Positions 1 to 64,000 of a stretch of 64,000 nucleotides of DNA are shown here, one piece after another (positions within the stretch are counted from its first letter, which is position 1; each line of letters opens with the position of its first letter). Under the pieces are notes generated by a model. It had not been told where the DNA came from. It saw only the letters and a list, made by a program, of their open reading frames with translations, and did not search any database. This stretch comes from Verrucomicrobiaceae bacterium (GTDB lineage Bacteria; Verrucomicrobiota; Verrucomicrobiia; Chthoniobacterales; Chthoniobacteraceae). The translations under genes and the position numbers were made by a program. The stretch is from NCBI GenBank assembly GCA_005791535.1, contig SXWH01000232.1, positions 1 to 64,000 on the forward strand, given 5' to 3'.

Positions 1-2
1 TC

Positions 3-833
3 ATCTGCGAGGCCTACGCCATCCTCAAAGCCGCCATCAACCCCACCGCCGAAGAATTCGCCCAAATCTTCACCGAGTGGAACAGCGGCGAGCTCGACAG
101 CTTCCTCATCGAAATCACCTCCAAAATCTTCACCAAAAAAGACCCCGAGACCGGCAAACCCATCGTTGACCTCATCCTCGACAAAGCCGGCCAGAAAGGC
201 ACCGGCAAATGGACCGTCGGCCACGCCGTCGAAATGGGCGTGCCCCTCAGCGTCATCGGCAGCGCAGTCGAGGCCCGCATCCTTTCCTCCATGAAAGACC
301 AGCGCGTCGCCGCCAGCAGCGTCCTCAGCGGACCCGCGCCAAAGCCATTCACCGGCGACCGCGCCGCCATCATCGCCGCCGTGCGCGACGCCCTCTACGC
401 CTCCAAGATCACCAGCTACGCACAAGGCATGGTGCAGCTCGGCGCAGCCAGCGAGCTCTATAAATGGAACCTCAACTTCGAGGACATCGCCTCCATCTGG
501 CGCGGCGGCTGCATCATCCGCGCCCGCTTCCTCAACCGCATCACCGAGGCCTACAAAAAGAACCCCGGCCTCAAAAACCTGATGCTCGACCCATTCTTCG
601 CCGACGTGCTCAACCGCACCCAAAGCAACTGGCGCATCGCCGTCACCACCGCCATCGAAAACGGAATCGCAGTCCCCGGCTTCAGCGCCGCGCTCGCCTA
701 CTTCGACAGCTACCGCACCGCCAGCCTCCCCGCCAACCTGCTCCAAGCCCAACGCGACTACTTCGGCGCCCACACCTACGAGCGCACCGACAAGCCAGCC
801 GGACAGACGTTTCATTACGACTGGCTGAGCTAG
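3..833 (+). CDS. gnd: 6-phosphogluconate dehydrogenase (decarboxylating), C-terminal part
   Basis: Open from the window edge; the N-terminal Rossmann half lies outside. The visible 276 residues are the all-helical C-terminal domain of the pentose-phosphate enzyme that oxidises and decarboxylates 6-phosphogluconate to ribulose 5-phosphate with NADP. Recognisable segments are the KGTGKWT stretch after an EITxxI helix, the ELYKWNLNFEDIASIWRGGCIIRA block, and the ending FGAHTYERTD...FHYDW typical of the family. Third codon positions are strongly C-ending, unlike many genes further right. A small membrane-protein gene starts 4 bases after the stop. The identification is secure; only the 5' end is missing. 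Confidence 0.95.
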   Translation: MCEAYAILKAAINPTAEEFAQIFTEWNSGELDSFLIEITSKIFTKKDPETGKPIVDLILDKAGQKGTGKWTVGHAVEMGVPLSVIGSAVEARILSSMKDQRVAASSVLSGPAPKPFTGDRAAIIAAVRDALYASKITSYAQGMVQLGAASELYKWNLNFEDIASIWRGGCIIRARFLNRITEAYKKNPGLKNLMLDPFFADVLNRTQSNWRIAVTTAIENGIAVPGFSAALAYFDSYRTASLPANLLQAQRDYFGAHTYERTDKPAGQTFHYDWLS

Positions 834-837
834 CGAA

Positions 838-1257
838 ATGGACAATCCGTATCAGCCACCGAGAGCTGATGGGATTGGCGAGGGAATCGATAAACCGGGA
901 TTTTTCACCGCCTTCCGACAAGCGTCCCAAAAGCCCGCGATCGCGTGGGGCTTTTGGGAGCGCGGGCGCATTCTTTACGGAATCGTGCTGTCGCTTATCG
1001 TGGCCGTCATGGTCTTGGTCATAAGGCCGGAATCTTCTGTGCTTTTTAGGGAGCGAATCGACGACTTCATCGAGTCGGTTCTCATCGCGAACTTCCTCTA
1101 TTCGTTTGCTTACGGATTCGAAGTGATGGCGCTGCTTCTCCCTTCGCGGCGGGTAAATCCAACGCTACGGTATGTAATGCTTGTCGGCGGAACTCTGTTG
1201 GCTGCGTTCTTTACGGTTGTCGTAGTCGATGGCATCCTCGGCGGTGGGTTTGACTGA
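838..1257 (+). CDS. Small membrane protein with NPYQPP N-terminus
   Basis: 139 residues of unknown function. It begins MDNPYQPP, a short N-terminal motif I associate with many uncharacterised planctomycete and verrucomicrobial membrane proteins. Three hydrophobic segments follow, at about residues 46-63, 80-100 and 112-134, so it is probably an inner-membrane protein. It starts 4 bases after gnd and is likely co-transcribed with it. I cannot assign a biochemical role. Confidence 0.65.
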   Translation: MDNPYQPPRADGIGEGIDKPGFFTAFRQASQKPAIAWGFWERGRILYGIVLSLIVAVMVLVIRPESSVLFRERIDDFIESVLIANFLYSFAYGFEVMALLLPSRRVNPTLRYVMLVGGTLLAAFFTVVVVDGILGGGFD

Positions 1258-1447
1258 AGTCGCCGCTCCATTACGTCCACGGTGCGCCGCCGGCCTTTCG
1301 CTACATTGAACAGTAATTGCCTCAAGCAACGCCCCAATCAGCAGGCTGACGTCGTTCCATCATCATGTCTGATGCGAATAACTGCTTGCGTTTCCAGAGA
1401 AACGGGGTATTTCCGTCGCCCCTCAATTCAAAAACTAACTAAAACCA

Positions 1448-1699
1448 ATGGCAACTGAAGCACCTAAAACTCTGCGACTCCACGATAAGGATACGGGAAG
1501 CGCGGACGTGCAAATTTCGATCCTGACAGGTCGAATCAACCAACTCACGGAGCACTTTAAGACTCACGTGAAAGACCACCACTCGCGCCGCGGCCTCTTG
1601 AAGATGGTCGCGCGCCGCCGCAGCCTTCTCGATTACCTGAAGCGCACGGCGCCGGATCGTTACAAGACGATTCTGGAGACGCTGAACCTGCGTAAGTAA
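1448..1699 (+). CDS. rpsO: 30S ribosomal protein S15
   Basis: 83 residues matching S15 along its length: [36 protein letters not shown], then a basic [14 protein letters not shown] segment. S15 binds the central domain of 16S rRNA and nucleates platform assembly. The protein is slightly shorter than the usual 88-89 residues because the N-terminus is short. The order rpsO-pnp is the classical bacterial arrangement and supports both calls. The 190-base leader (1258-1447) holds no gene and could carry an S15 autoregulatory structure, but I cannot demonstrate one by eye. Confidence 0.97.
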
Positions 1700-1719
1700 C
1701 AAGGACACTTTTGGGCATC

Positions 1720-1743
1720 GCCCCGGTGGGCAACCACCGGGGC
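1720..1743 (+). terminator. Perfect GCAA-loop hairpin between rpsO and pnp
   Basis: Bases 1720-1729 and 1734-1743 form a perfect 10-bp GC-rich stem closed by a GCAA (GNRA) tetraloop, 20 bases after the rpsO stop. Only a weak T tract follows (about 1750), so it may be a partial terminator, an mRNA-stabilising structure or an RNase III processing site controlling pnp, as in the E. coli rpsO-pnp region. The rest of the 316-base gap to pnp (1744-2015) shows no convincing gene. Confidence 0.6.
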
Positions 1744-2015
1744 GACTGCTTTAAATCCCGGACTGTAAAAACACATCGCTCCACACCTCGCCGAAACCGG
1801 GCGACGGGGTTGCGGAGCAAAAAATCAAAGACCCTCACGGTTCGCCGGACGCGGTCTCTAGTCTTAGCCCCAAGGGCACAACTTTCACCTCCTTCCTCTG
1901 CTGCTCCACACCCCGAGCAGCGGCAGAGGAAGCGGATGATGGCAGTGCCTTTCGGGCTACGAGCTAGAACTTGCGTGGAGACGACGGACTGTGGAGGCAT
2001 TTCTCCATACACAAA

Positions 2016-4232
2016 ATGAGTATCCACAACGTAACCGTCGAAATCGGCGGTCAAGCAATCACCATCGAAACCGGCAAGCTCGCGAAGCTGGCCGACGGCG
2101 CAGTAACCGTTCGTTGCGGCGAGACCATCGTTCTCGTCACCGCGGTTTCCGCCACGAAAATCAAGGAAGGGCAGGACTTTTTCCCGCTTTCCGTCGAATA
2201 CCGCGAAAAAGCGGCGGCCGTGGGCAAGTTCCCCGGCGGCTACTTCAAGCGCGAAGGACGCCCGAGCGAGAAGGAAATCCTCACCTCGCGCATGACGGAC
2301 CGCCCGCTCCGCCCGCTGTTCCCGAAAGGCTATCTCTACGATACGCAGATCGTCGGAACCGTGATGAGCGCGGACGGTCAGAACGACCCCGACATGCTTT
2401 CCATCAACGGCGCTTCCGCCGCGCTGATGGTCAGTGACATCCCGTTCTACGGACCAGTCGGCGCGGTGCGCGTGGGCCGCATCAACGGCCAGTTCGTCGC
2501 CAACCCAACTTGGGCTGACCGCGAATTCTCCGACCTCAACCTCGTTTACGTCGGCACGGAAAATGACATCATCATGATCGAAGGCGAAGGTCAGGAAATC
2601 CCGGAAGAGGACTTCATCAAGGCCCTTGAATTCGGCCATGCCGAAGCGAAGAAGATCATCGCAGCGCAGAAACAACTCGCCGCTCTCGTGAACAAGGAGA
2701 AGCGCGAAATGCCGCTCTTCACGGTGAAAGACGAGTTGATGGAAGTCGCCTACGAAGTCGCCGGCAGCCGCATCGAGGCCGCACTTTACCAGAAGAGCAA
2801 AGTCGCCCGCGGCAAAGCGGTCGGCGCTCTGAAAGACGAAGTCGCAGCAGCGGTGAAGGCGAAGTTCCCGGAAGCCACGCCGTTTGAAGTCAGCCAGGCT
2901 TTTGACTACCTGCAAAAGAAGGCGTTCCGCGTTGCAATTCTCGATCGCCAGTCGCGCTGCGACGGACGCGGGTTCAACGACATCCGTCCGCTCTCGGGCG
3001 AAATCGGATTGCTCCCGCGCTCGCACGGCTCCGCGCTTTTCGCCCGTGGCGAAACGCAGGCGCTCTGCCTCGCGACCCTCGCTCCAGCGGAGGAAGCCCA
3101 GGAACTCGACGGCTACACCGGCGGCGAGACCAGCAAGCGCTTCATCCTGCACTACAATTTCCCGCCGTTCTCGGTCGGTGAGACAGGCCGCATGGGCGGA
3201 ATGAACCGCCGCGAAATCGGCCACGGCGCGCTTGCCGAGCGTTCCATCGCTCCAGTCATCCCGTCGGCGGAAGACTTCCCGTATGCCATCCGCATAAGCT
3301 CGGAAGTCTGCGAATCCAACGGCTCAACCTCGATGGCCTCGGTCTGCGGCGGCGTGCTCGCGCTCCTCGATGCAGGCGTGCCAATCAAGACACCGGTCGC
3401 CGGCATCAGCGTCGGACTCGTCACCGAGTTCGAAGGCGACAATCTCAAGCGCTACACCACGCTCGCCGACATCATCGGCAGCGAGGATCACTTTGGCGAC
3501 ATGGACTTCAAGCTCTGCGGTACCCGCGAAGGTGTCACGGGATTCCAGCTCGACCTCAAGCTTCCCGGCCTGAGCCATAAAATCATGTTTGAGGCGGTTC
3601 GCCAGGCTCGCGAGCTCCGGATGCGTGTGCTCGACGTCATGGAAAGTGTCATCGCCACGCCGAAGCCGGAAATGTCGCCTTACGCACCGCGTATCGAGAC
3701 GATCAAAATCAACCCCGACAAGATCGGCCTCATCATCGGACCTGGTGGCAAGAACATCAAATCGATCGTCGCCGAGACCGGATGCGACATCAACATCGAG
3801 GACGACGGCAGCGTCCGCATCTACTCGAACAACCCGGATGGCATGGCTCGCGCCAAGCAGATCATCAAGGGCATGACGCAGGAACTCACCGTCGGCGAAA
3901 TCTACTACGGACCGGTCGTGAACATTAAGGAATTCGGCTGCTTCGTGGAAGTGCTGCCCGGCAAGGACGGCATGTGCCACATCAGCGAACTCGCGGATTT
4001 CCGCGTGAAGCGCACCGAAGACGTCGTGAAAATCGGCGACATGATCTATGTCAAAGTCCTCGGCGTTGATGAGCGTGGAAAAGTAAAGCTCTCGCGCAAA
4101 GCTGCGATGAAAGACCGCGACGAAGCTGCGCAGAAAGCCTCCGGTGGAGCGCCTGCGGCACCGGCTGCTCCTGCCGCGCCTGCGGCTCCAGCGAAGCCGG
4201 CTGCGCCAGCGGTTCCGCCGCCAAGCGCCTAG
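2016..4232 (+). CDS. pnp: Polyribonucleotide nucleotidyltransferase (PNPase)
   Basis: 738 residues. PNPase degrades RNA 3'-5' phosphorolytically in the degradosome. Two RNase PH domains are seen (first from [19 protein letters not shown] with [11 protein letters not shown] and [29 protein letters not shown]; second with [27 protein letters not shown] and [12 protein letters not shown]), then a KH domain ([15 protein letters not shown]) and an S1 domain ([19 protein letters not shown]). The C-terminus is an Ala-Pro-rich tail. The ATG at 2016 matches the family N-terminus; an in-frame extension to 1971 is possible but unlikely. Confidence 0.97.
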
Positions 4233-4266
4233 TATGGACGCGGCGCAATCGCCGCTCAAAAATTCA

Positions 4267-4306
4267 CCCGCCCGCAGTCGAAAGGTTGCGGGCGGGTTTT
4301 CTTTTT
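4267..4306 (+). terminator. Rho-independent terminator of pnp
   Basis: Perfect 10-bp GC stem (4267-4276 with 4287-4296) followed directly by a T-rich run (4297-4306), 35 bases past the pnp stop. It lies between convergent pnp and mutL and is oriented for pnp. Confidence 0.85.
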
Positions 4307-4313
4307 GCGGCGA

Positions 4314-6131
4314 TCAGGCCTTTCGCCCGAACTTTTTCTCCAGTTCAGCGTAGCTGAGCTGAATCATTGTTGGTCTGCCGTGCGGGCAACAGTAGGGCAG
4401 CTCGCAGGCCAGCAGATCCTGAATAAGTCGCAGGCACTCGGGCTCGCGCAGGACATCGTTTGCTTTCACGGCGTGGCGGCAGACGGTCTTTGCGATCATG
4501 TCCTCACCAAGGCGCAGTTTGCTGGTTTGCTGCGAGGTCTCGCGAAGTTCGTCGATCATGTCCCGCAACATTTGCGGCGGATCATCGGCTTTCAGGAATT
4601 GCGGCAAGGCATCGATTTTAAATGTCCCGCCGCCGAAAGGCTCCAGGCCGATTCCCGCGCGGTTCAGTACGTCGAGATGTTGCTCCAGCCAGTCGGCGTC
4701 CTTTGGCGGAACGTGCAGCGTGATCGGCAGCAGCAGTCGCTGCGTCGGCACGCCGTCCTTTTCCATGCGGCGGCTCATTTCCTCGAAAAGAATCCGCTCA
4801 TGTGCCGCGTGCTGATCGACGAGCACAAGCCCGCTGGCGTTTTCCATAATGATGTAGAGCCGTCCCAGGATGCCGATGATTTTGAAATCATTCGCCGGGC
4901 GCGGTGCAGCCGCGGGCGGAGGCGGCGGGTCGGGGGGCTTTGGCGGTGCGACAAACTCGGGTAGCGGCTCTGCGGCCTGCGATGGTTGTGGAGCGGGCGA
5001 GGGTGCGGCGGGAGGGAAGGGCATCGTCCATTCGCGGCGAAGCGCGAGCGGCTCGGCAGGGAGCGGCAGCGGAATGGTATGGTCTTCGACTGTGATGCGG
5101 CGGGGCTCCGGTGCGGTGAATGTTTTCGTCCACGAGGCGCGATCGGTTTCGAGCGTGCGGCGGGTGATTTCGACAATGACTTCGCGCACGTGCGCCGGGT
5201 CGCGGAAGCGCACTTCGCGTTTCGCCGGGTGTACGTTCACGTCCACCGCGGCGGGGTCCATGTCGAGAAACAGGAAGGTGACCGGATGCTGACCTTTCAT
5301 CAGCGCGGTGTGGTAGCCTTCCCGCAGCGCGAAATTGATTGTCGAGTTTTCGATCGGACGTCCGTTTAGAAAAAGAATCTGCTGCTGGCGCGACGAGCGG
5401 CTGACTCCCGCCCGCCCGATGAATCCACGCACCCGGATTCCGGCGACTTCCTCGTCCGAAACTTCGAGCAATTCGGAAACCATCGCTACGCCCGCAAGAT
5501 CGCGGATGCGCTCGCGGAGCGACTGTCCCGGCGGAAGTTGGTATACGAGCCGGTCGTCGCTCAGGAAAACAAAGCCGATGTGCGGATGGCCGATGGCCTG
5601 GAGGTAAAGAACATGCTCCACATGGCTGGCCTCGGTGTTTTCCGTCCGTAGAAACTTCCGCCTCGCGGGCAGATTGTAGAAAAGCGAGCGGACTTCGATC
5701 TGAGTGCCTTCGGCTTCGCCGCAGTCGCGGACGGTTTCAAGCTTCCCGCCGCTCACGAGCACCTCAGTCCCGGCAAGTGCGCCGTGCTCGCGGGTGGCGA
5801 GACGGAACCGCGAGACGCTCGCGATGCTCGGCAGCGCTTCTCCCCGAAAGCCAAGCGTGTGGATGGCCATGAGGTCGGCACCCGTGCGAATCTTGCTGGT
5901 TGCGTGACGCTCGAGGCAGAGCAGAGCGTCGTCGCGATCCATCCCGCAGCCGTTGTCCACGACCCGGATTGAGCTGTTTCCACCTTTTCGGATTAGGACT
6001 TCCACTCGGGTCGCGCCGGCATCGAGGGAATTCTCCACGAGCTCCTTCACCACGCTTGCGGGCCGCTCCACGACTTCGCCGGCTGCCACCTGGCAGGCGA
6101 CGGCTTCCGGAAGTAGAGCGATACGAGACAT
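4314..6131 (-). CDS. mutL: DNA mismatch repair protein MutL (endonuclease type)
   Basis: 605 residues. The N-terminal GHKL ATPase has motif I (ELVENSLDAGA), motif II (DNGCGMDRDD) and motif III (TLGFRGEALPSIASV). A Pro-rich linker at about 350-400 leads to the C-terminal dimerisation/nicking domain with DQHAAHERILFEE, the metal-binding DQHA(X)2E(X)4E motif, and a terminal CPHGRP motif. MutL links MutS recognition to strand incision. The endonuclease motif suggests MutH-independent repair in this organism. The start MSRIALLPEAVA at 6131 is the family N-terminus; the frame stays open about 190 codons upstream, but that stretch has no MutL homology. Confidence 0.96.
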   Translation of the reverse strand: MSRIALLPEAVACQVAAGEVVERPASVVKELVENSLDAGATRVEVLIRKGGNSSIRVVDNGCGMDRDDALLCLERHATSKIRTGADLMAIHTLGFRGEALPSIASVSRFRLATREHGALAGTEVLVSGGKLETVRDCGEAEGTQIEVRSLFYNLPARRKFLRTENTEASHVEHVLYLQAIGHPHIGFVFLSDDRLVYQLPPGQSLRERIRDLAGVAMVSELLEVSDEEVAGIRVRGFIGRAGVSRSSRQQQILFLNGRPIENSTINFALREGYHTALMKGQHPVTFLFLDMDPAAVDVNVHPAKREVRFRDPAHVREVIVEITRRTLETDRASWTKTFTAPEPRRITVEDHTIPLPLPAEPLALRREWTMPFPPAAPSPAPQPSQAAEPLPEFVAPPKPPDPPPPPAAAPRPANDFKIIGILGRLYIIMENASGLVLVDQHAAHERILFEEMSRRMEKDGVPTQRLLLPITLHVPPKDADWLEQHLDVLNRAGIGLEPFGGGTFKIDALPQFLKADDPPQMLRDMIDELRETSQQTSKLRLGEDMIAKTVCRHAVKANDVLREPECLRLIQDLLACELPYCCPHGRPTMIQLSYAELEKKFGRKA

Positions 6132-6236
6132 GCGTTTCACGAAAGCGCGGAGCGATGCGGGATGTCGAGGGAGAATCAAACAGCGACCGACGAAAATCCC
6201 TGCCAAACTTGAGCCGGGCTGGTTATTGATGCTGTC

Positions 6237-7190
6237 GTGAAAAACTTCGCACTCGCACTCCTCGCAGTCAGTCCGCTCGCCTGGGCGGAAGTCACCGTTT
6301 CGGAAAAACAAGGCGCCGTCGCCATATCGATCGATGGCCGGCTGTTCACGGAATATCACTACGGTGATGCTCCGCATGTTTATTACTATCCGGTGATTGG
6401 GCCCGGTGGCGCGAAAATGACGCGCGCTTATCCGATGGAAAAGGCGGATGACGAGGAGACCGATCATCCGCATCACCGCTCGATTTGGTTTTCGCACGGT
6501 GATGTGAACGGCGTGGATTTCTGGAGTGAACCGGCCAGCCACAAAGGAACGCCGAAGCATCCGGTCGGTAAAATCGAGCACGATGGCATCGTGAAAGCAC
6601 AGGGCGGAAAGGAATCGGGATTTGTGGAAACCAAGCAAAAGTGGGTCGCTCCGGACGGCTCCATTCCACTTCGCAGCACCCAGCTTTTTCGTGTCCACTC
6701 GACGGCGGATAGCGAACGTGTCGTCGATTTTGAGGTGACGCTAACCGCGGGCGAAAAGGACGTCGTCCTTGGCGACACCAAGGAAGGCACTGCGGCCATC
6801 CGCATCGCAGAGTCCATGCGGCTGAAGCAACCGAAAGGTCCGGGGAAGGGGACTATCGTGAACAGCGAGGGCGATGTGGACGGCAAGGCCTGGGGCAAGA
6901 AGGCGAAGTGGGTGACGATGGCGGGACCGATTGGCGAAAAGACGTACGCGATTACGATGATGGACCACCCGTCGAACCTCCGGCATCCGACTCGCTGGCA
7001 CGCACGGGATTATGGTCTGTTTGCAGCGAATCCGTTTTGCGAAGTGGAGATGGACAAAACCCAGCCGAAGGGTTCCGGCGACTACACGCTGAAGAGCGGA
7101 AAGTCGCTCACGCTGAAGTATCGCATCGTTTTCTCCGAGGGGGACGCGACGGCGGCAAAGGCTGCGGAGCGTTTTGCGGCTTGGAAGTAG
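6237..7190 (+). CDS. Secreted DUF6807 (PmoA-like) family protein
   Basis: 317 residues with a GTG start and a short signal peptide (NFALALLAVSPLAWA). The body fits the family once named methane oxygenase PmoA and now DUF6807: DHPHHRSIWFSHGDVNGVDFW, later MDHPSNLRHPTRWHARDYGLFAANPF. These proteins are common in polysaccharide-degrading Planctomycetota/Verrucomicrobiota and have no proven link to methane oxidation; the His-rich DHPHHR segment suggests a carbohydrate- or metal-related site. It is divergent from mutL with a 105-base gap. Confidence 0.85.
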   Translation: MKNFALALLAVSPLAWAEVTVSEKQGAVAISIDGRLFTEYHYGDAPHVYYYPVIGPGGAKMTRAYPMEKADDEETDHPHHRSIWFSHGDVNGVDFWSEPASHKGTPKHPVGKIEHDGIVKAQGGKESGFVETKQKWVAPDGSIPLRSTQLFRVHSTADSERVVDFEVTLTAGEKDVVLGDTKEGTAAIRIAESMRLKQPKGPGKGTIVNSEGDVDGKAWGKKAKWVTMAGPIGEKTYAITMMDHPSNLRHPTRWHARDYGLFAANPFCEVEMDKTQPKGSGDYTLKSGKSLTLKYRIVFSEGDATAAKAAERFAAWK

Positions 7191-7294
7191 ATTGTCGGTG
7201 CCCGAATCCGGTGTTCCGACCGGTGAAATTTTGTTCATCCTGCTATCAAAGAAACTCCGTCTCTGACGGTCCTCTGTAAAACCTGAGCCTGTTT

Positions 7295-9718
7295 ATGACC
7301 AAACTCGTCAACCACATCATCCCGCTTGCGATTCTTTCGGCTGTGCCATTTGCGATGGCCTCTGAACCGTTCGAAGTATTCCCGGCTGATATCAACCTGA
7401 AGTTTCAGCGCGACCGGCAGTCCATCGTTTGCAAAACGACCGAGGCAAATGGAGTGAACCGGAATGTCACCGCGGAAGCGAAAGTTACTTTTGCCGATCC
7501 GACGAAGGCGAAGTTCGAAAACGGATTCGTGCTGCCGTTGGCGGATGGCGATACGAAGATGCGTGTGGAGTTCAACGGCCAGTCGGTCGAGATTCCGGTG
7601 AAGGTTGAGGCGGTAAAGGAAGACCCCGCGATTTCATTCCGCAATGATGTGATGCCCGTCTTTATGCGTAACGGCTGCAACAGCGGCGGTTGCCATGGTG
7701 CATCGCGCGGAAAGGACGGCTTCCGCCTTTCGTTGTTCGGCTATAATCCGGATGGCGATTACAACAACATCACCCGCGAGCAAATCGGGCGTCGCATTAA
7801 TCTCGCGCTCCCCGAGGCGTCGATGCTTCTCACAAAGTGCACCGGCGAAGCACCTCACACGGGCGGAAAACTCTTCACTGCGGAAAGCGAAAGTTATTCG
7901 AGAATCAAACGGTGGCTGGACGCCGGAGCAAACCTGGAGGCGGAGACTGCGGTGCCAACGCCCGTCAGCGCTGAGATACTTCCGAAAAGCCTTCTGCTCG
8001 AATCGCCCGGCCAGAAATTTCAAATGACTGTCCGCGCAAAATACAGCGACGGAACAGACCGTGATATCACCGACATGAGTCTCTTCCTGAGCAGCAATGA
8101 CGGTTCTGCGAAAATCGACGGGCAGGGATTGATCACCACGGGACAGCGCGGCGAAGCCTTCGTGATGGCGCGCTTCGCGACTTTCACGGTCGGCGCGCAG
8201 GTCATCGTGATTCCGAAAGGGCTGCAGTACACCAAGCCCAAGGTCGATGAATGGAACTATGTCGATACCCTCGTAAATGCGAAGCTCGACAAGCTGCGCA
8301 TCACGCCGAGTGGCATCGCTGACGATGAGACTTTCCTCCGCCGCGTGTTCATCGACATCACGGGGACTTTGCCGAATCCGACGGACGTCAAAAATTTCAC
8401 CGCAAGCAAGGAGCCGAACAAGCGCGCCGCGATGATTGATGCGCTTCTGCAGCGTAAGGAGTTTGTCGATTTGTGGGCACTCAAGTGGAGCGAGATGCTC
8501 CAGGTGCGGACCGACAACAACAACCAGGGCAGCTACAAGGCCGTGCTCAGCTACTACAACTGGATCCGCGACCAGATTGAGAAGAATGTCCCCGTGAATG
8601 AAATGGCGCGGCAGTTGATTGCGGCGAGCGGATCGAATCTCGATAATCCGGCCGCGAACTATTACCAACTGGAGACCGACCCGTTGAAGCTCGCCGAGGA
8701 TACGGCGCAGGCGTTCTTCGGAACGCGCATCCAATGCGCGCAGTGCCACAATCATCCGTTCGACCGCTGGAACATGGCGGATTACCGCGGTTTCGTATCC
8801 TTCTTCACGCAGGTCGGACGCAAAAACGGCGAGGACCCTCGTGAGCGGATCATTTTCAACAGCGGCGGTGGCGATGCGCGTCATCCCGTGACGAATGCGG
8901 TGATTCCGCCGCGTTTCCTCGGCGAAGACACCGGCGACATTGCAGGTAAGGACCGTCGTCAGGTGCTCGCTGATTGGGTGGCCTCGCCAAAGAACCCATT
9001 CTTCTCGCGCCACATCGCGAATCTCGTTTGGGCGCAATACATGGGCCGGGGAATCGTGGAACCCGTGGACGATGCCCGTCTCTCCAATCCTCCGAGCAAT
9101 CCCGAACTCATGGATGGCCTTGCGGCGAAACTGGTGGAATACAATTACGACTTGCGCAAAATCGTGCGCGATATCTGCAACAGCGCGGCATACCAGCGCA
9201 CGACTCGCCCGAACGAGACCAACGAACTGGACGACCGCAATTTTGCAAAGGCAACGATTCGCCGCATGCGTGCGGAAGTGATGCTCGACTGCATCACGCA
9301 AGTCACCGAGACCAAAGACAAGTTCCGTGGCCTGCCGCTCGGAGCTCGCTCGGTGGAAATTGCCGATGGCAAGACGACGAATTATTTCCTCACGACATTC
9401 GGACGCGCGGATCGCGAAACCATCTGCGCCCGCGAACAGGTCGGCCCGACGCTCAGCCAGGCGCTACACATGCTCAACGGCGACACGGTCGAAGGAAAAA
9501 TCCAGCAAGGCGGTGTGGTTCAGAAATTGATGAAGAGCAATATGACCCCGCGCGAGATTGCGACAGATCTCTTCCTGCGCACATTCAACCGGATGCCTAC
9601 CGAGCAGGAGCTCCGCAAGCTCGAGGATCACTGGGGCGTGACCGAGGAGCAGCCGAAGGTGTTTACGGATATCTTCTGGGCTTTGCTGAACTCGAAGGAG
9701 TTCATGTTCAATCACTAG
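7295..9718 (+). CDS. Secreted DUF1549/DUF1553 (planctomycete cytochrome-type) protein
   Basis: 807 residues. A signal peptide is followed by a beta-rich region, a C-x4-C-H segment (CNSGGCHG, 128-135), a Big-type segment (about 230-310), DUF1549 (about 320-520, with CAQCHNHPFDRW giving a CxxCH haem-type motif at 481-485), and DUF1553 (about 565-800). Families of this type occur in large paralogous sets in Planctomycetota and Verrucomicrobiota, normally next to a DUF1501 gene; here the only DUF1501 gene is 38 kb away. Function is unproven; a role in periplasmic redox or surface polymer processing is inference. Confidence 0.88.
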   Translation: MTKLVNHIIPLAILSAVPFAMASEPFEVFPADINLKFQRDRQSIVCKTTEANGVNRNVTAEAKVTFADPTKAKFENGFVLPLADGDTKMRVEFNGQSVEIPVKVEAVKEDPAISFRNDVMPVFMRNGCNSGGCHGASRGKDGFRLSLFGYNPDGDYNNITREQIGRRINLALPEASMLLTKCTGEAPHTGGKLFTAESESYSRIKRWLDAGANLEAETAVPTPVSAEILPKSLLLESPGQKFQMTVRAKYSDGTDRDITDMSLFLSSNDGSAKIDGQGLITTGQRGEAFVMARFATFTVGAQVIVIPKGLQYTKPKVDEWNYVDTLVNAKLDKLRITPSGIADDETFLRRVFIDITGTLPNPTDVKNFTASKEPNKRAAMIDALLQRKEFVDLWALKWSEMLQVRTDNNNQGSYKAVLSYYNWIRDQIEKNVPVNEMARQLIAASGSNLDNPAANYYQLETDPLKLAEDTAQAFFGTRIQCAQCHNHPFDRWNMADYRGFVSFFTQVGRKNGEDPRERIIFNSGGGDARHPVTNAVIPPRFLGEDTGDIAGKDRRQVLADWVASPKNPFFSRHIANLVWAQYMGRGIVEPVDDARLSNPPSNPELMDGLAAKLVEYNYDLRKIVRDICNSAAYQRTTRPNETNELDDRNFAKATIRRMRAEVMLDCITQVTETKDKFRGLPLGARSVEIADGKTTNYFLTTFGRADRETICAREQVGPTLSQALHMLNGDTVEGKIQQGGVVQKLMKSNMTPREIATDLFLRTFNRMPTEQELRKLEDHWGVTEEQPKVFTDIFWALLNSKEFMFNH

Positions 9719-9733
9719 CGGTTATCCGCTTTG

Positions 9734-9756
9734 GTTCGCCGGCTCCTCGGCGGAAC
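9734..9756 (+). terminator. Possible hairpin after the DUF1549/DUF1553 gene
   Basis: GC-rich inverted repeat (9734-9741 with 9748-9756, one bulged base) 16 bases past the stop, without a T tract. It may help end transcription between this gene and convergent trpC. Nothing else is visible in 9719-9853. Confidence 0.3.
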
Positions 9757-9853
9757 ACCGAGACATCCGGCTGCTGACAGACTGGGAGCGCCGGACTCGC
9801 CGGACTTTATCCGCAAGCACGGTCGTTTGTTGGAGCGAACGTGGCCGGGGCTT

Positions 9854-10669
9854 TTAGGCGATGCCGAAGCCGATCAACTCACGCACTTGTCCGGGAATCC
9901 CCGCGATTCCGGCGCGCATGAGCGATTCGCCGACGAGGATGGCGTTGCAGCCGCAGTCGAAGACGCGCCGGGTGTCGTGGCGGGTTTTGAGGCCACTTTC
10001 GCTGACGAGCAGGATGTCTTTCGGCGCTTCCTCGCTGAGTTGCTCGGTGGCGGCGACATCGACTTCGAAGGTGTGGAGGTTGCGGTTGTTGATGCCGATG
10101 AGCGTGGCGCCGAGGTCGATGGCGCGCTCCATTTCTTCGAGGGTGTGGACTTCGACGAGAACATCGAGCTGGCAAGCGAGGGCTTCTTTATAAAGCGCCT
10201 CCAGCCGGGGTTGCTCCAGCGCTGCGACGATGAGCAGGACGGCATCCGCTCCGGCGACGCTGGCTTCCCAGATTTGGGCTTCGTGAATGGTGAAGTCCTT
10301 GCGCAAAAGTGGGAGTTTCACCGCACGGCGGATTTGTGCGAGGTAGCCGAGGTTGCCCTGGAAGAACTGCTCGTCGGTGAGGACGGAGATGCAATGCGCA
10401 CCGGCGTCTTCGTAAGCCTTCGCGATGGCGACGGGATCGAAATCGGGTGAGATGACGCCTGCGCTGGGACTCGCCTTTTTCACTTCGGCGATGAGGCCGA
10501 GCGTGAGCGGGTCGCCGTTTTCATCGCGCCCGCGGTCGAGCGCGGCGGCAAAACCGCGGAACTCATTTCGCTCCAGTGCCGCAGCACGAAGGTAGTCTGC
10601 CTTCGGGAGAATCTTCGCGACCTCGCGTTCCTTGACGTCGAGGATTTGCTTCAGGCGCGTGGGCAGCAT
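9854..10669 (-). CDS. trpC: Indole-3-glycerol phosphate synthase
   Basis: 271 residues, the usual length. TrpC closes CdRP to indole-3-glycerol phosphate in tryptophan synthesis. Visible TIM-barrel motifs: LIAEVKKASPSAGVI (catalytic Lys), ISVLTDEQFFQG, PLLRKDFTIHEAQIWEA, LLIVAAL, DVLVEVHTLEEMERA, IGINNRNLHTFEVD and LVSESGL. It begins 7 bases after purQ, so it is probably expressed with purS-purQ rather than with other trp genes. No trp leader peptide is visible upstream. Confidence 0.96.
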   Translation of the reverse strand: MLPTRLKQILDVKEREVAKILPKADYLRAAALERNEFRGFAAALDRGRDENGDPLTLGLIAEVKKASPSAGVISPDFDPVAIAKAYEDAGAHCISVLTDEQFFQGNLGYLAQIRRAVKLPLLRKDFTIHEAQIWEASVAGADAVLLIVAALEQPRLEALYKEALACQLDVLVEVHTLEEMERAIDLGATLIGINNRNLHTFEVDVAATEQLSEEAPKDILLVSESGLKTRHDTRRVFDCGCNAILVGESLMRAGIAGIPGQVRELIGFGIA

Positions 10670-10676
10670 GAAGAAA

Positions 10677-11378
10677 TCAGGCCGCCTTCGCCTTGTTCAG
10701 CGCGGCGAGGATGCTTTGGAAAATGAGGCGTCCGTCGTTGCTGCCGAGCAGCGGGTCGCAGGCACGCTCGGGGTGCGGCATGAGGCCGAAGACATTGCGC
10801 GCGGCGTTGCAGATGCCGGCGATGTTTTCGGTCGTGCCGTTCGGGTTTACCTCGGGCGTGACGTTGCCGTTCTTGTCGCAATAGCGGACGAGGATGCGGT
10901 TCTCGGCCTTGAGCTGTGCGAGCGTGGCGGCGTCGCAGACGTAGTTGCCCTCGCCGTGGGCGATGGGGATGTTCAGCACGCTGCCGACGGAAGCGGCGGA
11001 GAGGAATGGATTCGCGTTGTTTTCCACGCGGAGCCGGACGTGCTCGCAGATGAATCGCAGGTCGCGGTTGCGGACGAGCGCGCCGGGGAGGAGGCCGCTT
11101 TCGCAGAGAATCTGGAAGCCGGTGCAGATGCCGAGAACGAGGACGCCTTTCGCAGCCTGCTCGACGACGCTTTTCATCACGGGCGAAAAGCGCGCGATGG
11201 CTCCGCAGCGGAGGTAGTCGCCGTAGCTGAATCCACCGGGCAGGACGATGAGGTCGTAGCCGGCGGCGCTGGCGTCCTTGTGCCAGACGTATTCGGGCTG
11301 GAAGCCCTGTTCACGAAGGACGAGTTCGCAGTCCTGGTCGCAGTTCGAGCCGGGGAAGCGGATGATGGCAGCTTTCAC
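10677..11378 (-). CDS. purQ: Phosphoribosylformylglycinamidine synthase, glutaminase subunit
   Basis: 233 residues with a GTG start (GTG-AAA-GCT). PurQ is the class I glutamine amidotransferase subunit of FGAM synthase and passes ammonia to PurL. Visible: [12 protein letters not shown] at the N-terminus, [17 protein letters not shown], the nucleophile elbow [10 protein letters not shown], and [12 protein letters not shown] at the end with the catalytic His-x-Glu. It sits between purS (8-base gap) and trpC (7-base gap). The separate small subunit implies the three-protein PurSQL enzyme; purL is outside the window. Confidence 0.96.
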
Positions 11379-11386
11379 GGGTAAAA

Positions 11387-11617
11387 TCAGGATTGGATCT
11401 GGATGGTGTAGTCCTCGACGACCGGGTTGCTGAGCATGTCGCGGGCGATTTCATGAAGCTGAGCCTCGGTGGTGCCGTCGAGCTCGAGCTCGATCACTTT
11501 TCCCACGCGGGCGGACTTTACTCCGGGCAGTCCGTGGTGACGCATGGCGTCACGAACGGCGACCCCTTGCGGGTCCAGAATGCTTTGCTTTGGCATCACG
11601 ATGACTTTGGCTTTCAT
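11387..11617 (-). CDS. purS: Phosphoribosylformylglycinamidine synthase subunit PurS
   Basis: 76 residues, matching Pur[25 protein letters not shown], then [11 protein letters not shown] and [11 protein letters not shown]. PurS bridges PurQ and the small form of PurL. It is the first gene of purS-purQ-trpC and lies 84 bases downstream of the esterase-like gene on the same strand, so read-through is possible. No PurR box or purine riboswitch is apparent in the gap. Confidence 0.93.
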
Positions 11618-11701
11618 AGAAGCCCTTTTGCGTATGGAACGCGCCCGCTGCTGTCCAGACTCGTTTGGGGTAAATTGGGAAATCGAGGTGAAAACGCCGC
11701 G

Positions 11702-12811
11702 CTATTTTCCGAAAAGAAACGTCAGCGGAGCGCCGAGCCGCGCGCGCCAGGCCGTGAGCGAATGCGCAGCGCCGTGCGCGACGTTTACGGTAAAATGCGT
11801 GCCCTCTTTGAAGCCGCGATTCTTTAGCACCCCGAGCACTTTGTTTTGATACAGCGGGATGTTTGCCTCTCCGCCAATCGTGCCGTGGTCGAAGTAGATC
11901 CGTTTTCCCGCAGGCTTGAGGTCGCGCTCGGCGGCCACTGCTTTCACGAGTTCGCACTCATCGGGCGTATCGGCGCTCAGGTCCTCATACGTCGCTGAAA
12001 GGCACGCGAATCGCCCGAATGTGGCGCCGTGGCGGAGGGCCATCCAGAGCGCCATCGCGCCGCCGAGACCGAAGCCGAGGACGCCTGTGTTTGCCGGATC
12101 GCGAAGCGTGCGGTCGCGGCAGAGGGTGTAGTCGATGAATGGCTTGAGGTCGTTGACGAGGAAGTCGGCCATCTTCGGGCCTTCCCATTGCGGCGACAGT
12201 TCCTCATCGCGACGCCCGAAGTCTTCGTTGTGAAAAACGGCGACTAGAATCAGCTCGGGAATAGCGCCGGATTTCGCGAGCATCCGGACCCACGAATCGG
12301 CCTCGAGTGTCTCGTTTTCAGGCGAGTTCAACGCTGCGAGCGAATCCTGCCCGTCGAGAAGGTAAAGCACCGGATGGCGTGAGTCGTTGCTGCGCATGTA
12401 GCCCGGCGGAAGCCACACGACCGCGCGACGATGCTGGCCGAGTTGAGTGGCGTCGAGTTCCGTATCGATTGCGTGGCCGTAAAGTAGGTCAGGATCGACG
12501 GGCGGGCAGTCTTTCCAATGCTCCACTTCGATCGCGAGCGAAAGGTCGTGCGCCACGAGGTAGGAGTAATTGAGGCACGGAGCGCCGTCGGCATACGATT
12601 CCTCCGTTTCCCACGAGCCCCGGGTGATCTTGAATTCCACAATTCCATACGGCAGGTCGCAGGCCCCGCGGAATTTCCCGTCTTCGCCACGGTCGAGAAG
12701 GAGTCCGCGTTCGGGGTTCCAGTTGCCGAGTGCTGGGTCGGTTCCGGCTATGACAACGCGCTGCCGTGTGGGGGCCTGCGGAATCGAAATCTCGAATGTC
12801 ATTCGCGGCAT
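11702..12811 (-). CDS. Esterase-like protein with N-terminal starch-binding-type domain; nucleophile apparently lost
   Basis: 369 residues. Residues 5-100 resemble a CBM20-type starch-binding domain (VVIAGTDPALGNWNPERGLLL). Residues 125-369 are an alpha/beta hydrolase of the enterochelin-esterase/esterase D group (RRAVVWLPPGYM, HPVLYLLDGQD, AHSLTAWR with the expected late His at 350). The nucleophile elbow, normally G-x-S-x-G, reads G246-F-G248-L-G250, so the serine is Gly. It may be a pseudoenzyme or use a different chemistry. No signal peptide is visible, so it is probably cytoplasmic. Downstream on the same strand are purS, purQ and trpC. Confidence 0.8.
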   Translation of the reverse strand: MPRMTFEISIPQAPTRQRVVIAGTDPALGNWNPERGLLLDRGEDGKFRGACDLPYGIVEFKITRGSWETEESYADGAPCLNYSYLVAHDLSLAIEVEHWKDCPPVDPDLLYGHAIDTELDATQLGQHRRAVVWLPPGYMRSNDSRHPVLYLLDGQDSLAALNSPENETLEADSWVRMLAKSGAIPELILVAVFHNEDFGRRDEELSPQWEGPKMADFLVNDLKPFIDYTLCRDRTLRDPANTGVLGFGLGGAMALWMALRHGATFGRFACLSATYEDLSADTPDECELVKAVAAERDLKPAGKRIYFDHGTIGGEANIPLYQNKVLGVLKNRGFKEGTHFTVNVAHGAAHSLTAWRARLGAPLTFLFGK

Positions 12812-12944
12812 GGGGGCAGGTTAGCACGAAATGGGTGAACTGGCCAGTCCGGCGGACATTGCGAGGGTTCGGGATGGCCAGAAAACTTCAGGCCAACTTC
12901 ATTTTTTGCGCAACTTTTCCCATGGACTGTGGTTTAGTCCCCGT

Positions 12945-13319
12945 ATGAAGGACGAAGAACACGATGAATTGTGGGACTTGCTGGGTAAGGCCCGGAAGCC
13001 CGAGGTTTCGTCGTTCTTCGCCGCTAACGTGATGCGGAAAGTGAGGGAGGAAGCGGCGAAGCCCGGCGGATTCGAAGCTTTTGCGCTCTGGCTTCGTCGC
13101 AAATGGTTCATTCCTGCGGCCGCCGCGGCTTGTGCGCTCGCCGTGTTCGCGATGCTGCCGGAGCGTCTGCCTGTGCAGCCTTCGGAGGACTCGCTGGATG
13201 AAATGGCGCTCGCGGTCGCCGAAACATCGGATATCCACCTCATCGTCGAACTCGACACACTCGTCGCTGCCGACAATAACGCGGTATGGCTCGAAGCAGA
13301 TCCTTCATCGTTGTTTTAG
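12945..13319 (+). CDS. Small single-pass membrane protein, unknown
   Basis: 124 residues from the ATG at 12945 (MKDEEHDELWDLLGKARKPEVSSFFAANVMRKVREE). One transmembrane segment lies at about 54-70, followed by an acidic periplasmic tail. The cytoplasmic helix before one membrane pass resembles small anti-sigma-factor or regulator proteins, but no sigma-factor gene is adjacent, so this is only a suggestion. It overlaps the next gene by 34 bases, indicating coupled translation. Confidence 0.65.
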   Translation: MKDEEHDELWDLLGKARKPEVSSFFAANVMRKVREEAAKPGGFEAFALWLRRKWFIPAAAAACALAVFAMLPERLPVQPSEDSLDEMALAVAETSDIHLIVELDTLVAADNNAVWLEADPSSLF

Positions 13320-13951
13320 CAGGCACTATCGCCGGCGCGCCGCTCTCCGCCCTTTTCGCGGAGGAGCCGGCTAAAGCGCCCGATTCCGCGCCGAAATTTG
13401 AGTTGCCTCCCGGCGGCCCGGGAAAACCTCCGGGCGGCCCCGGCGGACCACCACCGAAACCGGAAGGAGAAGAGCGCCGATGGGAATGGCGCGGACGCGG
13501 CGAGCGTCGTGGACCCGGTGGACCCGGCGAGCCTGGAAAATCGCCATTCCAATTGCCACCCGAAGCGCAGGCCATGCGCGATCAGGCGAGGAAGGAATTT
13601 GAGAAGATGACGCCGGAGCAGCGGGCGAAATTCTGGGGGAATTTCAAGAACTGGCTCGATATGCCCACCGAACAGCGGGAGCGCTTCTCGAAGATGAACG
13701 AGGACCGTTTTCAAAAGGCCCGTGAAGAGATTCGCGAGGTGATCAAGAAATCGGGTCTTACGCTGGATGATGAGCAGCAGAAGAAGTTTGCGCAGCGCTA
13801 CTTTGAAGAACGCAAAGTCATTGAGGAACAGATCCGGAAGGAAATGGATGAGCGCCGCAAGCCGTTGATTTCGGCGATGGAAGAGAAACTGAAGGCGGAG
13901 TTTTCCAAGCCTGCCGAGGTTGCTCAGCCACAACCCGCAGAGCAGAAGTAG
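13286..13951 (+). CDS. Secreted Pro/Gly-rich coiled-coil protein
   Basis: 221 residues. A signal peptide (to about residue 25) leads into a Pro-Gly-rich segment (about 38-90, GGPGKPPGGPGGPPP) and then a charged helical region to about 205 (MTPEQRAKFWGNFKNWLDMPTEQRERF), reminiscent of DUF3106 or Spy-like periplasmic helical proteins. It overlaps the preceding membrane-protein gene by 34 bases. Function is unknown; a periplasmic chaperone or stress-sensing role is a guess from composition. Confidence 0.7.
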   Translation: MARSRSFIVVLAGTIAGAPLSALFAEEPAKAPDSAPKFELPPGGPGKPPGGPGGPPPKPEGEERRWEWRGRGERRGPGGPGEPGKSPFQLPPEAQAMRDQARKEFEKMTPEQRAKFWGNFKNWLDMPTEQRERFSKMNEDRFQKAREEIREVIKKSGLTLDDEQQKKFAQRYFEERKVIEEQIRKEMDERRKPLISAMEEKLKAEFSKPAEVAQPQPAEQK

Positions 13952-13975
13952 GCATCCCGTTCGCGATCTTCCGCG

Positions 13976-14857
13976 ATGTCGGAGCGTCTCTATCAGATTG
14001 GCGGGTTCAAATTCGCGTACAGCGTCGCACAACTGTGCCCCCGTCCGTGGTCGCATTGGATGGCCGAGCGCGTGGCGATTGCGGGTGCGAGAAATCGCCC
14101 AGAGGCCCGGATTGCGATGCTCGAAAACCTCCGCCGCGCGATCGGTGGCACGGATGCAGAACGCGATGCCGCATACTGGCGCGGTATTCGAAATTTTGGC
14201 CGTATGCTTGCGGACTACTTCATCACCGCTCCCGGTCGGCACAACCTTCTGGATTCCATGTTCGGTTTGTCCTCGGGTTGGGAGCACGTCGAGCAGGCGC
14301 GTGCGAAGGGCAGGGGAACAATCATCGTCACCGGGCACATCGGGCATTGGGAACTCGGCGCGCAGTGGCTTTCGCGATGCGGTGTTCCGCTCACAATCGC
14401 CACATTGCCGGAACCGTCGAACGAGCTTTCGGCATGGAGAACTGCGGCCCGGAGAATTCAGGGAATCAAGACGCTGGAGGTTGGGCCGTCCCGGGAGTTC
14501 TCGTTTGTCGAAATGCTCGGTGTTTTGAGGCGCAACGAGGCATTGGCGATTCTCGTGGACCGTCCGTACATGAACTCCGGGTTGAAAGTTGGGCAGTTCG
14601 AATGCTCGACGGATTTCAGCATGGGCGCTGCGATGCTGGCTCACTACACGGGGGCCGCGGTGATTCCGGCGTTTGTCTTCGCGAAGCCCGACTGGACCTA
14701 CGAATCCGTGGCTATGCCCGAAGTGCCGATGGAAGGCGGCCCGTTGCGGCAGACGATGCCGGTGAATACCCAGCGCATCGCCGATGTTTTTGCATCGCTC
14801 ATCCGGAAGTATCCGGAACAATGGTTTAATTATGTCCCACTCTATACTCGCATTTAG
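13976..14857 (+). CDS. LpxL/HtrB-like lysophospholipid acyltransferase
   Basis: 293 residues. The HX4E catalytic motif is at H121-E126 (GHIGHWELG), followed by TLPEPSNE and LVDRPY blocks typical of the Kdo-dependent lipid A acyltransferase superfamily. It would transfer an acyl chain from ACP or CoA to a glycolipid at the inner membrane. It overlaps the following LolA-like gene by 26 bases. Acyltransferase plus LolA-like pairs are known from aryl-polyene/flexirubin-type loci, but no ketosynthase gene is near, so lipid A or another glycolipid is the more cautious target. Confidence 0.85.
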   Translation: MSERLYQIGGFKFAYSVAQLCPRPWSHWMAERVAIAGARNRPEARIAMLENLRRAIGGTDAERDAAYWRGIRNFGRMLADYFITAPGRHNLLDSMFGLSSGWEHVEQARAKGRGTIIVTGHIGHWELGAQWLSRCGVPLTIATLPEPSNELSAWRTAARRIQGIKTLEVGPSREFSFVEMLGVLRRNEALAILVDRPYMNSGLKVGQFECSTDFSMGAAMLAHYTGAAVIPAFVFAKPDWTYESVAMPEVPMEGGPLRQTMPVNTQRIADVFASLIRKYPEQWFNYVPLYTRI

Positions 14858-15491
14858 TTTCGCTCTCACACTCGCCGCCTCGGCGCAGGAACTCACCGCG
14901 GATGAGCAAAAGGCGCTCGTTGCAAAACTTCAGTCCCAGCGCGCGCAATTTCCAGCGCTCAGCGCGGAATTCACCGAGGAGCGCACGACTAGACTTGTAA
15001 ACAAACCCATCGTCAGCAGCGGCACGATTTCATTTCAGGCACCCAATAAATTCCGGCGCGAAGTCAAAGGCAGTTCGCCCAGCCTGGCCGTGTGCAATGG
15101 CGAGGAGTTATGGATTTACTATCCGGCATTCAAAGAGGCCGAGCACTACACGCTCGGGCAGCGGCAGGTGTTCGATGACAGCCTCGCTGCGCTCACTGCC
15201 GGACTGAACTTTGATGGCGTGGAGAAATATTTCCGCGTCGCCGCCCGCAGGGAGGGCGCAAAATACGGCGTGTCGCTTGTCCCGAAATCAAGCGGGCTGA
15301 AAAAGTACATCACCGCGCTTGAGGTCATGATGGATGAGAATGGCAACGTGAGTAAGACCGACGCGACTCTGCCGAAGGGTGACCGCGTCGTGACGACCTA
15401 TCGCGCAGCAAAGTCCACAAAGCAGAGTGACGCAAAGTTTGATTTCACGCCTCCGGAGGGCGTGAATGTGACGACGCCGCTCGGTAAGTAG
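14832..15491 (+). CDS. LolA-like outer-membrane lipoprotein carrier
   Basis: 219 residues from the ATG at 14832, which sits inside the end of the acyltransferase gene. A signal peptide ends near AASAQ, and the mature part shows the LolA pattern: LSAEFTEERTTRLVNKPIVSSGTISFQAPNKFRREV, then LWIYYPAFKEAEHYTLG. LolA proteins ferry lipoproteins or other lipids through the periplasm. Pairing with an acyltransferase suggests a dedicated role for a lipid product rather than general Lol transport, which is inference. Confidence 0.85.
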   Translation: MSHSILAFSFALTLAASAQELTADEQKALVAKLQSQRAQFPALSAEFTEERTTRLVNKPIVSSGTISFQAPNKFRREVKGSSPSLAVCNGEELWIYYPAFKEAEHYTLGQRQVFDDSLAALTAGLNFDGVEKYFRVAARREGAKYGVSLVPKSSGLKKYITALEVMMDENGNVSKTDATLPKGDRVVTTYRAAKSTKQSDAKFDFTPPEGVNVTTPLGK

Positions 15492-15568
15492 TGGGAGCAG
15501 CGAGACGTTGCAGACAAGTCGATCGATGCCGTCGATTGCCGTGTTGAGCGCGACGTCGGTCGGAGTGG

Positions 15569-16483
15569 TTACGAATCCAACGGTTGCTCGGCTTTCTTGC
15601 GTGTTGCGGGTTCCTTTTCCTGATAATGCCGCCAGCGAAAAGGAGCCACGATTTGGTCGAGGAATCCGGTGGGCATTGCCTCGCGGATACCGATATCCGC
15701 AGGCGGGCGTCGGGTCTTGTCGTCGAAATATGTCCGGAAGATAAGGTCCCAAATCATGAGGTTTTCCCCGTAGTTTTTGTTGCCTTCGCGAAGGTCCATC
15801 GAATGGTGCCAGCGATGTAGGCCGGGGGTATTAAAGATGTAGTTCAGCCATCCGAATCGCATCTGCACATTGCAGTGTGTCAGGATGCCGATGAATGCGG
15901 TGATCGCGCTTCCCCAGAGCAGGACATTTCCCGGTGCTCCGGCGAGCGCGACGAGCGGTGTTCCTAGAAGCATGCTTTTGATGGTGTCCACGAAATGGAA
16001 ACGTCCCGTGTTGAAGAACCAAAGGCGTTGCGGGCTGTGATGAACAGCGTGGAACCTCCAGAGCGGCATCCATTCGTGAGCAATCCGGTGTGCCCAATAA
16101 AGGCCAAACTCCGCCACGACGAGCCCGAGCAACACCTGCGCGGCCATCGGCCAGTGACCGGGCCAGATTCCTCCGCTTTCGCGAGCGCCGAGTTGGTGGA
16201 CTATTCCGAAATTGATCAACGAGATGATGATGACCTGAACGAGAATCTTTGTCGTGAGTGTGTGCGCGAGATCCTGCCAGAACTGGCCGTCGGATTTCTG
16301 CCACTTCCGTTCGTGGGGCCGCACGCGTTCGAGGAAAAACAAGAGCGATGCGATGCAGAGGTAGGTGATGTTGAAAACCGTCGGCCCCTTGCCATGGCTG
16401 ATTCCATAGTGCATAGCGGCAAGCCCGCCGCAGAGAATTGCGGGCCATAGCAGGTAGTCCAAAATGATGCTCAAGCGATGCAT
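15569..16483 (-). CDS. Sterol desaturase / fatty acid hydroxylase superfamily membrane protein
   Basis: 304 residues from the ATG at 16483 (a GTG at 16510 adds 9). Four or more hydrophobic segments surround histidine boxes that bind a diiron centre: HRIAH (about 132-136), HAVHH (145-149) and HRWHH (223-227). The family oxidises C-H bonds of sterols, carotenoids, fatty acids or alkylglycerols at the membrane. The substrate cannot be told from sequence. It is convergent with the acyltransferase-LolA pair, with a 77-base gap. Confidence 0.88.
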   Translation of the reverse strand: MHRLSIILDYLLWPAILCGGLAAMHYGISHGKGPTVFNITYLCIASLLFFLERVRPHERKWQKSDGQFWQDLAHTLTTKILVQVIIISLINFGIVHQLGARESGGIWPGHWPMAAQVLLGLVVAEFGLYWAHRIAHEWMPLWRFHAVHHSPQRLWFFNTGRFHFVDTIKSMLLGTPLVALAGAPGNVLLWGSAITAFIGILTHCNVQMRFGWLNYIFNTPGLHRWHHSMDLREGNKNYGENLMIWDLIFRTYFDDKTRRPPADIGIREAMPTGFLDQIVAPFRWRHYQEKEPATRKKAEQPLDS

Positions 16484-16576
16484 TGACGGGCGGGCGTTTA
16501 CATCAAGCACCTTGGGGCGTGCACTGATTATTTCGTCGAAAACAACTCTGGCGCGGGAATCGCTTTTGAACCCGAT

Positions 16577-17035
16577 GTGATTCTCGCAGTTTCATTCGGC
16601 ACGGCAGGTGTCGCGGTATTTTTTCTCAGCATGCTGACGCTCTTTGCGAAAGCAGGGCAGCGGAACCGCGCTGTTGGCGCTCTACGTTGTGTGCTCGCGA
16701 TCATTTACGCGCTTCTGTTCGTCGCCGGGATTGCCGGATTGTGTTTTTCCGGGTGGGTATTGTTTGCCGGTGGTGGCAAGGCTGCTGTGTTGCTGGTTTT
16801 GACGATTCCATTGTCTTTAACGCTGACCGTGAGCGGCGCGCGTCTTTTTCGTTACGTGACTTCCACGAGCGAAACAACGGTCGCGCCGCGTCCGTTGCAA
16901 AGCTCGCGCGGTTGGGGGGATTTAGCGTTGGCATCCGAGAAGACGCGCCAAGCCGGCGTGGCTCCACATCTTCGCCCGGAGGCGCTGATACGCCGGGGAC
17001 GAAACGACCAAGCTATGGACGATTCGCGGGAATAG
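16577..17035 (+). CDS. Putative small membrane protein
   Basis: 152 residues from a GTG start. Three hydrophobic stretches (about 3-24, 38-62, 70-92) are followed by a hydrophilic tail rich in Arg and Ser. It resembles no family I recognise. It lies 47 bases before hemQ on the same strand. The start is uncertain and the tail is of low complexity, so this is a moderate call. Confidence 0.45.
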   Translation: MILAVSFGTAGVAVFFLSMLTLFAKAGQRNRAVGALRCVLAIIYALLFVAGIAGLCFSGWVLFAGGGKAAVLLVLTIPLSLTLTVSGARLFRYVTSTSETTVAPRPLQSSRGWGDLALASEKTRQAGVAPHLRPEALIRRGRNDQAMDDSRE

Positions 17036-17082
17036 GATTGGCACACGGCGGGCTCGCGCATTACGTGTGATGGACCAATCAA

Positions 17083-17901
17083 ATGACTGAAATTCCAAAA
17101 CTCGTTTCTGCCGAAGGCTGGCACGTCCTTCATCTGTTTTACAAAGTCGAACACGGCGCCTGGTCGATGCTTTCCGACGAGGACAAGTTCCGGGCTCGAA
17201 CGAATCTGAGCGAACTGGTTGAAGAAATCCGCGGCACCGAGGGCTGTCAGGTGCTCACATTCTCGATGGTCTCACCGAAGTCCGATGTCGGCTTCATGCT
17301 CCTTTGCGCGGATTTGCAGGTTGCAAACGCGTTTGAAAAGCAGATCACGCTTTCTTTGGGTCCGGATATTTTGGTCCCTGCTTATTCCTTTTACTCGATG
17401 ACCGAGAAGAGCGAGTACACGACGCAGGAGCCCGAATATGTCGCCGAGTTGAAAGGGAAGGGCGTCGTCGAAGGCTCGCCGGAATTTGAAAAATCGCTGG
17501 GCGAATGGCGCGAGCGGATGAAGCACTATGAAAAGCACAGACTTTATCCGGTGCTCCCGCCGTGGGAGGTGATGTGCTTTTACCCGATGGCAAAGCGCCG
17601 CGGTTTGCCCGGACAGAACTGGTATGCAACGGCGTTTGAGAAGCGCCGCGAGCTGATGCTTGGTCACGCAAAAGTCGGCCGCCGTTGGAGCGGGAAAATC
17701 CTCCAACTCGTGACCGGATGCACTGGTCTCGATGATTGGGAGTGGGGCGTGACATTGCTCGCGCACGATCCTATGGATGTGAAGGGAATCGTCTATGAAA
17801 TGCGCTTCGATGAAGTGACCGCCCAGTATGGCGAGTTCGGCGAATTTTACATCGGCTTGCAATTGCCGGTGGACGAGATCTTCCGTCGGAACATGCTTTA
17901 A
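17083..17901 (+). CDS. hemQ: Coproheme decarboxylase / HemQ (chlorite dismutase family)
   Basis: 272 residues. It belongs to the chlorite dismutase-like family that decarboxylates coproheme III to haem b with hydrogen peroxide, the last step of the coproporphyrin-dependent route. Visible: GWHVLHLFYKV at the N-terminus, YVAEL after the dimer domain, VMCFYPMAKRR with the catalytic Tyr (Y167), and LMLGHAKVGRRW with the proximal haem ligand (H195). The long charged middle (about 120-160) is typical of this subgroup. larE follows after 5 bases, probably in the same transcript. Confidence 0.92.
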   Translation: MTEIPKLVSAEGWHVLHLFYKVEHGAWSMLSDEDKFRARTNLSELVEEIRGTEGCQVLTFSMVSPKSDVGFMLLCADLQVANAFEKQITLSLGPDILVPAYSFYSMTEKSEYTTQEPEYVAELKGKGVVEGSPEFEKSLGEWRERMKHYEKHRLYPVLPPWEVMCFYPMAKRRGLPGQNWYATAFEKRRELMLGHAKVGRRWSGKILQLVTGCTGLDDWEWGVTLLAHDPMDVKGIVYEMRFDEVTAQYGEFGEFYIGLQLPVDEIFRRNML

Positions 17902-17906
17902 TTCCA

Positions 17907-18710
17907 ATGGAGGACACCGGAGCCAAGCGGCAAAAGCTGACGCGGATTCTGCGGGATTCCGCACCACTCGTTGTCGCATACAGCGGCGGAGTGGACAGCG
18001 CGTTCCTGCTCGCAGAGGCTCACCGGATTGTCGGTGACCGTGCGCTTGGTGTGATTGCCGATAGTCCAAGTTTGCCCCGCGCTGCGCTGGATGAAGCGCT
18101 GGCTGTCGCCCGTGCGATGGGAGCCGTGGTCGAGGTCGTAAAGACGCTTGAACTCGACAACCCCGACTACTCTTCGAATCCGCCGAATCGGTGCTACTTT
18201 TGCAAAGCGGAATTGTTTCAGCGCCTCGACCATCTGGCTGCTTCGCGGGGATATCGGGCAATCGCATACGGCGAAAATGCGGACGACATGAACGACGATC
18301 GCCCAGGGCGGTCGGCCGCGGCGGAATTCCAAATCATCGCTCCGCTCCGCGATGCCGGACTAACGAAAGCCGAAATCCGGGCGTTTTCCCGTGAACTCGG
18401 TCTTCCGACTGCCGATGCGCCTGCGCAGCCGTGCCTGAGTTCCCGCATACCGTGGGGAACGCCTGTTACTATCGACGCGCTGGCGATGGTGGAGCGTGGG
18501 GAGGAGCACCTTAAGTCGCTTGGATTCCGTGTTTTCCGAGTTCGGCACATCGTCGAAAGAGGGCTTCCGCCACGCGCGAAAGTTCTGGTCGCTCCGGAGG
18601 AAATGCCGCGAATTGCGGACCTGGCTGCAAGACTGGAGCAGGGAATTCTGGCTGCGGGCTACGGTTCGATTGAAATAGACCCTGACGGATACCGCGGGCC
18701 GTCTTTGTGA
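17907..18710 (+). CDS. larE: ATP-dependent sacrificial sulfur transferase LarE
   Basis: 267 residues. A PP-loop ATPase: SGGVDS at 26-31, CYFCK with C96 and C99, GENADDMNDDRPG, and PCLSSRIPWG with C176, the position of the sacrificial cysteine in the Lactobacillus enzyme. LarE adenylates the pyridinium dicarboxylate mononucleotide carboxylates and donates sulfur to make the nickel-pincer cofactor of LarA-type racemases. larB, larC and larA are not in the window. It follows hemQ by 5 bases. Confidence 0.9.
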   Translation: MEDTGAKRQKLTRILRDSAPLVVAYSGGVDSAFLLAEAHRIVGDRALGVIADSPSLPRAALDEALAVARAMGAVVEVVKTLELDNPDYSSNPPNRCYFCKAELFQRLDHLAASRGYRAIAYGENADDMNDDRPGRSAAAEFQIIAPLRDAGLTKAEIRAFSRELGLPTADAPAQPCLSSRIPWGTPVTIDALAMVERGEEHLKSLGFRVFRVRHIVERGLPPRAKVLVAPEEMPRIADLAARLEQGILAAGYGSIEIDPDGYRGPSL

Positions 18711-18806
18711 GAGCGTTTCTCGAAAAAACGCGGTCGAAACCGTAAAATAAAGATTGCATTCCAGAGGTAAGGCCCTAATTTTCCGCGCTCTTTTACAAAC
18801 CTATTT

Positions 18807-19076
18807 ATGGCAAAAACCTGCTGGCTCGAACGCGAAAAACGCAAAGCGAAAACTGTGGCGAAATACGCCGCAATTCGCGCTGAAATGAAGAAAACCGGAG
18901 ACTACGTTGGCCTCTCCCTGCTTCCTCGCAATGCGAGCCCCGTCCGTCTTAGCCGCCGTTGCAATGCCACCGGCCGCAAACGCGCTTACATCGGTCGCTT
19001 CCAGCTTTCGCGTATCACGCTGCGTGAACTCGCCTCGCACGGACTGATTCCGGGCGTGACGAAATCGAGCTGGTAA
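18807..19076 (+). CDS. rpsN: 30S ribosomal protein S14 (zinc-free, 89 residues)
   Basis: Matches S14: AKTCWLEREKRKAKTVAKYAAIRAE at the N-terminus and RNASPVRLSRRCNATGRKRAYIGRFQLSRITLRELA at the C-terminus. There are no CxxC zinc pairs, so it is the C-minus form. It stands alone, outside any spc-type operon. In some bacteria a solitary zinc-free S14 is a zinc-starvation paralogue; no Zur-type palindrome is evident in 18711-18806, so it may be the only S14. Confidence 0.95.
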   Translation: MAKTCWLEREKRKAKTVAKYAAIRAEMKKTGDYVGLSLLPRNASPVRLSRRCNATGRKRAYIGRFQLSRITLRELASHGLIPGVTKSSW

Positions 19077-19101
19077 TCGCTCGCAGATTTTAATCTTTCA
19101 T

Positions 19102-19138
19102 CGAGTCGCAGGCCGTCGGTCTGCGACTCGTTCGTTTT
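19102..19138 (+). terminator. Rho-independent terminator of rpsN
   Basis: Perfect 10-bp stem (19102-19111 with 19121-19130), which can extend inward by three pairs, followed by TTCGTTTT. It ends just before the CNNM/CBS gene at 19142, separating it from rpsN. Confidence 0.8.
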
Positions 19139-19141
19139 CTG

Positions 19142-20497
19142 ATGAATATCGTTTCCATCATCGCTTCGGGCGGCGCGATCGTGCGGGAATGGGCGGATGG
19201 CGGCACGATAGTGCTGCAATGGATTGGCATTCTCGCACTCGTGCTGCTGAACGGATTCTTTGTCGCCGCGGAATTTGCGCTGGTGAAGGTTCGGTCCAGC
19301 CAGCTCGAAGCCCTTGAACAGGAGGGGAACCGGCGAGTGATTCAGACTAAAAAGGCACTCACGCACCTTGATGCCTATTTGTCCGCGACCCAGCTTGGAA
19401 TCACGCTGACGAGTCTTGGTCTCGGATGGGTTGGCGAGCCGTTTCTCGCCGCGATGCTGGAGCCGTTGTTTTTGAAAATCGGTATCGCTGAATCAATGAT
19501 CCATCCTTCGAGTTTTGCGATCGCTTTCAGCATCATCACCTTTCTCCATATCGTTCTTGGTGAACTCGCGCCGAAGTCGCTCGCGATTCGGAAATCGGTA
19601 GGTACATCGCTGTTTGTCGCGGCTCCGCTGGGCTGGTTTTACACGGTTTTCAAACCAGCAATTTGGTTCCTCAATGGTGCGGCGAACAAGCTGCTCAAGT
19701 ACCTTTTCCGCATCGAACCTGCGAGCGAGCACGAACTTGCCCACAGCGAAGAGGAATTGCGTGTGATTCTGGCGGAAAGCGCCAAGGCGCGCGAAGTCAG
19801 TCCACTTGGCAAGGAATTGCTCATTAATGCCCTCGACCTACGCGAGCGGGTGGTGCGCGACATCCATACGCCGCGCGGAAGTGTCATTTTTCTAAACACG
19901 GAAGATTCGTTTGCTGAGAATGTGAAGCGCGCCGAGGAATCGAGGCACACCCGCTTCCCGTTGTGTCGCGGCCATCTCGATGACACTCTCGGTCTCGTTC
20001 ATATCAAGGATCTCCTCAAACTGCTTCGCGAGGGTGGAACGCCGAATCTGGAGAGTATTCGCCGTGAATTGCAGACAGTCCCGGAAATGATGCCGTTGGA
20101 GAAGCTGCTGAACTTTTTCCTTAAAAGCCACAGCCATATTGCACTCGTGGTTGATGAATACGGCGGCGCTGTGGGCATCGTGACGCTCGACAACGTGCTG
20201 GAGGAAATTGTTGGCGAGATTCAGGATGAGTTCGACACGGAACAACCGGAGTTGCGTAAGGTAACTCAGGATGAGTTTCTCGTGGAGGGAAGTCTCGGTC
20301 TTTACGAACTGAACGATATGCTGTCGCTTGAATTGGAAAGCAGTGAGGTCAGCACGGTGGGCGGCTACATCACACAACTCATCGGACACCTTCCCGTGGT
20401 CGGTGAACGGACACGTGTGGAGGATTTCGAGGCCACGGTGACAAAGTCTGACGGTAGGCGGGTCATCGAGGTTAACTTCAAGAGGGTAAAGTCCTAG
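19142..20497 (+). CDS. CNNM/CBS-domain transporter (HlyC/CorC family)
   Basis: 451 residues. The DUF21/CNNM membrane domain (about 1-200) carries LNGFFVAAEFALVKVR, SATQLGITLTSLGLGWVGEP and LHIVLGELAPKSLAIRKS. Two CBS repeats (about 225-350, with VVRDIHTPRG and ALVVDEYGGAVGIVTLDNVLEEIVGEI) and a CorC-HlyC domain (about 365-451) follow. Such proteins are linked to Mg2+/Co2+ export; older annotation as a haemolysin is misleading. The next gene starts 6 bases after the stop. Confidence 0.93.
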   Translation: MNIVSIIASGGAIVREWADGGTIVLQWIGILALVLLNGFFVAAEFALVKVRSSQLEALEQEGNRRVIQTKKALTHLDAYLSATQLGITLTSLGLGWVGEPFLAAMLEPLFLKIGIAESMIHPSSFAIAFSIITFLHIVLGELAPKSLAIRKSVGTSLFVAAPLGWFYTVFKPAIWFLNGAANKLLKYLFRIEPASEHELAHSEEELRVILAESAKAREVSPLGKELLINALDLRERVVRDIHTPRGSVIFLNTEDSFAENVKRAEESRHTRFPLCRGHLDDTLGLVHIKDLLKLLREGGTPNLESIRRELQTVPEMMPLEKLLNFFLKSHSHIALVVDEYGGAVGIVTLDNVLEEIVGEIQDEFDTEQPELRKVTQDEFLVEGSLGLYELNDMLSLELESSEVSTVGGYITQLIGHLPVVGERTRVEDFEATVTKSDGRRVIEVNFKRVKS

Positions 20498-20503
20498 TCG
20501 CTG

Positions 20504-21367
20504 ATGGCAACTATAGGAAAACGCAACCTGCTTCGCGTGATGCGCCAGAGCGAGCATGGATTGTATCTCGATGGAGGTTCCTACGGGGAAATCCTTCTGC
20601 CAAAGCGATACGTTCTGCCCGGGAACACCGTCGATAGTTTAATCGATGTATTCATCTATCGTGATTCCGAGGATCGAATGGTCGCGACGACCGAGAAGCC
20701 GTATGTCGAAGTCGGCGAATTGGCATCCCTCAAAGTTGTCGGAGGCCATGTTCGTATCGGTGCGTTTCTGGACTGGGGATTGAGCAAGGATTTGCTGTTG
20801 CCGAATCGCGAACTTTCCCGCCGTGTGGGAATCGGGGAATCGGTCGTTGTTTACGTTTTCGTGGATAAGAAAAGCGATCGGGTTGTCGCGACAACTCGAT
20901 TCGAAGGACTGCTGAATCTCGTGCCAGCGCGATATTCGCCGAATCAACGGGTTGGGGTTTTTGTCATCGAGGAAACACCGCTCGGATTCAAGGCCGTCGT
21001 CGAGGGGGCGCATTGGGGTTTATTTTACCACTCCGACCTTGCTGCTCCGTTGCAAATCGGAGCAAAAATGGATGCGTTCGTCCGAGGTGTGAGACCGGAC
21101 GGAAAAGTCGATCTCTCACTTTTACCCGCGGGATACGGGAAGGTGGCGCCGCTGGCGGAGAAGATACTGGAAGCACTCAAATCCAGTGGCGGTCGGCTCG
21201 ACATCGGTGATCATAGTAGCCCTGCCGCCATTCAGGAACGGTTCGGCTGTAGCAAGAAGGCCTTCAAGCAAGCAATTGGCGCACTATTCAAGGAACTGCG
21301 AATTGCAATTGATGACAAAGGAATCGCGCTGCGCCCGGAGCCGAAGGTCGTTCGACGCCGACATTAA
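20504..21367 (+). CDS. CvfB/YitL-like S1 RNA-binding protein
   Basis: 287 residues. Repeated S1-type beta barrels: residues 1-60 (GLYLDGGSYGEILLPKRYV), about 70-130 (VGGHVRIGAFLDWGLSKDLLLP) and 145-210, ending in a winged-helix segment (about 225-275, AAIQERFGCSKKAFKQAIGALFK). This is the CvfB layout, in which the protein binds RNA and affects virulence-factor or exoprotein expression in Firmicutes. The target here is unknown. It follows the CNNM/CBS gene by 6 bases. Confidence 0.88.
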   Translation: MATIGKRNLLRVMRQSEHGLYLDGGSYGEILLPKRYVLPGNTVDSLIDVFIYRDSEDRMVATTEKPYVEVGELASLKVVGGHVRIGAFLDWGLSKDLLLPNRELSRRVGIGESVVVYVFVDKKSDRVVATTRFEGLLNLVPARYSPNQRVGVFVIEETPLGFKAVVEGAHWGLFYHSDLAAPLQIGAKMDAFVRGVRPDGKVDLSLLPAGYGKVAPLAEKILEALKSSGGRLDIGDHSSPAAIQERFGCSKKAFKQAIGALFKELRIAIDDKGIALRPEPKVVRRRH

Positions 21368-21422
21368 AAATTCGCGAATTGCCCGTTTGCGAGTTGGCAA
21401 CGGGTTGGGTAGGTCTTTGCGG

Positions 21423-21761
21423 ATGACGAACCAAACTTGCCCGATGTGCGAAATGAACGACGTGTTGGAACACGTAAATCGATGGGAATGCGTGACGTGT
21501 GGACACGAATGGCCGCGCGCAGAGGTTGCCGAAGATGCTGAAGAGGGTGGGAGAGTGGTGAAGGACGCATATGGGAACGTGCTCGCCGATGGCGATTGTG
21601 TGACGCTCATCAAGGACCTGAGATTGAAGGGCTCCAGCCAGATGATCAAGGGCGGGACAAAATCCAAGCCGATTAAGCTGGTGGACGGTGACCACGAGAT
21701 TTCCTGCAAAATTGACGGGATGGCGATTGGATTGAAGGCGTGCTTTGTGAAGAAGGCCTAG
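21423..21761 (+). CDS. yjdM: YjdM/PhnA-like zinc-ribbon protein
   Basis: 112 residues from the ATG at 21423. An N-terminal zinc ribbon has two Cys pairs (CPMC and CVTC, followed by GHEW). The C-terminal barrel carries the family signature VVKDAYGNVLADGDCVTLIKDLRLKGSSQMIKGG and ends CKIDGMAIGLKACFVKK. The old link to alkylphosphonate use is not well supported and the exact role is unknown. It follows the CvfB-like gene by 55 bases. Confidence 0.92.
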   Translation: MTNQTCPMCEMNDVLEHVNRWECVTCGHEWPRAEVAEDAEEGGRVVKDAYGNVLADGDCVTLIKDLRLKGSSQMIKGGTKSKPIKLVDGDHEISCKIDGMAIGLKACFVKKA

Positions 21762-21796
21762 CTTTTTGTCGTCGCGTTGACTCCATAAACAAAAAA

Positions 21797-21824
21797 CAGC
21801 GGGTATTCTTTCGAATACCCGCTG
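21797..21824. terminator. Shared terminator between yjdM and the RRM-protein gene
   Basis: Perfect 12-bp stem (21797-21808 with 21813-21824) and a 4-base loop. Read on the minus strand it is followed by six T and a T-rich stretch, a strong rho-independent terminator for the RRM gene. On the plus strand only CTTTG follows, so termination of yjdM is probably weaker. Confidence 0.85.
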
Positions 21825-21875
21825 CTTTGTAGAAGTTTGCTAATGCCCGGATTTCCCCGGGTAGATTAGACGGAC

Positions 21876-22304
21876 TTAGTAGCCCTCGCCACCGCCGCCG
21901 CCGCCACGGTATCCACCGCCGCCGCCACCGCCACGGTATCCACCACCGCCGCCGCCGCCACCGCCACGGGAGCCACCGCCGCCGCCGCCTTTGTATCCGC
22001 CACCGCCACCACCGCCGCCACGGGATCCACCGCCGCCGCCAGCAGGACGATCTTCTTTCGGACGCGCGATGTTTACCCGGATCGGGCGCCCATCGAGTTC
22101 CTTGTTGTCCATTTCGCGCGCTGCAGCTTCCGCTTCTTCAGGCGTGCTCATCGTCACGAACGCAAATCCGCGGGATTTGCCCGTGAATTTGTCCATCATG
22201 ACGGCGGCTTCCACTACAGTGCCGAATTGTGCGAAGGTATCTTGAAGGATGCCGTCGGTCGTGGTCCATGAGAGATTTCCCACGAATAGTTTGTTGTTAA
22301 TCAT
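21876..22304 (-). CDS. Glycine-rich RRM RNA-binding protein
   Basis: 142 residues. One RRM (2-80) with RNP2 (LFVGNL) and RNP1 (RGFAFVTM), then a tail from about 88 made almost only of Gly with Arg/Tyr/Ser/Lys (repeated GGGGGGYRG units). The layout matches cyanobacterial Rbp and plant GRP proteins, which bind single-stranded RNA and are often cold-induced; the low-complexity tail may drive condensation. The leader upstream carries inverted repeats. Transcription ends at the strong minus-strand terminator downstream. Confidence 0.93.
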   Translation of the reverse strand: MINNKLFVGNLSWTTTDGILQDTFAQFGTVVEAAVMMDKFTGKSRGFAFVTMSTPEEAEAAAREMDNKELDGRPIRVNIARPKEDRPAGGGGGSRGGGGGGGGYKGGGGGGSRGGGGGGGGGYRGGGGGGGYRGGGGGGEGY

Positions 22305-22317
22305 ATGTTTTTGACTG

Positions 22318-22356
22318 CCGATAGACTGACGCTTGCTGACTGTTCCCGACTATCGG
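22318..22356 (-). promoter_or_regulatory. Inverted repeat in the leader of the RRM gene
   Basis: A 7-bp inverted repeat (22318-22324 with 22350-22356) lies 13-52 bases upstream of the RRM start and encloses further short complementarity. It could form a 5'-UTR structure over the ribosome-loading region, where no Shine-Dalgarno sequence is visible. Its role as a thermosensor or autoregulatory site is speculative. Confidence 0.35.
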
Positions 22357-22513
22357 ATTTCGAGCGCTGATTGTCGCGCTCAACGTCACTAAACGAGTTG
22401 AATCTAACTTTGGCGCGGGGAGCTTCGCAGGTTTCACAGGTTTAATCCAGCAGAATTTTTCGGTTGTTCTCGCTGTTCATTGAGCACGCGCTTTGCTACG
22501 GCATTGCAGCACC

Positions 22514-23835
22514 ATGACCACACCTCACTTCAAAACCGTCACGATAGCCGCGATTGCTCTGCTTCCCTCTCCCGTATTTGCACTGGGCTTGCGGGTTCCC
22601 GAGCAGGACACGCGGGCGATGTCCCGAGCGAATGCATTCGTAGCGACTGCCGATAACCCATCCGCTGTCTATTTTATAACCCGGCTGGAATTGCGATGCT
22701 CTACAACGGCGCGAGTCTTCCGCGCCAGTCGGTCGCGCTTGCGCCATCCGGAAAGGGATATGTTGCACCGACTGAAGCGCTTTCGGTCGAGGATAGCGGG
22801 CTGAAATCCCGGCTCAACTTCATGGGGATCACGCTGGAGTCGGAGTTTACGCCAAAGGGCGGTGGGCGGGGTTTTGACATCAAGCGGGGTTTCCAAATCG
22901 TGCCGTCGTCCTACATGACATACCATCAGGCTGGATCGAAGTTCACCTTCGGCTTTGGTTCATACGCTCCCTACGGTCTCGGGATCGAATGGCCGGAGAA
23001 TACGCAATTTCGCCGTCAGTCAATAAGCGGCGAGTTGATGTATCTTAGCTTCAATCCGGTTGCCGCATATCAGGTTAGCGAGACGCTCTCTGTCGCGGCG
23101 GGTGCGACGATCAACTATGGCCGCGCCAAATTAAAGCGGGGCGTTTTTGCTCCGCACGATATGTTCGAGTTTGACGGCGAAGGTTGGTCGCTGGGTTGGA
23201 ATGCCGGTATCATGTGGAGACCGTCGGAAAAACATAGCTTCGGCGTTAATTATCGCAGCAAAACTGATATTAATTTTGAGGGTGATTCGCACGTTTCAAC
23301 CAACGCCTTTTCCGTTCCGACACCGCGCGGTCCGGTGAAGGTTCCGGGAATCGAGCGCCGGGAGGATGCGGAGGTCGGCATAAAGTTCCCGCAGCACATC
23401 GTTGTCGGCTACAGCTACCGTCCAACGCCGCGCTGGAATCTTGAAGTGAACGCCGATTGGACCGATTGGTACAACCTCAATGAACTTAATCTGCGGCAGA
23501 AGAGCGGCGACGTCGGACTGAACTTCAATTACGAATCCTCGTGGATGTATTCTGTTGGTGCGAGTTATCAATTCGACAACGGGCTCGTCGGCAGCATCGG
23601 TTACATTTATTCGGAGAACTCGATCCCGAACCAGTCATTCAACCCGGGTGTTCCGGATAGCAACCGTCACATTTTCACGGCTGGCCTCGGTGGCCAATGG
23701 CGTGGATGGGATTGGGACGTGGCCTACAACTGGGCGCATGGCCCCGACCGTGAGATTAACCAAGGTTCCCCTGCGGATGGAACCTATCAGTACGACTCGC
23801 ATGCGGTAAGCATCGGGCTCGGACAAAAATTTTAA
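22514..23835 (+). pseudogene. FadL/OmpP1-type outer-membrane transporter, interrupted by a frameshift
   Basis: The N-terminus (signal peptide, then LGLRVPEQDTRAMSRANAFVATADNPSAVY) reads in the frame from 22514. The rest (NPAGIAMLYNGASL onward, to the C-terminal ...VSIGLGQKF) reads in another frame up to 23835. The junction is the T run at 22672-22675; one extra base there, or two fewer, restores an FadL protein of about 440 residues with the expected NPSAVYxNPAG motif. FadL proteins take up fatty acids or other hydrophobic compounds. The long intact remainder argues for a recent mutation, a base-calling error, or ribosomal slippage (UUU can slip back one base) rather than old decay. Confidence 0.8.
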
Positions 23836-23845
23836 TCTCACGCAT

Positions 23846-25066
23846 CTGGCTGAACATCGCAAACCCACACTGCTCGTAGTCGATGACGAGGAAGGTCCCC
23901 GCGCGTCACTCAAAGTAGTTTTTCACCGCGACTTTGAAGTATTGCTCGCTTCCAGCGGGCACGAAGCCGTGCGGCTCGCCCGCGAACATCCGGTCGATAT
24001 CGCGATTCTCGATATTCTGATGCAGGGGATGTCAGGCGTTGAGGTGCTCCGGGAACTGAAGCAGATCGACGAAGGGATCGAGGTGATCATGCTTACAGCG
24101 TATGAGACGCTCGAAACCGCACGCCAGGCACTGCGCCTCGGTGCATGCGAATATCTCAACAAGCCGTTCGATATTCCCACGCTGCGTAGTGCGGCGGCGA
24201 AAGCGCTCGAAAAGCGGCGGGCGAATGTCGAGTTCCGGGGGATTAAAACCCAGTTTGCGGACCTGCAGAAAGAACTTCACGATCGCGGAGAACAGGCCGA
24301 AATGGCAAAGGCGGCAGGCGCGATCTACGGTAGCGTCATTCACGACCTGAACAGTCCTCTCACCGTGATCAACGGTTTCATCGAATTGCTCCACCGGCAG
24401 GTGGAGAGTGCATCGAAACTTGAGGGCGACGAACTCGCCCGGATGCGCTCCGGAATTGCCCGCATTCACAACCAGGTTAATCGGTGCATTGAGATTTCGC
24501 GCCGCTATATCGGATTTCTTCGGACGGGTCAGCCTGATGCCTCGGACATCGTCGGCGTGAATCAGGTTCTCTCGGACCTTCAGGAACTTCTGGTGAAGCA
24601 TCCGAGTTGCGAGGGTAATGAACTGACCGTCCGTGATTTGGATTCAAATGTTTACGCTACGATTCACGGCACGGACCTTCTGCAGGTCCTATTGAATCTG
24701 ACGATCAACGCTTTGCAGTCGATGCCCGGACCGCACCACGTCGAGGTGGTGGCGCAGACAATCCCGGAGCATTTCGACGCCTCCGGGTTCGGTGATTCGC
24801 CGGGCACGCGCTTCATCGCTTCCGAGCAATTCGATCCATCTGCAAGCATGGTGGGAATCAGTGTTCGTGATAACGGCCCCGGCATGCCGGAAGATGTCTT
24901 CAAGCGCGCGTTCAACGAGCAATTTACCACAAAGCCGCCGGGGAAGGGGACTGGTCTCGGGCTCGGCATCGTCAAGCGACTCGTGAGCCATTCAAAGGGC
25001 GCAATCCTCCTGATTACTGGATCACAAGGAACAACTTTTACAGTGTTCCTTCCGACGAAATCCTGA
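23846..25066 (+). CDS. Receiver-histidine kinase hybrid without a standard start codon
   Basis: About 406 residues if read from a CTG at 23846. A receiver domain (1-115) has the acidic pair D13-D14, phospho-acceptor D56, T84 and K106. A coiled linker leads to a HisKA-like helix (IHDLNSPLTVINGF, H166) and an ATPase domain with the N box (LLNLTINALQSM), G1 (VRDNGPGMPEDV) and G2 (GKGTGLGLGIVKRL). The frame is open only from 23810, and no ATG, GTG or TTG occurs until TTG 23942, which would remove the acidic pair. The receiver begins 10 bases after the FadL-type gene. It is probably cytosolic; signal and output are unknown. Confidence 0.82.
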   Translation: MAEHRKPTLLVVDDEEGPRASLKVVFHRDFEVLLASSGHEAVRLAREHPVDIAILDILMQGMSGVEVLRELKQIDEGIEVIMLTAYETLETARQALRLGACEYLNKPFDIPTLRSAAAKALEKRRANVEFRGIKTQFADLQKELHDRGEQAEMAKAAGAIYGSVIHDLNSPLTVINGFIELLHRQVESASKLEGDELARMRSGIARIHNQVNRCIEISRRYIGFLRTGQPDASDIVGVNQVLSDLQELLVKHPSCEGNELTVRDLDSNVYATIHGTDLLQVLLNLTINALQSMPGPHHVEVVAQTIPEHFDASGFGDSPGTRFIASEQFDPSASMVGISVRDNGPGMPEDVFKRAFNEQFTTKPPGKGTGLGLGIVKRLVSHSKGAILLITGSQGTTFTVFLPTKS

Positions 25067-25078
25067 CATCCATTTCCC

Positions 25079-26080
25079 ATGTCTGATACCTCCGCACTCC
25101 AATCTGAAGCAAAACGTTTTCATGATGATTTCCAGCGACTCCGAGAAAGCGTAGGTCGAATCATCGTGGGGCAGCAACGCGTGGTGGAGGGTGTCCTTAC
25201 GGCAATCATTGCCGGCGGCAATGTGCTTCTCGAAGGCGTGCCCGGACTTGGAAAGACGGAACTGGTCAAGGCTCTCGCCCGTTCCCTCGATCTCGATTTC
25301 CGCCGCATTCAATTCACACCTGACCTCATGCCCGCCGACATCATCGGCACGACGGTGATGAGCGCGGGAGCTGATGGTCGCTACCAGTTTGAGTTCCGCC
25401 GAGGTCCGATTTTTACGCAGCTTCTGCTCGCGGATGAAATCAATCGCGCCACGCCCAAGACGCAGTCCGCGCTGCTGGAAACCATGCAGGAGGGCAGCGT
25501 GACGGCTGGCGGGCAGACGCATGTTCTGCGACCGCCATTTTTTGTGCTCGCCACTCAAAATCCCCTTGAACAGGAGGGCACCTATCTGCTGCCCGAAGCG
25601 CAGTTGGATCGCTTCATGTTCAAGCTCCTCGTGCCGTTCCTGAATCGCGCGGAGCTCAATGAAGTAGTGCGCCGGACAACGCTCGGCGGTGGTGGCGATG
25701 TGCCTCGGATCATGGGCGCGGATCGCATTATGGAATTGCGCACGATCCTCGAAAAAGTTGTGGTCGCGGATCAGCTTCGCGATTTCGCTGTGCGGCTGGT
25801 CCTCGCGACACATCCGGAGGCTGCGGAGAGTGGTGAGACGGTGCGGAAATTCGTGAAATGGGGCGCATCACCGCGCGCCGTGCAGGCGCTCATCCGCGCG
25901 GCCCGCGTCCGGGCTTTGGCGGAAGGCCGCGTGCACATCGCGTTCGAGGACATCCGGCATTTCGCGCCCGAAGTGCTCGGACATCGCATTCTTTTGAATT
26001 ACGACGGACTGGCGGAATCACTCAGCATTCCTGCGCTGGTCAACGAAATCGCCGCCGGCGTCCCCGAGCAGGCTGCGTGA
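25079..26080 (+). CDS. MoxR-family AAA+ ATPase
   Basis: 333 residues. Walker A GVPGLGKT (53-60), Walker B LLLADEINRA, sensor ATQNPLEQEGTYLLPEAQLDRF and arginine-rich lid, all as in MoxR. These chaperone-like ATPases mature VWA-domain partners and metalloenzymes and usually sit next to DUF58 and VWA genes; none is adjacent here. A DUF4175-like protein that could belong to the same system lies at 38984-40654. It starts 12 bases after the kinase gene and is convergent with the dioxygenase gene. Confidence 0.93.
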   Translation: MSDTSALQSEAKRFHDDFQRLRESVGRIIVGQQRVVEGVLTAIIAGGNVLLEGVPGLGKTELVKALARSLDLDFRRIQFTPDLMPADIIGTTVMSAGADGRYQFEFRRGPIFTQLLLADEINRATPKTQSALLETMQEGSVTAGGQTHVLRPPFFVLATQNPLEQEGTYLLPEAQLDRFMFKLLVPFLNRAELNEVVRRTTLGGGGDVPRIMGADRIMELRTILEKVVVADQLRDFAVRLVLATHPEAAESGETVRKFVKWGASPRAVQALIRAARVRALAEGRVHIAFEDIRHFAPEVLGHRILLNYDGLAESLSIPALVNEIAAGVPEQAA

Positions 26081-26081
26081 T

Positions 26082-26750
26082 TTACGCGGCGGGCGTGTAG
26101 CCCATCACAACGTCAAACTTTGCCGCCAATTCGCCGGCTTTCGCTCCGGCGATTGGTGCAAATTCCGGAGTAATCGACGCCCGTGCGGCATCGTCTTTGA
26201 CGCTCTTCCAAATGCCGTCCCTCTCGTTTTGCGGATGGCCTTTGATGTAGCACTGCGTCGTCCACCGCTCGCGTCCCTTCATTTTCACGGCGACGTGGAT
26301 GTGCGGTGTCCGGCCTGGATAGGGAACCGGCTTGATGGTGCGGAAAAGATACTCGCCGCTTGAGCCCGTCATGAATCTCCCAAAGCCCTGGAAATTTTTG
26401 TCCTTCTTATCGGTATCGCCGCCGCTCTTGCTGTGCAGATAAACGCCGCTCGCGTCGCATTGCCAAATCTCCACGAGGGCACCGCGAATCGGCGCACCGT
26501 CGGGGCCGAGAATTCTGCCACTCAAATACGTGACCTCGCCGACGGCGGGCGTAATCGAGTCATTGATCACGAGCAAATCGTTGTCGGTATCGAGCGGGAG
26601 ATGGTCAGGATAAAACGGCCCCTCCGTCTGACGCGGCGTGCGGAGAAGTTCCTCGGCAAACGCTCCCGGAGTGGTCAGGAAAGCAAGTCCCAGAGCGGTG
26701 CGGCTGAGGAATTCACGGCGGCGGAGAGTGGAGCGAATGAGCGGATTCAT
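26082..26750 (-). CDS. Secreted intradiol ring-cleavage dioxygenase
   Basis: 222 residues. The N-terminus LRRREFLSRTALGLAF looks like a Tat signal. The body is the beta-sandwich of protocatechuate/catechol 1,2-dioxygenases, with putative Fe(III) ligands Y104 (DASGVYLH), Y144 (PYPGR), H150 and H152 (PHIHV). A folded, iron-loaded enzyme exported by Tat is consistent with extracytoplasmic breakdown of lignin- or humus-derived aromatics, but the substrate is unproven. The stop is 2 bases from the convergent MoxR stop. Confidence 0.88.
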   Translation of the reverse strand: MNPLIRSTLRRREFLSRTALGLAFLTTPGAFAEELLRTPRQTEGPFYPDHLPLDTDNDLLVINDSITPAVGEVTYLSGRILGPDGAPIRGALVEIWQCDASGVYLHSKSGGDTDKKDKNFQGFGRFMTGSSGEYLFRTIKPVPYPGRTPHIHVAVKMKGRERWTTQCYIKGHPQNERDGIWKSVKDDAARASITPEFAPIAGAKAGELAAKFDVVMGYTPAA

Positions 26751-26798
26751 GAATCTGAAACTGTCGCGGAATGCTGAAGTTGCAAGCTTTCTGCCGCC

Positions 26799-28709
26799 TC
26801 ACGGGAGCGTGTGAATTGTTCCTGCGACTTCCACCGGGAGCTCTTCACCGGTCGAGGATTTGAGGTTCGCTCTGAGCAGGAATTGCATCGATGGGCGCAG
26901 CCCCGGAATGGAAATCGTGACCGTCTTTGCGTCTTCGGAGAGATGCACCGTGCTGATTTCCGCCGAATCGCGGCCCTGGCGTTTTGGTTCGCGAACGGAG
27001 TAATCCGGCGAACCGTATTTCGCGTGCCACTGGTAGTTCCACTGCTCCAGCGAGTAATTCTGGGAATCGCCAGCGGAGCTTCGATCCAGTGCGGTATCGA
27101 AATTCAAGATCATCGTGTCCTTCGATACCTTCCACCCGGTCGGGAAAGTCGCAGGCTTTCCGGTGTAACGAATGCGTGCGAGGCAGCCATCGCGGACTGC
27201 TTTCGACTGCCAGCCTTTCAGCCCGCAGACGTAGAGCGCGCCATCCTTCGAAGAGAAGCGTGCGCGCATAATTCCGCTATCAAACGGCTTGAGCGGAAAC
27301 TTCACAGCAGCGGCCTGCGAGACTTCGCCGACCCGTTGTTCGAATATCGCAAACAATGCCGCCGCGCCGAACGAAGTGTGGAGCATTTTTCCGGCAAACG
27401 GCCCGAAGTGTCCAGGCGGACAAAACACGCCGCCGCCGCTCGAATTGTCCCAGGTCATTGGTAGATACAGCATCGGAGCGTCCAAATCGGCCGGTGGCTT
27501 TGCCTTCGGCGCGGCTTTTGGATCCGCCACGAAGCCGTAGAATCCGCCCTCGCGAATGCGACTGATGCTGGATGATGGAATCCACTGACCCTGATTGTCT
27601 GCAACGTAGATCGCATCATCCGGCCCAATGGTCAGACCGTTCGGCGCGCGCAGTCCGCGTGCGGCGGGCTTGAGCGAGCCGCCGTTCTTCTCCACTCGCC
27701 AGAGCTGGCCGTGCCACGGTTCGTTTTCCCCGAGCTGATTGCCGCCGGTTCCGAAATAGAACCGTCCTGCGCTGTCTGTTTGCAGATCGTAGGCGAAGGC
27801 GTGGAAATTTGGAACGAGTTGGCGTCCGGCGTTTACACACTCGTAGTAGTCGGCCTCGCCGTCGTCGTTTGTATCGTGAAGCCGGACGATTTGGTCACGG
27901 CAGCCTACGATAACTTTTCCGTCCACGACCCGCAATCCGAGAGGCTCGCGAAGTCCGCCTGCAAATCGTCGCCAGACCACGGAATGGAGTGCATCGTCCA
28001 ACCCGTCTGCAATCCAGACGTCGCCGCTCAGTGTGCAAAGTGCGAGGCGTCCGTCGGGAAGAAAATCGAGGCCGGATGGTCGCAACCAGCATTTCCACGG
28101 ATTCTCGTCGGGAAGCGGAATCCGGTCCGCGACGAATGCGGATTGCTCCCGGCTTGGCGCGCCTTGTGTCGCGATGGGTTCCGGCCAGTTCGCGCGCGGT
28201 TGTGCATCGCCGGCTTCGGCAACTGCGCCGTTCCTGAGTTCGTATGAAACGCGATTCTCGGCACCGTTTTTCCGCGCGCAGAAAAACACACGCGGTCCTG
28301 CGATTCGGATGCCTAGCCAGTCAACGGTTCGCGCCGCCTCCGGTGGCTGCACGACTGACGGGGAAGGGGAGAGCACAACAACAGCTCCGGTGCCGGTTCC
28401 TTTATAGGTCCCGAGATTCGACTTCCGGAAATCAAGCTCCGCCTCGGGCCACATAGCGACGAGTGCCCGGCAATCGATATCGTAGCAACCCCACGACTTC
28501 GCACCGCCTCCGAGCGGGCGGAACAATACGCCGCGCAAGGCCAGCGGTTGGTCCTTTCCCTCGGCATCCCGCACTTCCACTGCTGCGGAAATCAGCGGTC
28601 CGTAAAGGGTTTCGGCGCCTTTGCCGAGGACACCCGCCGCCGGGGCGACGGTGGCTTCCTGCGCGGCGGCGATACTGGAGAGGAGGGAAATCAGAACGGC
28701 TTTAATCAT
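26799..28709 (-). CDS. Secreted six-bladed beta-propeller (sorbosone-dehydrogenase-like) protein
   Basis: 636 residues from the ATG at 28709, which begins a signal peptide (IKAVLISLLSSIAAA). The middle (about 210-520) contains propeller repeats such as SGLDFLPDGRLALCTLSGDVWI, GLREPLGLRVVDGKVIVGC, LRAPNGLTIGPDDAIYVADNQG and DGALYVCGL. This resembles the large secreted DUF6797/PQQ-type dehydrogenase-like proteins of Verrucomicrobiota and Planctomycetota. The N-terminal domain (about 30-170) may bind carbohydrate. No CxxCH haem motif is visible. Catalytic activity is unproven. Confidence 0.8.
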   Translation of the reverse strand: MIKAVLISLLSSIAAAQEATVAPAAGVLGKGAETLYGPLISAAVEVRDAEGKDQPLALRGVLFRPLGGGAKSWGCYDIDCRALVAMWPEAELDFRKSNLGTYKGTGTGAVVVLSPSPSVVQPPEAARTVDWLGIRIAGPRVFFCARKNGAENRVSYELRNGAVAEAGDAQPRANWPEPIATQGAPSREQSAFVADRIPLPDENPWKCWLRPSGLDFLPDGRLALCTLSGDVWIADGLDDALHSVVWRRFAGGLREPLGLRVVDGKVIVGCRDQIVRLHDTNDDGEADYYECVNAGRQLVPNFHAFAYDLQTDSAGRFYFGTGGNQLGENEPWHGQLWRVEKNGGSLKPAARGLRAPNGLTIGPDDAIYVADNQGQWIPSSSISRIREGGFYGFVADPKAAPKAKPPADLDAPMLYLPMTWDNSSGGGVFCPPGHFGPFAGKMLHTSFGAAALFAIFEQRVGEVSQAAAVKFPLKPFDSGIMRARFSSKDGALYVCGLKGWQSKAVRDGCLARIRYTGKPATFPTGWKVSKDTMILNFDTALDRSSAGDSQNYSLEQWNYQWHAKYGSPDYSVREPKRQGRDSAEISTVHLSEDAKTVTISIPGLRPSMQFLLRANLKSSTGEELPVEVAGTIHTLP

Positions 28710-28818
28710 GCACAAATCATCAACAGCGAACACCGCGGTAACAATTCCATAACACGGATGCGCGAAGTTTTCACCAACGCGGAAGCACAACGCGACCGCC
28801 ATCAAACACACACAAATC

Positions 28819-29514
28819 ATGAAAACTCCGCACATCAAACGCCGCGCAAACCGCGGTTTCACGCTGATTGAACTGCTCGTAGTCATCAGCATCATCGCAA
28901 TCCTCGCCGCGGCCGCGTTCCCCGCATTGCAGGGTGCGCTCAAGCGCGGGCGGTTCGTAAACTCCGTGAACAACGCCAAGCAAATCGGCATCGGTCTGCG
29001 CATGTATGCCTCGGCGAACGACGGGCAGTATCCGCTCTACAAGGATCCGGATTCCGTCGCCACGATGCTGGGAAACTCCAACGAAGCGCTGGAACTGCTC
29101 ATGCCGCGCCACGCAGGCACCGACAAGTCCATCTTCACCAACAAGAACTCCGCGTGGTGCAAGAAGCTCCCTGCCAGCGTAGGCGATCAATACCGCCTTC
29201 GCGCCGGCGAGTGCGACTGGGCTTACGTTCGTGGTCTGAGCGATTCGTCGGACCCTCGGCTCCCGCTGCTCGCGACGGCGTTTGCTCCGGGCGGGACGAC
29301 ATACATCAAGGACAGCTCGAAGCCCGGTGGCGTCTGGCACGGCGAGCTCGCAGCGGTCCTGCGAGTGGATGGAAGTGTGATGAGCGTCTCCGACCTCAAG
29401 GAAACCGGCAACGGCTTCTATGTGAAACGTCAGGACAATCCCTCGAAGAACATGTTTGAGAAGGACGACGGCTGGCTCGACGGCGAGAACGTCGCGGTGC
29501 TCATGCCGCAATAA
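28819..29514 (+). CDS. Type II/IV pseudopilin-like protein
   Basis: 231 residues. The prepilin signature RGFTLIELLVVISIIAILAA follows a short basic leader (cleavage after the Gly, Glu at +5). A globular C-terminal domain follows. Proteins with this DUF1559/GspG-like N-terminus are very numerous in Verrucomicrobiota, and their exported products are mostly unknown. Processing would need the prepilin peptidase encoded at 53523-54677. The gene is divergent from the propeller gene, with a 109-base gap presumably holding both promoters. Confidence 0.88.
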   Translation: MKTPHIKRRANRGFTLIELLVVISIIAILAAAAFPALQGALKRGRFVNSVNNAKQIGIGLRMYASANDGQYPLYKDPDSVATMLGNSNEALELLMPRHAGTDKSIFTNKNSAWCKKLPASVGDQYRLRAGECDWAYVRGLSDSSDPRLPLLATAFAPGGTTYIKDSSKPGGVWHGELAAVLRVDGSVMSVSDLKETGNGFYVKRQDNPSKNMFEKDDGWLDGENVAVLMPQ

Positions 29515-29537
29515 CTCACCGTGTTGGTGAAATCACG

Positions 29538-29566
29538 GGGCCTCCGCTCGTATCGGGCGGGGGCTC
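29538..29566. terminator. Hairpin between pseudopilin and dgkA
   Basis: A 13-bp stem with three G-U pairs on the plus strand (29538-29550 with 29554-29566) and a 3-base loop lies in the 65-base gap between convergent genes. There is no clear T tract, so it is a possible terminator only. Confidence 0.5.
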
Positions 29567-29579
29567 TCTGTGCGATGCG

Positions 29580-29972
29580 CTACCGCAACAGCGCGAGAAG
29601 GCGCGGACCGAAAACGATCGCGCCCACCACGGCCGCAGCGATTGCCGCCAGCAACACCGCGCCGGCTGCGACGTCTTTCGCGCGACCGATGAGCGGGTCG
29701 TGCTCCGTCGTGATGCGATCCGCCAGCGCTTCGATTGCCGTGTTCAGCCCCTCTGCGGTCCACACGGAGGACATCGCGAGAACCAGCGCCAGCCATTCGC
29801 CGGCGGACACGTGAAAATGGAACCCCGCAACGATCACCCCGAGCGTCGCAGCGAGATGCACGAGCGCGTTACCCTGCGTGAGGATGAGCGCAGCGATGCC
29901 GCGCCACGCGTAGCCAAAGCTTTTTATGCGTGCCCGGAGAAAACTCTTTTGCTGGCCGGGCCTGTCATTCAT
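29580..29972 (-). CDS. dgkA: Diacylglycerol kinase / undecaprenol kinase family protein
   Basis: 130 residues with three membrane segments. Family motifs: GNALVHLAATL, SSVWTAEGLNTAIEALAD with the conserved Glu-Asn-Asp pattern, and AKDVAAGAVLLAAI. DgkA-type enzymes phosphorylate diacylglycerol (Gram-negative) or undecaprenol (Gram-positive) at the inner membrane. The sequence does not decide between substrates. The small secreted-protein gene upstream ends 21 bases before this start. Confidence 0.92.
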   Translation of the reverse strand: MNDRPGQQKSFLRARIKSFGYAWRGIAALILTQGNALVHLAATLGVIVAGFHFHVSAGEWLALVLAMSSVWTAEGLNTAIEALADRITTEHDPLIGRAKDVAAGAVLLAAIAAAVVGAIVFGPRLLALLR

Positions 29973-29993
29973 GCCGGGCGAAATGTCCTGCTG

Positions 29994-30176
29994 CTAGTGC
30001 TTCGGAGCCTCGGCGGAGGCTGGAGCTTTCGCGTGCGGGTCCTTCGCATGGTCGCCGGCATCCGCGTGCAGCCCGTGCTGATAGTGCTCGGGCAGCTTGG
30101 TGGCCGGATGACGCTCACAGGCGCTTCCGATGACTGCAAAAATGGCGGCTACAGATAAAAGGACGATCCGTTTCAT
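29994..30176 (-). CDS. Small secreted His-rich protein, possible lipoprotein
   Basis: 60 residues. A hydrophobic leader (RIVLLSVAAIFAVIGSAC) ends in a cysteine that could be lipidated, although Gly at -3 is unusual for a lipobox. The mature 40 residues are rich in His, Lys and Ala (PEHYQHGLHADAGDHAKDPHAK). Small lipoproteins with a PEHYQ-type segment seem to recur in Verrucomicrobiota, from memory. Metal binding is possible but not shown. Confidence 0.55.
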   Translation of the reverse strand: MKRIVLLSVAAIFAVIGSACERHPATKLPEHYQHGLHADAGDHAKDPHAKAPASAEAPKH

Positions 30177-30280
30177 GTGCCGGCGACCGTAACGGGCGCG
30201 CCGCGATTGCCAAGTCCCGAATCAAATTGCGCGATTTCGTGAAAGAATTCCGCTCAGCGTCCGTATTGAACGGAACAGCT

Positions 30281-30982
30281 ATGTACCGCGTCTCACATCC
30301 GTTTGAAATGAACCAGCCCGCCACCACGCTCCACCGCACCCGCGGCACCACGTTCGCCTTTGTGTTTGCCACCGGCGTCTGCGCCGTCCTGCTTTTCGTC
30401 CGCCGCTTTTACGCGGACGAGTTCACATGGAGCGGCTTGTTCGGAAATCTCCTCCTTGCATGGATTCCCTACCTCCTGGCCCTCGCCTTGTGCACCTTGA
30501 TCGAACGCGGCAGCCGCCGTCGCGCGGGGCTCGCCGCCTGCGTCGTCCTCTGGGTCCTCTTTTTCCCAAACGCCGGCTACATCGTCACCGACCTCACCCA
30601 CTGGCGCACCCGGCCGCCCGTGCCGAAGTGGTTCGATTACTTCTTCATCACCGCCTACGCATGGACGGGCCTCGCGCTGGGCTACATGGCCCTCAGCATC
30701 GTCCAGCGGAAGCTCGCAAAAATCCGCGGTCACCGCATCGCGTGGGCATTCTCCATCACCATGCTCGCCGCGGGCGCCGTCGGCGTTTACGTCGGCCGCT
30801 TCTTTCGCTGGAACAGCTGGGACGTCTTCACCCAGCCGTGGAAGCCCCTCGCCGACCTCGCCCGCTTTGGCCAGAAAGACACCCTCATCCAGTTTGCCGG
30901 CTTCTGCGGAACCTACTTTCTCCTCTCGCTTCTCGTCTTCGTCGTCCTCGAATCCATCGCCCGCCTCCGCATGGAGGACTAA
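30281..30982 (+). CDS. DUF1361 membrane protein
   Basis: 233 residues from the ATG at 30281; an ATG at 30308 is an alternative. Six or seven hydrophobic segments, with the DUF1361 hallmark LFFPNAGYIVTDLTHW and a following conserved WFDYFFITAYAWTGL block. Function of the family is unknown. The gene overlaps the end of convergent rsmH by 4 bases. Third positions are strongly C-ending. Confidence 0.85.
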   Translation: MYRVSHPFEMNQPATTLHRTRGTTFAFVFATGVCAVLLFVRRFYADEFTWSGLFGNLLLAWIPYLLALALCTLIERGSRRRAGLAACVVLWVLFFPNAGYIVTDLTHWRTRPPVPKWFDYFFITAYAWTGLALGYMALSIVQRKLAKIRGHRIAWAFSITMLAAGAVGVYVGRFFRWNSWDVFTQPWKPLADLARFGQKDTLIQFAGFCGTYFLLSLLVFVVLESIARLRMED

Positions 30983-32022
30983 GGCCCCCGCACCGCCCAG
31001 CGCAGCTTCGCCGGAGCCGAGCGCGGGTTTGCCCGGCGTTCCTCGGGCGTGGCCACCGTCACCTCCTCGCTCACCGCCGCGTAGAAACCATCGCGCGCCC
31101 CCTGCTTGAACGCCTGCTTCACGCGCCGGTCCTCGCCCGAGTGAAACGTGAGCACCGCCACCCGCGCGCCGGGCCGCAGACACTCCGGCAAATGCCGCAG
31201 AAAAGTCTCCAGCGCCCCGAACTCATCATTCACCGCGATCCGGATCGCCTGAAAAACCCGCCGCACACTCGTCTCCACATCCTCCTCCGCCACCCGGCGG
31301 CTCCCGCGCGGAAATGCGCGCCGCACCACCTCCGCCAGCGCCCGCGTCCCCGGCAGTGCGCCCGCCTTTTTAATCGCCTGCGCAAACACCGCAGCGTGCG
31401 GCTCGTCCGAAAAATCCGCCAGCCAGCGCCCGATCTCCTCCGCGGAAGACCGCGCCAGCAGCTCGCCCGCCGGCAGGCCGCGGCGCGGATTCATCCGCAT
31501 ATCCAGCGGCGCATCCGTCTTAAAAGTGAAGCCCCGCGCCGGGTCGTCGATCTGCATCGAAGAAAGCCCGAGGTCCGCCAGCACCGCATCCACACCCTCC
31601 GGCGCCTCCGCGGCCACCAGCGTGTGCAGCCCTGCATAATTCATCCGCCGCACGATGAGCGACTCCGCCGGAAAACCCAGCGCCCGCAGCCGCTCCTCCG
31701 TCTTCGGGAGCTCGATGGGATCCTGATCCAGCGCCAGCAGCCGCCCGCCCGGCTGCACCGCCGCCAGCAGCTCCCGCGAATGCCCGCCGTACCCCAGCGT
31801 GGCATCCACCACCGTCTCCCCGGGCTTTAAAGCGAGCACCTCCAGAATCTCCCGCACCATGATGGGGCGGTGCATCCCCGCCGGCGTCTTCCCGCCCGCG
31901 AGCACCTTCTCCACATCCGCCGCGTAGCGCGCTGGATCATGCTCCTTGTACTTCTCGTGAAACGCGCGCGGATTCTTCCCGCGATAACGCGGACGACGTT
32001 TTGGTTTCTCCGGCGGAATCAT
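30979..32022 (-). CDS. rsmH: 16S rRNA (cytosine(1402)-N4)-methyltransferase
   Basis: 347 residues. RsmH motifs: HRPIMVREILEVL, VVDATLGYGGHSRELL (SAM site), DAVLADLGLSSMQIDDPARGFTF, VFQAIRIAVNDEF and VLTFHSGEDRRVKQAF. It modifies C1402 in the 30S P site. An N-terminal extension of about 49 basic residues precedes the usual start; the first internal Met is M49/50. The gene is outside a dcw cluster (no mraZ, ftsL or pbp nearby), unlike most bacteria. No recognisable feature is seen in the 206 bases upstream (32023-32228). Confidence 0.94.
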   Translation of the reverse strand: MIPPEKPKRRPRYRGKNPRAFHEKYKEHDPARYAADVEKVLAGGKTPAGMHRPIMVREILEVLALKPGETVVDATLGYGGHSRELLAAVQPGGRLLALDQDPIELPKTEERLRALGFPAESLIVRRMNYAGLHTLVAAEAPEGVDAVLADLGLSSMQIDDPARGFTFKTDAPLDMRMNPRRGLPAGELLARSSAEEIGRWLADFSDEPHAAVFAQAIKKAGALPGTRALAEVVRRAFPRGSRRVAEEDVETSVRRVFQAIRIAVNDEFGALETFLRHLPECLRPGARVAVLTFHSGEDRRVKQAFKQGARDGFYAAVSEEVTVATPEERRANPRSAPAKLRWAVRGP

Positions 32023-32228
32023 GGATTCGCGAGCCTCCCGGCGGTTCGTTCAAACATGCGCCACGCTTTCATCCCGCTGCGGATGAGTCAAGAGGCGGCG
32101 CTCCCGGACGCAGTTCTTCGAGTCGATAGAAGGCTCTGAGGGGACTTCGGAGTGCGGCGAGGGGCAGTTCCGTTCAATGTGAATTAAAACCGGAGCGTAA
32201 GAGCCTCCCAATAGACGGAATGGCGCGG

Positions 32229-35200
32229 CTACTTGGTGAGGTCGATGCGCTGTTTCACTTTGCCGGCGTCGATGTCCACGTTGAGAAGGGCATAAGGGAA
32301 TTTCTCGGTTCCGATTTCCGTCTCGTGGAAAAGGAAGGGGTGAATCCAGCCGTTCTTTGGCGCAAGGGTCGTGGTCATGGTGTTGGTGTCCCATTTGGTG
32401 ACGTGTGGTTTCCCCTGCGCGGTTAGCATACCGATGGTTTTGGCAAAATGTTCGGTTTGCGAGTTGGCGTCGTTAATGAAGACGAGAGGGCCGTTCGCCT
32501 TGACATTGCGGACGACATGACCGTTCGCACGGACGACGCTTTCAAGGCGGACGGCGCGTAGTTTCACGCCAGGTGCGCCATCGGCGAGTGTGACGTCGAT
32601 GGTGCAGTCTTCAAAGATTTGGGGGCTTCCGGCAAAGCCGCCGGCGATGGGCTTTTTCTTCGTGGAGATTTTGTTGTGCGTGAAGGCGCTGAGTTCCGTG
32701 ATGCCCATCTCGACGGCCGGCTGCGTGGCGCTTCCGCATTCGATGAACTCGCATTGATCGATCCAAACCTCCCACGGGCGGTAGCCGATTTCGACATTGC
32801 CGCCGAAGGTGTCCACGCTGGGGCCGGTGATGGATTCGAAGCGCGAGCCGACGATCATGCCGTGGATGAGGTTGTTGAATTTCACAGCGATGCCGGCTTT
32901 TTTCTGGCCGCGGAATTCGCTGTGGAGGACGAGCCATTTGTCGAGCATCGAGCCGTTCATGCAGATGCCGTAGTCGCCGGTGTTTTCGAATTTGAGATCG
33001 ACGTATTTGTTCTGGTCGTGCTCGGCGCCACCCATGATGCCGGGGTCGTCGTTGCCAATCAGCATGCCGGCAAGTGTCTGGTTGCGGAATGTGAGGGCGT
33101 AGAAGTTTTCGCCTGCGATGTAGCTCTTTTTCGTCGGCGCACCGTCGCTGTAATGGTGGTCCGCGCCGGTGAGTGCGAGTCCGACGCTGCCGCCCTCAAA
33201 CGCGAGTTGCGCGACGGTCGTGCGCTCCTGCATTTTCATGAGATGAATGGGCGCATCGGTCTTCAAAATGGATTTCTCGCCCGTGCCCCACACGCCGCTG
33301 ATGCCGCCGAGTAGGTAGAGCGGTTGCTTGAGCAGGAATGTGCCGGCGGGGATTTCCAGTCGCACGCTGCCGCTGCGCGATTCGCGCTCGACGAGATCCC
33401 GCTCGGCTTCAAGGGCGTTCTTTTTAGCATCGTCCTTTGCCTTCTTCGCAGCGTCGATGGCAGTGCCGAGCTCTTTCACGCGGGCCTCCGCGGCGGCTTT
33501 GGCCGTGTCCTTGCGGGCGGCGATGCGTTTCATCACGCCGGCGATTTTGGCGCGATTAGTTTTGAAGTCTGCGGTCTCTCGCGCGGCTTTGAGCTTCTCC
33601 TCATTACCACCGTGCATGGCCCAGAGCGCCTTGTCGGCGACGTCGGCTTCATCGAGCAGCGCCTGCAATTCCGCGCGGTTCATTCCGTAGAGGACTTTCG
33701 CAAACGCGTCGTCACTTGGTTTGCGTCCGGTCGGATCAGCGCCGGCAGCGAGAAGAGACTTTCCGAAATCCGGCTGCTGCGTGAAAGCGATGACCTTCCG
33801 TGTGCGCGGCGCATCGGTCGGTGGAACATCGGGCGGGGGTGGAACTTTGCCAGCGGGTCCCTTAGTCAGATCCTGTGCGCCGAGCATGAAGGTCTCCTCG
33901 TCCGTGGCATTCATCTCAATGACTCCGGGGCTGTCGAGATGCCTGCCGGTTTTGATCTTCGCGATGAGCTGCTCCACGCTCTCGTGAGGCTTCGGCTCCG
34001 GCATGGTAAATGCCTGGTTCTTCTTCTCGGCGTCGGCCTTCTTTTTTTCCCAATCCTTCCGCAGTGCCGCTGCGCGCGAATCGTAGATGGCCTGCGCGTG
34101 TGCCTTCACGTCGAACTTCGCTAGAAACTCCGCGGTGGGACGGTTGTAGTAAGGCGTCACTGCGTAGCGCAGTGTGTTCTCTACGCCGCGCTGGCCATAC
34201 TGCGACGCGACGCACCATTGCTGGAGCTCGGGGTCACTGTTCACGAGCGAGGCATCGTTCGCGTTGCTCCAGGTGCGCATCGCGTAGAGTCGGTTTCCGC
34301 GGCCGCCGTCGATGGTGATGTCACGGTTTGCGTCTGCGTTGCGGATATCGCCTTTGTTGCTTCCGAATGCATTGATCCCGCGCAGCCCGAGCAGTGTATC
34401 CTCGCAGTTCCTGAGCCAGTAAACGCCCGGGCCCTGCGCGCTGCTGCGCTCGGTGCTGCCTTGCATGAGCGTGAGTCCTTTCGTGTTTTCGAGCAACACG
34501 CCGACGCCGGGGTTTCCGTAATTCGTTTCGACCATGTGGTAGAGCCGTGTGCCGGCGCCGCCGCCTTTTAGGTCGAAGTGCATCTGCGTGCCGCGCTTGA
34601 CCCAGTCGGTCTTTCCGCCGTCGGTCCAGTGCGCATTGTAGTCGCGGAATGGCCAGTTCAGCCCGAACCAAAGAAAAAGCGAATCGTCCACGCGCGCCTC
34701 TGCGGTGACCACGTGATCGCCGAACGCGTTGTCGCCCGCGATCCACGCGCAGTTCTTCACGTCGGACTTGATGCGAATGCCACCACTGCAAAACAGCGCG
34801 AGGTAGTCGGACATCGGCGCGAGTTTGCTGCCAAACATCGCGCCGTCTTTAAATGTCCACTCCTTCGCAGCGAACTGGCGGTCGGCGCGCAACGGGTCGA
34901 GCATGGCAAAAGGACGTTCCACTCGCGGCTCAATTCGTTGGTTCAGCTGCGAGAAGAGCAGCGAAATCCCGTGCTGTCCGCCGCCGAATACCACCGTGCC
35001 ATCACGACCTCCGGTGACCTGCACACCGTCGGCGACTCCTCGCAGGTCGAGCGTCCCGCACTCGATATCCCCCAGATCCAGCGCACCTCCGACTTCGAGC
35101 GAGGTTGCGATTTCGCGGATGAAATCCGACCGCACGGCCTGCGGCAATTCCTGCCACCGTTCACCGAAACGGGCGCGCAGTTCGCGTTCTGCGGATAAAA

Positions 35201-35315
35201 ACTGCGCTGCGTCAGCGGTCGTCATTGCGCCGAGCGTGACGAGCGCGAGGCCGGTTGCGATTCTGCTCACGAGCGGACTGCGGGTTGGAAGAGTGCGGGA
35301 AAAATGATGCTTCAC
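32229..35315 (-). CDS. Large secreted protein, probable right-handed beta-helix with coiled-coil insertion
   Basis: 1028 residues from the GTG at 35315, which begins a good signal peptide (RIATGLALVTLGAMTTADA); a TTG at 35360 would add 15 residues. Residues about 45-400 and 650-1028 have short repeated beta segments with Gly/Asn turns (VRLESVVRANGHVVRNVKA), suggesting beta-helix halves. Between them lie a helical stretch (about 410-470), a Pro-rich linker and a strongly charged coiled coil (about 580-640, ending AKKAKDDAKKNALEAERDLVERE). No catalytic family is recognisable. It is the last gene after a CE4 deacetylase and glgE, suggesting a polysaccharide-related role (inference). Confidence 0.75.
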   Translation of the reverse strand: MKHHFSRTLPTRSPLVSRIATGLALVTLGAMTTADAAQFLSAERELRARFGERWQELPQAVRSDFIREIATSLEVGGALDLGDIECGTLDLRGVADGVQVTGGRDGTVVFGGGQHGISLLFSQLNQRIEPRVERPFAMLDPLRADRQFAAKEWTFKDGAMFGSKLAPMSDYLALFCSGGIRIKSDVKNCAWIAGDNAFGDHVVTAEARVDDSLFLWFGLNWPFRDYNAHWTDGGKTDWVKRGTQMHFDLKGGGAGTRLYHMVETNYGNPGVGVLLENTKGLTLMQGSTERSSAQGPGVYWLRNCEDTLLGLRGINAFGSNKGDIRNADANRDITIDGGRGNRLYAMRTWSNANDASLVNSDPELQQWCVASQYGQRGVENTLRYAVTPYYNRPTAEFLAKFDVKAHAQAIYDSRAAALRKDWEKKKADAEKKNQAFTMPEPKPHESVEQLIAKIKTGRHLDSPGVIEMNATDEETFMLGAQDLTKGPAGKVPPPPDVPPTDAPRTRKVIAFTQQPDFGKSLLAAGADPTGRKPSDDAFAKVLYGMNRAELQALLDEADVADKALWAMHGGNEEKLKAARETADFKTNRAKIAGVMKRIAARKDTAKAAAEARVKELGTAIDAAKKAKDDAKKNALEAERDLVERESRSGSVRLEIPAGTFLLKQPLYLLGGISGVWGTGEKSILKTDAPIHLMKMQERTTVAQLAFEGGSVGLALTGADHHYSDGAPTKKSYIAGENFYALTFRNQTLAGMLIGNDDPGIMGGAEHDQNKYVDLKFENTGDYGICMNGSMLDKWLVLHSEFRGQKKAGIAVKFNNLIHGMIVGSRFESITGPSVDTFGGNVEIGYRPWEVWIDQCEFIECGSATQPAVEMGITELSAFTHNKISTKKKPIAGGFAGSPQIFEDCTIDVTLADGAPGVKLRAVRLESVVRANGHVVRNVKANGPLVFINDANSQTEHFAKTIGMLTAQGKPHVTKWDTNTMTTTLAPKNGWIHPFLFHETEIGTEKFPYALLNVDIDAGKVKQRIDLTK

Positions 35316-35370
35316 GCATACCAATATGCCGCCGCGTACTTTCGCGAACAGAAAAGGCAAGCGGCGCGAC

Positions 35371-37470
35371 TTACGGGCGAATCCTGAAGATATGCCCGGC
35401 CCGCTCGCCGGGAGCTAGGCGGACGTAGTTCCGACGGCCTTTCCATTGGAACTTCTCGCCGGTCAAAAGGTCCTCGACTTCGAACGCCTGATGTTCGCCG
35501 AGGCCGAATGATTCAAGCGGGACATGGATCATGGATTCCTGCGGATGCCACGCGTCGAGGTTCACAATGATCAACAGGCGGTTGCCATCGGCGACCTTGC
35601 TGTATGCGAGGATGAGGTCGTTGTCGCTGTGCTGGAAATAAAGGTTTCGGAATTGCTGGAGGGCAAGGTTCTCTTTCCGAATGTGATTGAGTTTGCGGAA
35701 CAGCGCACGGATTCCCGGCTGATTCCAGTCGCGGCCCTTGAATTGGTATTTTTCGGAATCGATGTATTCCTCGCGGGCTAGTTGTTTGTAGTCGCCGTCG
35801 CACAGCGCGAGGAAGCCGCGGACATCACCGGCGGCGTCCCAATGTTTACGTTCGATGCCCTCGTTTTCGCAGAGTTCAAATCCGCTGTAGATGCCATACA
35901 CCGGCGCAAGCGTGGTCGTTAAAATAGCCCGCACCTCAAACGCGGGGCGTCCGCCAAACTGGAGATAACTCGGCAGAATATCGGGCGTGTTCGGCCAGAG
36001 ATTCGGGCGCATGTATTCGGCGCTTTCGCTGTGCGCGAGTTCATTGAAATACTCGCGCAGACCCTGCGCCGTGTTGCGCCAGGTGAAGTAGGTGTAACTG
36101 TGTGTAAAGCCGACTTTTGCGAGCGCGCGCATCATCTTCGAGCGGGTGAATGCCTCGCTGAGGAAAATTGCATCGGGGAAGCGCGTTTGCACGCGGCTGA
36201 TGAGGTATTCCCAGAAATGCACTGGCTTTGTGTGTGGATTGTCCACGCGGAAGATGCGGACGCCCTGTTCGCACCAGAATTCGATGACGCCCGCGAGTTC
36301 GCTCCACATCTCGCGCCACGTCTCGCAGTGGTAGTTCATCGGATACACGTCCTGATACTTTTTCGGCGGATTCTCGGCGTATTTAATCGAGCCGTCCGGG
36401 CGGTGGTAGAACCACTCTGGATGGTCGTGGACATACGGGTGGTCCGGCGAGCAATTCACTGCGAAATCGAGCGCGACCTCCATGCCGCGTTTGTTGATCT
36501 CGCCAACGAGCCAGCGGAAATCCTCCAGTGTTCCAAGTTCCGGTGCCACATCGCGATGAGCGCCGCCGTTCGGGCATTTCTGGTGACGATTGCCGATCGC
36601 GTAGGGCACGCCGGGTTCGCCGGGTTGGCAGGTCACGGAGTTGTTTCGGCCCTTCCGCGCGGTCACGCCGATGGGGTGGATTGGTGGGAAATAGATGACG
36701 TCGAAGCCCATGTCCTTCGCGTAGTCCACACGCTGGAGACAGTCGCGGAACTTCGAGCCGCGATCCGCATGGCCTTCTGCGCTTCGGGGAAAAAACTCAT
36801 ACCAGGCCGAGAAGCCCGCGCCTGCGCGGTCCACCCACACGAATGGATACCGAGCTGCAGCGCGGTGATTCGCCGGAAAAAGCGCGGGGGTGTCTTCAAA
36901 AGTGCTGACAAACTCCGTGGAGAGTGAACGGTCGGCGTAGGTCCACATCATCGCCGAGAGGTCGGCGCTGTGAGCGAACTCGTTTGCTCGTTCGGCGGTG
37001 GCGGTATCCATCTCGCGGGCGACCCACGCCAGCCGCTCCGCGTCCGCTTTTGCGCCGCGCGCCTTCGCGAGTTCCGCCGCATTTCGGACAAATGCCGCGC
37101 CCTCCAGCGTCTCGCTTTTCAGCGGGCGTTCGCCTGCATTGAACTTCGCTTCAAATTCGTGCTGCCACGACTTCCAGATGTTTCCCCAAGCTTCGATGGT
37201 GAACTCATGCGGTCCCTCCGCGCTGAACGTGCACGATGCACGCCAGCGGTCCTTGTTCCACGCATCCACGCAGTCCATCGGGATCTCGTGCCATGCTTTT
37301 GCACCGAGCTTCCGCCATTTGAGCACGCACGAAAGGACATCGTGTCCCTCCTTGAATACATCCGCCTCGACCACGAGCGGCTCGCCGGTGATTCGCTTCA
37401 CGGGATACCGGCCGCCATCCACGAGCGGACGGACGTTTTCAATGACTGCGGTGTATGGACTGAGTTTCAT
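35371..37470 (-). CDS. glgE: Alpha-1,4-glucan:maltose-1-phosphate maltosyltransferase GlgE
   Basis: 699 residues from the ATG at 37470 (KLSPYTAVIENVRPLVDGGRYPVKR is the family start). An N-terminal beta-sandwich and helical domain precede the GH13 barrel with IYFPPIHPIGVTARKGRNN, VALDFAVNCSPDHPYV, FRVDNPHTKP (nucleophile D410) and IFLSEAFTR (acid/base E439). GlgE extends alpha-1,4-glucans with maltose-1-phosphate from the TreS-Mak route; treS, mak and glgB are not in the window. It lies 65 bases after the CE4 gene and 55 before the beta-helix gene, same strand. Confidence 0.94.
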   Translation of the reverse strand: MKLSPYTAVIENVRPLVDGGRYPVKRITGEPLVVEADVFKEGHDVLSCVLKWRKLGAKAWHEIPMDCVDAWNKDRWRASCTFSAEGPHEFTIEAWGNIWKSWQHEFEAKFNAGERPLKSETLEGAAFVRNAAELAKARGAKADAERLAWVAREMDTATAERANEFAHSADLSAMMWTYADRSLSTEFVSTFEDTPALFPANHRAAARYPFVWVDRAGAGFSAWYEFFPRSAEGHADRGSKFRDCLQRVDYAKDMGFDVIYFPPIHPIGVTARKGRNNSVTCQPGEPGVPYAIGNRHQKCPNGGAHRDVAPELGTLEDFRWLVGEINKRGMEVALDFAVNCSPDHPYVHDHPEWFYHRPDGSIKYAENPPKKYQDVYPMNYHCETWREMWSELAGVIEFWCEQGVRIFRVDNPHTKPVHFWEYLISRVQTRFPDAIFLSEAFTRSKMMRALAKVGFTHSYTYFTWRNTAQGLREYFNELAHSESAEYMRPNLWPNTPDILPSYLQFGGRPAFEVRAILTTTLAPVYGIYSGFELCENEGIERKHWDAAGDVRGFLALCDGDYKQLAREEYIDSEKYQFKGRDWNQPGIRALFRKLNHIRKENLALQQFRNLYFQHSDNDLILAYSKVADGNRLLIIVNLDAWHPQESMIHVPLESFGLGEHQAFEVEDLLTGEKFQWKGRRNYVRLAPGERAGHIFRIRP

Positions 37471-37535
37471 GCCGCAGGTTGTGGCATTTCCGTCCGGTCG
37501 CGTGAAGTTTTCTGTGCCGCGGAGCGAAGAGAGAA

Positions 37536-38903
37536 TCAGCGCGGCTTGTCGGACGGACGTAGCGCGTTGTCGTATCCGCTGCCGGTGTCGACCCGGAAGC
37601 GCCACTGTGCCTCGACGCGCCGGCGTTCAGCGAGCGCGGTGACCGTGACCGTGTAATCACCGGGCTCAAGCGGTTTCGGAACCTTCGCCGAGATTGTCAG
37701 TTTTGAATCGGGCACCCATGAGAATGGAATCATGCCGACTCCGCTGAGGCGCAGGGAAACCGTGTTCGCATCCACGTTGCCGAGCGCAGCGAGGTCGGCA
37801 CGCAGGAGCGGCTGGGGATCCGCGATGACGTCGCCATCAAGAGGCTGCGTGAGGATCGGAATCGCCGCTTCCGCGGGTGCGGCCGGCATGGCGACCGCCG
37901 CATTTGCCTGTGGTGCGTCCGCAGCCTGCACGCGACCACTCCAGGAAAAGACGGGATTGAAGTCGTGCGGCCGCGCGTCGAGCCAGCTGAATCGCGCGAT
38001 GCGATCCGATGGTGCACTAAAGGACGTCCGAATCGAGCCGAGCGTGAACGCTGCCTCGAAACCGGCGGCTTTTACATGCTCAAGAACGCGGTTCGAGTAG
38101 CTTCCAAATGGATACGCATACGTTGCGCAACGGATTCCGAGGCGTTGTTCGAGTGTCTGCTTCGCCCCGGCGATTTCCTGCTTGAGCCATTCCTCGTAAA
38201 CCTCGGGCGGTTTTCCCTGCGTGTCGCGGAGGTTTGCGTGGGAATGGCTGTGGCACCCGATTTCCACGCCTTCGTCGCGAAGCTGCGCGAGTTGTTCCCA
38301 TGTGAGCGCGCTGCCCCGGCTGATGAAATTGGTGTAGACGAAGCACGTCCACGGATAGCCGTATTTCTTGAGAATCGGCCGGGCTACGTCGAACGTGGAC
38401 GAAAAGCCGTCGTCGATTGTGATCAGTGCGCTTCGGGCCGGTATCGATTTCTCGCCGCGCTTCCAGGCAAGGAAATCCTGCATCGAGATGACGGTGATGT
38501 TCGCATCCTTCAGCTTCTGCATGTGTTCCTCGAAGAGCTCCGGCGCGATGCGGAGCGCTGGTGAAGCATTCGCCTCCACGCGATGGTAAAGCAGCACGGC
38601 GACCTGGGCGGATTTGTCCACTGTCGCGGGAGCATCTGGCGGCGGCTGAGTGATTCCTGTTGCCGGAGCATTTAGTTGCCGTGGCAGTTCCGGTTTGGCC
38701 TCGGAGGCCTGCGGAGCCGGTTCGATCGGGAGCGCTGGTGCGGCGCCTTTTGCAGCCTTGTCCGTTGTGAGCCAGACACGCGCACGTTCCAGAGTCCGAG
38801 GTGACCACTTCGCGAGGGCGAAATATCCGCCAGTTAGCAGGAGCGCGATAATTACAATCCAGCGCAGCGGCGAACGTTTCGGCTCTTCGTTAAGGTAATA
38901 CAT
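37536..38903 (-). CDS. Membrane-anchored polysaccharide deacetylase (CE4)
   Basis: 455 residues from the ATG at 38903. One N-terminal transmembrane anchor (about 15-33), a Pro/Ala-rich linker (50-95), then a NodB-type domain (about 100-315) with LLYHRV, the metal-binding TIDDGFSST, HSHSHANL and YAYPFGSYS motifs. A C-terminal Ig-like beta domain (about 355-445) follows. CE4 enzymes remove N- or O-acetyl groups from extracellular glycans or peptidoglycan. It heads the apparent CE4-glgE-beta-helix operon and is divergent from the DUF4175-like gene by about 80 bases. Confidence 0.9.
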   Translation of the reverse strand: MYYLNEEPKRSPLRWIVIIALLLTGGYFALAKWSPRTLERARVWLTTDKAAKGAAPALPIEPAPQASEAKPELPRQLNAPATGITQPPPDAPATVDKSAQVAVLLYHRVEANASPALRIAPELFEEHMQKLKDANITVISMQDFLAWKRGEKSIPARSALITIDDGFSSTFDVARPILKKYGYPWTCFVYTNFISRGSALTWEQLAQLRDEGVEIGCHSHSHANLRDTQGKPPEVYEEWLKQEIAGAKQTLEQRLGIRCATYAYPFGSYSNRVLEHVKAAGFEAAFTLGSIRTSFSAPSDRIARFSWLDARPHDFNPVFSWSGRVQAADAPQANAAVAMPAAPAEAAIPILTQPLDGDVIADPQPLLRADLAALGNVDANTVSLRLSGVGMIPFSWVPDSKLTISAKVPKPLEPGDYTVTVTALAERRRVEAQWRFRVDTGSGYDNALRPSDKPR

Positions 38904-38983
38904 GGTGACAGCCTGATACAACCCCGCCGCCCGAAAATGGCGAGAAGGAAAGCGCGGCGTTGCCAGCACGGGGCTGCAGCTCT

Positions 38984-40654
38984 ATGATGGCGGTCGTGAA
39001 ACTTCCTGCGACCGAACAATTACTGTCCCGCACAGCGTTGCGGCTGCGGCTTTCCGCGTTGGGGAAACTATTCTCGAAACTGGTTCTGTGGTTCGCTGCA
39101 ATCGCTGCGGTCGCTCTTTTGAGTTCCCGGCTTGGCGGGTTGCTGCCGAGGGAATGGTTCCGTTTTGAATGGATTGTCGCTGTGCCGCTTGCCGGGCTGC
39201 TGGTTGCATTGGCGACGTCGCGACGGCCGGCTCCATCGGATGTAGCGCACCTCGTGGATCGCGAAGCGGGCTGCAAGGACCTGTTTCTCACTGCAGCGAT
39301 GATTCGCGATAATCCATCGGCATTTGCGCCTGTCGTTTGCGAGCAGGCGGAAGCTACAGCTCCGAAAATACAGCCGGCGCGACTTGTCCCGTTTCGCTGG
39401 TTTCCCGGTGCGCGAAACATGGCGCTCGCCCTTGCCGTGCTGGCTGCGGGTGTCGCGTGGCTGCCGCAACTTGACCCGCTCCGGATGCAGCAATCCCGAG
39501 ACGCGCAGGTGCAGCAGGCGAAAAAGCTGATTGAGTCGAAAAAGATAACGGAACTCCGGGCGGCGGAACTCAAGGAAAAGGGTGACGCGATGAAGCAGCA
39601 GGTGGAGCAGGCGCTTGCGAAGCTGGACAAGACGCTCAAGGAAATGAAGCCGCGTGAGACTGCGGAGAATGCGAAGAAGTTGAATCAGGAGGCGCAGGCG
39701 GTGTCCGATTTGTGGAAAAAGAACACGGCGGACCTTCCGAAGATCGCAGACAACCTTGAGCGCGCGGCACAGGAGTTTGGCGAACGCGAGCAGGCGCAGG
39801 AGATGAAGCAAATGCTCGATAAATTGAAAAAGGGCGACGCATCATCGCTGAAGCAGGCGATCGAGGAGGCGAAAAAGAAAATGGAACAGATCGCCGCGAT
39901 GCCCGAAGGCGCCGAGAAGAAGCGCGAAGCTGAAAAGCTGGCAAGGGAGCTGGCGAAAATGTCGAATCAAATGCGCGACCAGCTCGGCGCAAAGGGCGCG
40001 AATGAGGCCTTGCAGCGTGCGCTCGAGCAACTCGGCATGGCCAAAGACAAGGCAGCGGCGAAAGACGCCCTGCAGGCTGCGGCGGATTCCCTGAATCTCT
40101 CCAAGGAGGAACTAGAGAACCTCGCTCAGAAATTCGGCGACGCGAACAACCTTGAGGAAGCGCTTCAAAACATCGCGAAGGCGAAGCAATTGAACGATGC
40201 CGGAAAGCTCGACGGCGCGGAGGCTGCCGGCGCCAAGACGATGGAGGATTACGAGAAGCTCTACAAGGAATTGATGGCCAAGAACGGAATGGGGCAGGGT
40301 GAAGGTGACGGCGAGGGTGACGGCGAGGGTGATGGTGATGGAGACGGGAACGGGAAGGGGAAATCGGGCAAGAATCCGGGTATCGGAAACGGCGGAACAG
40401 TAGGCGAAGACCCGACGGCGAAAACCGCCATGAAGGACGAGAAGGACAAAGCCAAAATGGGTGCCGGAAAACTGTTGATGCAATGGAAGGAGGAAGGCGT
40501 CGGCGAGACCGGTCAAAAGGCTGCGGACTATCAGGAGGCCGTTCGCGCCGTGAAAGAAGGCGTGGCCGAGGCCATCCGGAACGAACGCATTCCGCCCGGT
40601 TATCACGGCTCGATTCAGAAGTATTTCGACCGCCTCCCGGAGAAGGCGAAATAG
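38984..40654 (+). CDS. DUF4175-like membrane coiled-coil protein
   Basis: 556 residues from the ATG at 38984; ATG 38987 and GTG 38996 are also possible. Three hydrophobic segments (about 30-50, 60-78, 135-155) flank a LVDREAGCKDLFLTAAMI block like the DUF4175 N-terminus. A long Lys/Glu/Ala coiled coil (about 165-450), an acidic Gly-Asp/Glu repeat (about 440-462) and the end AIRNERIPPGYHGSIQKYF follow. Such proteins usually occur with MoxR, DUF58 and VWA genes; MoxR is 13 kb away here. The next gene starts 7 bases after its stop. Confidence 0.75.
   Translation: MMAVVKLPATEQLLSRTALRLRLSALGKLFSKLVLWFAAIAAVALLSSRLGGLLPREWFRFEWIVAVPLAGLLVALATSRRPAPSDVAHLVDREAGCKDLFLTAAMIRDNPSAFAPVVCEQAEATAPKIQPARLVPFRWFPGARNMALALAVLAAGVAWLPQLDPLRMQQSRDAQVQQAKKLIESKKITELRAAELKEKGDAMKQQVEQALAKLDKTLKEMKPRETAENAKKLNQEAQAVSDLWKKNTADLPKIADNLERAAQEFGEREQAQEMKQMLDKLKKGDASSLKQAIEEAKKKMEQIAAMPEGAEKKREAEKLARELAKMSNQMRDQLGAKGANEALQRALEQLGMAKDKAAAKDALQAAADSLNLSKEELENLAQKFGDANNLEEALQNIAKAKQLNDAGKLDGAEAAGAKTMEDYEKLYKELMAKNGMGQGEGDGEGDGEGDGDGDGNGKGKSGKNPGIGNGGTVGEDPTAKTAMKDEKDKAKMGAGKLLMQWKEEGVGETGQKAADYQEAVRAVKEGVAEAIRNERIPPGYHGSIQKYFDRLPEKAK
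40301..40365 (+). repeat. In-frame Gly-Asp/Glu tandem repeat
   Basis: Repeats of about 12 bases (GAGGGTGACGGC and variants) encode an acidic GDGEGDGEGDGDGDG stretch inside the DUF4175-like protein. The array could vary in length by slippage without shifting the frame, because the units are multiples of three. Confidence 0.7.
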
Positions 40655-40661
40655 AAGCGCT

Positions 40662-41636
40662 GTGAAACTTCCATTCCTCTCTCTCGTTGCGCTTTCGTGT
40701 TGTGCTGTTGCTGATATGAAGATCGACCCGGTGCCGGGTCAGTCGGAACTCGCGGTCGAGTGGAATGGGGCGACCGATTTGAGCGCCATTGCCTGGGTGG
40801 GTGAGAATCGGTTTTTCGTCGTTTCCAATCGCGAGAAAAATCTTATTCCGCTCCTGCTCAAAGTGGACGCTGAGAATGGCCGGATTTCCGACGCCGAGTT
40901 CGGCGGCAAAATCAAGCTGGAGACTGAGGAGTCGGACTTTGAAGGGCTGATTTACATGCCGGAGAAGAAGCGCTTTTTCGTAAGCACCGAAACGCGGAGC
41001 GCGATTGTGGGATTCGATCTGGAAGGGGATGCGAGTTTTCGGGTGGACGTCCCGCGCATCTTTCGCGAGGCGCGAAGAAACAAGAGCCTTGAATCACTCG
41101 CTTGGAACGATGTCCGTGGCGAAATGTGGACGGCCAATGAGGACGCGCTCGATTGCGACGGCTCGGTGAGCGGGCGCAAGGAGGGCGGCCTTGTCAGGCT
41201 GCAACGGTTCGACGCGAGGCTGAAGGCGTCAGGGCAGTTCGCCTACCGCACCGAGCCTTCGCTGATTCGTGTGGGCAATCAAGGTACCGGCGTGACGGAC
41301 ATGGTGCTCCTTCCAGAGGGCGAACTGCTGGTGCTGGAGCGCGTACTCACCGCTGGGTTCGGGATTCGTATCTTCCGCGTGGATTATTCGGAGGCCACGG
41401 ATGTTTCCGAAATCAAATCATTGGAGGATGCAGGCGATGTGAAGTTGGTGAAGAAGCACCTTCTCTACGAACGCCTGACCGGAGCGAACAACTACGAGGG
41501 AATGACAATCGGCCCGGCGCTTTCCGGAGGCGGGAATAGTCTCATCCTCATCGCGGACAATGGCGGCGGGAATGTGCACCATTTCATGCCGCTTCGGCTC
41601 AAGCGCGAACCCGCGCGAGCGCCGGCGGACAAATAG
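40662..41636 (+). CDS. Secreted esterase-like-activity-of-phytase family protein
   Basis: 324 residues with a GTG start and a short signal peptide. Propeller-like repeats: ATDLSAIAWVGENRFFVVSNRE, DFEGLIYMPEKKRFFVSTETR, KSLESLAWNDVRGEMWTANEDAL and TGANNYEGMTIGPALSGG...LILIADNGGG. This is the PF13449-type esterase-like activity of phytase group, also similar to SdiA-regulated proteins. The substrate is unknown; phosphate-ester hydrolysis is possible. It starts 7 bases after the DUF4175-like gene. Confidence 0.8.
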   Translation: MKLPFLSLVALSCCAVADMKIDPVPGQSELAVEWNGATDLSAIAWVGENRFFVVSNREKNLIPLLLKVDAENGRISDAEFGGKIKLETEESDFEGLIYMPEKKRFFVSTETRSAIVGFDLEGDASFRVDVPRIFREARRNKSLESLAWNDVRGEMWTANEDALDCDGSVSGRKEGGLVRLQRFDARLKASGQFAYRTEPSLIRVGNQGTGVTDMVLLPEGELLVLERVLTAGFGIRIFRVDYSEATDVSEIKSLEDAGDVKLVKKHLLYERLTGANNYEGMTIGPALSGGGNSLILIADNGGGNVHHFMPLRLKREPARAPADK

Positions 41637-41692
41637 CGCATCGCGATTATTCGATTGGCTGCGGACCGGGTGTCTGTCTCTATCTGGCCTCC

Positions 41693-42451
41693 ATGAACCG
41701 CAGAACATTTCTTGCCCTTTCCATCGCCGCCGCCATGCCCGCAATTGCCGCCGAAAAAGACACCCGTTGTTTCGAGATGCGCGTTTATTACGCGGCACCC
41801 GGAAAGCTGGACGAACTTCACAAACGCTTTCGTGACCATACCACGAAGCTTTTCACCAAACACGGTATGACGAATGTCGGCTACTGGACCCCCGTCGAGA
41901 ATCCCGAGAACAAGCTCGTTTATGTGCTGGCCTATCCGAATCGCGAGGCCCGTGAGACTTCATGGAAGGCGTTCATGGCCGACCCGGATTGGAAGGCTGC
42001 GCAGAAGGCCAGCGAGGTGAATGGAAAGCTCGTTGCGAAGGTCGAGAGCACCTTCATGAACGCCACCGATTATTCCCCGGAAATCAAGGCTTCGAGCGCA
42101 TCGCCGCGCGTTTTCGAACTGCGCACCTACACCACCACTCCGGGAAATCTCGACCGCATCAATGCACGCTTTCGCAACCACACGACGAAGCTGTTTGCGA
42201 AGCACGGCATGACGAATCTCTTTTACTGGAATCTCCAGCCCGGCCAGCCCGGAAGCGAGAACACGCTCGTTTATCTGCTCGCGCACAAGGATGCCGATGC
42301 GATGGCTGCGTCGTTCAAAGCGTTTCGTGCCGATCCCGATTGGATCGCGGCGAAAGAAGCATCCGAGAAGGAGGCCGGCGGTTCGCTGACCATCCCTGAT
42401 GGTGTGAAATCGGTGCTCATGAGCGCTACCGACTATTCCGAGACGCGATAA
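41693..42451 (+). CDS. Secreted tandem NIPSNAP-domain protein
   Basis: 252 residues. A leader with a twin-Arg (NRRTFLALSIAAAMPAIAA) precedes two NIPSNAP repeats of about 105 residues each: CFEMRVYYAAPGKLDELHKRFRDHTTKLFTKHGMTNVGYW and FELRTYTTTPGNLDRINARFRNHTTKLFAKHGMTNLFYW. NIPSNAP domains form ferredoxin-like alpha/beta barrels; bacterial functions are unknown. The gene ends 9 bases before the diiron-protein gene, so it is probably in the same operon. Confidence 0.88.
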   Translation: MNRRTFLALSIAAAMPAIAAEKDTRCFEMRVYYAAPGKLDELHKRFRDHTTKLFTKHGMTNVGYWTPVENPENKLVYVLAYPNREARETSWKAFMADPDWKAAQKASEVNGKLVAKVESTFMNATDYSPEIKASSASPRVFELRTYTTTPGNLDRINARFRNHTTKLFAKHGMTNLFYWNLQPGQPGSENTLVYLLAHKDADAMAASFKAFRADPDWIAAKEASEKEAGGSLTIPDGVKSVLMSATDYSETR

Positions 42452-42460
42452 CTTTTTGCC

Positions 42461-43141
42461 ATGACTGCGCCATCAAACGCGGCTCTGGAGTACGCAGAGG
42501 CGCTGCTCACTCGCAGTCCGGTTTCGGAGAATCCGTATCTTCGTTCACTTTGCGATGGAGTGATGGAAAGGGACGAATTCGTTCGGAGTCAGCGGCAGTT
42601 CTATTTCGCAGTGCGCTTCTTTTCCCGTCCGATGGCGGCACTGACTGCGCGGCTTCCTGACTCATCCTCAAGGCGGATGCTCGTGCATAATCTCGCCGAG
42701 GAACACGGGCTAGCGGAGGACGGCGTTTTTGAACCCGCGATGGCGCACGACCGCACCTTTGTGGAATTTCTGGGAACCCTCGGTGTGGAAGCCGCCGGAG
42801 TCGCGACGACGAGCGAGGAATCTCCGGTCCGCGCGTTTAATCTCGCCCTGCTGGGTGCGTGCACGAGTGAATCGCCAGCGTTCGCTTTTTCGTGTCTGGG
42901 AGTGATCGAGTATATGTTTGCGGACATCTCGGCGCTTATCGGTGCTGCGGTCGTGCGGCGGGGATGGGTCGCTGCGGAAGACCTCGTCCATTACAAGCTG
43001 CATGCAGAAATCGATAAACGGCATGCCGCGGAGTTCTTTCACTCCACAGGGACGCGCGACAGTGCTGGGATTTTCGCCGGCGTTGAATTCGGTCACCACA
43101 TTTTCGCCGGTTTTTATCGCAGCCTCATCGCGTCGCCATGA
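42461..43141 (+). CDS. Haem-oxygenase-like diiron (HDO/TenA-PqqC fold) protein
   Basis: 226 residues, all helical. Putative metal ligands fit the HDO pattern: E80/E81 (NLAEEHG), E150 (GVIEYMF) and H181-x3-D185-x2-H188 (HAEIDKRH). By eye, the His usually seven residues after the first Glu is replaced by D87. Members include CADD, UndA and SznF-type oxidases that use O2 for decarboxylation, hydroxylation or cleavage. The stop overlaps the desaturase start by 4 bases (ATGA). The local setting suggests a fatty-acid or amino-acid-lipid substrate (inference). Confidence 0.78.
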   Translation: MTAPSNAALEYAEALLTRSPVSENPYLRSLCDGVMERDEFVRSQRQFYFAVRFFSRPMAALTARLPDSSSRRMLVHNLAEEHGLAEDGVFEPAMAHDRTFVEFLGTLGVEAAGVATTSEESPVRAFNLALLGACTSESPAFAFSCLGVIEYMFADISALIGAAVVRRGWVAAEDLVHYKLHAEIDKRHAAEFFHSTGTRDSAGIFAGVEFGHHIFAGFYRSLIASP

Positions 43142-44058
43142 TGGACGCTGCGAAACCCGAAGTGCCGCAGGAGTTGCTGCGGAAACTGCACGCCGTTCAG
43201 CATTGGCGGCACTGGGTTCGGATCATTCTTTTCGTGGCGCTCTACGTCGCAGGCGCCGTCGGTGCTATCTGGATTGCGGCGCGCCACGGATGGTTTTATG
43301 CGATTCCGCTCTACATTCTCGCCGGCGCATCGCTGCACGGAATCAGTCTTTTCACCCATGAAGCTGTTCACGGAACCCTGAGCGCGAATCCTCTCTGGAA
43401 TCGCGTCGCGGGTGCCTTGTGTGCGATTCCGGTTCTTCAAAACTGCAGTGCATATCGAGTCCTGCATCTCCGCCATCACAGACATCTGGGTGATGACGGC
43501 GACCCGGATCATTACGCAAATTACACCCGCTGGAGCTGGTTGATTTTTTCGATGAACTGGCTGCGGCTCATCGCTGGATATCCCGTGTATATCGTCGCGA
43601 TTCCGATCCTCGGATTCAAACACGGGAACGCACGCGACGGGCTCGCCATCATCGCCGAAGTGCTTGCGACTGCAGGCGTCATCATCGGAATTCTCCGCGC
43701 TTCGGTTCCTGCCGCATGGCTGCTTCACGGATGGTTGGTGCCCATGATTTTCATCAACACGATGGTCAATATTCGCGGCATGAGCCAGCACACGCTTCTT
43801 GAGCACACCAGCGATGAGATTCTGGGAACGCGGACGATTTTAACCAGCCGCCTTGTCCGGTTTTTCATGTGCAACGAGAACTATCATCTCGAACATCATC
43901 TGTGGCCGGGAATCCCGTGGTACGGGTTGCCGGCAGCGCATGAAGCCGCCGCTCCGGAGTTGAAGCGGCGCGGTGCGCCATTCATCCGCTCGTACGGTTC
44001 ATTCGTGCGGGAATTCATCATTCGCAGCATTGAACGGAGCCCATGGAGTCGACGGTAG
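43138..44058 (+). CDS. Membrane fatty acid desaturase
   Basis: 306 residues with several membrane segments. Histidine boxes for the diiron site: HEAVH (74-78), HLRHH (110-114) and HLEHH (250-254, in NYHLEHHLWPG), plus extra His at 218 and 223. The layout fits the integral-membrane acyl-lipid desaturase or beta-carotene-ketolase-like group. It is coupled to the HDO gene by an ATGA overlap and overlaps the BtaA-like gene by 16 bases, so the four products are probably made together. Confidence 0.9.
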   Translation: MMDAAKPEVPQELLRKLHAVQHWRHWVRIILFVALYVAGAVGAIWIAARHGWFYAIPLYILAGASLHGISLFTHEAVHGTLSANPLWNRVAGALCAIPVLQNCSAYRVLHLRHHRHLGDDGDPDHYANYTRWSWLIFSMNWLRLIAGYPVYIVAIPILGFKHGNARDGLAIIAEVLATAGVIIGILRASVPAAWLLHGWLVPMIFINTMVNIRGMSQHTLLEHTSDEILGTRTILTSRLVRFFMCNENYHLEHHLWPGIPWYGLPAAHEAAAPELKRRGAPFIRSYGSFVREFIIRSIERSPWSRR

Positions 44059-45107
44059 ATAACTGGCTATCCGAGGCTGCGCAATTGCCGCTGGCCTTCG
44101 CGCAGGTGCGCGAGGATCCGCGAATCGACCTTGCGTGCTGCTCTGGGTTGCGACCGGACGCCACGGTCGTGATGATTGCTTCGGGCGGCGACACCGCAGT
44201 TTGTGTTTCGCGTTTGCCAATAGGGAGGTTGCTCCTCGTCGATATGAACGCGGCACAACTCGCGCTCACACGATGCAAGTTTGCGCTCGCGAAGGACTGC
44301 AATGGCGAGCAATCGATGCGATGGCTTGGCCATTTGCCGCTGGCACCAGACCTTCGGGCGCAGCGAATCGCAACGACTCTCGAATCGCTGGACTTGCCGG
44401 ACGGAGTGCTGGGGCCTTTGGAACGGCTGGCTGCTCTGGGCCCGGATTTCTCCGGACGCTACGAAGCAATGTTTGCAGCGCTGAATCGCGCTCTCGGACC
44501 GTCGTGGGAGATTTTGCAGCGCCTCTTGGAAAGCGCGACTCCTGTAGCAATGCCGAGTCTACCGCAGGTTGATGCCGCGTTCGCCGAGGTTATGTCGCTT
44601 CGGAATCTCGTCGCCTTGTTCGGGGGGGACGCAACCCGGAATCCGAAGCTGCCTTTTGCAGAGCATTTCGCCACGCGCGTGCGCAGCGCGTTTGCTACAT
44701 CAGTGCCGCGACAGAATCCGTTTCTGTGGCAGATGCTCGCGGGAAGGTTTCCGCCGGGCGTTGCGTGGGATTGGCTGGAATCCGACGCTGCACCGGTTGT
44801 GGAGCCGGAGTTCGTTCACGGGTTGATGAAGCCGGTGCTGGACGCGCTGCCTGCGTGCTCTGTGGATTTCGTGCATCTATCAAACATCCTCGACTGGCTC
44901 ACGCCGGCGGCAGCGACAGCGGTGCTCGACAGCGCGGCCCGCGTTTTGAAACAGGGCGGACGGGTGCTGGTGCGGCAGTTGAACTCGAGCCTCGATATCC
45001 CGGCGCTGACCGATGGGATCCGATGGAGCCCGGCGCTCGGGCGCTTGATGCAGTCGAAAGATAGGAGTTTTTTCTACCCGGAGATTCATGTCGGATGTCC
45101 GCTATGA
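44043..45107 (+). CDS. BtaA-like (DUF3419) SAM-dependent 3-amino-3-carboxypropyl transferase
   Basis: 354 residues. N-terminal signature of the family: FAQVREDPRIDL (19-30), VVMIASGGDTAVC (42-54) and LLLVDMNAAQLALTRCKFAL (63-82), then a C-terminal Rossmann part with SVDFVHLSNILDWL. Characterised BtaA moves the 3-amino-3-carboxypropyl group of SAM to diacylglycerol to make a homoserine lipid, which BtaB methylates to the betaine lipid DGTS. No BtaB gene is adjacent. It overlaps the genes on both sides (16 and 13 bases). Confidence 0.83.
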   Translation: MESTVDNWLSEAAQLPLAFAQVREDPRIDLACCSGLRPDATVVMIASGGDTAVCVSRLPIGRLLLVDMNAAQLALTRCKFALAKDCNGEQSMRWLGHLPLAPDLRAQRIATTLESLDLPDGVLGPLERLAALGPDFSGRYEAMFAALNRALGPSWEILQRLLESATPVAMPSLPQVDAAFAEVMSLRNLVALFGGDATRNPKLPFAEHFATRVRSAFATSVPRQNPFLWQMLAGRFPPGVAWDWLESDAAPVVEPEFVHGLMKPVLDALPACSVDFVHLSNILDWLTPAAATAVLDSAARVLKQGGRVLVRQLNSSLDIPALTDGIRWSPALGRLMQSKDRSFFYPEIHVGCPL

Positions 45108-46039
45108 AAGTACGCGTTTTCCAAGAACCGCCGCCGGAGTCGCTGGGCGCGGAATTGGCGCGATTTGAAGCGCAGTTCCGGTATCCGCTTGGCGCGAATG
45201 CCAGCTTCTGCATTTCGCATGGACGCCGTTACATCACATTCTTCGAGGCGATCGGCGCGCCCACTTTGGTCGTGGCGGAACACGATGGCGTTGTGCTTGG
45301 GACGATTGCCGCAGCTTTGCGCCCGCTTCGTTTTCCGGATGGAAGCGTTCACCCCGTTGCGTATCTTGGCGACTTGAAAGTAATGCCGTCCGCCCGAGGT
45401 GGTGTCGTCCTTGCGCGGATGTTTCAGGAGCTTCACACACGCGTTGCGCAGCCCGCCGGAGGAAGGGCTTACGCGGTCGTGATGGATGGAACCGACCGAT
45501 TACCGTCCTCATACACCGGACGGTTGGATATTCCGGCGTTTGCGCGGGCGGGTGGGATCTCCGTTTTGAAAATCGCCGCTGAACCGGGGCGGGAAAACCT
45601 CCGCGAGATTGGACGCGAACAGAGCGAGCAATTCGCGTCTGTCGGATTCCGTCCGCTCGGAGGTCGTGCGGATTCACGTTCGGTCATCGCGCCCGTAGTT
45701 CTGGAAAACGACGATGGCTCGGCGGGCGGGTTGTTGGAAGACACGCGGCTTGCAAAGCGTCTGCTTCTGCCGGACGGCGGTGAAATGCTCGCTGCACATC
45801 TGTCCGGATTCAATTGGCGCCATCCGTGCGATGGTGCCCGGTTTCTCCGCGGAGTGTCGGCCCGGTGCTCGGCGATGGGAGTCCCTGCATTCTTCACGGC
45901 AGTCGCTGCAGGATTCGCCTCCGAATTGTTGGCGGAACTCTCCGGTTGCGATGTGGTGGTGGCGCCGGCGACAATTTTCTCGTGCGGTATTGCAGGGGCC
46001 GCCGAGGTGGACTGGTTCGTGGATACCGCCGAGATTTAA
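45095..46039 (+). CDS. GNAT-like acyltransferase in the DUF3419 operon
   Basis: 314 residues. The first half (about 1-150) looks like a GNAT fold: PTLVVAEHDGVVLGTIAAALRPL, then VAYLGDLKVMPSARGGVVLARMFQEL as the acetyl-CoA-binding region. The second half (about 190-314) is a GNAT-like repeat or partner domain. It could N-acylate the amino group made by the BtaA-like enzyme or another small molecule; that is inference from position. It ends by overlapping the convergent TIM-barrel gene by 4 bases. Confidence 0.7.
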   Translation: MSAMKVRVFQEPPPESLGAELARFEAQFRYPLGANASFCISHGRRYITFFEAIGAPTLVVAEHDGVVLGTIAAALRPLRFPDGSVHPVAYLGDLKVMPSARGGVVLARMFQELHTRVAQPAGGRAYAVVMDGTDRLPSSYTGRLDIPAFARAGGISVLKIAAEPGRENLREIGREQSEQFASVGFRPLGGRADSRSVIAPVVLENDDGSAGGLLEDTRLAKRLLLPDGGEMLAAHLSGFNWRHPCDGARFLRGVSARCSAMGVPAFFTAVAAGFASELLAELSGCDVVVAPATIFSCGIAGAAEVDWFVDTAEI

Positions 46040-46878
46040 GGATTCATCCTGCGCCACGCTTCCATCGTTTCCTTGAGCACGGCGTGTGGTTCTTCGCGAA
46101 TTCCGAAGCCCTGAAAACCGATGGGGCCTTTATAACCGACGGAAGCGAGCGTCTTCATAAAGGCCGCGGTGTCGTAGGTGCCGCGCCCGAGTGGTTGGAT
46201 TAAGCGGTCCCATCCCATTGATTTCGTGGCACCCGTGTCGGCCCCGTTGATTGTCACAAACATCAGCCGCGGTAACGCTGCGCGGAGCACGGGTTCGGGA
46301 TTGCGCTCCGGGCCTTCGACCTTCAGCCAGTGGCAAAGATTGAACGTCGCGCCGATGTCTGCCCTGTTCAGTTTGTTGGCGAGACGCACCGCATCCTCCA
46401 CGCGCTCGAGCCACGATGCCGTATGTGGATAAAGCGCGATTTTTACTCCGCGCGTCGAAGCGTAGTCGGCAATCTCACGAATCGCGGCAATTGCGACCGC
46501 GTCGCCATCTTCCGATGAATTGCGTGCCGGACCTGCTTCGGTCTCCACTCTCGAAATCGCCAGCCACAGGGCGGCTTCGTAGCCTTGCATGGCGTCGATT
46601 CGCCGCTTCAGCGGATCGTCAAGCGGGGACTTGGCGTGGGAAAATGCAAGGGTGATATACCCGTTGTAGAACCGCAGCCCTGCGTTCTTCAAAGCCGCGG
46701 CCATTTTGGCATCTCCCGGAGCACCGCCGAGGCCATCGTAACCAAGTTCCTTGAGCATCGGTACGACCTTTTCCGCACCGCCGCGCGCGATGGTGTCCAT
46801 CGCAAAGAACGCGTTTCGCTCAGCAGCGAACGCAGTGCCGATGAACGCGGTGAGCAGGAGCAAAACGAGCCGTGTCAT
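46036..46878 (-). CDS. Secreted xylose-isomerase-like TIM-barrel protein
   Basis: 280 residues. Signal peptide (RLVLLLLTAFIGTAFA), then an AP-endonuclease-2-type barrel: LKELGYDGLGGAPG, IREIADYASTRGVKIALYPHTASWLERVEDA, IGATFNLCHWLKVEG and GYKGPIGFQGFGI. These secreted sugar-phosphate-isomerase-like proteins are frequent in Planctomycetota/Verrucomicrobiota and may act on sugars outside the cytoplasm. It overlaps the upstream M23 gene by 4 bases (ATGA), so the two are co-translated. Confidence 0.85.
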   Translation of the reverse strand: MTRLVLLLLTAFIGTAFAAERNAFFAMDTIARGGAEKVVPMLKELGYDGLGGAPGDAKMAAALKNAGLRFYNGYITLAFSHAKSPLDDPLKRRIDAMQGYEAALWLAISRVETEAGPARNSSEDGDAVAIAAIREIADYASTRGVKIALYPHTASWLERVEDAVRLANKLNRADIGATFNLCHWLKVEGPERNPEPVLRAALPRLMFVTINGADTGATKSMGWDRLIQPLGRGTYDTAAFMKTLASVGYKGPIGFQGFGIREEPHAVLKETMEAWRRMNP

Positions 46879-47630
46879 TTCGACTTCTTTTGTTCCTCGA
46901 GCATCTTCCGCAGGTCGTCGTAGCGGCCCGGTACTGTGCTACCCGGAGCGGATGGCGAAGAAGGCTTCGGCGTGGGAAGAACGAAGCCGCCTTCGGGCGA
47001 AATCGTTTCGGCTTTACCCGTCGCTGCGGAGAAGGTGTCGATTGGCGCTAGTACGGTTGCTGCGCTCGGTGCGAGTTTGCGGCGGGCGTTGATAAAGTCC
47101 GTTCCGCTCCAATAGACGCTGTCATCCTTCGGGAATGCGTGCCGTGCCATACCGACGCGGATATCCTTTCGCATCTCAAAATGAAGATGTGCCGGGTAGA
47201 GTCCGCCCCCTGTCCCGATGGTCCCGACCTGCTGGCCGCGTTTCACGTGCTGGCCGTAGCGCACGTGGATTTGATCCAGATGTCCGTAAAGGGAATCGAC
47301 GAATTTCGTCTGCCCGCCTTCCTGGTAGGCGTGGCGTATGATCACGACGTTTCCCCAGCCGTGATAGTAGTTCTTTGCAAACAGCACGAGTCCGTGCGCC
47401 GTCGAATACACCGGCGCTCCGAGGTCGGTGTCTCCGCCGCCGCGGCCGTTCCAGTCCTCGCCGAGGTGGCCGTTTGGCGTGTAGCCGCGCGCTTTGTAAT
47501 AGCCTTCTCCGTCTGGCTTTCCTACGGGGAAGTCGAATCCGTCCGCCATGAAGATAGCAGTCTTCCGCTGCGCGTGGGAAACCCCACAGAGCAGGAGAAG
47601 GGAGCAAATGATGTGAGCGAGCGAACGCAT
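46875..47630 (-). CDS. Secreted M23 metallopeptidase
   Basis: 251 residues from the ATG at 47630, which begins a signal peptide ([18 protein letters not shown]). LytM-type zinc motif: HLGEDW, a shared [22 protein letters not shown] segment and HLHFE. These enzymes cut peptide bridges in peptidoglycan or act as structural factors. The C-terminal 50 residues are Ser/Pro-rich, then charged. It precedes the TIM-barrel gene with a 4-base overlap. Confidence 0.9.
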
Positions 47631-47734
47631 CGGACTGCGAATTAGAGACAGGCATGGGAAAAAGGGGAACACCAAATTTCAGCGCACAAAGTTGCTATCA
47701 GTCCCGACTTTGCGGGATACTTACGGCACAAGTC

Positions 47735-49165
47735 ATGAATATCCATCAACTGCGCGCGGAGTTTCTGAGTCGCCGGCACTTTCTCAAGGATTGCGGGATT
47801 GGCCTGGGGAAGATCGCCCTGGCGAGTCTGCTGGCGAATCAGGCCGGTGCGGCGATTGTGCCGCCGAATCCGCTCGCGCCGAAGAAGCCCCATTTCGCCG
47901 GCAAGGCGAAGCGAGTCATTCATTTGTTCATGGCGGGCGCACCGTCGCAGTTGGAGATGTTCGACAATAAGCCGGAACTCACCAAGCTGGCCGGAAAGCC
48001 GCTTCCTCCGTCGGTAATCGGCGGCCAACGGTATGCGTTCATCAGGCCCGATGCGGCGGTTCTCGGGCCGGTCTTCAAGTTCGCGAAGCACGGCCAGTCC
48101 GGCGCGGAGTTGAGCGAGGTGCTGCCGCATCTCGCGAAAGTGGCCGACGAGATTTCCATCGTGCGGTCGATGAAAACGGATCAATTCAACCACGCGCCCG
48201 CGCAGCTTTTCTTCAACACGGGATTTCCTGTTCCGGGCCGCCCGAGTCTCGGTTCGTGGGTCCTCTATGGTCTAGGCTCCGAGGCCGAGGATCTTCCGGC
48301 CTTTGTGGTCATGAGCACGGGCTCGGGCCTTTCCGGCGGATCATCTCTATGGTCGAGCGGTTTTCTGCCTACTGTTTATACCGGCACCCGTCTCCGCTCG
48401 CAGGGCGATCCGATCCTGAACGTCCGGAATCCGGATGGTGTGGATGCCAAACTGCAGCGCGATTCGCTCGACCTCATTCGAGCCATGAACGAGCGCCGTT
48501 TGGGGGAGGTCGGTGATCCGGAAATTGCGACACGCATCGCGAATTACGAAATGGCATTCCGGTTGCAGACCAGTGCGCCGGAACTCATGGACCTCAAGAG
48601 CGAGAGCAAGGAAACGCTCGCCCTTTACGGATGCGAACCGGAGAAGCCCTCCTTTGCGCGCGCATGCCTGCTTGCCCGCAGAATGATCGAGCGCGGCGTC
48701 CGGTTCATTAACATTTATCACGAAGGATGGGACGCCCACAGCGACGTGGCGGGCAACGTTCGCGGTAACTGCCAGAAGACCGACCAGGCCAGCGCGGCGC
48801 TCGTCATGGATTTGAAGCAGCGCGGTCTGCTCGACGATACGCTCGTGATTTGGGGCGGCGAATTCGGCCGCACTCCGATGGTGGAGACCAATACGGCTCT
48901 CGGTCGGTCGCTCGGACGGGATCATCACCCGCAGGCCTTCACGATGTGGCTCGCGGGCGGTGGAATCAAAAAGGGCACCACCATTGGGGCGACGGACGAT
49001 CTCGGCTTCCACGTCGTGGAGGATCCGGTCCACATTCATGACATGCAGGCGACGATTCTGCATGCGCTCGGATTTGATCACGAGAAGCTCACATACCATC
49101 ACGCCGGGCGCGATTTCCGCCTCACCGATGTCCACGGTCACGTGGTGAAAGGGCTGCTCGCCTAG
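47735..49165 (+). CDS. Tat-exported DUF1501 protein
   Basis: 476 residues from the ATG at 47735. A twin-arginine leader ([22 protein letters not shown]) precedes the DUF1501 domain with [42 protein letters not shown]-like and GWDAHSD segments, then [12 protein letters not shown] and [21 protein letters not shown] near the end, a fold related to alkaline phosphatase/sulfatase. DUF1501 genes usually sit directly after a DUF1549/DUF1553 gene; here the partner type is at 7295-9718. It is convergent with pgsA, 11 bases apart. Confidence 0.9.
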
Positions 49166-49176
49166 CCGCCGGTCCG

Positions 49177-49809
49177 CTATTCTGCGACGAGGTCCCGATG
49201 GCGCCAGAAGTAGGCGCAGCCGGACCAGATTGTGAGGGCAACCGCAATTCCCAGCAGCGTACGGCCTCCGTATATCCACGCGAGTTCCCACCACGTTCCG
49301 TGGTCTGCTGGAAGTATTCCCGCACGCATGAACTCCATGATGCTGAGGAGCATCAGAAAGTAGGCGACCGTGATGATCTGCCACAGGGTCTTGTGCTTCC
49401 CGAGCTTCTCGGATGGCAGCACGACTCCGCGGCTTGTGGCCAGTAGTCGAAGCCCGGTGATCAGGAATTCGCGGCTGATGAGAATGATCGCGATCGAGGC
49501 GGGAATTGCGCGAAGCGGAATGAGCGTGATGAACCCCGCCGCCATCATCACTTTATCGGCGAGAGGATCCATCAGCTTGCCAAAATTTGTGACGAGCTTG
49601 TGTTTGCGTGCGAGATAGCCGTCGAGGAAATCGGTGATCGATGCCGCGATGAAAAGGACGAACGCGAATGTGTAGCCGAAATTCCATCCCGCGGCCCTTC
49701 CGGGAGCGTGCAGGAGTTCCCACTCTTCGCCCATCGACATGCAGATGACGAAAGCAATCGTCATTACGAAGCGGGAGAGAGTGAGTTTGTTCGGCAGGTT
49801 CATTGCCAT
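49177..49809 (-). CDS. pgsA: CDP-diacylglycerol-glycerol-3-phosphate 3-phosphatidyltransferase
   Basis: 210 residues from the ATG at 49809, which overlaps the pepA stop (TGATG). The CDP-alcohol phosphatidyltransferase motif is complete: DFLDGYLARKHKLVTNFGKLMDPLADK, with the spaced Gly and three Asp. The N-terminus MNLPNKLTLSRFVMTIAFV is typical. It makes phosphatidylglycerophosphate, the precursor of phosphatidylglycerol. Four or five membrane segments are visible. Confidence 0.94.
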   Translation of the reverse strand: MAMNLPNKLTLSRFVMTIAFVICMSMGEEWELLHAPGRAAGWNFGYTFAFVLFIAASITDFLDGYLARKHKLVTNFGKLMDPLADKVMMAAGFITLIPLRAIPASIAIILISREFLITGLRLLATSRGVVLPSEKLGKHKTLWQIITVAYFLMLLSIMEFMRAGILPADHGTWWELAWIYGGRTLLGIAVALTIWSGCAYFWRHRDLVAE

Positions 49810-51206
49810 CAGAATTGCTCTGTGACTCTCACGAGCGTTCCAACCCCGAATCCTGTGGCGCCGCGCGCGAGGCTCTGCGTCTCCTTGTCGCGGTAGGCGG
49901 TGTAGGCGATGTCGAGGTGGGCCCAGGGCGTCTTCTCGGCAAAGGTGCGCAGGAATGCCGCGGCCGTGCATGCTCCGCCGAGGCGGCCTCCGCTGTTTTT
50001 GACGAGGCCCATTTCGCTGCGGATTTGGTCATCGAATGCCGGGCTGTACGGCATCTGCCATGTCGGCTCGCCGGCGTCCTTCGAGGCGGCGGATACGCAT
50101 TTGCCGAGTGCGTCGTCATTGCTCCAAAGTCCGGCCATTGAATCGCCGAGCGCGATTCCGCAGGCGCCCGTGAGGGTCGCGATGTCCACGATCGCGCGCG
50201 CCTTAAAATGCCGCCGTGCAAAGCCGATGGCGTCAGCGAGCAGCATGCGGCCCTCGGCGTCTGTGTTGACGATCTCCACCGTCTTTCCGTCGTAACAAGT
50301 CACGATGTCGCCGGGGCGGTACGCATTCGAGCCGGGCATGTTTTCCGCGGAGGGAATGAGCCCGATGACGTTCTTTTTTACGCCGAGTTCCTTCAGCGCA
50401 AACATCGCTCCGATGACTGCTGTTCCGCCGCACTTGTCCCAAATCATCTTCTCCATGTCCGCCGCGGGCTTGATCGAGATGCCGCCGGAATCAAACGTGA
50501 TCGCCTTGCCGACGAGGACGATTGGAGCTTCGCCCTTCGGTCCACCCGAGTGTTCCATGATAATCAGACGTGGCGGACGCTTGCTTCCGCTTCCGACGGC
50601 GAGGATGCCGCCGAACTTGCCGGACTTTAGTTTCTTTTCGTCGAATACGGTGCATTTGACGCCGAACTTCTTTGCGTGCCATTCCACCTCCTCGGCGAGG
50701 GTCTCGGGATAGACGATATTCCCCGGTCGATTCGCGATTCCCCGGGCGAGATTCGTCATGCGCGCAATCGCCGCGGCGCGCTCGCCGGCCTTGCGTGCTG
50801 CCGCCGTGGCCGCAGCCGGGACAACGATCGTGACTGCGCTGATTGGGTGCGTCTTCTTCGTCTTGAAATCCTCGTAGCGGTAATCGGAAAGCACGATGCC
50901 CTCGACAGCGGGACCGGCGAATTGTGCCCAGTCCGAAAGCTGGACGGCGAAGCGGTTGCGTCCGGTCTTCTTCAAAGCCATCGCCGCGGCTCCTACTGCG
51001 AGCCGGATGGTATCTGCGTTCACCTTCTCCCGATCGCCAAGGCCCGCGTAGAGCGTGGATTCACTGTGGATGTAAACGCGTGAGCCTGGCTTGAGCGAAA
51101 ACTCCGCATCGGTGATTTCCGGCGGCAGTTCCTTGCGCTGCTCGGTGGTGAAAAGGCGGATTTGAACGGACGCCGGTTCTGCTTTGCTGGAGAAGGTCAA
51201 TGTCAT
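49809..51206 (-). CDS. pepA: Leucyl aminopeptidase (M17)
   Basis: 465 residues. The catalytic C-terminal domain has GKAITFDSGGISIKPAADMEKM with the metal-binding Lys and Asp, NVIGLIPSAENMPGSNAYRPGDIV, and NTDAEGRMLLADA. An N-terminal macro-like domain covers about 1-150. M17 enzymes are hexameric cytosolic aminopeptidases needing two Zn/Mn ions. It is translationally coupled to pgsA downstream. Confidence 0.95.
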   Translation of the reverse strand: MTLTFSSKAEPASVQIRLFTTEQRKELPPEITDAEFSLKPGSRVYIHSESTLYAGLGDREKVNADTIRLAVGAAAMALKKTGRNRFAVQLSDWAQFAGPAVEGIVLSDYRYEDFKTKKTHPISAVTIVVPAAATAAARKAGERAAAIARMTNLARGIANRPGNIVYPETLAEEVEWHAKKFGVKCTVFDEKKLKSGKFGGILAVGSGSKRPPRLIIMEHSGGPKGEAPIVLVGKAITFDSGGISIKPAADMEKMIWDKCGGTAVIGAMFALKELGVKKNVIGLIPSAENMPGSNAYRPGDIVTCYDGKTVEIVNTDAEGRMLLADAIGFARRHFKARAIVDIATLTGACGIALGDSMAGLWSNDDALGKCVSAASKDAGEPTWQMPYSPAFDDQIRSEMGLVKNSGGRLGGACTAAAFLRTFAEKTPWAHLDIAYTAYRDKETQSLARGATGFGVGTLVRVTEQF

Positions 51207-51256
51207 CGCGCTAGATAGAGCGCATTTCCGCGCGCGATGACAAGAGCGGCGGCTGT

Positions 51257-52240
51257 TTACTTTAGAAAATCCACCTTCGCGCTCAATTCCGGCGTGAGAA
51301 AGCGGTCGGGTTTTTCAATCTGCACCTTGATTTGCAGCGTTCCCTTCTGGCGGTTTGCCTCGGGCGCGATTTCGGCCACGAAGCCTTGATAAACCTTGTC
51401 GAGATAGGCTTCGGGGCTGATTCGGCAGCGCTGATTTAGTGTGATCTTTGGGAGATCGTTCTCGCTGATGTCGATTTCCACCTGCAAGTCCTCGGGGTCC
51501 GCAAGCGCGAGCAGCGCGGTGCTCGGGCCCTTTCCGCCGCCGAAGCTCTGCGGTGTTACCAATTCGCCGGGGTCCGCGAGTTTTTCGAGAACGACTCCGT
51601 TGATTGGGGATTTGATCACCGTCCAGTCTAGCCACACTTGTGCCGTCGCTCGCAGTCCCTGAAGCTGTTTGATCTGCGCTTCGGCGGCAGCAATCGCGAG
51701 CCGTGTTTCGTCTTCGCGCTCTGCGGTTTCATTCTGCGTCGCGCGCAGTTTCCGCACCCGCTGGTAGTTCGTCTTCGCGCGTTCGAGCGCCACCTCGGCT
51801 GCGGCCATCTGGCCGTCGATTTCCGCGAGCCGCGCCTTTTGCTCGGAGTCGTCCAGTTGCACCACGACTTGGTCCTTTTTCACCCGGTCGCCCTTTTTAA
51901 CACCAATCCACACGACCTGATTCATCACGCGCGGGCTGACTTCGATGCGCTCGCGATTCACGATGTATCCGCTCACGGTAAGTACTACGTCGCCCGGCTT
52001 TGCGGTGTCCTTCGCGACAGCGCGCGGGGCGGGGGACTGCGGCGCGATTTTCTGTGCTTCGCCGCTCGGGGCCTGCGCGGGTTTCTCGACATCGCGCGAA
52101 TCGCCCGCCCACGGCTTCGCGATGAAAAGCGCGGTGCCGGTGATGGCCGTGACGCCCAGAACGATCCACCAGAACGCGCCTTGCGAGCGCCGGCGTTGCC
52201 TGTCCGAAATGTGTATGCTTTGCAGCTTCCCCGCGTCCAT
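51257..52240 (-). CDS. HlyD/MacA-type periplasmic adaptor
   Basis: 327 residues. One N-terminal membrane anchor (about 23-41), a lipoyl-like half motif (GYIVNRERIEVSPRVMNQVVWIGVKKGDRVKKDQVVVQLDD), an alpha-hairpin (about 140-195) and the second lipoyl/beta-barrel part (VIKSPINGVVLEKLADPGELV). It would link an inner-membrane ABC exporter to an outer-membrane channel. The permease gene is 21 bases upstream on the same strand; no ATPase gene is in the window. Confidence 0.88.
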   Translation of the reverse strand: MDAGKLQSIHISDRQRRRSQGAFWWIVLGVTAITGTALFIAKPWAGDSRDVEKPAQAPSGEAQKIAPQSPAPRAVAKDTAKPGDVVLTVSGYIVNRERIEVSPRVMNQVVWIGVKKGDRVKKDQVVVQLDDSEQKARLAEIDGQMAAAEVALERAKTNYQRVRKLRATQNETAEREDETRLAIAAAEAQIKQLQGLRATAQVWLDWTVIKSPINGVVLEKLADPGELVTPQSFGGGKGPSTALLALADPEDLQVEIDISENDLPKITLNQRCRISPEAYLDKVYQGFVAEIAPEANRQKGTLQIKVQIEKPDRFLTPELSAKVDFLK

Positions 52241-52261
52241 GTGTCGTGACCTTAGCCTTCG

Positions 52262-53434
52262 TTACGCTTCCTTCAATGCCGCGATTACCGGCAGGCGCGA
52301 CGCCCGGAGTGCGGGCAGCAGGCTGCCGATGATGCCGACGATGATCGCGAAAATCAGCGCGTTCGCGATGATGTCCCACGTGAGCTTCAGTTCGAAGACC
52401 GTTTCGCCGAATGACTGAAAGTTGAAGGTGCCCGCCGTGTAGCCATTGAAAAGAAGCGCCAGCGCGCAACCGAATGCCCCGCCGATGGCCGCGAGGAATG
52501 CGCCCTCGATGAGAATCGCCGCCACCACCGCCTTCCGGCGAAAGCCCATGACGCGCAGCGTTCCGATTTCCCGCGTCCGCGAACCCACGCTCGCGTACAT
52601 CGTGTTCATCGCCGCGAGCACCGCACCCACCGACATCGCGATCGCGAGCCACTTTCCCGCAAAGCGAATCGGCCCCGCGGTCTTCGTCTGTTCGCCATAG
52701 TAGGCCGTCTCGGAGACGCCGCGCAGTGCGAGGCGCTTGTCCGCTTCGAGTCTCGCGATGAGCTGCTTTCCTGCGGCTTCGCTGACGGGACGAATCAGCA
52801 CGCTGCAATAGTTGTCGCGATTGAAAAGCGAGCGCGCCTCCTCCGCATCCATCCAGGCCTCCGAGTCGAACGCGCTTCCGCTCGCGTCGAAATGGCCGAC
52901 GACTTTCAGCTCCCGAATCCCGATCTTCACCACCGAGCCCACGCTCATGTTCTCAAACCGCTGTGCGAGGCGACGGCTGATAATCATCTCCCGCTTCCCG
53001 CCCTCAAACATCCGTCCTTCCACCAGCTTCACCTGCGGACGAAGCGCGACCGCATTCGCCGAAACTCCGCGGAAAATCACGTTCGCACCGCCGGCTGCCT
53101 TCTCTCCACCGCGGCGTGGCAGGTAAATCACGACGAGCGTGTCCGCTGAAATTAGCGGCTTTCCTTCTGCATCGCGGGCGATTTCCTCTGCATACTGGAA
53201 CGTCGCGAGGTTTTCGCGGGTGACTTGCGACGATGATTCCGAATCCGCTCCACGGCGGAGGATGAGGAAATTACGAGGGTCGCCGGTCTTTCCGCCCGAC
53301 GCCTCAATCGCGCCGGCCATCATTTGCATGCCCACGTAAACGAGGATCGTGAGCCCCATTCCGGCGACCGTGGCGATGGTCGAGCGCCAGCGGACGATCA
53401 CATTTTTGAAACTGTATTTGAGCGGCAGAGCCAT
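52262..53434 (-). CDS. FtsX/MacB-type ABC transporter permease
   Basis: 390 residues from the ATG at 53434 (ALPLKYSFKNVIVRWRSTIATVAGMGLTILVYVG, a typical start for the group); in-frame ATGs at 53503 and 53518 would add up to 28 residues. One N-terminal and three C-terminal membrane segments flank a large periplasmic domain with GVSANAVALRPQVKLVEGRMF, and the conserved SVGSRTREIGTLRVMGFRRK follows. It forms an exporter with the HlyD adaptor. The ATP-binding subunit is not adjacent. Confidence 0.88.
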   Translation of the reverse strand: MALPLKYSFKNVIVRWRSTIATVAGMGLTILVYVGMQMMAGAIEASGGKTGDPRNFLILRRGADSESSSQVTRENLATFQYAEEIARDAEGKPLISADTLVVIYLPRRGGEKAAGGANVIFRGVSANAVALRPQVKLVEGRMFEGGKREMIISRRLAQRFENMSVGSVVKIGIRELKVVGHFDASGSAFDSEAWMDAEEARSLFNRDNYCSVLIRPVSEAAGKQLIARLEADKRLALRGVSETAYYGEQTKTAGPIRFAGKWLAIAMSVGAVLAAMNTMYASVGSRTREIGTLRVMGFRRKAVVAAILIEGAFLAAIGGAFGCALALLFNGYTAGTFNFQSFGETVFELKLTWDIIANALIFAIIVGIIGSLLPALRASRLPVIAALKEA

Positions 53435-53522
53435 GAACGCCCGCAGGTTGCCCGATGGCGGGGCGATGTCAAACAGCGCCCGAGGATTGACCGCGGCACT
53501 CATGCTGCTTTGACTCATCGCA

Positions 53523-54677
53523 GTGTCAGCCCAAACCATCTACGAAATCCTGTTCGCCACGTTCGCGTTCTTTCTCGGCGCGTGCGTGGGTTCCTTTCTG
53601 AATGTCTGCATCTACCGGCTCCCGCTGGATATGTCGGTGAACGAGCCGAAGCGGTCGTTCTGCCCGATTTGCAAATACCAGATCCCCTGGACGTCCAACC
53701 TGCCGCTCATCACCTGGACCGTGCAACGCGGCAAGTGCCGGAACTGCAAGGCCCCGATTCCGTTCCGGTACTTCGGCGTGGAACTGCTCACGGCGGTGCT
53801 ATTTCTCGCCGTGTGGTGGAGGCTCGCCTACCACGCGGGGCCGATCTTTCCGGGGCATTGGGTTCTCGTGTTCCCGATGTTCACGTTCGTGTCCCTGCTC
53901 GTGGTTGCGACGTTCATCGACTTCGAGCATTACATCATCCCCGATGGAGTCACGATTGGCGGGACGTTTGCCGGGATCATCTTCAGCGCGGGGCTGCCTT
54001 GGATGCACGGAGAGTCGATGTTTGGTATTCAGGAATGCATCCGCTCGCTCATGTGGTCGGTCATTGGGGCCGCGTTTGGCTTCGCGCTGCTGTGGCTGGT
54101 GTCTTGGCTCGGGAAGCTGGCGTTTGGCCGGAAGTCGCTCGCGTTTGACAAGCCGACGGTGTTCACATGGACCGTCGATGGCGAACGCGGCAAGCTCAGC
54201 GCGGACGGCAAGGACTATTGGTGGGACGAACTTTTCTCCAGCGAGAAGGACACGCTCGTGATGCAGTGCGAACGCTTCGAGATCGAAGGCCGCAGCTCGG
54301 GCGGATGCGAGATCCGCAGCCTCTACGAGAAGCTCACGTTCGACGGCCAGGACTACGACCTCAATTCGATCAAGACGTTCTCCGGGACGATGACGCGCCT
54401 CGATTTCCGCCGTACGGCAATGGGGTTCGGCGACGTGAAATTCATCGCCTGCATCGGCGCTTTCCTCGGCTGGCAGGCGGTTCTTTTCACCGTGATGGCG
54501 GCCTCCATGGCCGGCGCGCTGGTCGGCGGTGTGCCGAAGCTCATTGGCAAAAAGGACTGGTCGCCCAAGATTCCGTTCGGCCCCTACCTCGCGCTGGGCG
54601 CGGTGATTTGGATCTTCTGCGGGCGCGAAATCCTCGAATGGTATTTCAGCCAGTTCCCCGAGCCGATGGAGTTCTAG
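53523..54677 (+). CDS. pilD: Prepilin peptidase (A24) with a cytoplasmic insertion
   Basis: 384 residues with a GTG start, about 100 longer than usual. The N-terminal zinc-binding part has CPIC and CRNC pairs (47-50, 72-75). Catalytic [13 protein letters not shown] D133 (FIDFEH) and D304 (MGFGDVKF). Residues about 202-297 (TVFTWTVDGERGKLSADGKDYWWDE and onward) form a soluble insertion between membrane segments. The enzyme cleaves and N-methylates prepilins such as that at 28819. No other pilus or secretion genes are beside it. Confidence 0.93.
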   Translation: MSAQTIYEILFATFAFFLGACVGSFLNVCIYRLPLDMSVNEPKRSFCPICKYQIPWTSNLPLITWTVQRGKCRNCKAPIPFRYFGVELLTAVLFLAVWWRLAYHAGPIFPGHWVLVFPMFTFVSLLVVATFIDFEHYIIPDGVTIGGTFAGIIFSAGLPWMHGESMFGIQECIRSLMWSVIGAAFGFALLWLVSWLGKLAFGRKSLAFDKPTVFTWTVDGERGKLSADGKDYWWDELFSSEKDTLVMQCERFEIEGRSSGGCEIRSLYEKLTFDGQDYDLNSIKTFSGTMTRLDFRRTAMGFGDVKFIACIGAFLGWQAVLFTVMAASMAGALVGGVPKLIGKKDWSPKIPFGPYLALGAVIWIFCGREILEWYFSQFPEPMEF

Positions 54678-54686
54678 CGGGCGCGG

Positions 54687-57216
<2,530 letters not shown>

Positions 57217-57262
57217 CTAGTTCATTCCGCGGCACATCGGTTGCTAGTTCGTGGCATTGCCT

Positions 57263-57607
57263 ATGTCCGAACTCGAATCTCAATACCGCCCCGCCGCCAT
57301 CGAAAGTCTGCATCAAGCAGCCTGGAAGCACTGGTTGGTCACCGAGCCGTTCCACGTGGGCACCGCCAAATTCACCCGCGCCGATGTGATTGAAGCGCAG
57401 CGCTGCATCCGGAAGGACGAAACCACCGTGCTCCGTTCTGAAGCCATGCAAATCCGGCAGCGGTGGGATGATCTGATCCTCAGGATTTGCGAAGCGAGCG
57501 GCTATTCGGTTGAGGATGGATACGACATCGCCTTCTCCCCGTACGGCGAACGCTTCATGGTCTTGCAGTGGCCCTCGTTCCGGGGGTGGAGCCCCCTGGC
57601 GCATTGA
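57263..57607 (+). CDS. Hypothetical protein
   Basis: 114 residues from the ATG at 57263 (a GTG at 57251 would add 4). No signal peptide or membrane segment; mixed helical composition with Trp at several places (AAWKHWLVTEPFHVGTAKF). No family recognised. The codon pattern is reasonable for a gene, but there is no operon partner and it borders a repeat region, so it could be a remnant. Confidence 0.4.
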   Translation: MSELESQYRPAAIESLHQAAWKHWLVTEPFHVGTAKFTRADVIEAQRCIRKDETTVLRSEAMQIRQRWDDLILRICEASGYSVEDGYDIAFSPYGERFMVLQWPSFRGWSPLAH

Positions 57608-58120
57608 GCCATCGCCCGGTCCCGGAGGCGGCTTGATCGGGTCAGAATGGTCAAATTTCGCCACGAAAACGTGAAGTGCCGCACTTGAAGGGCGCTGTAC
57701 GACGGCGGATGGCTGCAGTGCCACGGAAATATTTCAAAGTACCGCCCCGGGAGCCAGAAGTACCGCCCCCGAAGGCCGAAGTACCGCCTCCCAAGCCCGA
57801 AGTACCGCCTCCCGAGCCCGAAGTACCAGGTAATTTGCCCGGAAGACCCGGTACAGCGGTCTCTGGAGGCGGTACTTCGGATTTAGGGCGTGGTACTTTG
57901 TGCCGCTGTGGTAGCACTCCATGCATCTGGGTCGGGTGAACTGCAGGTTGGCGCGGTTGAAGGGCCGATGGCGGCCGATGATTTAATGCTATGAGCAGTG
58001 GAACGAGGTTTGGCGGGCCGCTTTGAACTTGCCCGGGCGAGGCGGGATGTTTCCGGAGGGCGTTGCTGGTTGTGGATTTTTCGCATCGCGAGGTTGGGGG
58101 CGGTCAGCTAGGGTGCGGGG
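57608..58120. other. Gene-free interval carrying the 21-bp array
   Basis: No credible gene is seen in these 513 bases. Both strands stay open through the repeats, giving artificial peptides (PPPEPEV-type on plus, GGGTS-type on minus). The first part has degenerate GAAGTGCC/AGTGCC units and the middle holds the ordered array. The last 180 bases hold only the DUF1275 leader. Confidence 0.6.
57736..57880. repeat. 21-bp tandem array of GAAGTACCGCC units with an inverted copy
   Basis: Units begin at 57736, 57757, 57778, 57799 and 57820, exactly 21 bases apart; the first starts AAAGTACC and the last is truncated. Bases 57865-57880 are a perfect 16-base inverted copy of 57776-57791 and of 57797-57812, so a hairpin or cruciform is possible. 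Weaker copies lie on both sides (57666-57725 and 57889-57912). The core GTAC is palindromic. Confidence 0.8.
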
Positions 58121-58789
58121 ATGATTTCGAAACTTCCGCGTTGGGTGTGGTGGGGGGCGTTTGTGCTCGCTGCGGTGGGCGGGATGGTGAATGTCGTGGG
58201 GTTGCTGGGGTTTGAGCATCAGGCCATCACGCATCTCACGGGGACGACGACCATGCTGGGAGCGGCAATCGGTGAGGGGAATGCAGGGAGGGCGTTGCAT
58301 TTTGCGGCGATGATCGGGGCGTTTCTGGCGGGGACGGCGCTGAGTGGGTGGCTGGTGGAGGATAGTGTGCTGAAGCTGGACGGGCGGTATTATCTGGCGC
58401 TCGGGCTGGAGGCGGTGCTGCTGCTCGCGGCGGTGCCGCTGTTGTGGAAGGGGCGCGAGGCGGGGCTGTATGCGGCGTCGTGTGCGTGCGGTTTGCAGAA
58501 CGCCATGGTGAGTACGTACAGCGGTGCGGTGGTGCGGACGACGCACCTCTCGGGGATGTTTACGGATTTGGGGATTTTCTTCGGGCACTGGCTGCGGGGA
58601 ATCCCGGTGGACGTCCGACGGCTGAAGCTGTGCGGCTCGGTAATCAGCGGTTACGGGCTGGGGGCGGTGGCGGGGACGGTGGCGTTCCGGTCGCTGGGGT
58701 ATTCGGCGCTGGTGGTGCCGGCGGGAATCGTAGCAATGATCGGGGCGGGAAGTGTGGTTTTTAAACGACGCCGCGAACCGCAGGCGTGA
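58121..58789 (+). CDS. DUF1275 (YoaK) membrane protein
   Basis: 222 residues. Six hydrophobic segments with the family hallmarks GGMVNVVGLLGFEHQAITHLTGTTT and CGLQNAMVSTYSGAVVRTTHLSGMFTDLG. Function of the family is unclear; a small-molecule transporter role is often suggested. Codons here are strongly G-ending, in contrast to tgt just before the repeat array. Confidence 0.88.
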   Translation: MISKLPRWVWWGAFVLAAVGGMVNVVGLLGFEHQAITHLTGTTTMLGAAIGEGNAGRALHFAAMIGAFLAGTALSGWLVEDSVLKLDGRYYLALGLEAVLLLAAVPLLWKGREAGLYAASCACGLQNAMVSTYSGAVVRTTHLSGMFTDLGIFFGHWLRGIPVDVRRLKLCGSVISGYGLGAVAGTVAFRSLGYSALVVPAGIVAMIGAGSVVFKRRREPQA

Positions 58790-58862
58790 GGCGTGATTTT
58801 TCTACGGCCGGGCGCGAGTTTTTTCTTGCCGTCGCCGGAACATCCCGATGTAGTAAATCCAG

Positions 58863-58938
58863 CGCCGCGAAAGGCTGGGGATGACTGGGCCGGATTCTGG
58901 GGGGAACAACTGGTTCGGCTCCCCAGCCTTTCGCGGCG
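58863..58938 (+). repeat. REP-like palindromic element, copy 1
   Basis: A perfect 19-bp inverted repeat (58863-58881 with 58920-58938) encloses a 38-base GC-rich loop region. It is followed by ATTTTCTTTTTTT, so the plus-strand RNA would form a terminator-like hairpin. Copy 2 at 59073-59148 is identical at 74 of 76 positions. Confidence 0.9.
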
Positions 58939-59072
58939 ATTTTCTTTTTTTGCACGGGGCGTGAATGGGGACGGGGAGAGCGCGAAGGATTCAATGCCGC
59001 GGACCGTGGCTTGAATTATAACGAAACAGATTATTGATCCGGAAACGGATTTCCGCTTTATAGAAACCGCTC

Positions 59073-59148
59073 CGCCGCGAAGGGCTGGGGATGTCTGGGC
59101 CGGATTCTGGGGGGAACAACTGGTTCGGCTCCCCAGCCTTTCGCGGCG
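59073..59148 (+). repeat. REP-like palindromic element, copy 2
   Basis: Same 76-bp element in the same orientation, 210 bases from copy 1, with two differences (A/G in the left arm, A/T in the loop). Here the stem reaches 21 bp (59071-59091 with 59130-59150) with one G-U pair. It is followed by a shorter T-rich run (ATTTCTTTTGT). The sequence outside the stem differs between copies, so only the palindrome has been duplicated. Confidence 0.9.
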
Positions 59149-59293
59149 GATTTCTTTTGTACCGATGCAGCCGGTAAAGCAGGCATCGCAGCGCGGCGGG
59201 CTCGCGGCTTTATCCGTCGGCGGGGAAGGGGTGGTGGAGGATCGCGCGCGGTTTGCCTCGCATTGCGCGGGGGACTTCGCGTATCTGCCCCGG

Positions 59294-59965
59294 ATGCAGC
59301 CCACGCTCACTGGAGGTCTCATTTGGTATTTTGTCCTGTTGTATTCAACCGTGCTTCACGAGGCGGCCCACGCTTGGGCGGCGAAAAAGCTCGGGGATGA
59401 TACGGCGTATCGCGGAGGGCAGGTGTCGCTGGACCCGATTCCGCACATCATGCGCGAGCCGTTCGGGATGGTGATTCTGCCCATCCTGAGCTACATGTAC
59501 AACGGCTGGATGATGGGCTTTGCGAGCGCGCCGTACGACCCGCACTGGGCGCTGCGTTTCCCAAAGCGGAGCGCCACGATGGCAATGGCCGGGCCTGCGG
59601 CGAATCTGCTGCTGGCCACGGTGGCGTTTGTGCTGCTGGTGGCCGGGGCAAAGGCGGGGAAGTTCGTCCCGATGATGGTCCAGGAGGGGACCGATGTGTG
59701 GGCGCTGATTGGGATGATGCTCTTCGTGATGTTTATGCTGAACACGGTGCTGATGGTTTTCAATCTGCTGCCGCTGCCGCCGCTGGATGGTTCGTCGATC
59801 CCGCTGTTCTTTTTACAAGGGAGCAAGGCGGAGCAATACCAGCACTTCATCTGGCAGCCGCACATCGCGTTCATCGGGATGGCGGTGGCTTTTTACGGAG
59901 GCGGCGAGGTGGTGTGGCGGGTGTTTTACAAAGTGTACGGGCTGCTGGTGCACATGGCGTATTAG
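59294..59965 (+). CDS. M50-family (site-2 protease-like) membrane metallopeptidase
   Basis: 223 residues from the ATG at 59294. HEAAH zinc motif at 22-26 inside the first membrane segment; AMAGPAANLLLATVAF and NLLPLPPLDGSSIPLFF carry the second motif with the zinc-binding Asp. The small size and lack of a PDZ domain place it with compact M50B-type proteins. Substrate unknown. It follows the REP-like elements by about 145 bases. Confidence 0.88.
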   Translation: MQPTLTGGLIWYFVLLYSTVLHEAAHAWAAKKLGDDTAYRGGQVSLDPIPHIMREPFGMVILPILSYMYNGWMMGFASAPYDPHWALRFPKRSATMAMAGPAANLLLATVAFVLLVAGAKAGKFVPMMVQEGTDVWALIGMMLFVMFMLNTVLMVFNLLPLPPLDGSSIPLFFLQGSKAEQYQHFIWQPHIAFIGMAVAFYGGGEVVWRVFYKVYGLLVHMAY

Positions 59966-60020
59966 CGGCAGCGGATTTCCTGCGTGCCGAATCCGGACGG
60001 CATGTCATGCTCGCGCGACC

Positions 60021-60764
60021 TTGAAACCATTCATCACACTCGGCCAGACCCGCACGCCCGACGGCTCCAACTTTTCGCTGCACGAACACGACGGGGAGTA
60101 TTTCCTGAAACTGAACGGGCGGCAGTTGATGAGCACGACGGCGATCACATCGGAGCTGCTGCTGGCCGAACTGCCGTGCAAGGCGCTCGGCCGCGTGAAC
60201 GGCGCGCGCGTGCTGATCGGCGGCCTGGGGCTCGGCTTCAGCATGCGGCGCGCGTTGGATTTTGTGCGGAAAGGCTCCACGGTCGAGGTGGCCGAGCTGC
60301 TGCCCGAGGTGGTGCGCTGGAACCGGGAGTTTCTCCGCCGCGTGAACGGCGCGCTGCTGGACGACCCGCGGGTGAAGGTGATCGAGAAGGACGTGTTTGA
60401 GATCCTGAAGGCCGCGAAGCCGGGCTCCTACGACGCGATCATGCTCGACGTGGACAACGGCCCGACGTCCTTCGTGCAGCCGGAGAATAAGCGGCTGTAC
60501 GACCGGCGCGGATACGGGATTATCAAACGCGCGCTAAAGCCCGAGGGCGTGGTCGCGTTCTGGTCGGCGTGCGAGGAGAAGGGGTTCACGGACGAGTTGT
60601 CGCGTGCGGGCTTTCTCGCCAGCGCGATCCCGGCAAAGGCGCACGAGCACGCGAAGCGGTTTGCGCATGTCATCTACCTCGGAAGAAAAACCGTGGAGGA
60701 GGAGGAGACCCCGCGCGAACTGCCGCCGCCACCGCGCCGCGGCGGACCGTCCCGCCGGCGCTGA
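60021..60764 (+). CDS. Spermidine-synthase-like methyltransferase-fold protein
   Basis: 247 residues from a TTG at 60021; no ATG or GTG lies in frame nearby. Aminopropyltransferase-like motifs: RVLIGGLGLGFSMRRAL, EVAELLPEVVRWNREF, VIEKDVFEIL and YDAIMLDVDNGP. The N-terminal beta domain of true spermidine synthase is short here and the catalytic Asp context is altered, so polyamine synthesis is not certain. The C-terminus is Pro/Arg-rich. It overlaps no gene and precedes the orphan gene by 62 bases. Confidence 0.75.
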   Translation: MKPFITLGQTRTPDGSNFSLHEHDGEYFLKLNGRQLMSTTAITSELLLAELPCKALGRVNGARVLIGGLGLGFSMRRALDFVRKGSTVEVAELLPEVVRWNREFLRRVNGALLDDPRVKVIEKDVFEILKAAKPGSYDAIMLDVDNGPTSFVQPENKRLYDRRGYGIIKRALKPEGVVAFWSACEEKGFTDELSRAGFLASAIPAKAHEHAKRFAHVIYLGRKTVEEEETPRELPPPPRRGGPSRRR

Positions 60765-60826
60765 GCGCGAAGTTTTTCGAGCATTCCCTTTTCACGCCGC
60801 CCGTTCCCCACTACGAAGCGCGTCTG

Positions 60827-61498
60827 ATGAAAAACAAAGGACTGAACGAGGCGATGTTCCTCGCATTGCTGGAGAAGGTGCTGCCAAAGGCGACGAAGGA
60901 TCCGCATCTGGCGAACACCATTTACGAGGAGGTCGCGAAGGAGGTGCGGCTGGCGAAGAACCTCCAGGCATTTGACAAGTTTTGCGAGGATGGCGCGCTG
61001 CCCAATATCGAGCCGGACACGATGCAGGAGTTTGAGCGCGAGATGGCGTCGAAGTTCGGCGAGGAAAACGTGGAGATCACGCCGGACGAGGAGGGGAAGA
61101 AGGTGGCTGTGGAAATCACGCTGCCCGACCGTACGGTGACGAGCGAGGTGCGCGTGGATGCGACGATTGCGAACGAGGAGGAAATCAAGGTGCCGTTCGT
61201 GCCGTTCCCGGTGTCGCTGCCGGAGGACCCGGAACTCGTGTGGGCGATGGCCCGCCGCGAGGACCTTGGCCCGGACGAGGCATCGCGCGCGCTGGCGGAA
61301 ATCGAGGCGGAGTTTTGGGAGACGAAGAAGGGCCTGGAGTTGCAGAAGAAGCGCGTGGAGAAATGCTTCGCGGAATTCATCGTGCACGTGCCGGCCTCGG
61401 CGCTGAAGGACAGCGGATTGAAGCGGCATTACAAAACGCCGGAGTCGCTGAAAACAATCCGCCTCCTCCCCGCGGCAAAGCCGAAGAAGGAGAAGTAG
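60827..61498 (+). CDS. Conserved-looking cytoplasmic protein of unknown function
   Basis: 223 residues from the ATG at 60827. No signal peptide or membrane segment. The N-terminal half is helical and charged (NEAMFLALLEKVLPKATKDPHLANTIYEEVAKEVRLAKNL); the middle has beta-like stretches (KKVAVEITLPDRTVTSEVRVDATIANEEEIKVPFVPFPVSLPEDPEL); the end is basic (PAAKPKKEK). I recognise no family. Balanced codon use and good length support a real gene. Confidence 0.7.
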   Translation: MKNKGLNEAMFLALLEKVLPKATKDPHLANTIYEEVAKEVRLAKNLQAFDKFCEDGALPNIEPDTMQEFEREMASKFGEENVEITPDEEGKKVAVEITLPDRTVTSEVRVDATIANEEEIKVPFVPFPVSLPEDPELVWAMARREDLGPDEASRALAEIEAEFWETKKGLELQKKRVEKCFAEFIVHVPASALKDSGLKRHYKTPESLKTIRLLPAAKPKKEK

Positions 61499-61505
61499 GG
61501 AGCGA

Positions 61506-61985
61506 TTACCGCAGCGAGCGGAGGATGCCTTCGCACCCGTTCTCGACGAGATCGAGCACGGTCTCGAATCCATCCTCGCCGCCGTAATACGGATCCGGAA
61601 CCTCGGTCTCCGGACGGCCCGTCACAAACTCACAAAAGAGCCGCACCTTTTGCATATCCGCAGCGCTGCGCGCAAAAGCGCGGAGGTCGCGGCGGTTCTG
61701 CTCGTCCATCACGAGGATGAGGTCGAAGTCGTCGAAATCCTCCGCGCAAACCTGCCGCGCCCGGCTCGTGAGTGTGTAGCCACGCTTCGACGCGTGGCGG
61801 CGCATCCGCGAATCCGGAAGCTCGCCCGCGTGCCATCCGCCGGTGCCCGCGGAGTCGAGCTCCACGCTGTGGCTCAGCCCGTCGCGTTCCACTAAACTCC
61901 GCATCACGCCCTCGGCAGCGGGCGAGCGGCAGATGTTTCCCATGCAGACAAACAGGATGCGCCTCTTGCGCTTCGGCGTGGTCAT
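61506..61985 (-). CDS. Low-molecular-weight protein-tyrosine phosphatase
   Basis: 159 residues from the ATG at 61985. The P-loop CMGNICRSP (C14, R20) lies near the N-terminus and the catalytic Asp is in DPYYGG near the end. Other motifs: SAGTGGWHAGELPDSR and VMDEQNRRDL. Homologues (Wzb/Etp/YwlE type) act on tyrosine kinases, often in exopolysaccharide control, or on phospho-arginine. Its start overlaps the serpin stop by 4 bases, so the two genes are co-translated. Confidence 0.93.
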   Translation of the reverse strand: MTTPKRKRRILFVCMGNICRSPAAEGVMRSLVERDGLSHSVELDSAGTGGWHAGELPDSRMRRHASKRGYTLTSRARQVCAEDFDDFDLILVMDEQNRRDLRAFARSAADMQKVRLFCEFVTGRPETEVPDPYYGGEDGFETVLDLVENGCEGILRSLR

Positions 61986-63229
61986 TTGGGGTCCATCACG
62001 CGACCGAGGAAAAGGCACGCGCCGGAGGGGACGTGCTGGATGGCGAAGAGGAACGGGCGGTCAACGCGGACCTCGATCGGCTTTGGTGGTTCGCCCGGCG
62101 CGGCACCGGCTGCTGCCATTGCCACTGCAGTCGCGGCGGCCGCCTCGGTGCCTTTCTCGTCGAGGGCAATGAAGGTCTTGTGGAAGACTTCCGACACGAA
62201 GAGGTAATCATCGGGCCTGCGTGGAGCCATGCGGTCGAAGTCCGCGCTGCCTGCGGGAATATCGAATGCGGTCTTCATCCCGAGTTGCTGGAGAGCCTTG
62301 GACAATGGGACCGTGGGTGGTTCGATTTTGAACTTCGGGAGATGCAGAATTACGTCACGCTGCTCGGCCTTCGCGCATGCGGCGAGCGTGGCGGGTTTGA
62401 GTTTTGCCTCCACGCCGGCGGCGCCTTTCACTTCGTCGGGAACGATGACGATAAACTGAAGATCCCCGCCGATGTACGGGAGCCCGACGGCAGCAAATCC
62501 GTCGCCCTTGGTGTAGCGGTAGTGCGATTGGTTGGTCATGGTGGGCACGTTCTCCGTCGCGCCGCCGTTGACGTGGAACGGTTCCTTTTTGGTCGCGTGC
62601 TCGCTGAATTCGTCGGCCCACGCGGCCTTGAAGTAGAGGGCATTCACGAGGACAAGACGCGTCGTCTCGTCGAGCGCGCGGGGCGGAGTCAAATCGCGGA
62701 TGCGATTGCGGGTCTGGCCGGAGACCCAGTTGTTGATCTCCCGCGTCGCGCCGGCAGCGTTCTTTTTAAAGTCCATCAGAGCGAAGGGTGCGCCGTAATT
62801 GGACTTCACCAACGAAGTGAAGGGCGTGCGAAATTCGTAGTCCTTCTGCCCGAAGAGGCGGTTCGCGATGTTCAATGTGATGGGTTCGCTGGGCCCGCCG
62901 TAGCGCTTTGATTCCCCGGTGAGTTTGACGGACTTCTCCGCCGCAGCCGCGAGCGCGTTCTGGAGTGCGGCGAACGATGCGTGGATGGTGTCGTCGCCTT
63001 TCGCGTAATGCAGCACGCGCTCCATCTCCGCGCGCGTCGCTCCCGAGGCTCCCGCATAAGTCATCGCGAGTGCGGACTGGATCGAATACGGGGAGATGCA
63101 CAGGTTTCCGGCGGCGGGGAGCTTCCGATAGAGATCCAGACCGAGCTGGTTCACGGCGAGCGAGGCGGCGTCGGGTGTGGCGGCGGTTGCGGTGAGTGTC
63201 ATGGCGAGAATTGCAGCGGCGATTTTCAT
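61982..63229 (-). CDS. Secreted serpin
   Basis: 415 residues from the ATG at 63229, with a signal peptide (KIAAAILAMTLTATA). Serpin features: NLCISPYSIQSALAMTYAGASGAT, LVNALYFKAAWADEF, the hinge KGTEAAAATA (359-368) and the final VDRPFLFAIQHVPSGACLFLGRVMDP. Counting from the hinge, P1 is about A374 and P1' G375, suggesting small-residue (elastase-like) specificity. The hinge is consistent with an inhibitory serpin. It is coupled to the LMW-PTP gene. Confidence 0.92.
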   Translation of the reverse strand: MKIAAAILAMTLTATAATPDAASLAVNQLGLDLYRKLPAAGNLCISPYSIQSALAMTYAGASGATRAEMERVLHYAKGDDTIHASFAALQNALAAAAEKSVKLTGESKRYGGPSEPITLNIANRLFGQKDYEFRTPFTSLVKSNYGAPFALMDFKKNAAGATREINNWVSGQTRNRIRDLTPPRALDETTRLVLVNALYFKAAWADEFSEHATKKEPFHVNGGATENVPTMTNQSHYRYTKGDGFAAVGLPYIGGDLQFIVIVPDEVKGAAGVEAKLKPATLAACAKAEQRDVILHLPKFKIEPPTVPLSKALQQLGMKTAFDIPAGSADFDRMAPRRPDDYLFVSEVFHKTFIALDEKGTEAAAATAVAMAAAGAAPGEPPKPIEVRVDRPFLFAIQHVPSGACLFLGRVMDPK

Positions 63230-63351
63230 TTTGAATGTGATGGTTGGAAATTGGGACGGTGTGCGCCGGGACGTTCTTAGAAGATGCACCGCGAATCATT
63301 GCAGGCAATTACAGATTGCAGCGCCGGTGCGCATTCGCGAGCCTTCGCGTC

Positions 63352-64000
63352 ATGCCAAACAGACTCACGGGAAAAACCATCGTTATCATCGGCGGAACCA
63401 CGGGCCTCGGCCTGTCGGCAGCCAAGGCCGTCATCGCCGCGGGAGGCCGGGTCGTGGTGGTCGGCAAGGACCCGGAGACGACCACCACCGCGGAGATCGT
63501 GCTCGGCGAAAAGGCGCTCGCATTTGCCGGAGACGCGACTGACCCGACGACGGCGGAGCGCGCAATCGGCGAAGCGGTCGCCGCGTTTGGCGGAATGCAC
63601 GGGCTGTATCACGTGGCCGGGGGAAGCGGTCGGAAGTTTGGCGACGGGCCATTGCACGAAATGACCGACGAAGGCCTGCGTGTGACGATGGAGATGAACC
63701 TCACCACGCTCATGCTCTCAAACCGCGCGGCGGTGAAGCATTTCATGCAGGAGGGAAAAGGCGGCACGATTCTCAATATGAGCAGCGTGCTCGCGTGGTC
63801 GCCGTCGCCGAAGCACTTTGCCTCGCATGCGTATGCGGCGGCGAAGGCGGGGATCATCGGCTTCAGCAAAAGCACCGCGGCGTATTACGCGCCGCACAAT
63901 ATCCGCATCAACGTGCTCGCACCGGCGCTCGTGGAGACGCCGATGTCTCGTCGCGCCGTGGAGAACACGGAGATCATGGATTTCATCCGCGCGAAGCAGC
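63352..64000 (+). CDS. Short-chain dehydrogenase/reductase, 3' end cut by the window
   Basis: The first 216 residues are visible. Rossmann motif IIGGTTGLGLSAAKAV near the N-terminus, NMSSVLAW with the catalytic Ser, YAAAKAG with the catalytic Tyr and Lys, and IRINVLAPALVETPM. A classical SDR using NAD(P); the substrate cannot be assigned. It is divergent from the serpin gene with a 122-base gap. Confidence 0.9.
   Translation, partial: MPNRLTGKTIVIIGGTTGLGLSAAKAVIAAGGRVVVVGKDPETTTTAEIVLGEKALAFAGDATDPTTAERAIGEAVAAFGGMHGLYHVAGGSGRKFGDGPLHEMTDEGLRVTMEMNLTTLMLSNRAAVKHFMQEGKGGTILNMSSVLAWSPSPKHFASHAYAAAKAGIIGFSKSTAAYYAPHNIRINVLAPALVETPMSRRAVENTEIMDFIRAKQ

Follow-up and report, generated by a model that had tools for sequence, protein, structure and literature searches.

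Four genes that overlap one another on the forward strand of a 64,000-nucleotide stretch of Verrucomicrobiaceae DNA (contig SXWH01000232.1; here, the window) raise the question of whether they form one pathway and, if so, what it makes. A previous interpretation of the letters and open reading frames (the sequence-only reading) proposed a homoserine-type lipid, made by a BtaA-like transferase and tailored by its three neighbours. The open reading frame coordinates confirm the four genes and their overlaps of 4, 16 and 13 bp, in order. The features are as follows.

41693–42451, + strand: double-domain NIPSNAP protein (PF07978, 126 bits)
42461–43141, + strand: haem-oxygenase-like diiron oxidase (HDO), core gene; 226 amino acids (PF14518, 54 bits, above cut-off)
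43138–44058, + strand: membrane diiron desaturase/hydroxylase, optional member; 306 amino acids (PF00487, 145 bits, above cut-off)
44043–45107, + strand: DUF3419 aminocarboxypropyl-transferase-like protein, cassette subfamily of BtaA relatives; 354 amino acids (PF11899, 82.4 bits, above the gathering cut-off of 28.2 bits)
45095–46039, + strand: tandem-GNAT acyltransferase with an N-myristoyltransferase (NMT)-like fold, core gene; 314 amino acids (GNAT Pfam models match below cut-off)

The NIPSNAP gene stops 10 bp 5′ of the HDO gene and is possibly co-transcribed with the four-gene cassette. No counterpart was found in the first homologous loci examined, and the gene lies outside the conserved cassette.

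Homology searches recovered 78 related loci, with DUF3419, GNAT and HDO genes occurring together across about ten bacterial phyla and also on a plasmid of Mycobacterium riyadhense. The adjacency is beyond chance, because the same genes adjoin in 70 related loci: the DUF3419 gene is followed by the GNAT gene within 100 bp in 49 of 50 cases, the GNAT gene by the HDO gene in 25 of 25, and the HDO gene by the desaturase gene in 24 of 25. The desaturase is optional, leaving DUF3419, GNAT and HDO as the core. The partners also co-evolve (Mantel r 0.71–0.91; 0 of 999 permutations as high), and each partner found in the carrier genomes tested is single-copy and located inside the cassette. Some Chlamydiae and Dependentiae encode DUF3419 and HDO as a single fused protein. 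Together, the gene set shared across phyla, the co-inheritance and the fusion strongly support the earlier suggestion that the overlaps reflect one pathway. The cassette is patchily distributed, being present in 5 of 388 genomes of the phylum, and the four genes are a real, horizontally moving module. Haloferula sp. BvORR071, Verrucomicrobium sp. BvORR034, Stieleria tagensis and Roseiconus nitratireducens are among the carriers in culture. One genome carries a lone DUF3419 gene of the cassette subfamily with no partner genes, which is a point against the scheme proposed below. Fifteen loci have a PAP2 phosphatase gene inserted between the desaturase and DUF3419 genes, and on the M. riyadhense plasmid an MMPL (RND) transporter gene lies 3′ of the cassette; PAP2 excepted, no other flanking gene recurs outside closely related loci. 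The viral contigs searched gave no match, and the plasmids searched yielded no homologue of the desaturase.

The DUF3419 protein (predicted model pLDDT 96.8) shares with canonical BtaA the residues E24, D25, S47, G48, G49, D67, N69, F144, F193, G194, D284, W285, R311, D340, S342 and Y345, including the ED of the WEDP motif and the SGG motif, whereas W is changed to R23 (WED to RED) and N to T51. The cassette subfamily also lacks the N-terminal extension of BtaA, and in our tree it and rhizobial BtaA, encoded next to BtaB, fall on opposite sides of a branch with 100/100 support. The description of this protein as BtaA-like therefore holds for the family and fails for orthology: judged by sequence, it is a separate, deeply diverged subfamily, so diacylglycerol is a putative acceptor. 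Profile and fold searches found no solved DUF3419 structure.

The absence of an adjacent btaB, pointed out in the sequence-only reading, was confirmed, with none adjoining the cassette, and the flanks of related loci contain none beyond one weak match. Elsewhere in the 87%-complete genome there is no BtaB orthologue, only partial matches to generic methyltransferases at 28–33% identity. Because the DUF3419 protein belongs to a separate subfamily and BtaB is found neither nearby nor in the 87%-complete genome, the cassette is very probably not classical betaine-lipid synthesis. Synthesis of the betaine lipid DGTS with BtaB encoded elsewhere would account for the DUF3419 homology and the partly shared active-site core, but it is a very improbable reading given the diverged subfamily and the missing BtaB; moreover, DGTS has no need of an N-acyltransferase or an HDO, which are what the cassette has instead. 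The check for an upstream pho box, a sign of phosphate control, was negative as well: none of the E. coli type lies upstream of the cassette, although this consensus is that of E. coli and may not apply here. The scan gave two matches at 3 mismatches, neither of them upstream, with 2.9 expected by chance.

The predicted model of the GNAT-like protein (pLDDT 95.4) retrieved N-myristoyltransferases as all 50 of its best Foldseek fold matches in the PDB (best E 1.1e-11), with TM scores by query of 0.58–0.65 at about 12% identity. No Pfam NMT model appears among the matches of 51 members. In 68 of 77 copies the protein ends in -[EDQ][IV]-COOH, with the stop codon directly after this pair, and the other nine are cut or broken. 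According to published work (PMC4964394; PMC7048800), NMT is the only GNAT that uses a terminal carboxylate as base. By analogy, the conserved C-terminus recalls this base, and catalysis is predicted to be probably NMT-like. The predicted tandem-GNAT fold resembles that of eukaryotic NMT, and a C-terminus conserved to the last residue is consistent with a terminal-carboxylate base, but the cassette protein is bacterial, is encoded in a biosynthetic operon and presumably acylates small amines instead of proteins. The logic of N-acylating an amino acid is shared with the OlsB, GluB and GlsB aminolipids and the FeeM N-acyl amino acids, but no cassette member matched the PF13444 acyltransferase family, and here the amino acid would arise, on our prediction, through group transfer from SAM. 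Both the fold and the invariant C-terminus strengthen the earlier proposal that the GNAT acylates a free amine.

The HDO belongs to the same fold family as CADD, BesC, SznF, FlcE and UndA and has a complete metal-binding motif (E81-H96-E150-H181-D185-H188), which is invariant in 51 cassette homologues and equals the published E-H-E-H-(D/E)-H motif (PMC11363339). It stands apart from those enzymes as a distinct subfamily that is either linked with or fused to an aminocarboxypropyl-transferase-like enzyme dependent on SAM. A profile search placed CADD/4-aminobenzoate synthase (1e-18) and BesC (2e-11) as the closest solved structures, with UndA not named among the matches. Those best matches, together with the presence of the cassette in some Chlamydiae, might suggest a CADD-type self-sacrificing 4-aminobenzoate synthase that serves folate. 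We rejected this barely credible reading on the tyrosine position and the family score: the position aligned to CADD Tyr27, the sacrificed residue, is Phe or Leu in the cassette family, and the TIGR04305 score is 28 against a cut-off of 200. Nor would it explain why this HDO constantly accompanies DUF3419 and an acyltransferase.

The membrane desaturase-like protein retains the intact histidine boxes of PF00487 membrane diiron enzymes (invariant H74, H78, H110, H113, H114, H218, H250, H253 and H254). Its nearest families are GntB, an arginine gamma-hydroxylase, and carotenoid hydroxylase; GntB is the nearest NCBIfam family for 30 of 30 members, all of which fall below its cut-off (86 bits for this protein against an equivalog cut-off of 380). 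RtxC is a desaturase-family enzyme that acts on an O-substituted homoserine, and by analogy rhizobitoxine-like enol-ether formation is an attractive lead for the cassette. These affinities bear on the sequence-only reading, in which the HDO and the desaturase modify the acyl chains of a homoserine lipid. Membership of PF00487 fits an acyl-lipid desaturase, and UndA is an HDO that acts on a fatty acid (PMC11363339). However, the nearest named family of the desaturase is not that of an acyl-lipid desaturase, and the fusion partner of the HDO is DUF3419 rather than an acyltransferase or a desaturase. Because of this fusion and the kinship with CADD and BesC, action of the HDO on the amino-acid part is favoured, and oxidation of the acyl chains is improbable.

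We propose, with a probability of about 0.5, that the locus is a horizontally mobile biosynthetic cassette in which DUF3419, HDO and NMT-like GNAT act in the following scheme. On the evidence of its family, DUF3419 would move the 3-amino-3-carboxypropyl group of S-adenosylmethionine to an acceptor, with diacylglycerol as our favoured candidate, to give a homoserine-type head. The HDO, as its fusion to DUF3419 and intact diiron motif suggest, would then use O2 to oxidize that product, most likely at or beside the amino-acid head. The GNAT, going by its fold and C-terminus, would acylate the amine with a fatty acyl chain, the carboxylate at its C-terminus serving as general base, so that N-acylation would replace N-methylation by BtaB; the HDO and GNAT steps may come in either order. 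Where present, the GntB-like enzyme could add a further oxidation, and the PAP2 phosphatase of other loci may supply diacylglycerol. The product is thus probably a fatty-acylated, oxidized homoserine-type compound, possibly a membrane lipid. The core idea of the earlier reading survives in part, as one pathway with a putative amine-acylating GNAT, and not in BtaA orthology or acyl-chain oxidation. The W-to-R change and the missing N-terminal extension count against the scheme, as do the low identity to NMT and the lack of a Pfam NMT match.

That missing extension would instead suit a soluble small-molecule pathway yielding a metallophore, enzyme inhibitor or signal, in which DUF3419 puts the aminocarboxypropyl group on a small acceptor, the GNAT caps the amine, and the HDO and GntB-like enzyme oxidize the amino acid, with N-oxygenation, fragmentation and enol-ether formation as possible reactions. 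We regard this as a real if doubtful possibility. It agrees with the finding that characterized HDOs act mostly on amino acids (PMC11363339) and with the affinity of the desaturase to GntB, as does a patchy, plasmid-borne spread typical of specialized metabolism. Against it stand the resemblance of the GNAT to long-chain acyl transferases and the lack, closely related loci apart, of any additional recurrent family of biosynthetic genes in the flanks; the PAP2 insertions and the MMPL gene after the plasmid cassette hint at lipids. As the desaturase and PAP2 are optional, these lipid hints do not hold for every locus.

The literature searched does not describe the module: DUF3419 occurs in four papers of a 5.39-million-paper library, and no title or abstract among them deals with a partner of the HDO or acyltransferase type. 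Returning to the proposed cassette, the module predicts a pathway that free-living, symbiotic and plasmid-borne bacteria have in common, an enzyme of bacteria whose fold and probably also catalysis are NMT-like, and a new reaction for an HDO. A more speculative and rather unlikely extension is a new class of N-fatty-acylated, oxidized homoserine-ether lipid made through the first bacterial NMT-like small-molecule acyltransferase. On this view, the fused, signal-like version carried by Chlamydiae and Dependentiae that live with amoebae may be an exported protein with host lipids as its target. The fusion and the compact three-gene core lend the pathway to a direct expression test in E. coli. 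A Deefgea plasmid combines a remote DUF3419 with a different HDO and a GNAT weakly like FeeM, an N-acyl-amino-acid synthase, a set that is an independent parallel to the cassette and favours the proposed scheme.

The window belongs to a Verrucomicrobiota metagenome-assembled genome (MAG; G000, 5.16 Mb, 87% complete). Re-reading it confirmed the four open reading frames, with the coordinates and overlaps, that a sequence-only reading had described:

42461-43141, +, haem-oxygenase-like diiron oxidase (HDO)
43138-44058, +, desaturase-like protein
44043-45107, +, DUF3419 protein
45095-46039, +, GNAT-like protein

Pfam assigns the first three clearly (PF14518, iron-containing redox enzyme; PF00487, desaturase; PF11899, DUF3419) and the fourth only as a weak GNAT. 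A double NIPSNAP protein (41693-42451) ends 10 bp ahead of the HDO; gammaproteobacterial cassettes (loci L051, L054, L058, L060 and L061) and a Deefgea cassette are also flanked by small dimeric alpha/beta-barrel-like proteins.

The four genes form a conserved and mobile module that is sometimes fused. A five-sequence DUF3419 alignment, used to search GTDB genomes, yielded 78 loci. The order seen in the window, which the earlier reading had proposed to seek in other genomes, is the most frequent (22 of 70 loci with full-length DUF3419), followed by DUF3419-GNAT-HDO (n=16) and desaturase-DUF3419-GNAT-HDO (n=8); the 80% coverage filter behind these counts drops shorter GNATs, and some loci scored as GNAT-less do carry one. 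DUF3419, GNAT and HDO adjoin in nearly all complete loci, which span Verrucomicrobiota, Planctomycetota, Eremiobacterota, Gammaproteobacteria, Rickettsiaceae, Chlamydiota, Dependentiae, Elusimicrobiota, Cyanobacteriota (Pseudanabaena, Leptolyngbya) and Chloroflexota; organism names are titles of MAG records and possibly wrong, and we doubt the species labels of two Akkermansia muciniphila and one Chlamydia trachomatis. On a Mycobacterium riyadhense plasmid, an MMPL transporter gene comes directly after DUF3419-HDO-GNAT.

The module is rare and patchily distributed: the HDO is present in just 5 of 388 genomes sampled across the phylum and cassette-type DUF3419 in six of 213 from the window's order (eight have any DUF3419 match). 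The DUF3419 tree mixes phyla: Dependentiae group with Chlamydiae, and the copy from the Mycobacterium plasmid falls among Planctomycetota, Verrucomicrobiota and Gammaproteobacteria, a pattern that suggests horizontal transfer. The four proteins are correlated in their pairwise identities (r 0.71-0.91, to which common species ancestry contributes). Five of the six genomes checked have a single copy of every partner found, located inside the cassette; in the sixth (G003), a DUF3419 of the cassette type stands as an orphan (L015:8166-9269), with cassette-type HDO, GNAT and desaturase absent genome-wide. Genome G004 keeps HDO, DUF3419 and GNAT intact beside a desaturase remnant (L014:2400-2771, ~90 residues matching), consistent with a dispensable desaturase.

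In four loci, DUF3419 and HDO form one protein of 606-613 aa (HDO portion, E 1e-82 to 1e-85):

L075:7941-9764, DUF3419-HDO fusion, Dependentiae
L077:7944-9785, DUF3419-HDO fusion, Dependentiae
L068:3754-5586, DUF3419-HDO fusion, Chlamydiae
L079:1527-3347, DUF3419-HDO fusion, Chlamydiae

The fusions have hydrophobic, signal-like N termini and Dependentiae GNATs also start hydrophobically, making export or membrane anchoring possible for both; delivery of the fusions to the host is conceivable. Ankyrin-repeat-like genes lie near the L077 fusion gene. At fifteen loci, a PAP2-family phosphatase gene sits exactly between desaturase and DUF3419; L008 (genome G073), a short contig with broken frames, also has one.

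As canonical BtaA references we used three rhizobial plasmid proteins, each with BtaB directly downstream. A 100/100 branch separates them from the cassette proteins, which share with them E24, D25, S47, G48, G49, D67, N69, F144, F193, G194, D284, W285, R311, D340, S342 and Y345 but replace BtaA tyrosine, tryptophan and asparagine with F19, R23 and T51. From these residues we infer that the type of chemistry is kept and the acceptor or binding mode altered. A BtaB query against G000 (87% complete), a check the earlier reading had called for, gave only partial 28-33% matches.

The very confident predicted model of the GNAT-like protein (pLDDT 95.4) matches N-myristoyltransferases (NMTs) in all of its best fifty PDB hits. 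Of 77 copies, 68 end in -[EDQ][IV] directly before the stop codon; among the other nine, five are cut off by the end of a contig or locus and four have apparently broken or masked frames. NMT is reviewed as the sole GNAT with a catalytic C-terminal carboxylate (PMC4964394), and in human NMT1 structures the base is the Gln496 carboxylate (PMC7048800). Given these matches, the conserved terminus and NMT catalysis, the protein is probably an NMT-like N-acyltransferase.

The desaturase is the most conserved member (mean column identity 67% over 30 sequences, versus 37-49% for the others). The sequence-only reading suggested that it could oxidise acyl chains; its closest named family is GntB in 30/30 members, far under the score cut-off, so the amino-acid head may be the target instead. 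The HDO has an invariant E-H-E-H-D-H motif, that published for the family (PMC11363339). Among solved proteins, CADD/4-aminobenzoate synthases and BesC are its nearest relatives. The tyrosine that CADD sacrifices is not conserved, which makes a role in folate synthesis unlikely.

We put the general model at about even odds (roughly 0.5): DUF3419 would carry out aminocarboxypropyl transfer, with oxidation of its product and N-acylation as the two other steps, in either order. PAP2, MMPL and the NMT-like acyltransferase make us favour a lipid product; the serious rival is a small-molecule pathway, which we consider possible but less likely.

In a gene row on a Deefgea piscis plasmid (L112:5598-10118), a remote DUF3419 is accompanied by an HDO from a different subfamily, a GNAT that weakly resembles FeeM (E 0.004, under the cut-off), S-adenosylmethionine decarboxylase (SpeD), a serine hydrolase and an antibiotic-biosynthesis-monooxygenase-like gene. 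DUF3419, HDO and N-acyltransferase thus seem to have been brought together more than once, and the row suggests a decarboxylated-SAM (aminopropyl) variant. Another DUF3419 subfamily adjoins a PEP/pyruvate-binding (PEP-synthase-like) protein in Verrucomicrobiota and on a Roseinatronobacter plasmid (L016:4890-8857, L017:4378-7837, L115:523-8507). UbiA, AMP-ligase or phytol-kinase-like genes lie close by, and the arrangement may represent a further SAM-derived lipid pathway not yet reported. Rhizobium plasmid pMK-2 (L114:832-6080) offers a further unexplored setting, with DUF3419, ketoacyl-ACP synthase III, reductase, MBL-fold and CoF-synthetase-like genes in a row.

Follow-up and report, generated by a model that had tools for sequence, protein, structure and literature searches.

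The stretch of DNA analysed here (64,000 nt, hereafter the window) carries on its + strand a gene for a DUF1275 membrane protein (58121..58789; Pfam PF06912) and, downstream of it, a gene for an M50 peptidase (59294..59965, + strand; Pfam PF02163), whose start at 59294 was chosen by us within a longer ORF that might alternatively begin at 59165. With the start at 59294, the two genes are separated by a gap of 504 bases, and this gap does contain the two near-identical 76-bp palindromes claimed for it in a preliminary description, both oriented on the + strand at a spacing of 210 bp and identical at 74 of 76 positions. Copy 1 (58863..58938) consists of a 19-bp stem with fully (100%) complementary arms, two single-base bulges, an inner stem of 9 bp, and a G-rich apical loop; copy 2 (59073..59148) possesses a 21-bp stem with arms that are 95% complementary, extending to 59071-59150, and the interior between the arms comprises 38 nt. 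The apical motif TTCTGGGGGGAAC is located at 58895..58907 in copy 1 and at 59105..59117 in copy 2, in both cases on the + strand. The T-rich run described as following each palindrome is present at both copies (58939..58951, a candidate terminator U-tract, and 59149..59158, both +), and the flanking sequences differ as had been stated, apart from about 10 bases beyond the palindrome over which the likeness continues (86 nt at 95%). Upstream of each copy lies a candidate sigma70-like promoter on the + strand, assigned by consensus resemblance only: TTGCCG, 17 nt, and TGTAGT for copy 1 (58826..58854), and TTGATC, 17 nt, and TTTATA for copy 2 (59034..59062). A scan of the window at stricter thresholds returned no promoter.

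Folded as RNA, copy 1 reaches an energy of -58.7 kcal/mol (z = -7.95) and copy 2 one of -63.1 kcal/mol (z = -6.99); none of 200 shuffled sequences was as stable, and the opposite strand folds more weakly, at -45.5 and -46.8 kcal/mol. Within the window, a 25-base core pattern allowing up to three mismatches matches the two palindromes only, with 0.00 matches expected. Other repeats in the window are a 21-bp tandem repeat of 4.3 copies ahead of the DUF1275 gene (57737-57827) and GC-rich tandem repeats of 27-33 bp (21887-22041).

Distribution and covariation of the palindromes

The assembly from which the window derives (5.16 Mb in 294 contigs, 86.6% complete) contains 6 copies of the palindrome, namely the pair in the window and four more, each alone on a contig of its own, and its nine relatives in the genus contain 0-6 copies per genome. 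Altogether, 20 copies are found in 6 of the 10 genomes of the genus, so that the earlier view of the palindrome as a dispersed multi-copy unit is borne out and a simple local duplication without other copies can be discarded. In a search of 97 related genomes, matches were confined to the same genus, four of them being partial and situated inside an insertion sequence. A covariance model built from the 20 copies and run on 57 relatives recovered the same 20 and no extra one, and in a phylum-wide sample of 387 genomes the model matched the window's own genome only. A pattern scan of named genomes yielded 15 contigs, 14 of which come from MAGs labelled Chthoniobacteraceae, Spartobacteria, or Prosthecobacter; the fifteenth, a Spirosoma match embedded in unrelated sequence, was judged to be due to chance. 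Viral contigs, phages, and plasmids gave no match to the palindrome, and an origin from a phage or plasmid was rejected on this basis.

A high-copy insertion sequence of genome G007, which we take to be ISL3-like from its terminal bases and neighbouring frame, has at its 5' end 25-31 nt in common with the left half and the loop of the palindrome (ACTGGGCCGGATTCTTGGGGGAACAA); it occupies 21 places, for the most part near the ends of contigs (for example, L047:1458-1604, L058, L061, L064, L067, and L069-L085).

In the alignment of the 20 copies, the outer arms vary from copy to copy and their complementarity is kept. RNAalifold predicts a single rod of 34 pairs, and compensatory changes, which by preserving a common fold are the mark of a structured non-coding RNA, occur in 13 of them. 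Paired cells amount to 96.9%, against 88.6 (sd 0.7) in shuffled alignments, and double-change cells to 53, against 14.4 (sd 3.6), neither value being reached in any of 500 shuffles. The same holds for four of the five measures of the covariation test, and the remaining one, which counts further pair types, is ordinary (188 of 500 shuffles). Read on the + strand, the alignment contains 82 G-U cells versus 4 A-C cells, an imbalance that argues for RNA of the + strand, since strand-neutral decay of a DNA palindrome would not give rise to it. Four orthologous sites could be compared between species pairs, and there the element is identical at 76/76, 75/76, 72/76, and 75/76 positions, as opposed to 106/157, 120/151, 135/150, and 58/112 in the DNA upstream (95-100% vs 52-90%); this conservation reflects selection and points to RNA. 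Rfam holds no gathering-level match for the window, and at E values up to 10 only sub-threshold matches, mostly to miRNA models, were obtained.

The apical 13-mer in a second, putative family of short RNAs

The motif TTCTGGGGGGAAC was first noticed in weak matches of the first genome search, where it stood just before unrelated terminators. It is kept exactly in 16 of the 20 palindromes, the other four deviating, and these 16 are among the 72 sites at which it occurs in 13 genomes of the family (2-12 per genome), in which the reversed pattern used as a control has 0 sites. The sites outside the palindromes mostly consist of GTTCTGGGGGGAACA, immediately followed by a hairpin terminator and then by a T-run, and the layout of this second family comprises a putative intergenic promoter, GUUCUGGGGGGAACA, and a separate terminator hairpin. 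When a stem of 12 bp or more directly after the 13-mer and 5 T in 8 bases were demanded, 47 of the 55 distinct non-palindrome sites of the family passed; two of the 8 misses are devoid of a hairpin (L237 and L249) and the others have a weaker stem or tail. Of the 10 other genomes that represent the same order in the phylum sample, 8 contain the 13-mer, and 7 of the 8 sites read there (out of 13, the window's own genome apart) passed the same strict test, the eighth being short by one T. Outside the order, none of the 21 sites read among the 31 listed did so. With the reversed control, 10 of the 387 phylum genomes gave a match, none of them within the order.

The 13 bases served as an exact search key, so that their constancy across the short family is partly given by construction; not contained in the key are the G preceding the 13-mer, the A following it, and the hairpin, which covaries at 11 of 18 pairs in an alignment of 40 of the 62 sites chosen for similar hairpin length. 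At 11 of the 62 sites, for example upstream of L226, L254, and L273, a CTAAY-like N16 GTCTTA motif ends exactly 6 nt before GTTCTGG. It resembles an alternative-sigma promoter class and reads like one promoter class, the transcript of which would start at the motif. Taken over all of its sites, the short family shows no enrichment of sigma70-like scores (6.80 vs 6.70; 66 of 300 shuffles).

Exact tandem copies of the short RNA, spaced by about 300-330 nt and with conserved neighbouring genes, are present in three species (three copies at G002:C6:2528-3179, two at G007:C15:36459-36801, and two at G000:C240:19832-20145). An attenuator of a fixed downstream gene was rejected as an explanation, the neighbours of the short RNAs not being conserved with few exceptions; these are orthologous loci of close species, one downstream ORF found at 3 of 8 order loci (28-43% identity), and a second such ORF present at 2 of 8. 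Membership in a known RNA family was likewise rejected, as neither the palindrome nor the short family (20 loci) is matched by Rfam.

In both families the motif is predicted to fold as UUC-UGGGGG-GAA with the G-rich loop open. A homology of the palindromes and the short RNAs would rest on this one motif, and convergence or chance copying might also account for the likeness.

Among sequences listed as viral in IMG/VR, L329 (near position 6718) and L310 contain GTTCTGGGGGGAACA followed by a 15-bp stem and few T, so that a phage might carry the small RNA; L329 also encodes Mu-type portal and transposition genes. A complete short-family site is found on L333, which is viral-listed and has tail genes, and 34 of the 37 viral matches carry no short-family site.

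Promoter-like signals, terminators, and rival readings

The best sigma70-like site ahead of the palindromes scores on average 7.29 matches, against 6.51 (sd 0.21) in shuffled sequences, none of 300 being as high; this test employed 17 of the 20 palindromes, L143, L150, and L153 having been left out as orthologues of others and both members of the orthologous pair L141/L145 having been kept. In most cases the second hexamer stops 6-10 bases short of the point two bases upstream of the stem, a nearly fixed distance. These promoter-like signals just upstream, the covariation at the RNA level, and the loop common to an order-wide RNA family go beyond what the preliminary description contained.

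A role in transcription termination, which it did propose, is supported for about half of the copies, which resemble intrinsic terminators: 11 of the 20 palindromes, both window copies among them, combine a GC-rich stem with a T-run behind it (5 or more T in the next 8 bases). The other 9 lack the T-run, which leaves their 3' end unexplained. The palindromes might be duplicated strong, partly bidirectional intrinsic terminators and nothing else, with a conserved loop that is incidental. Several copies do lie between codirectional genes, and an A-run before the stem in L142/L143 could be used by the opposite strand. According to our simple gene caller, however, the neighbouring genes are codirectional, convergent, or divergent, and where the upstream gene is divergent, as at several palindromes, the hairpin cannot be the terminator of that gene. 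Conserved bulges, a conserved apical loop, and promoter-like signals directly upstream also set the palindromes apart from intrinsic terminators, and a plain terminator would have no need of a fixed loop, yet the 13-mer recurs throughout the order in another RNA. For these reasons, together with the copies devoid of a T-run, we judge a pure terminator function to be unlikely. L138, L139, and L140 agree over about 45 nt upstream of the palindrome and have in common a downstream gene that contains a collagen-like GPPGPAGP stretch, and two genes there show weak similarity to tail proteins.

It had also been suggested that the palindromes are REP/BIME- or MITE-like elements, and the dispersed, multi-copy part of that suggestion holds. 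REP/BIME elements of RAYT transposases fall into GTAG and CGTC super-families, and the GTAG type is reported to be abundant in O. terrae (PMC3733652). As compared with what is described there, the palindromes resemble REP/BIME elements in being intergenic, multi-copy, sometimes situated beside other palindromes, and capable of forming an RNA hairpin, but they measure 76 bp instead of 20-40 bp, have locus-specific arms, low copy numbers, no RAYT nearby, and a clear RNA-strand bias, and the alignment of the 20 copies, with its varying outer arms and flanks, shows no constant GTAG or CGTC tag at the base of the hairpin. A different palindrome pair at L137:1763-1868, which starts with GTAG (GTAGCCCGCGAGTCCCTTCGCGG ... 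CTAC) and adjoins a palindrome copy, resembles the GTAG REP type.

An association with a RAYT gene is not supported by the six Y1_Tnp matches in the window's own genome, none of which is accompanied by a palindrome element within the stretches of up to 1.5 kb covered on each side; at the four of these loci that were inspected, other repeats are present. The numerous copies typical of REP elements are not found either (6 in the own genome), nor are the constant terminal inverted repeats of a MITE, the outer arms differing between copies and being self-complementary. Inspected by eye, the bases to the left and right of each window copy show no match that might constitute a target-site duplication. 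Among the orthologous loci read (FolD, HesB, YhbY, LpxA, DegT, and M50 flanks) there is no clean empty site, and a test by empty sites of whether the core had been inserted into older terminators failed because gene order is mostly not conserved. Membership in the REP/RAYT system or among MITEs is not supported.

Part of the dispersal is nevertheless repeat-like, as three copies (L137, L147, and L151) are mosaics that have about 275 nt upstream in common, a stretch that takes in a further palindrome and the terminal part of a reading frame. Such shared longer flanks, the intergenic copies dispersed at unrelated sites, and the very presence of Y1 transposase matches in the genome would suit a mobile DNA repeat spread by a transposase and without any role as RNA. 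The low copy number, locus-specific arms in place of a constant terminal repeat or tag, the lack of an element within the up to 1.5 kb covered on either side of the Y1 matches, the excess of G-U over A-C cells, and the selection at orthologous sites tell against such a repeat, and we give it little credence. Still further down, a structure-specific single-stranded DNA site, i.e., a recombination or replication hairpin, is suggested by the fixed bulges and the long hairpin on one strand, and G-T pairs are tolerated in DNA as well, but the promoter-like signals upstream, the loop shared with a terminator-bearing RNA family, and the lack of an attC-like core on inspection by eye make it highly improbable.

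Candidate partners and a possible regulatory role

The two best-known partners of bacterial small RNAs seem to be out of the question, since neither was found in the genus: the Hfq model matched in none of 12 genomes and the CsrA model in one (G044), which is outside the genus. A function as a CsrA sponge was rejected for the same reason. Pairing of the motif with the 16S anti-Shine-Dalgarno sequence, at -9.5 kcal/mol, was equalled by 253 of 1000 shuffled motifs and is therefore unsupported. The binding of a protein, as envisaged early on, may be entertained as a possibility, in that the conserved loop could bind a partner.

We consider it probable, though well short of certain, that each palindrome represents a small-RNA gene, or else the hairpin of a leader, which is specific to the genus and displays a G-rich loop. 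Against this reading stand the 9 palindromes with no T-run, the 4 that deviate from the 13-mer, the missing enrichment of sigma70-like scores in the short family, the stricter promoter scan of the window, and the repeat-like part of the dispersal. Each palindrome would be transcribed, as a small unit of its own or at the least as a leader, with RNA polymerase starting a few bases upstream of the hairpin and producing an RNA of about 80 nt folded into one long rod, at the tip of which the loop UUC-UGGGGG-GAA, G-rich and fixed, would be exposed. Roughly half of the copies would also terminate the transcript by means of the rod and its U-tract. The arms of the rod appear to be free to vary as long as pairing holds, which would make the loop the part that counts, and the same loop would be presented by the shorter order-wide RNA consisting of promoter, GUUCUGGGGGGAACA, and separate terminator hairpin. 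The likeliest role would be that of a small RNA acting in trans, the loop of which is recognised by a single shared partner. This partner might be a target RNA rich in C or, Hfq and CsrA set aside, a protein that binds RNA.

Multi-copy bacterial small RNAs that present one conserved motif are known from the RsmXYZ/CsrB and Qrr types. As in these systems, putative paralogous intergenic RNAs occur within one genome, partly as tandem copies, with a constant motif, candidate promoters that differ, and intrinsic terminators. In contrast to them, Hfq was not matched in any of the 12 genomes nor CsrA in any member of the genus, the loop is G-rich and neither GGA nor a CU-rich seed, and an extra rod-like architecture exists.

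On a wider and more speculative level, Chthoniobacterales might possess a regulation independent of Hfq and CsrA and centered on the loop UUC-UGGGGG-GAA, in which short RNAs with different promoters would operate throughout the order, rod-shaped palindromic RNAs would have been added in one genus, and the loop would have been taken up by an insertion sequence and a Mu-like phage that tap or imitate the system; we regard this as possible but doubtful. Our literature search, which covered few subscription papers, revealed nothing describing either RNA family and nothing in print on RNA regulation in Chthoniobacterales. If the proposal is true, an undescribed small-RNA family would be conserved across an order of freshwater relatives of Verrucomicrobia, and the palindromes would provide a case of a palindromic repeat family that is defined by its conserved loop and not by its stem. 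The asymmetry between G-U and A-C cells, combined with covariation of the arms, may offer a way to separate palindromes selected as RNA from selfish REP elements.
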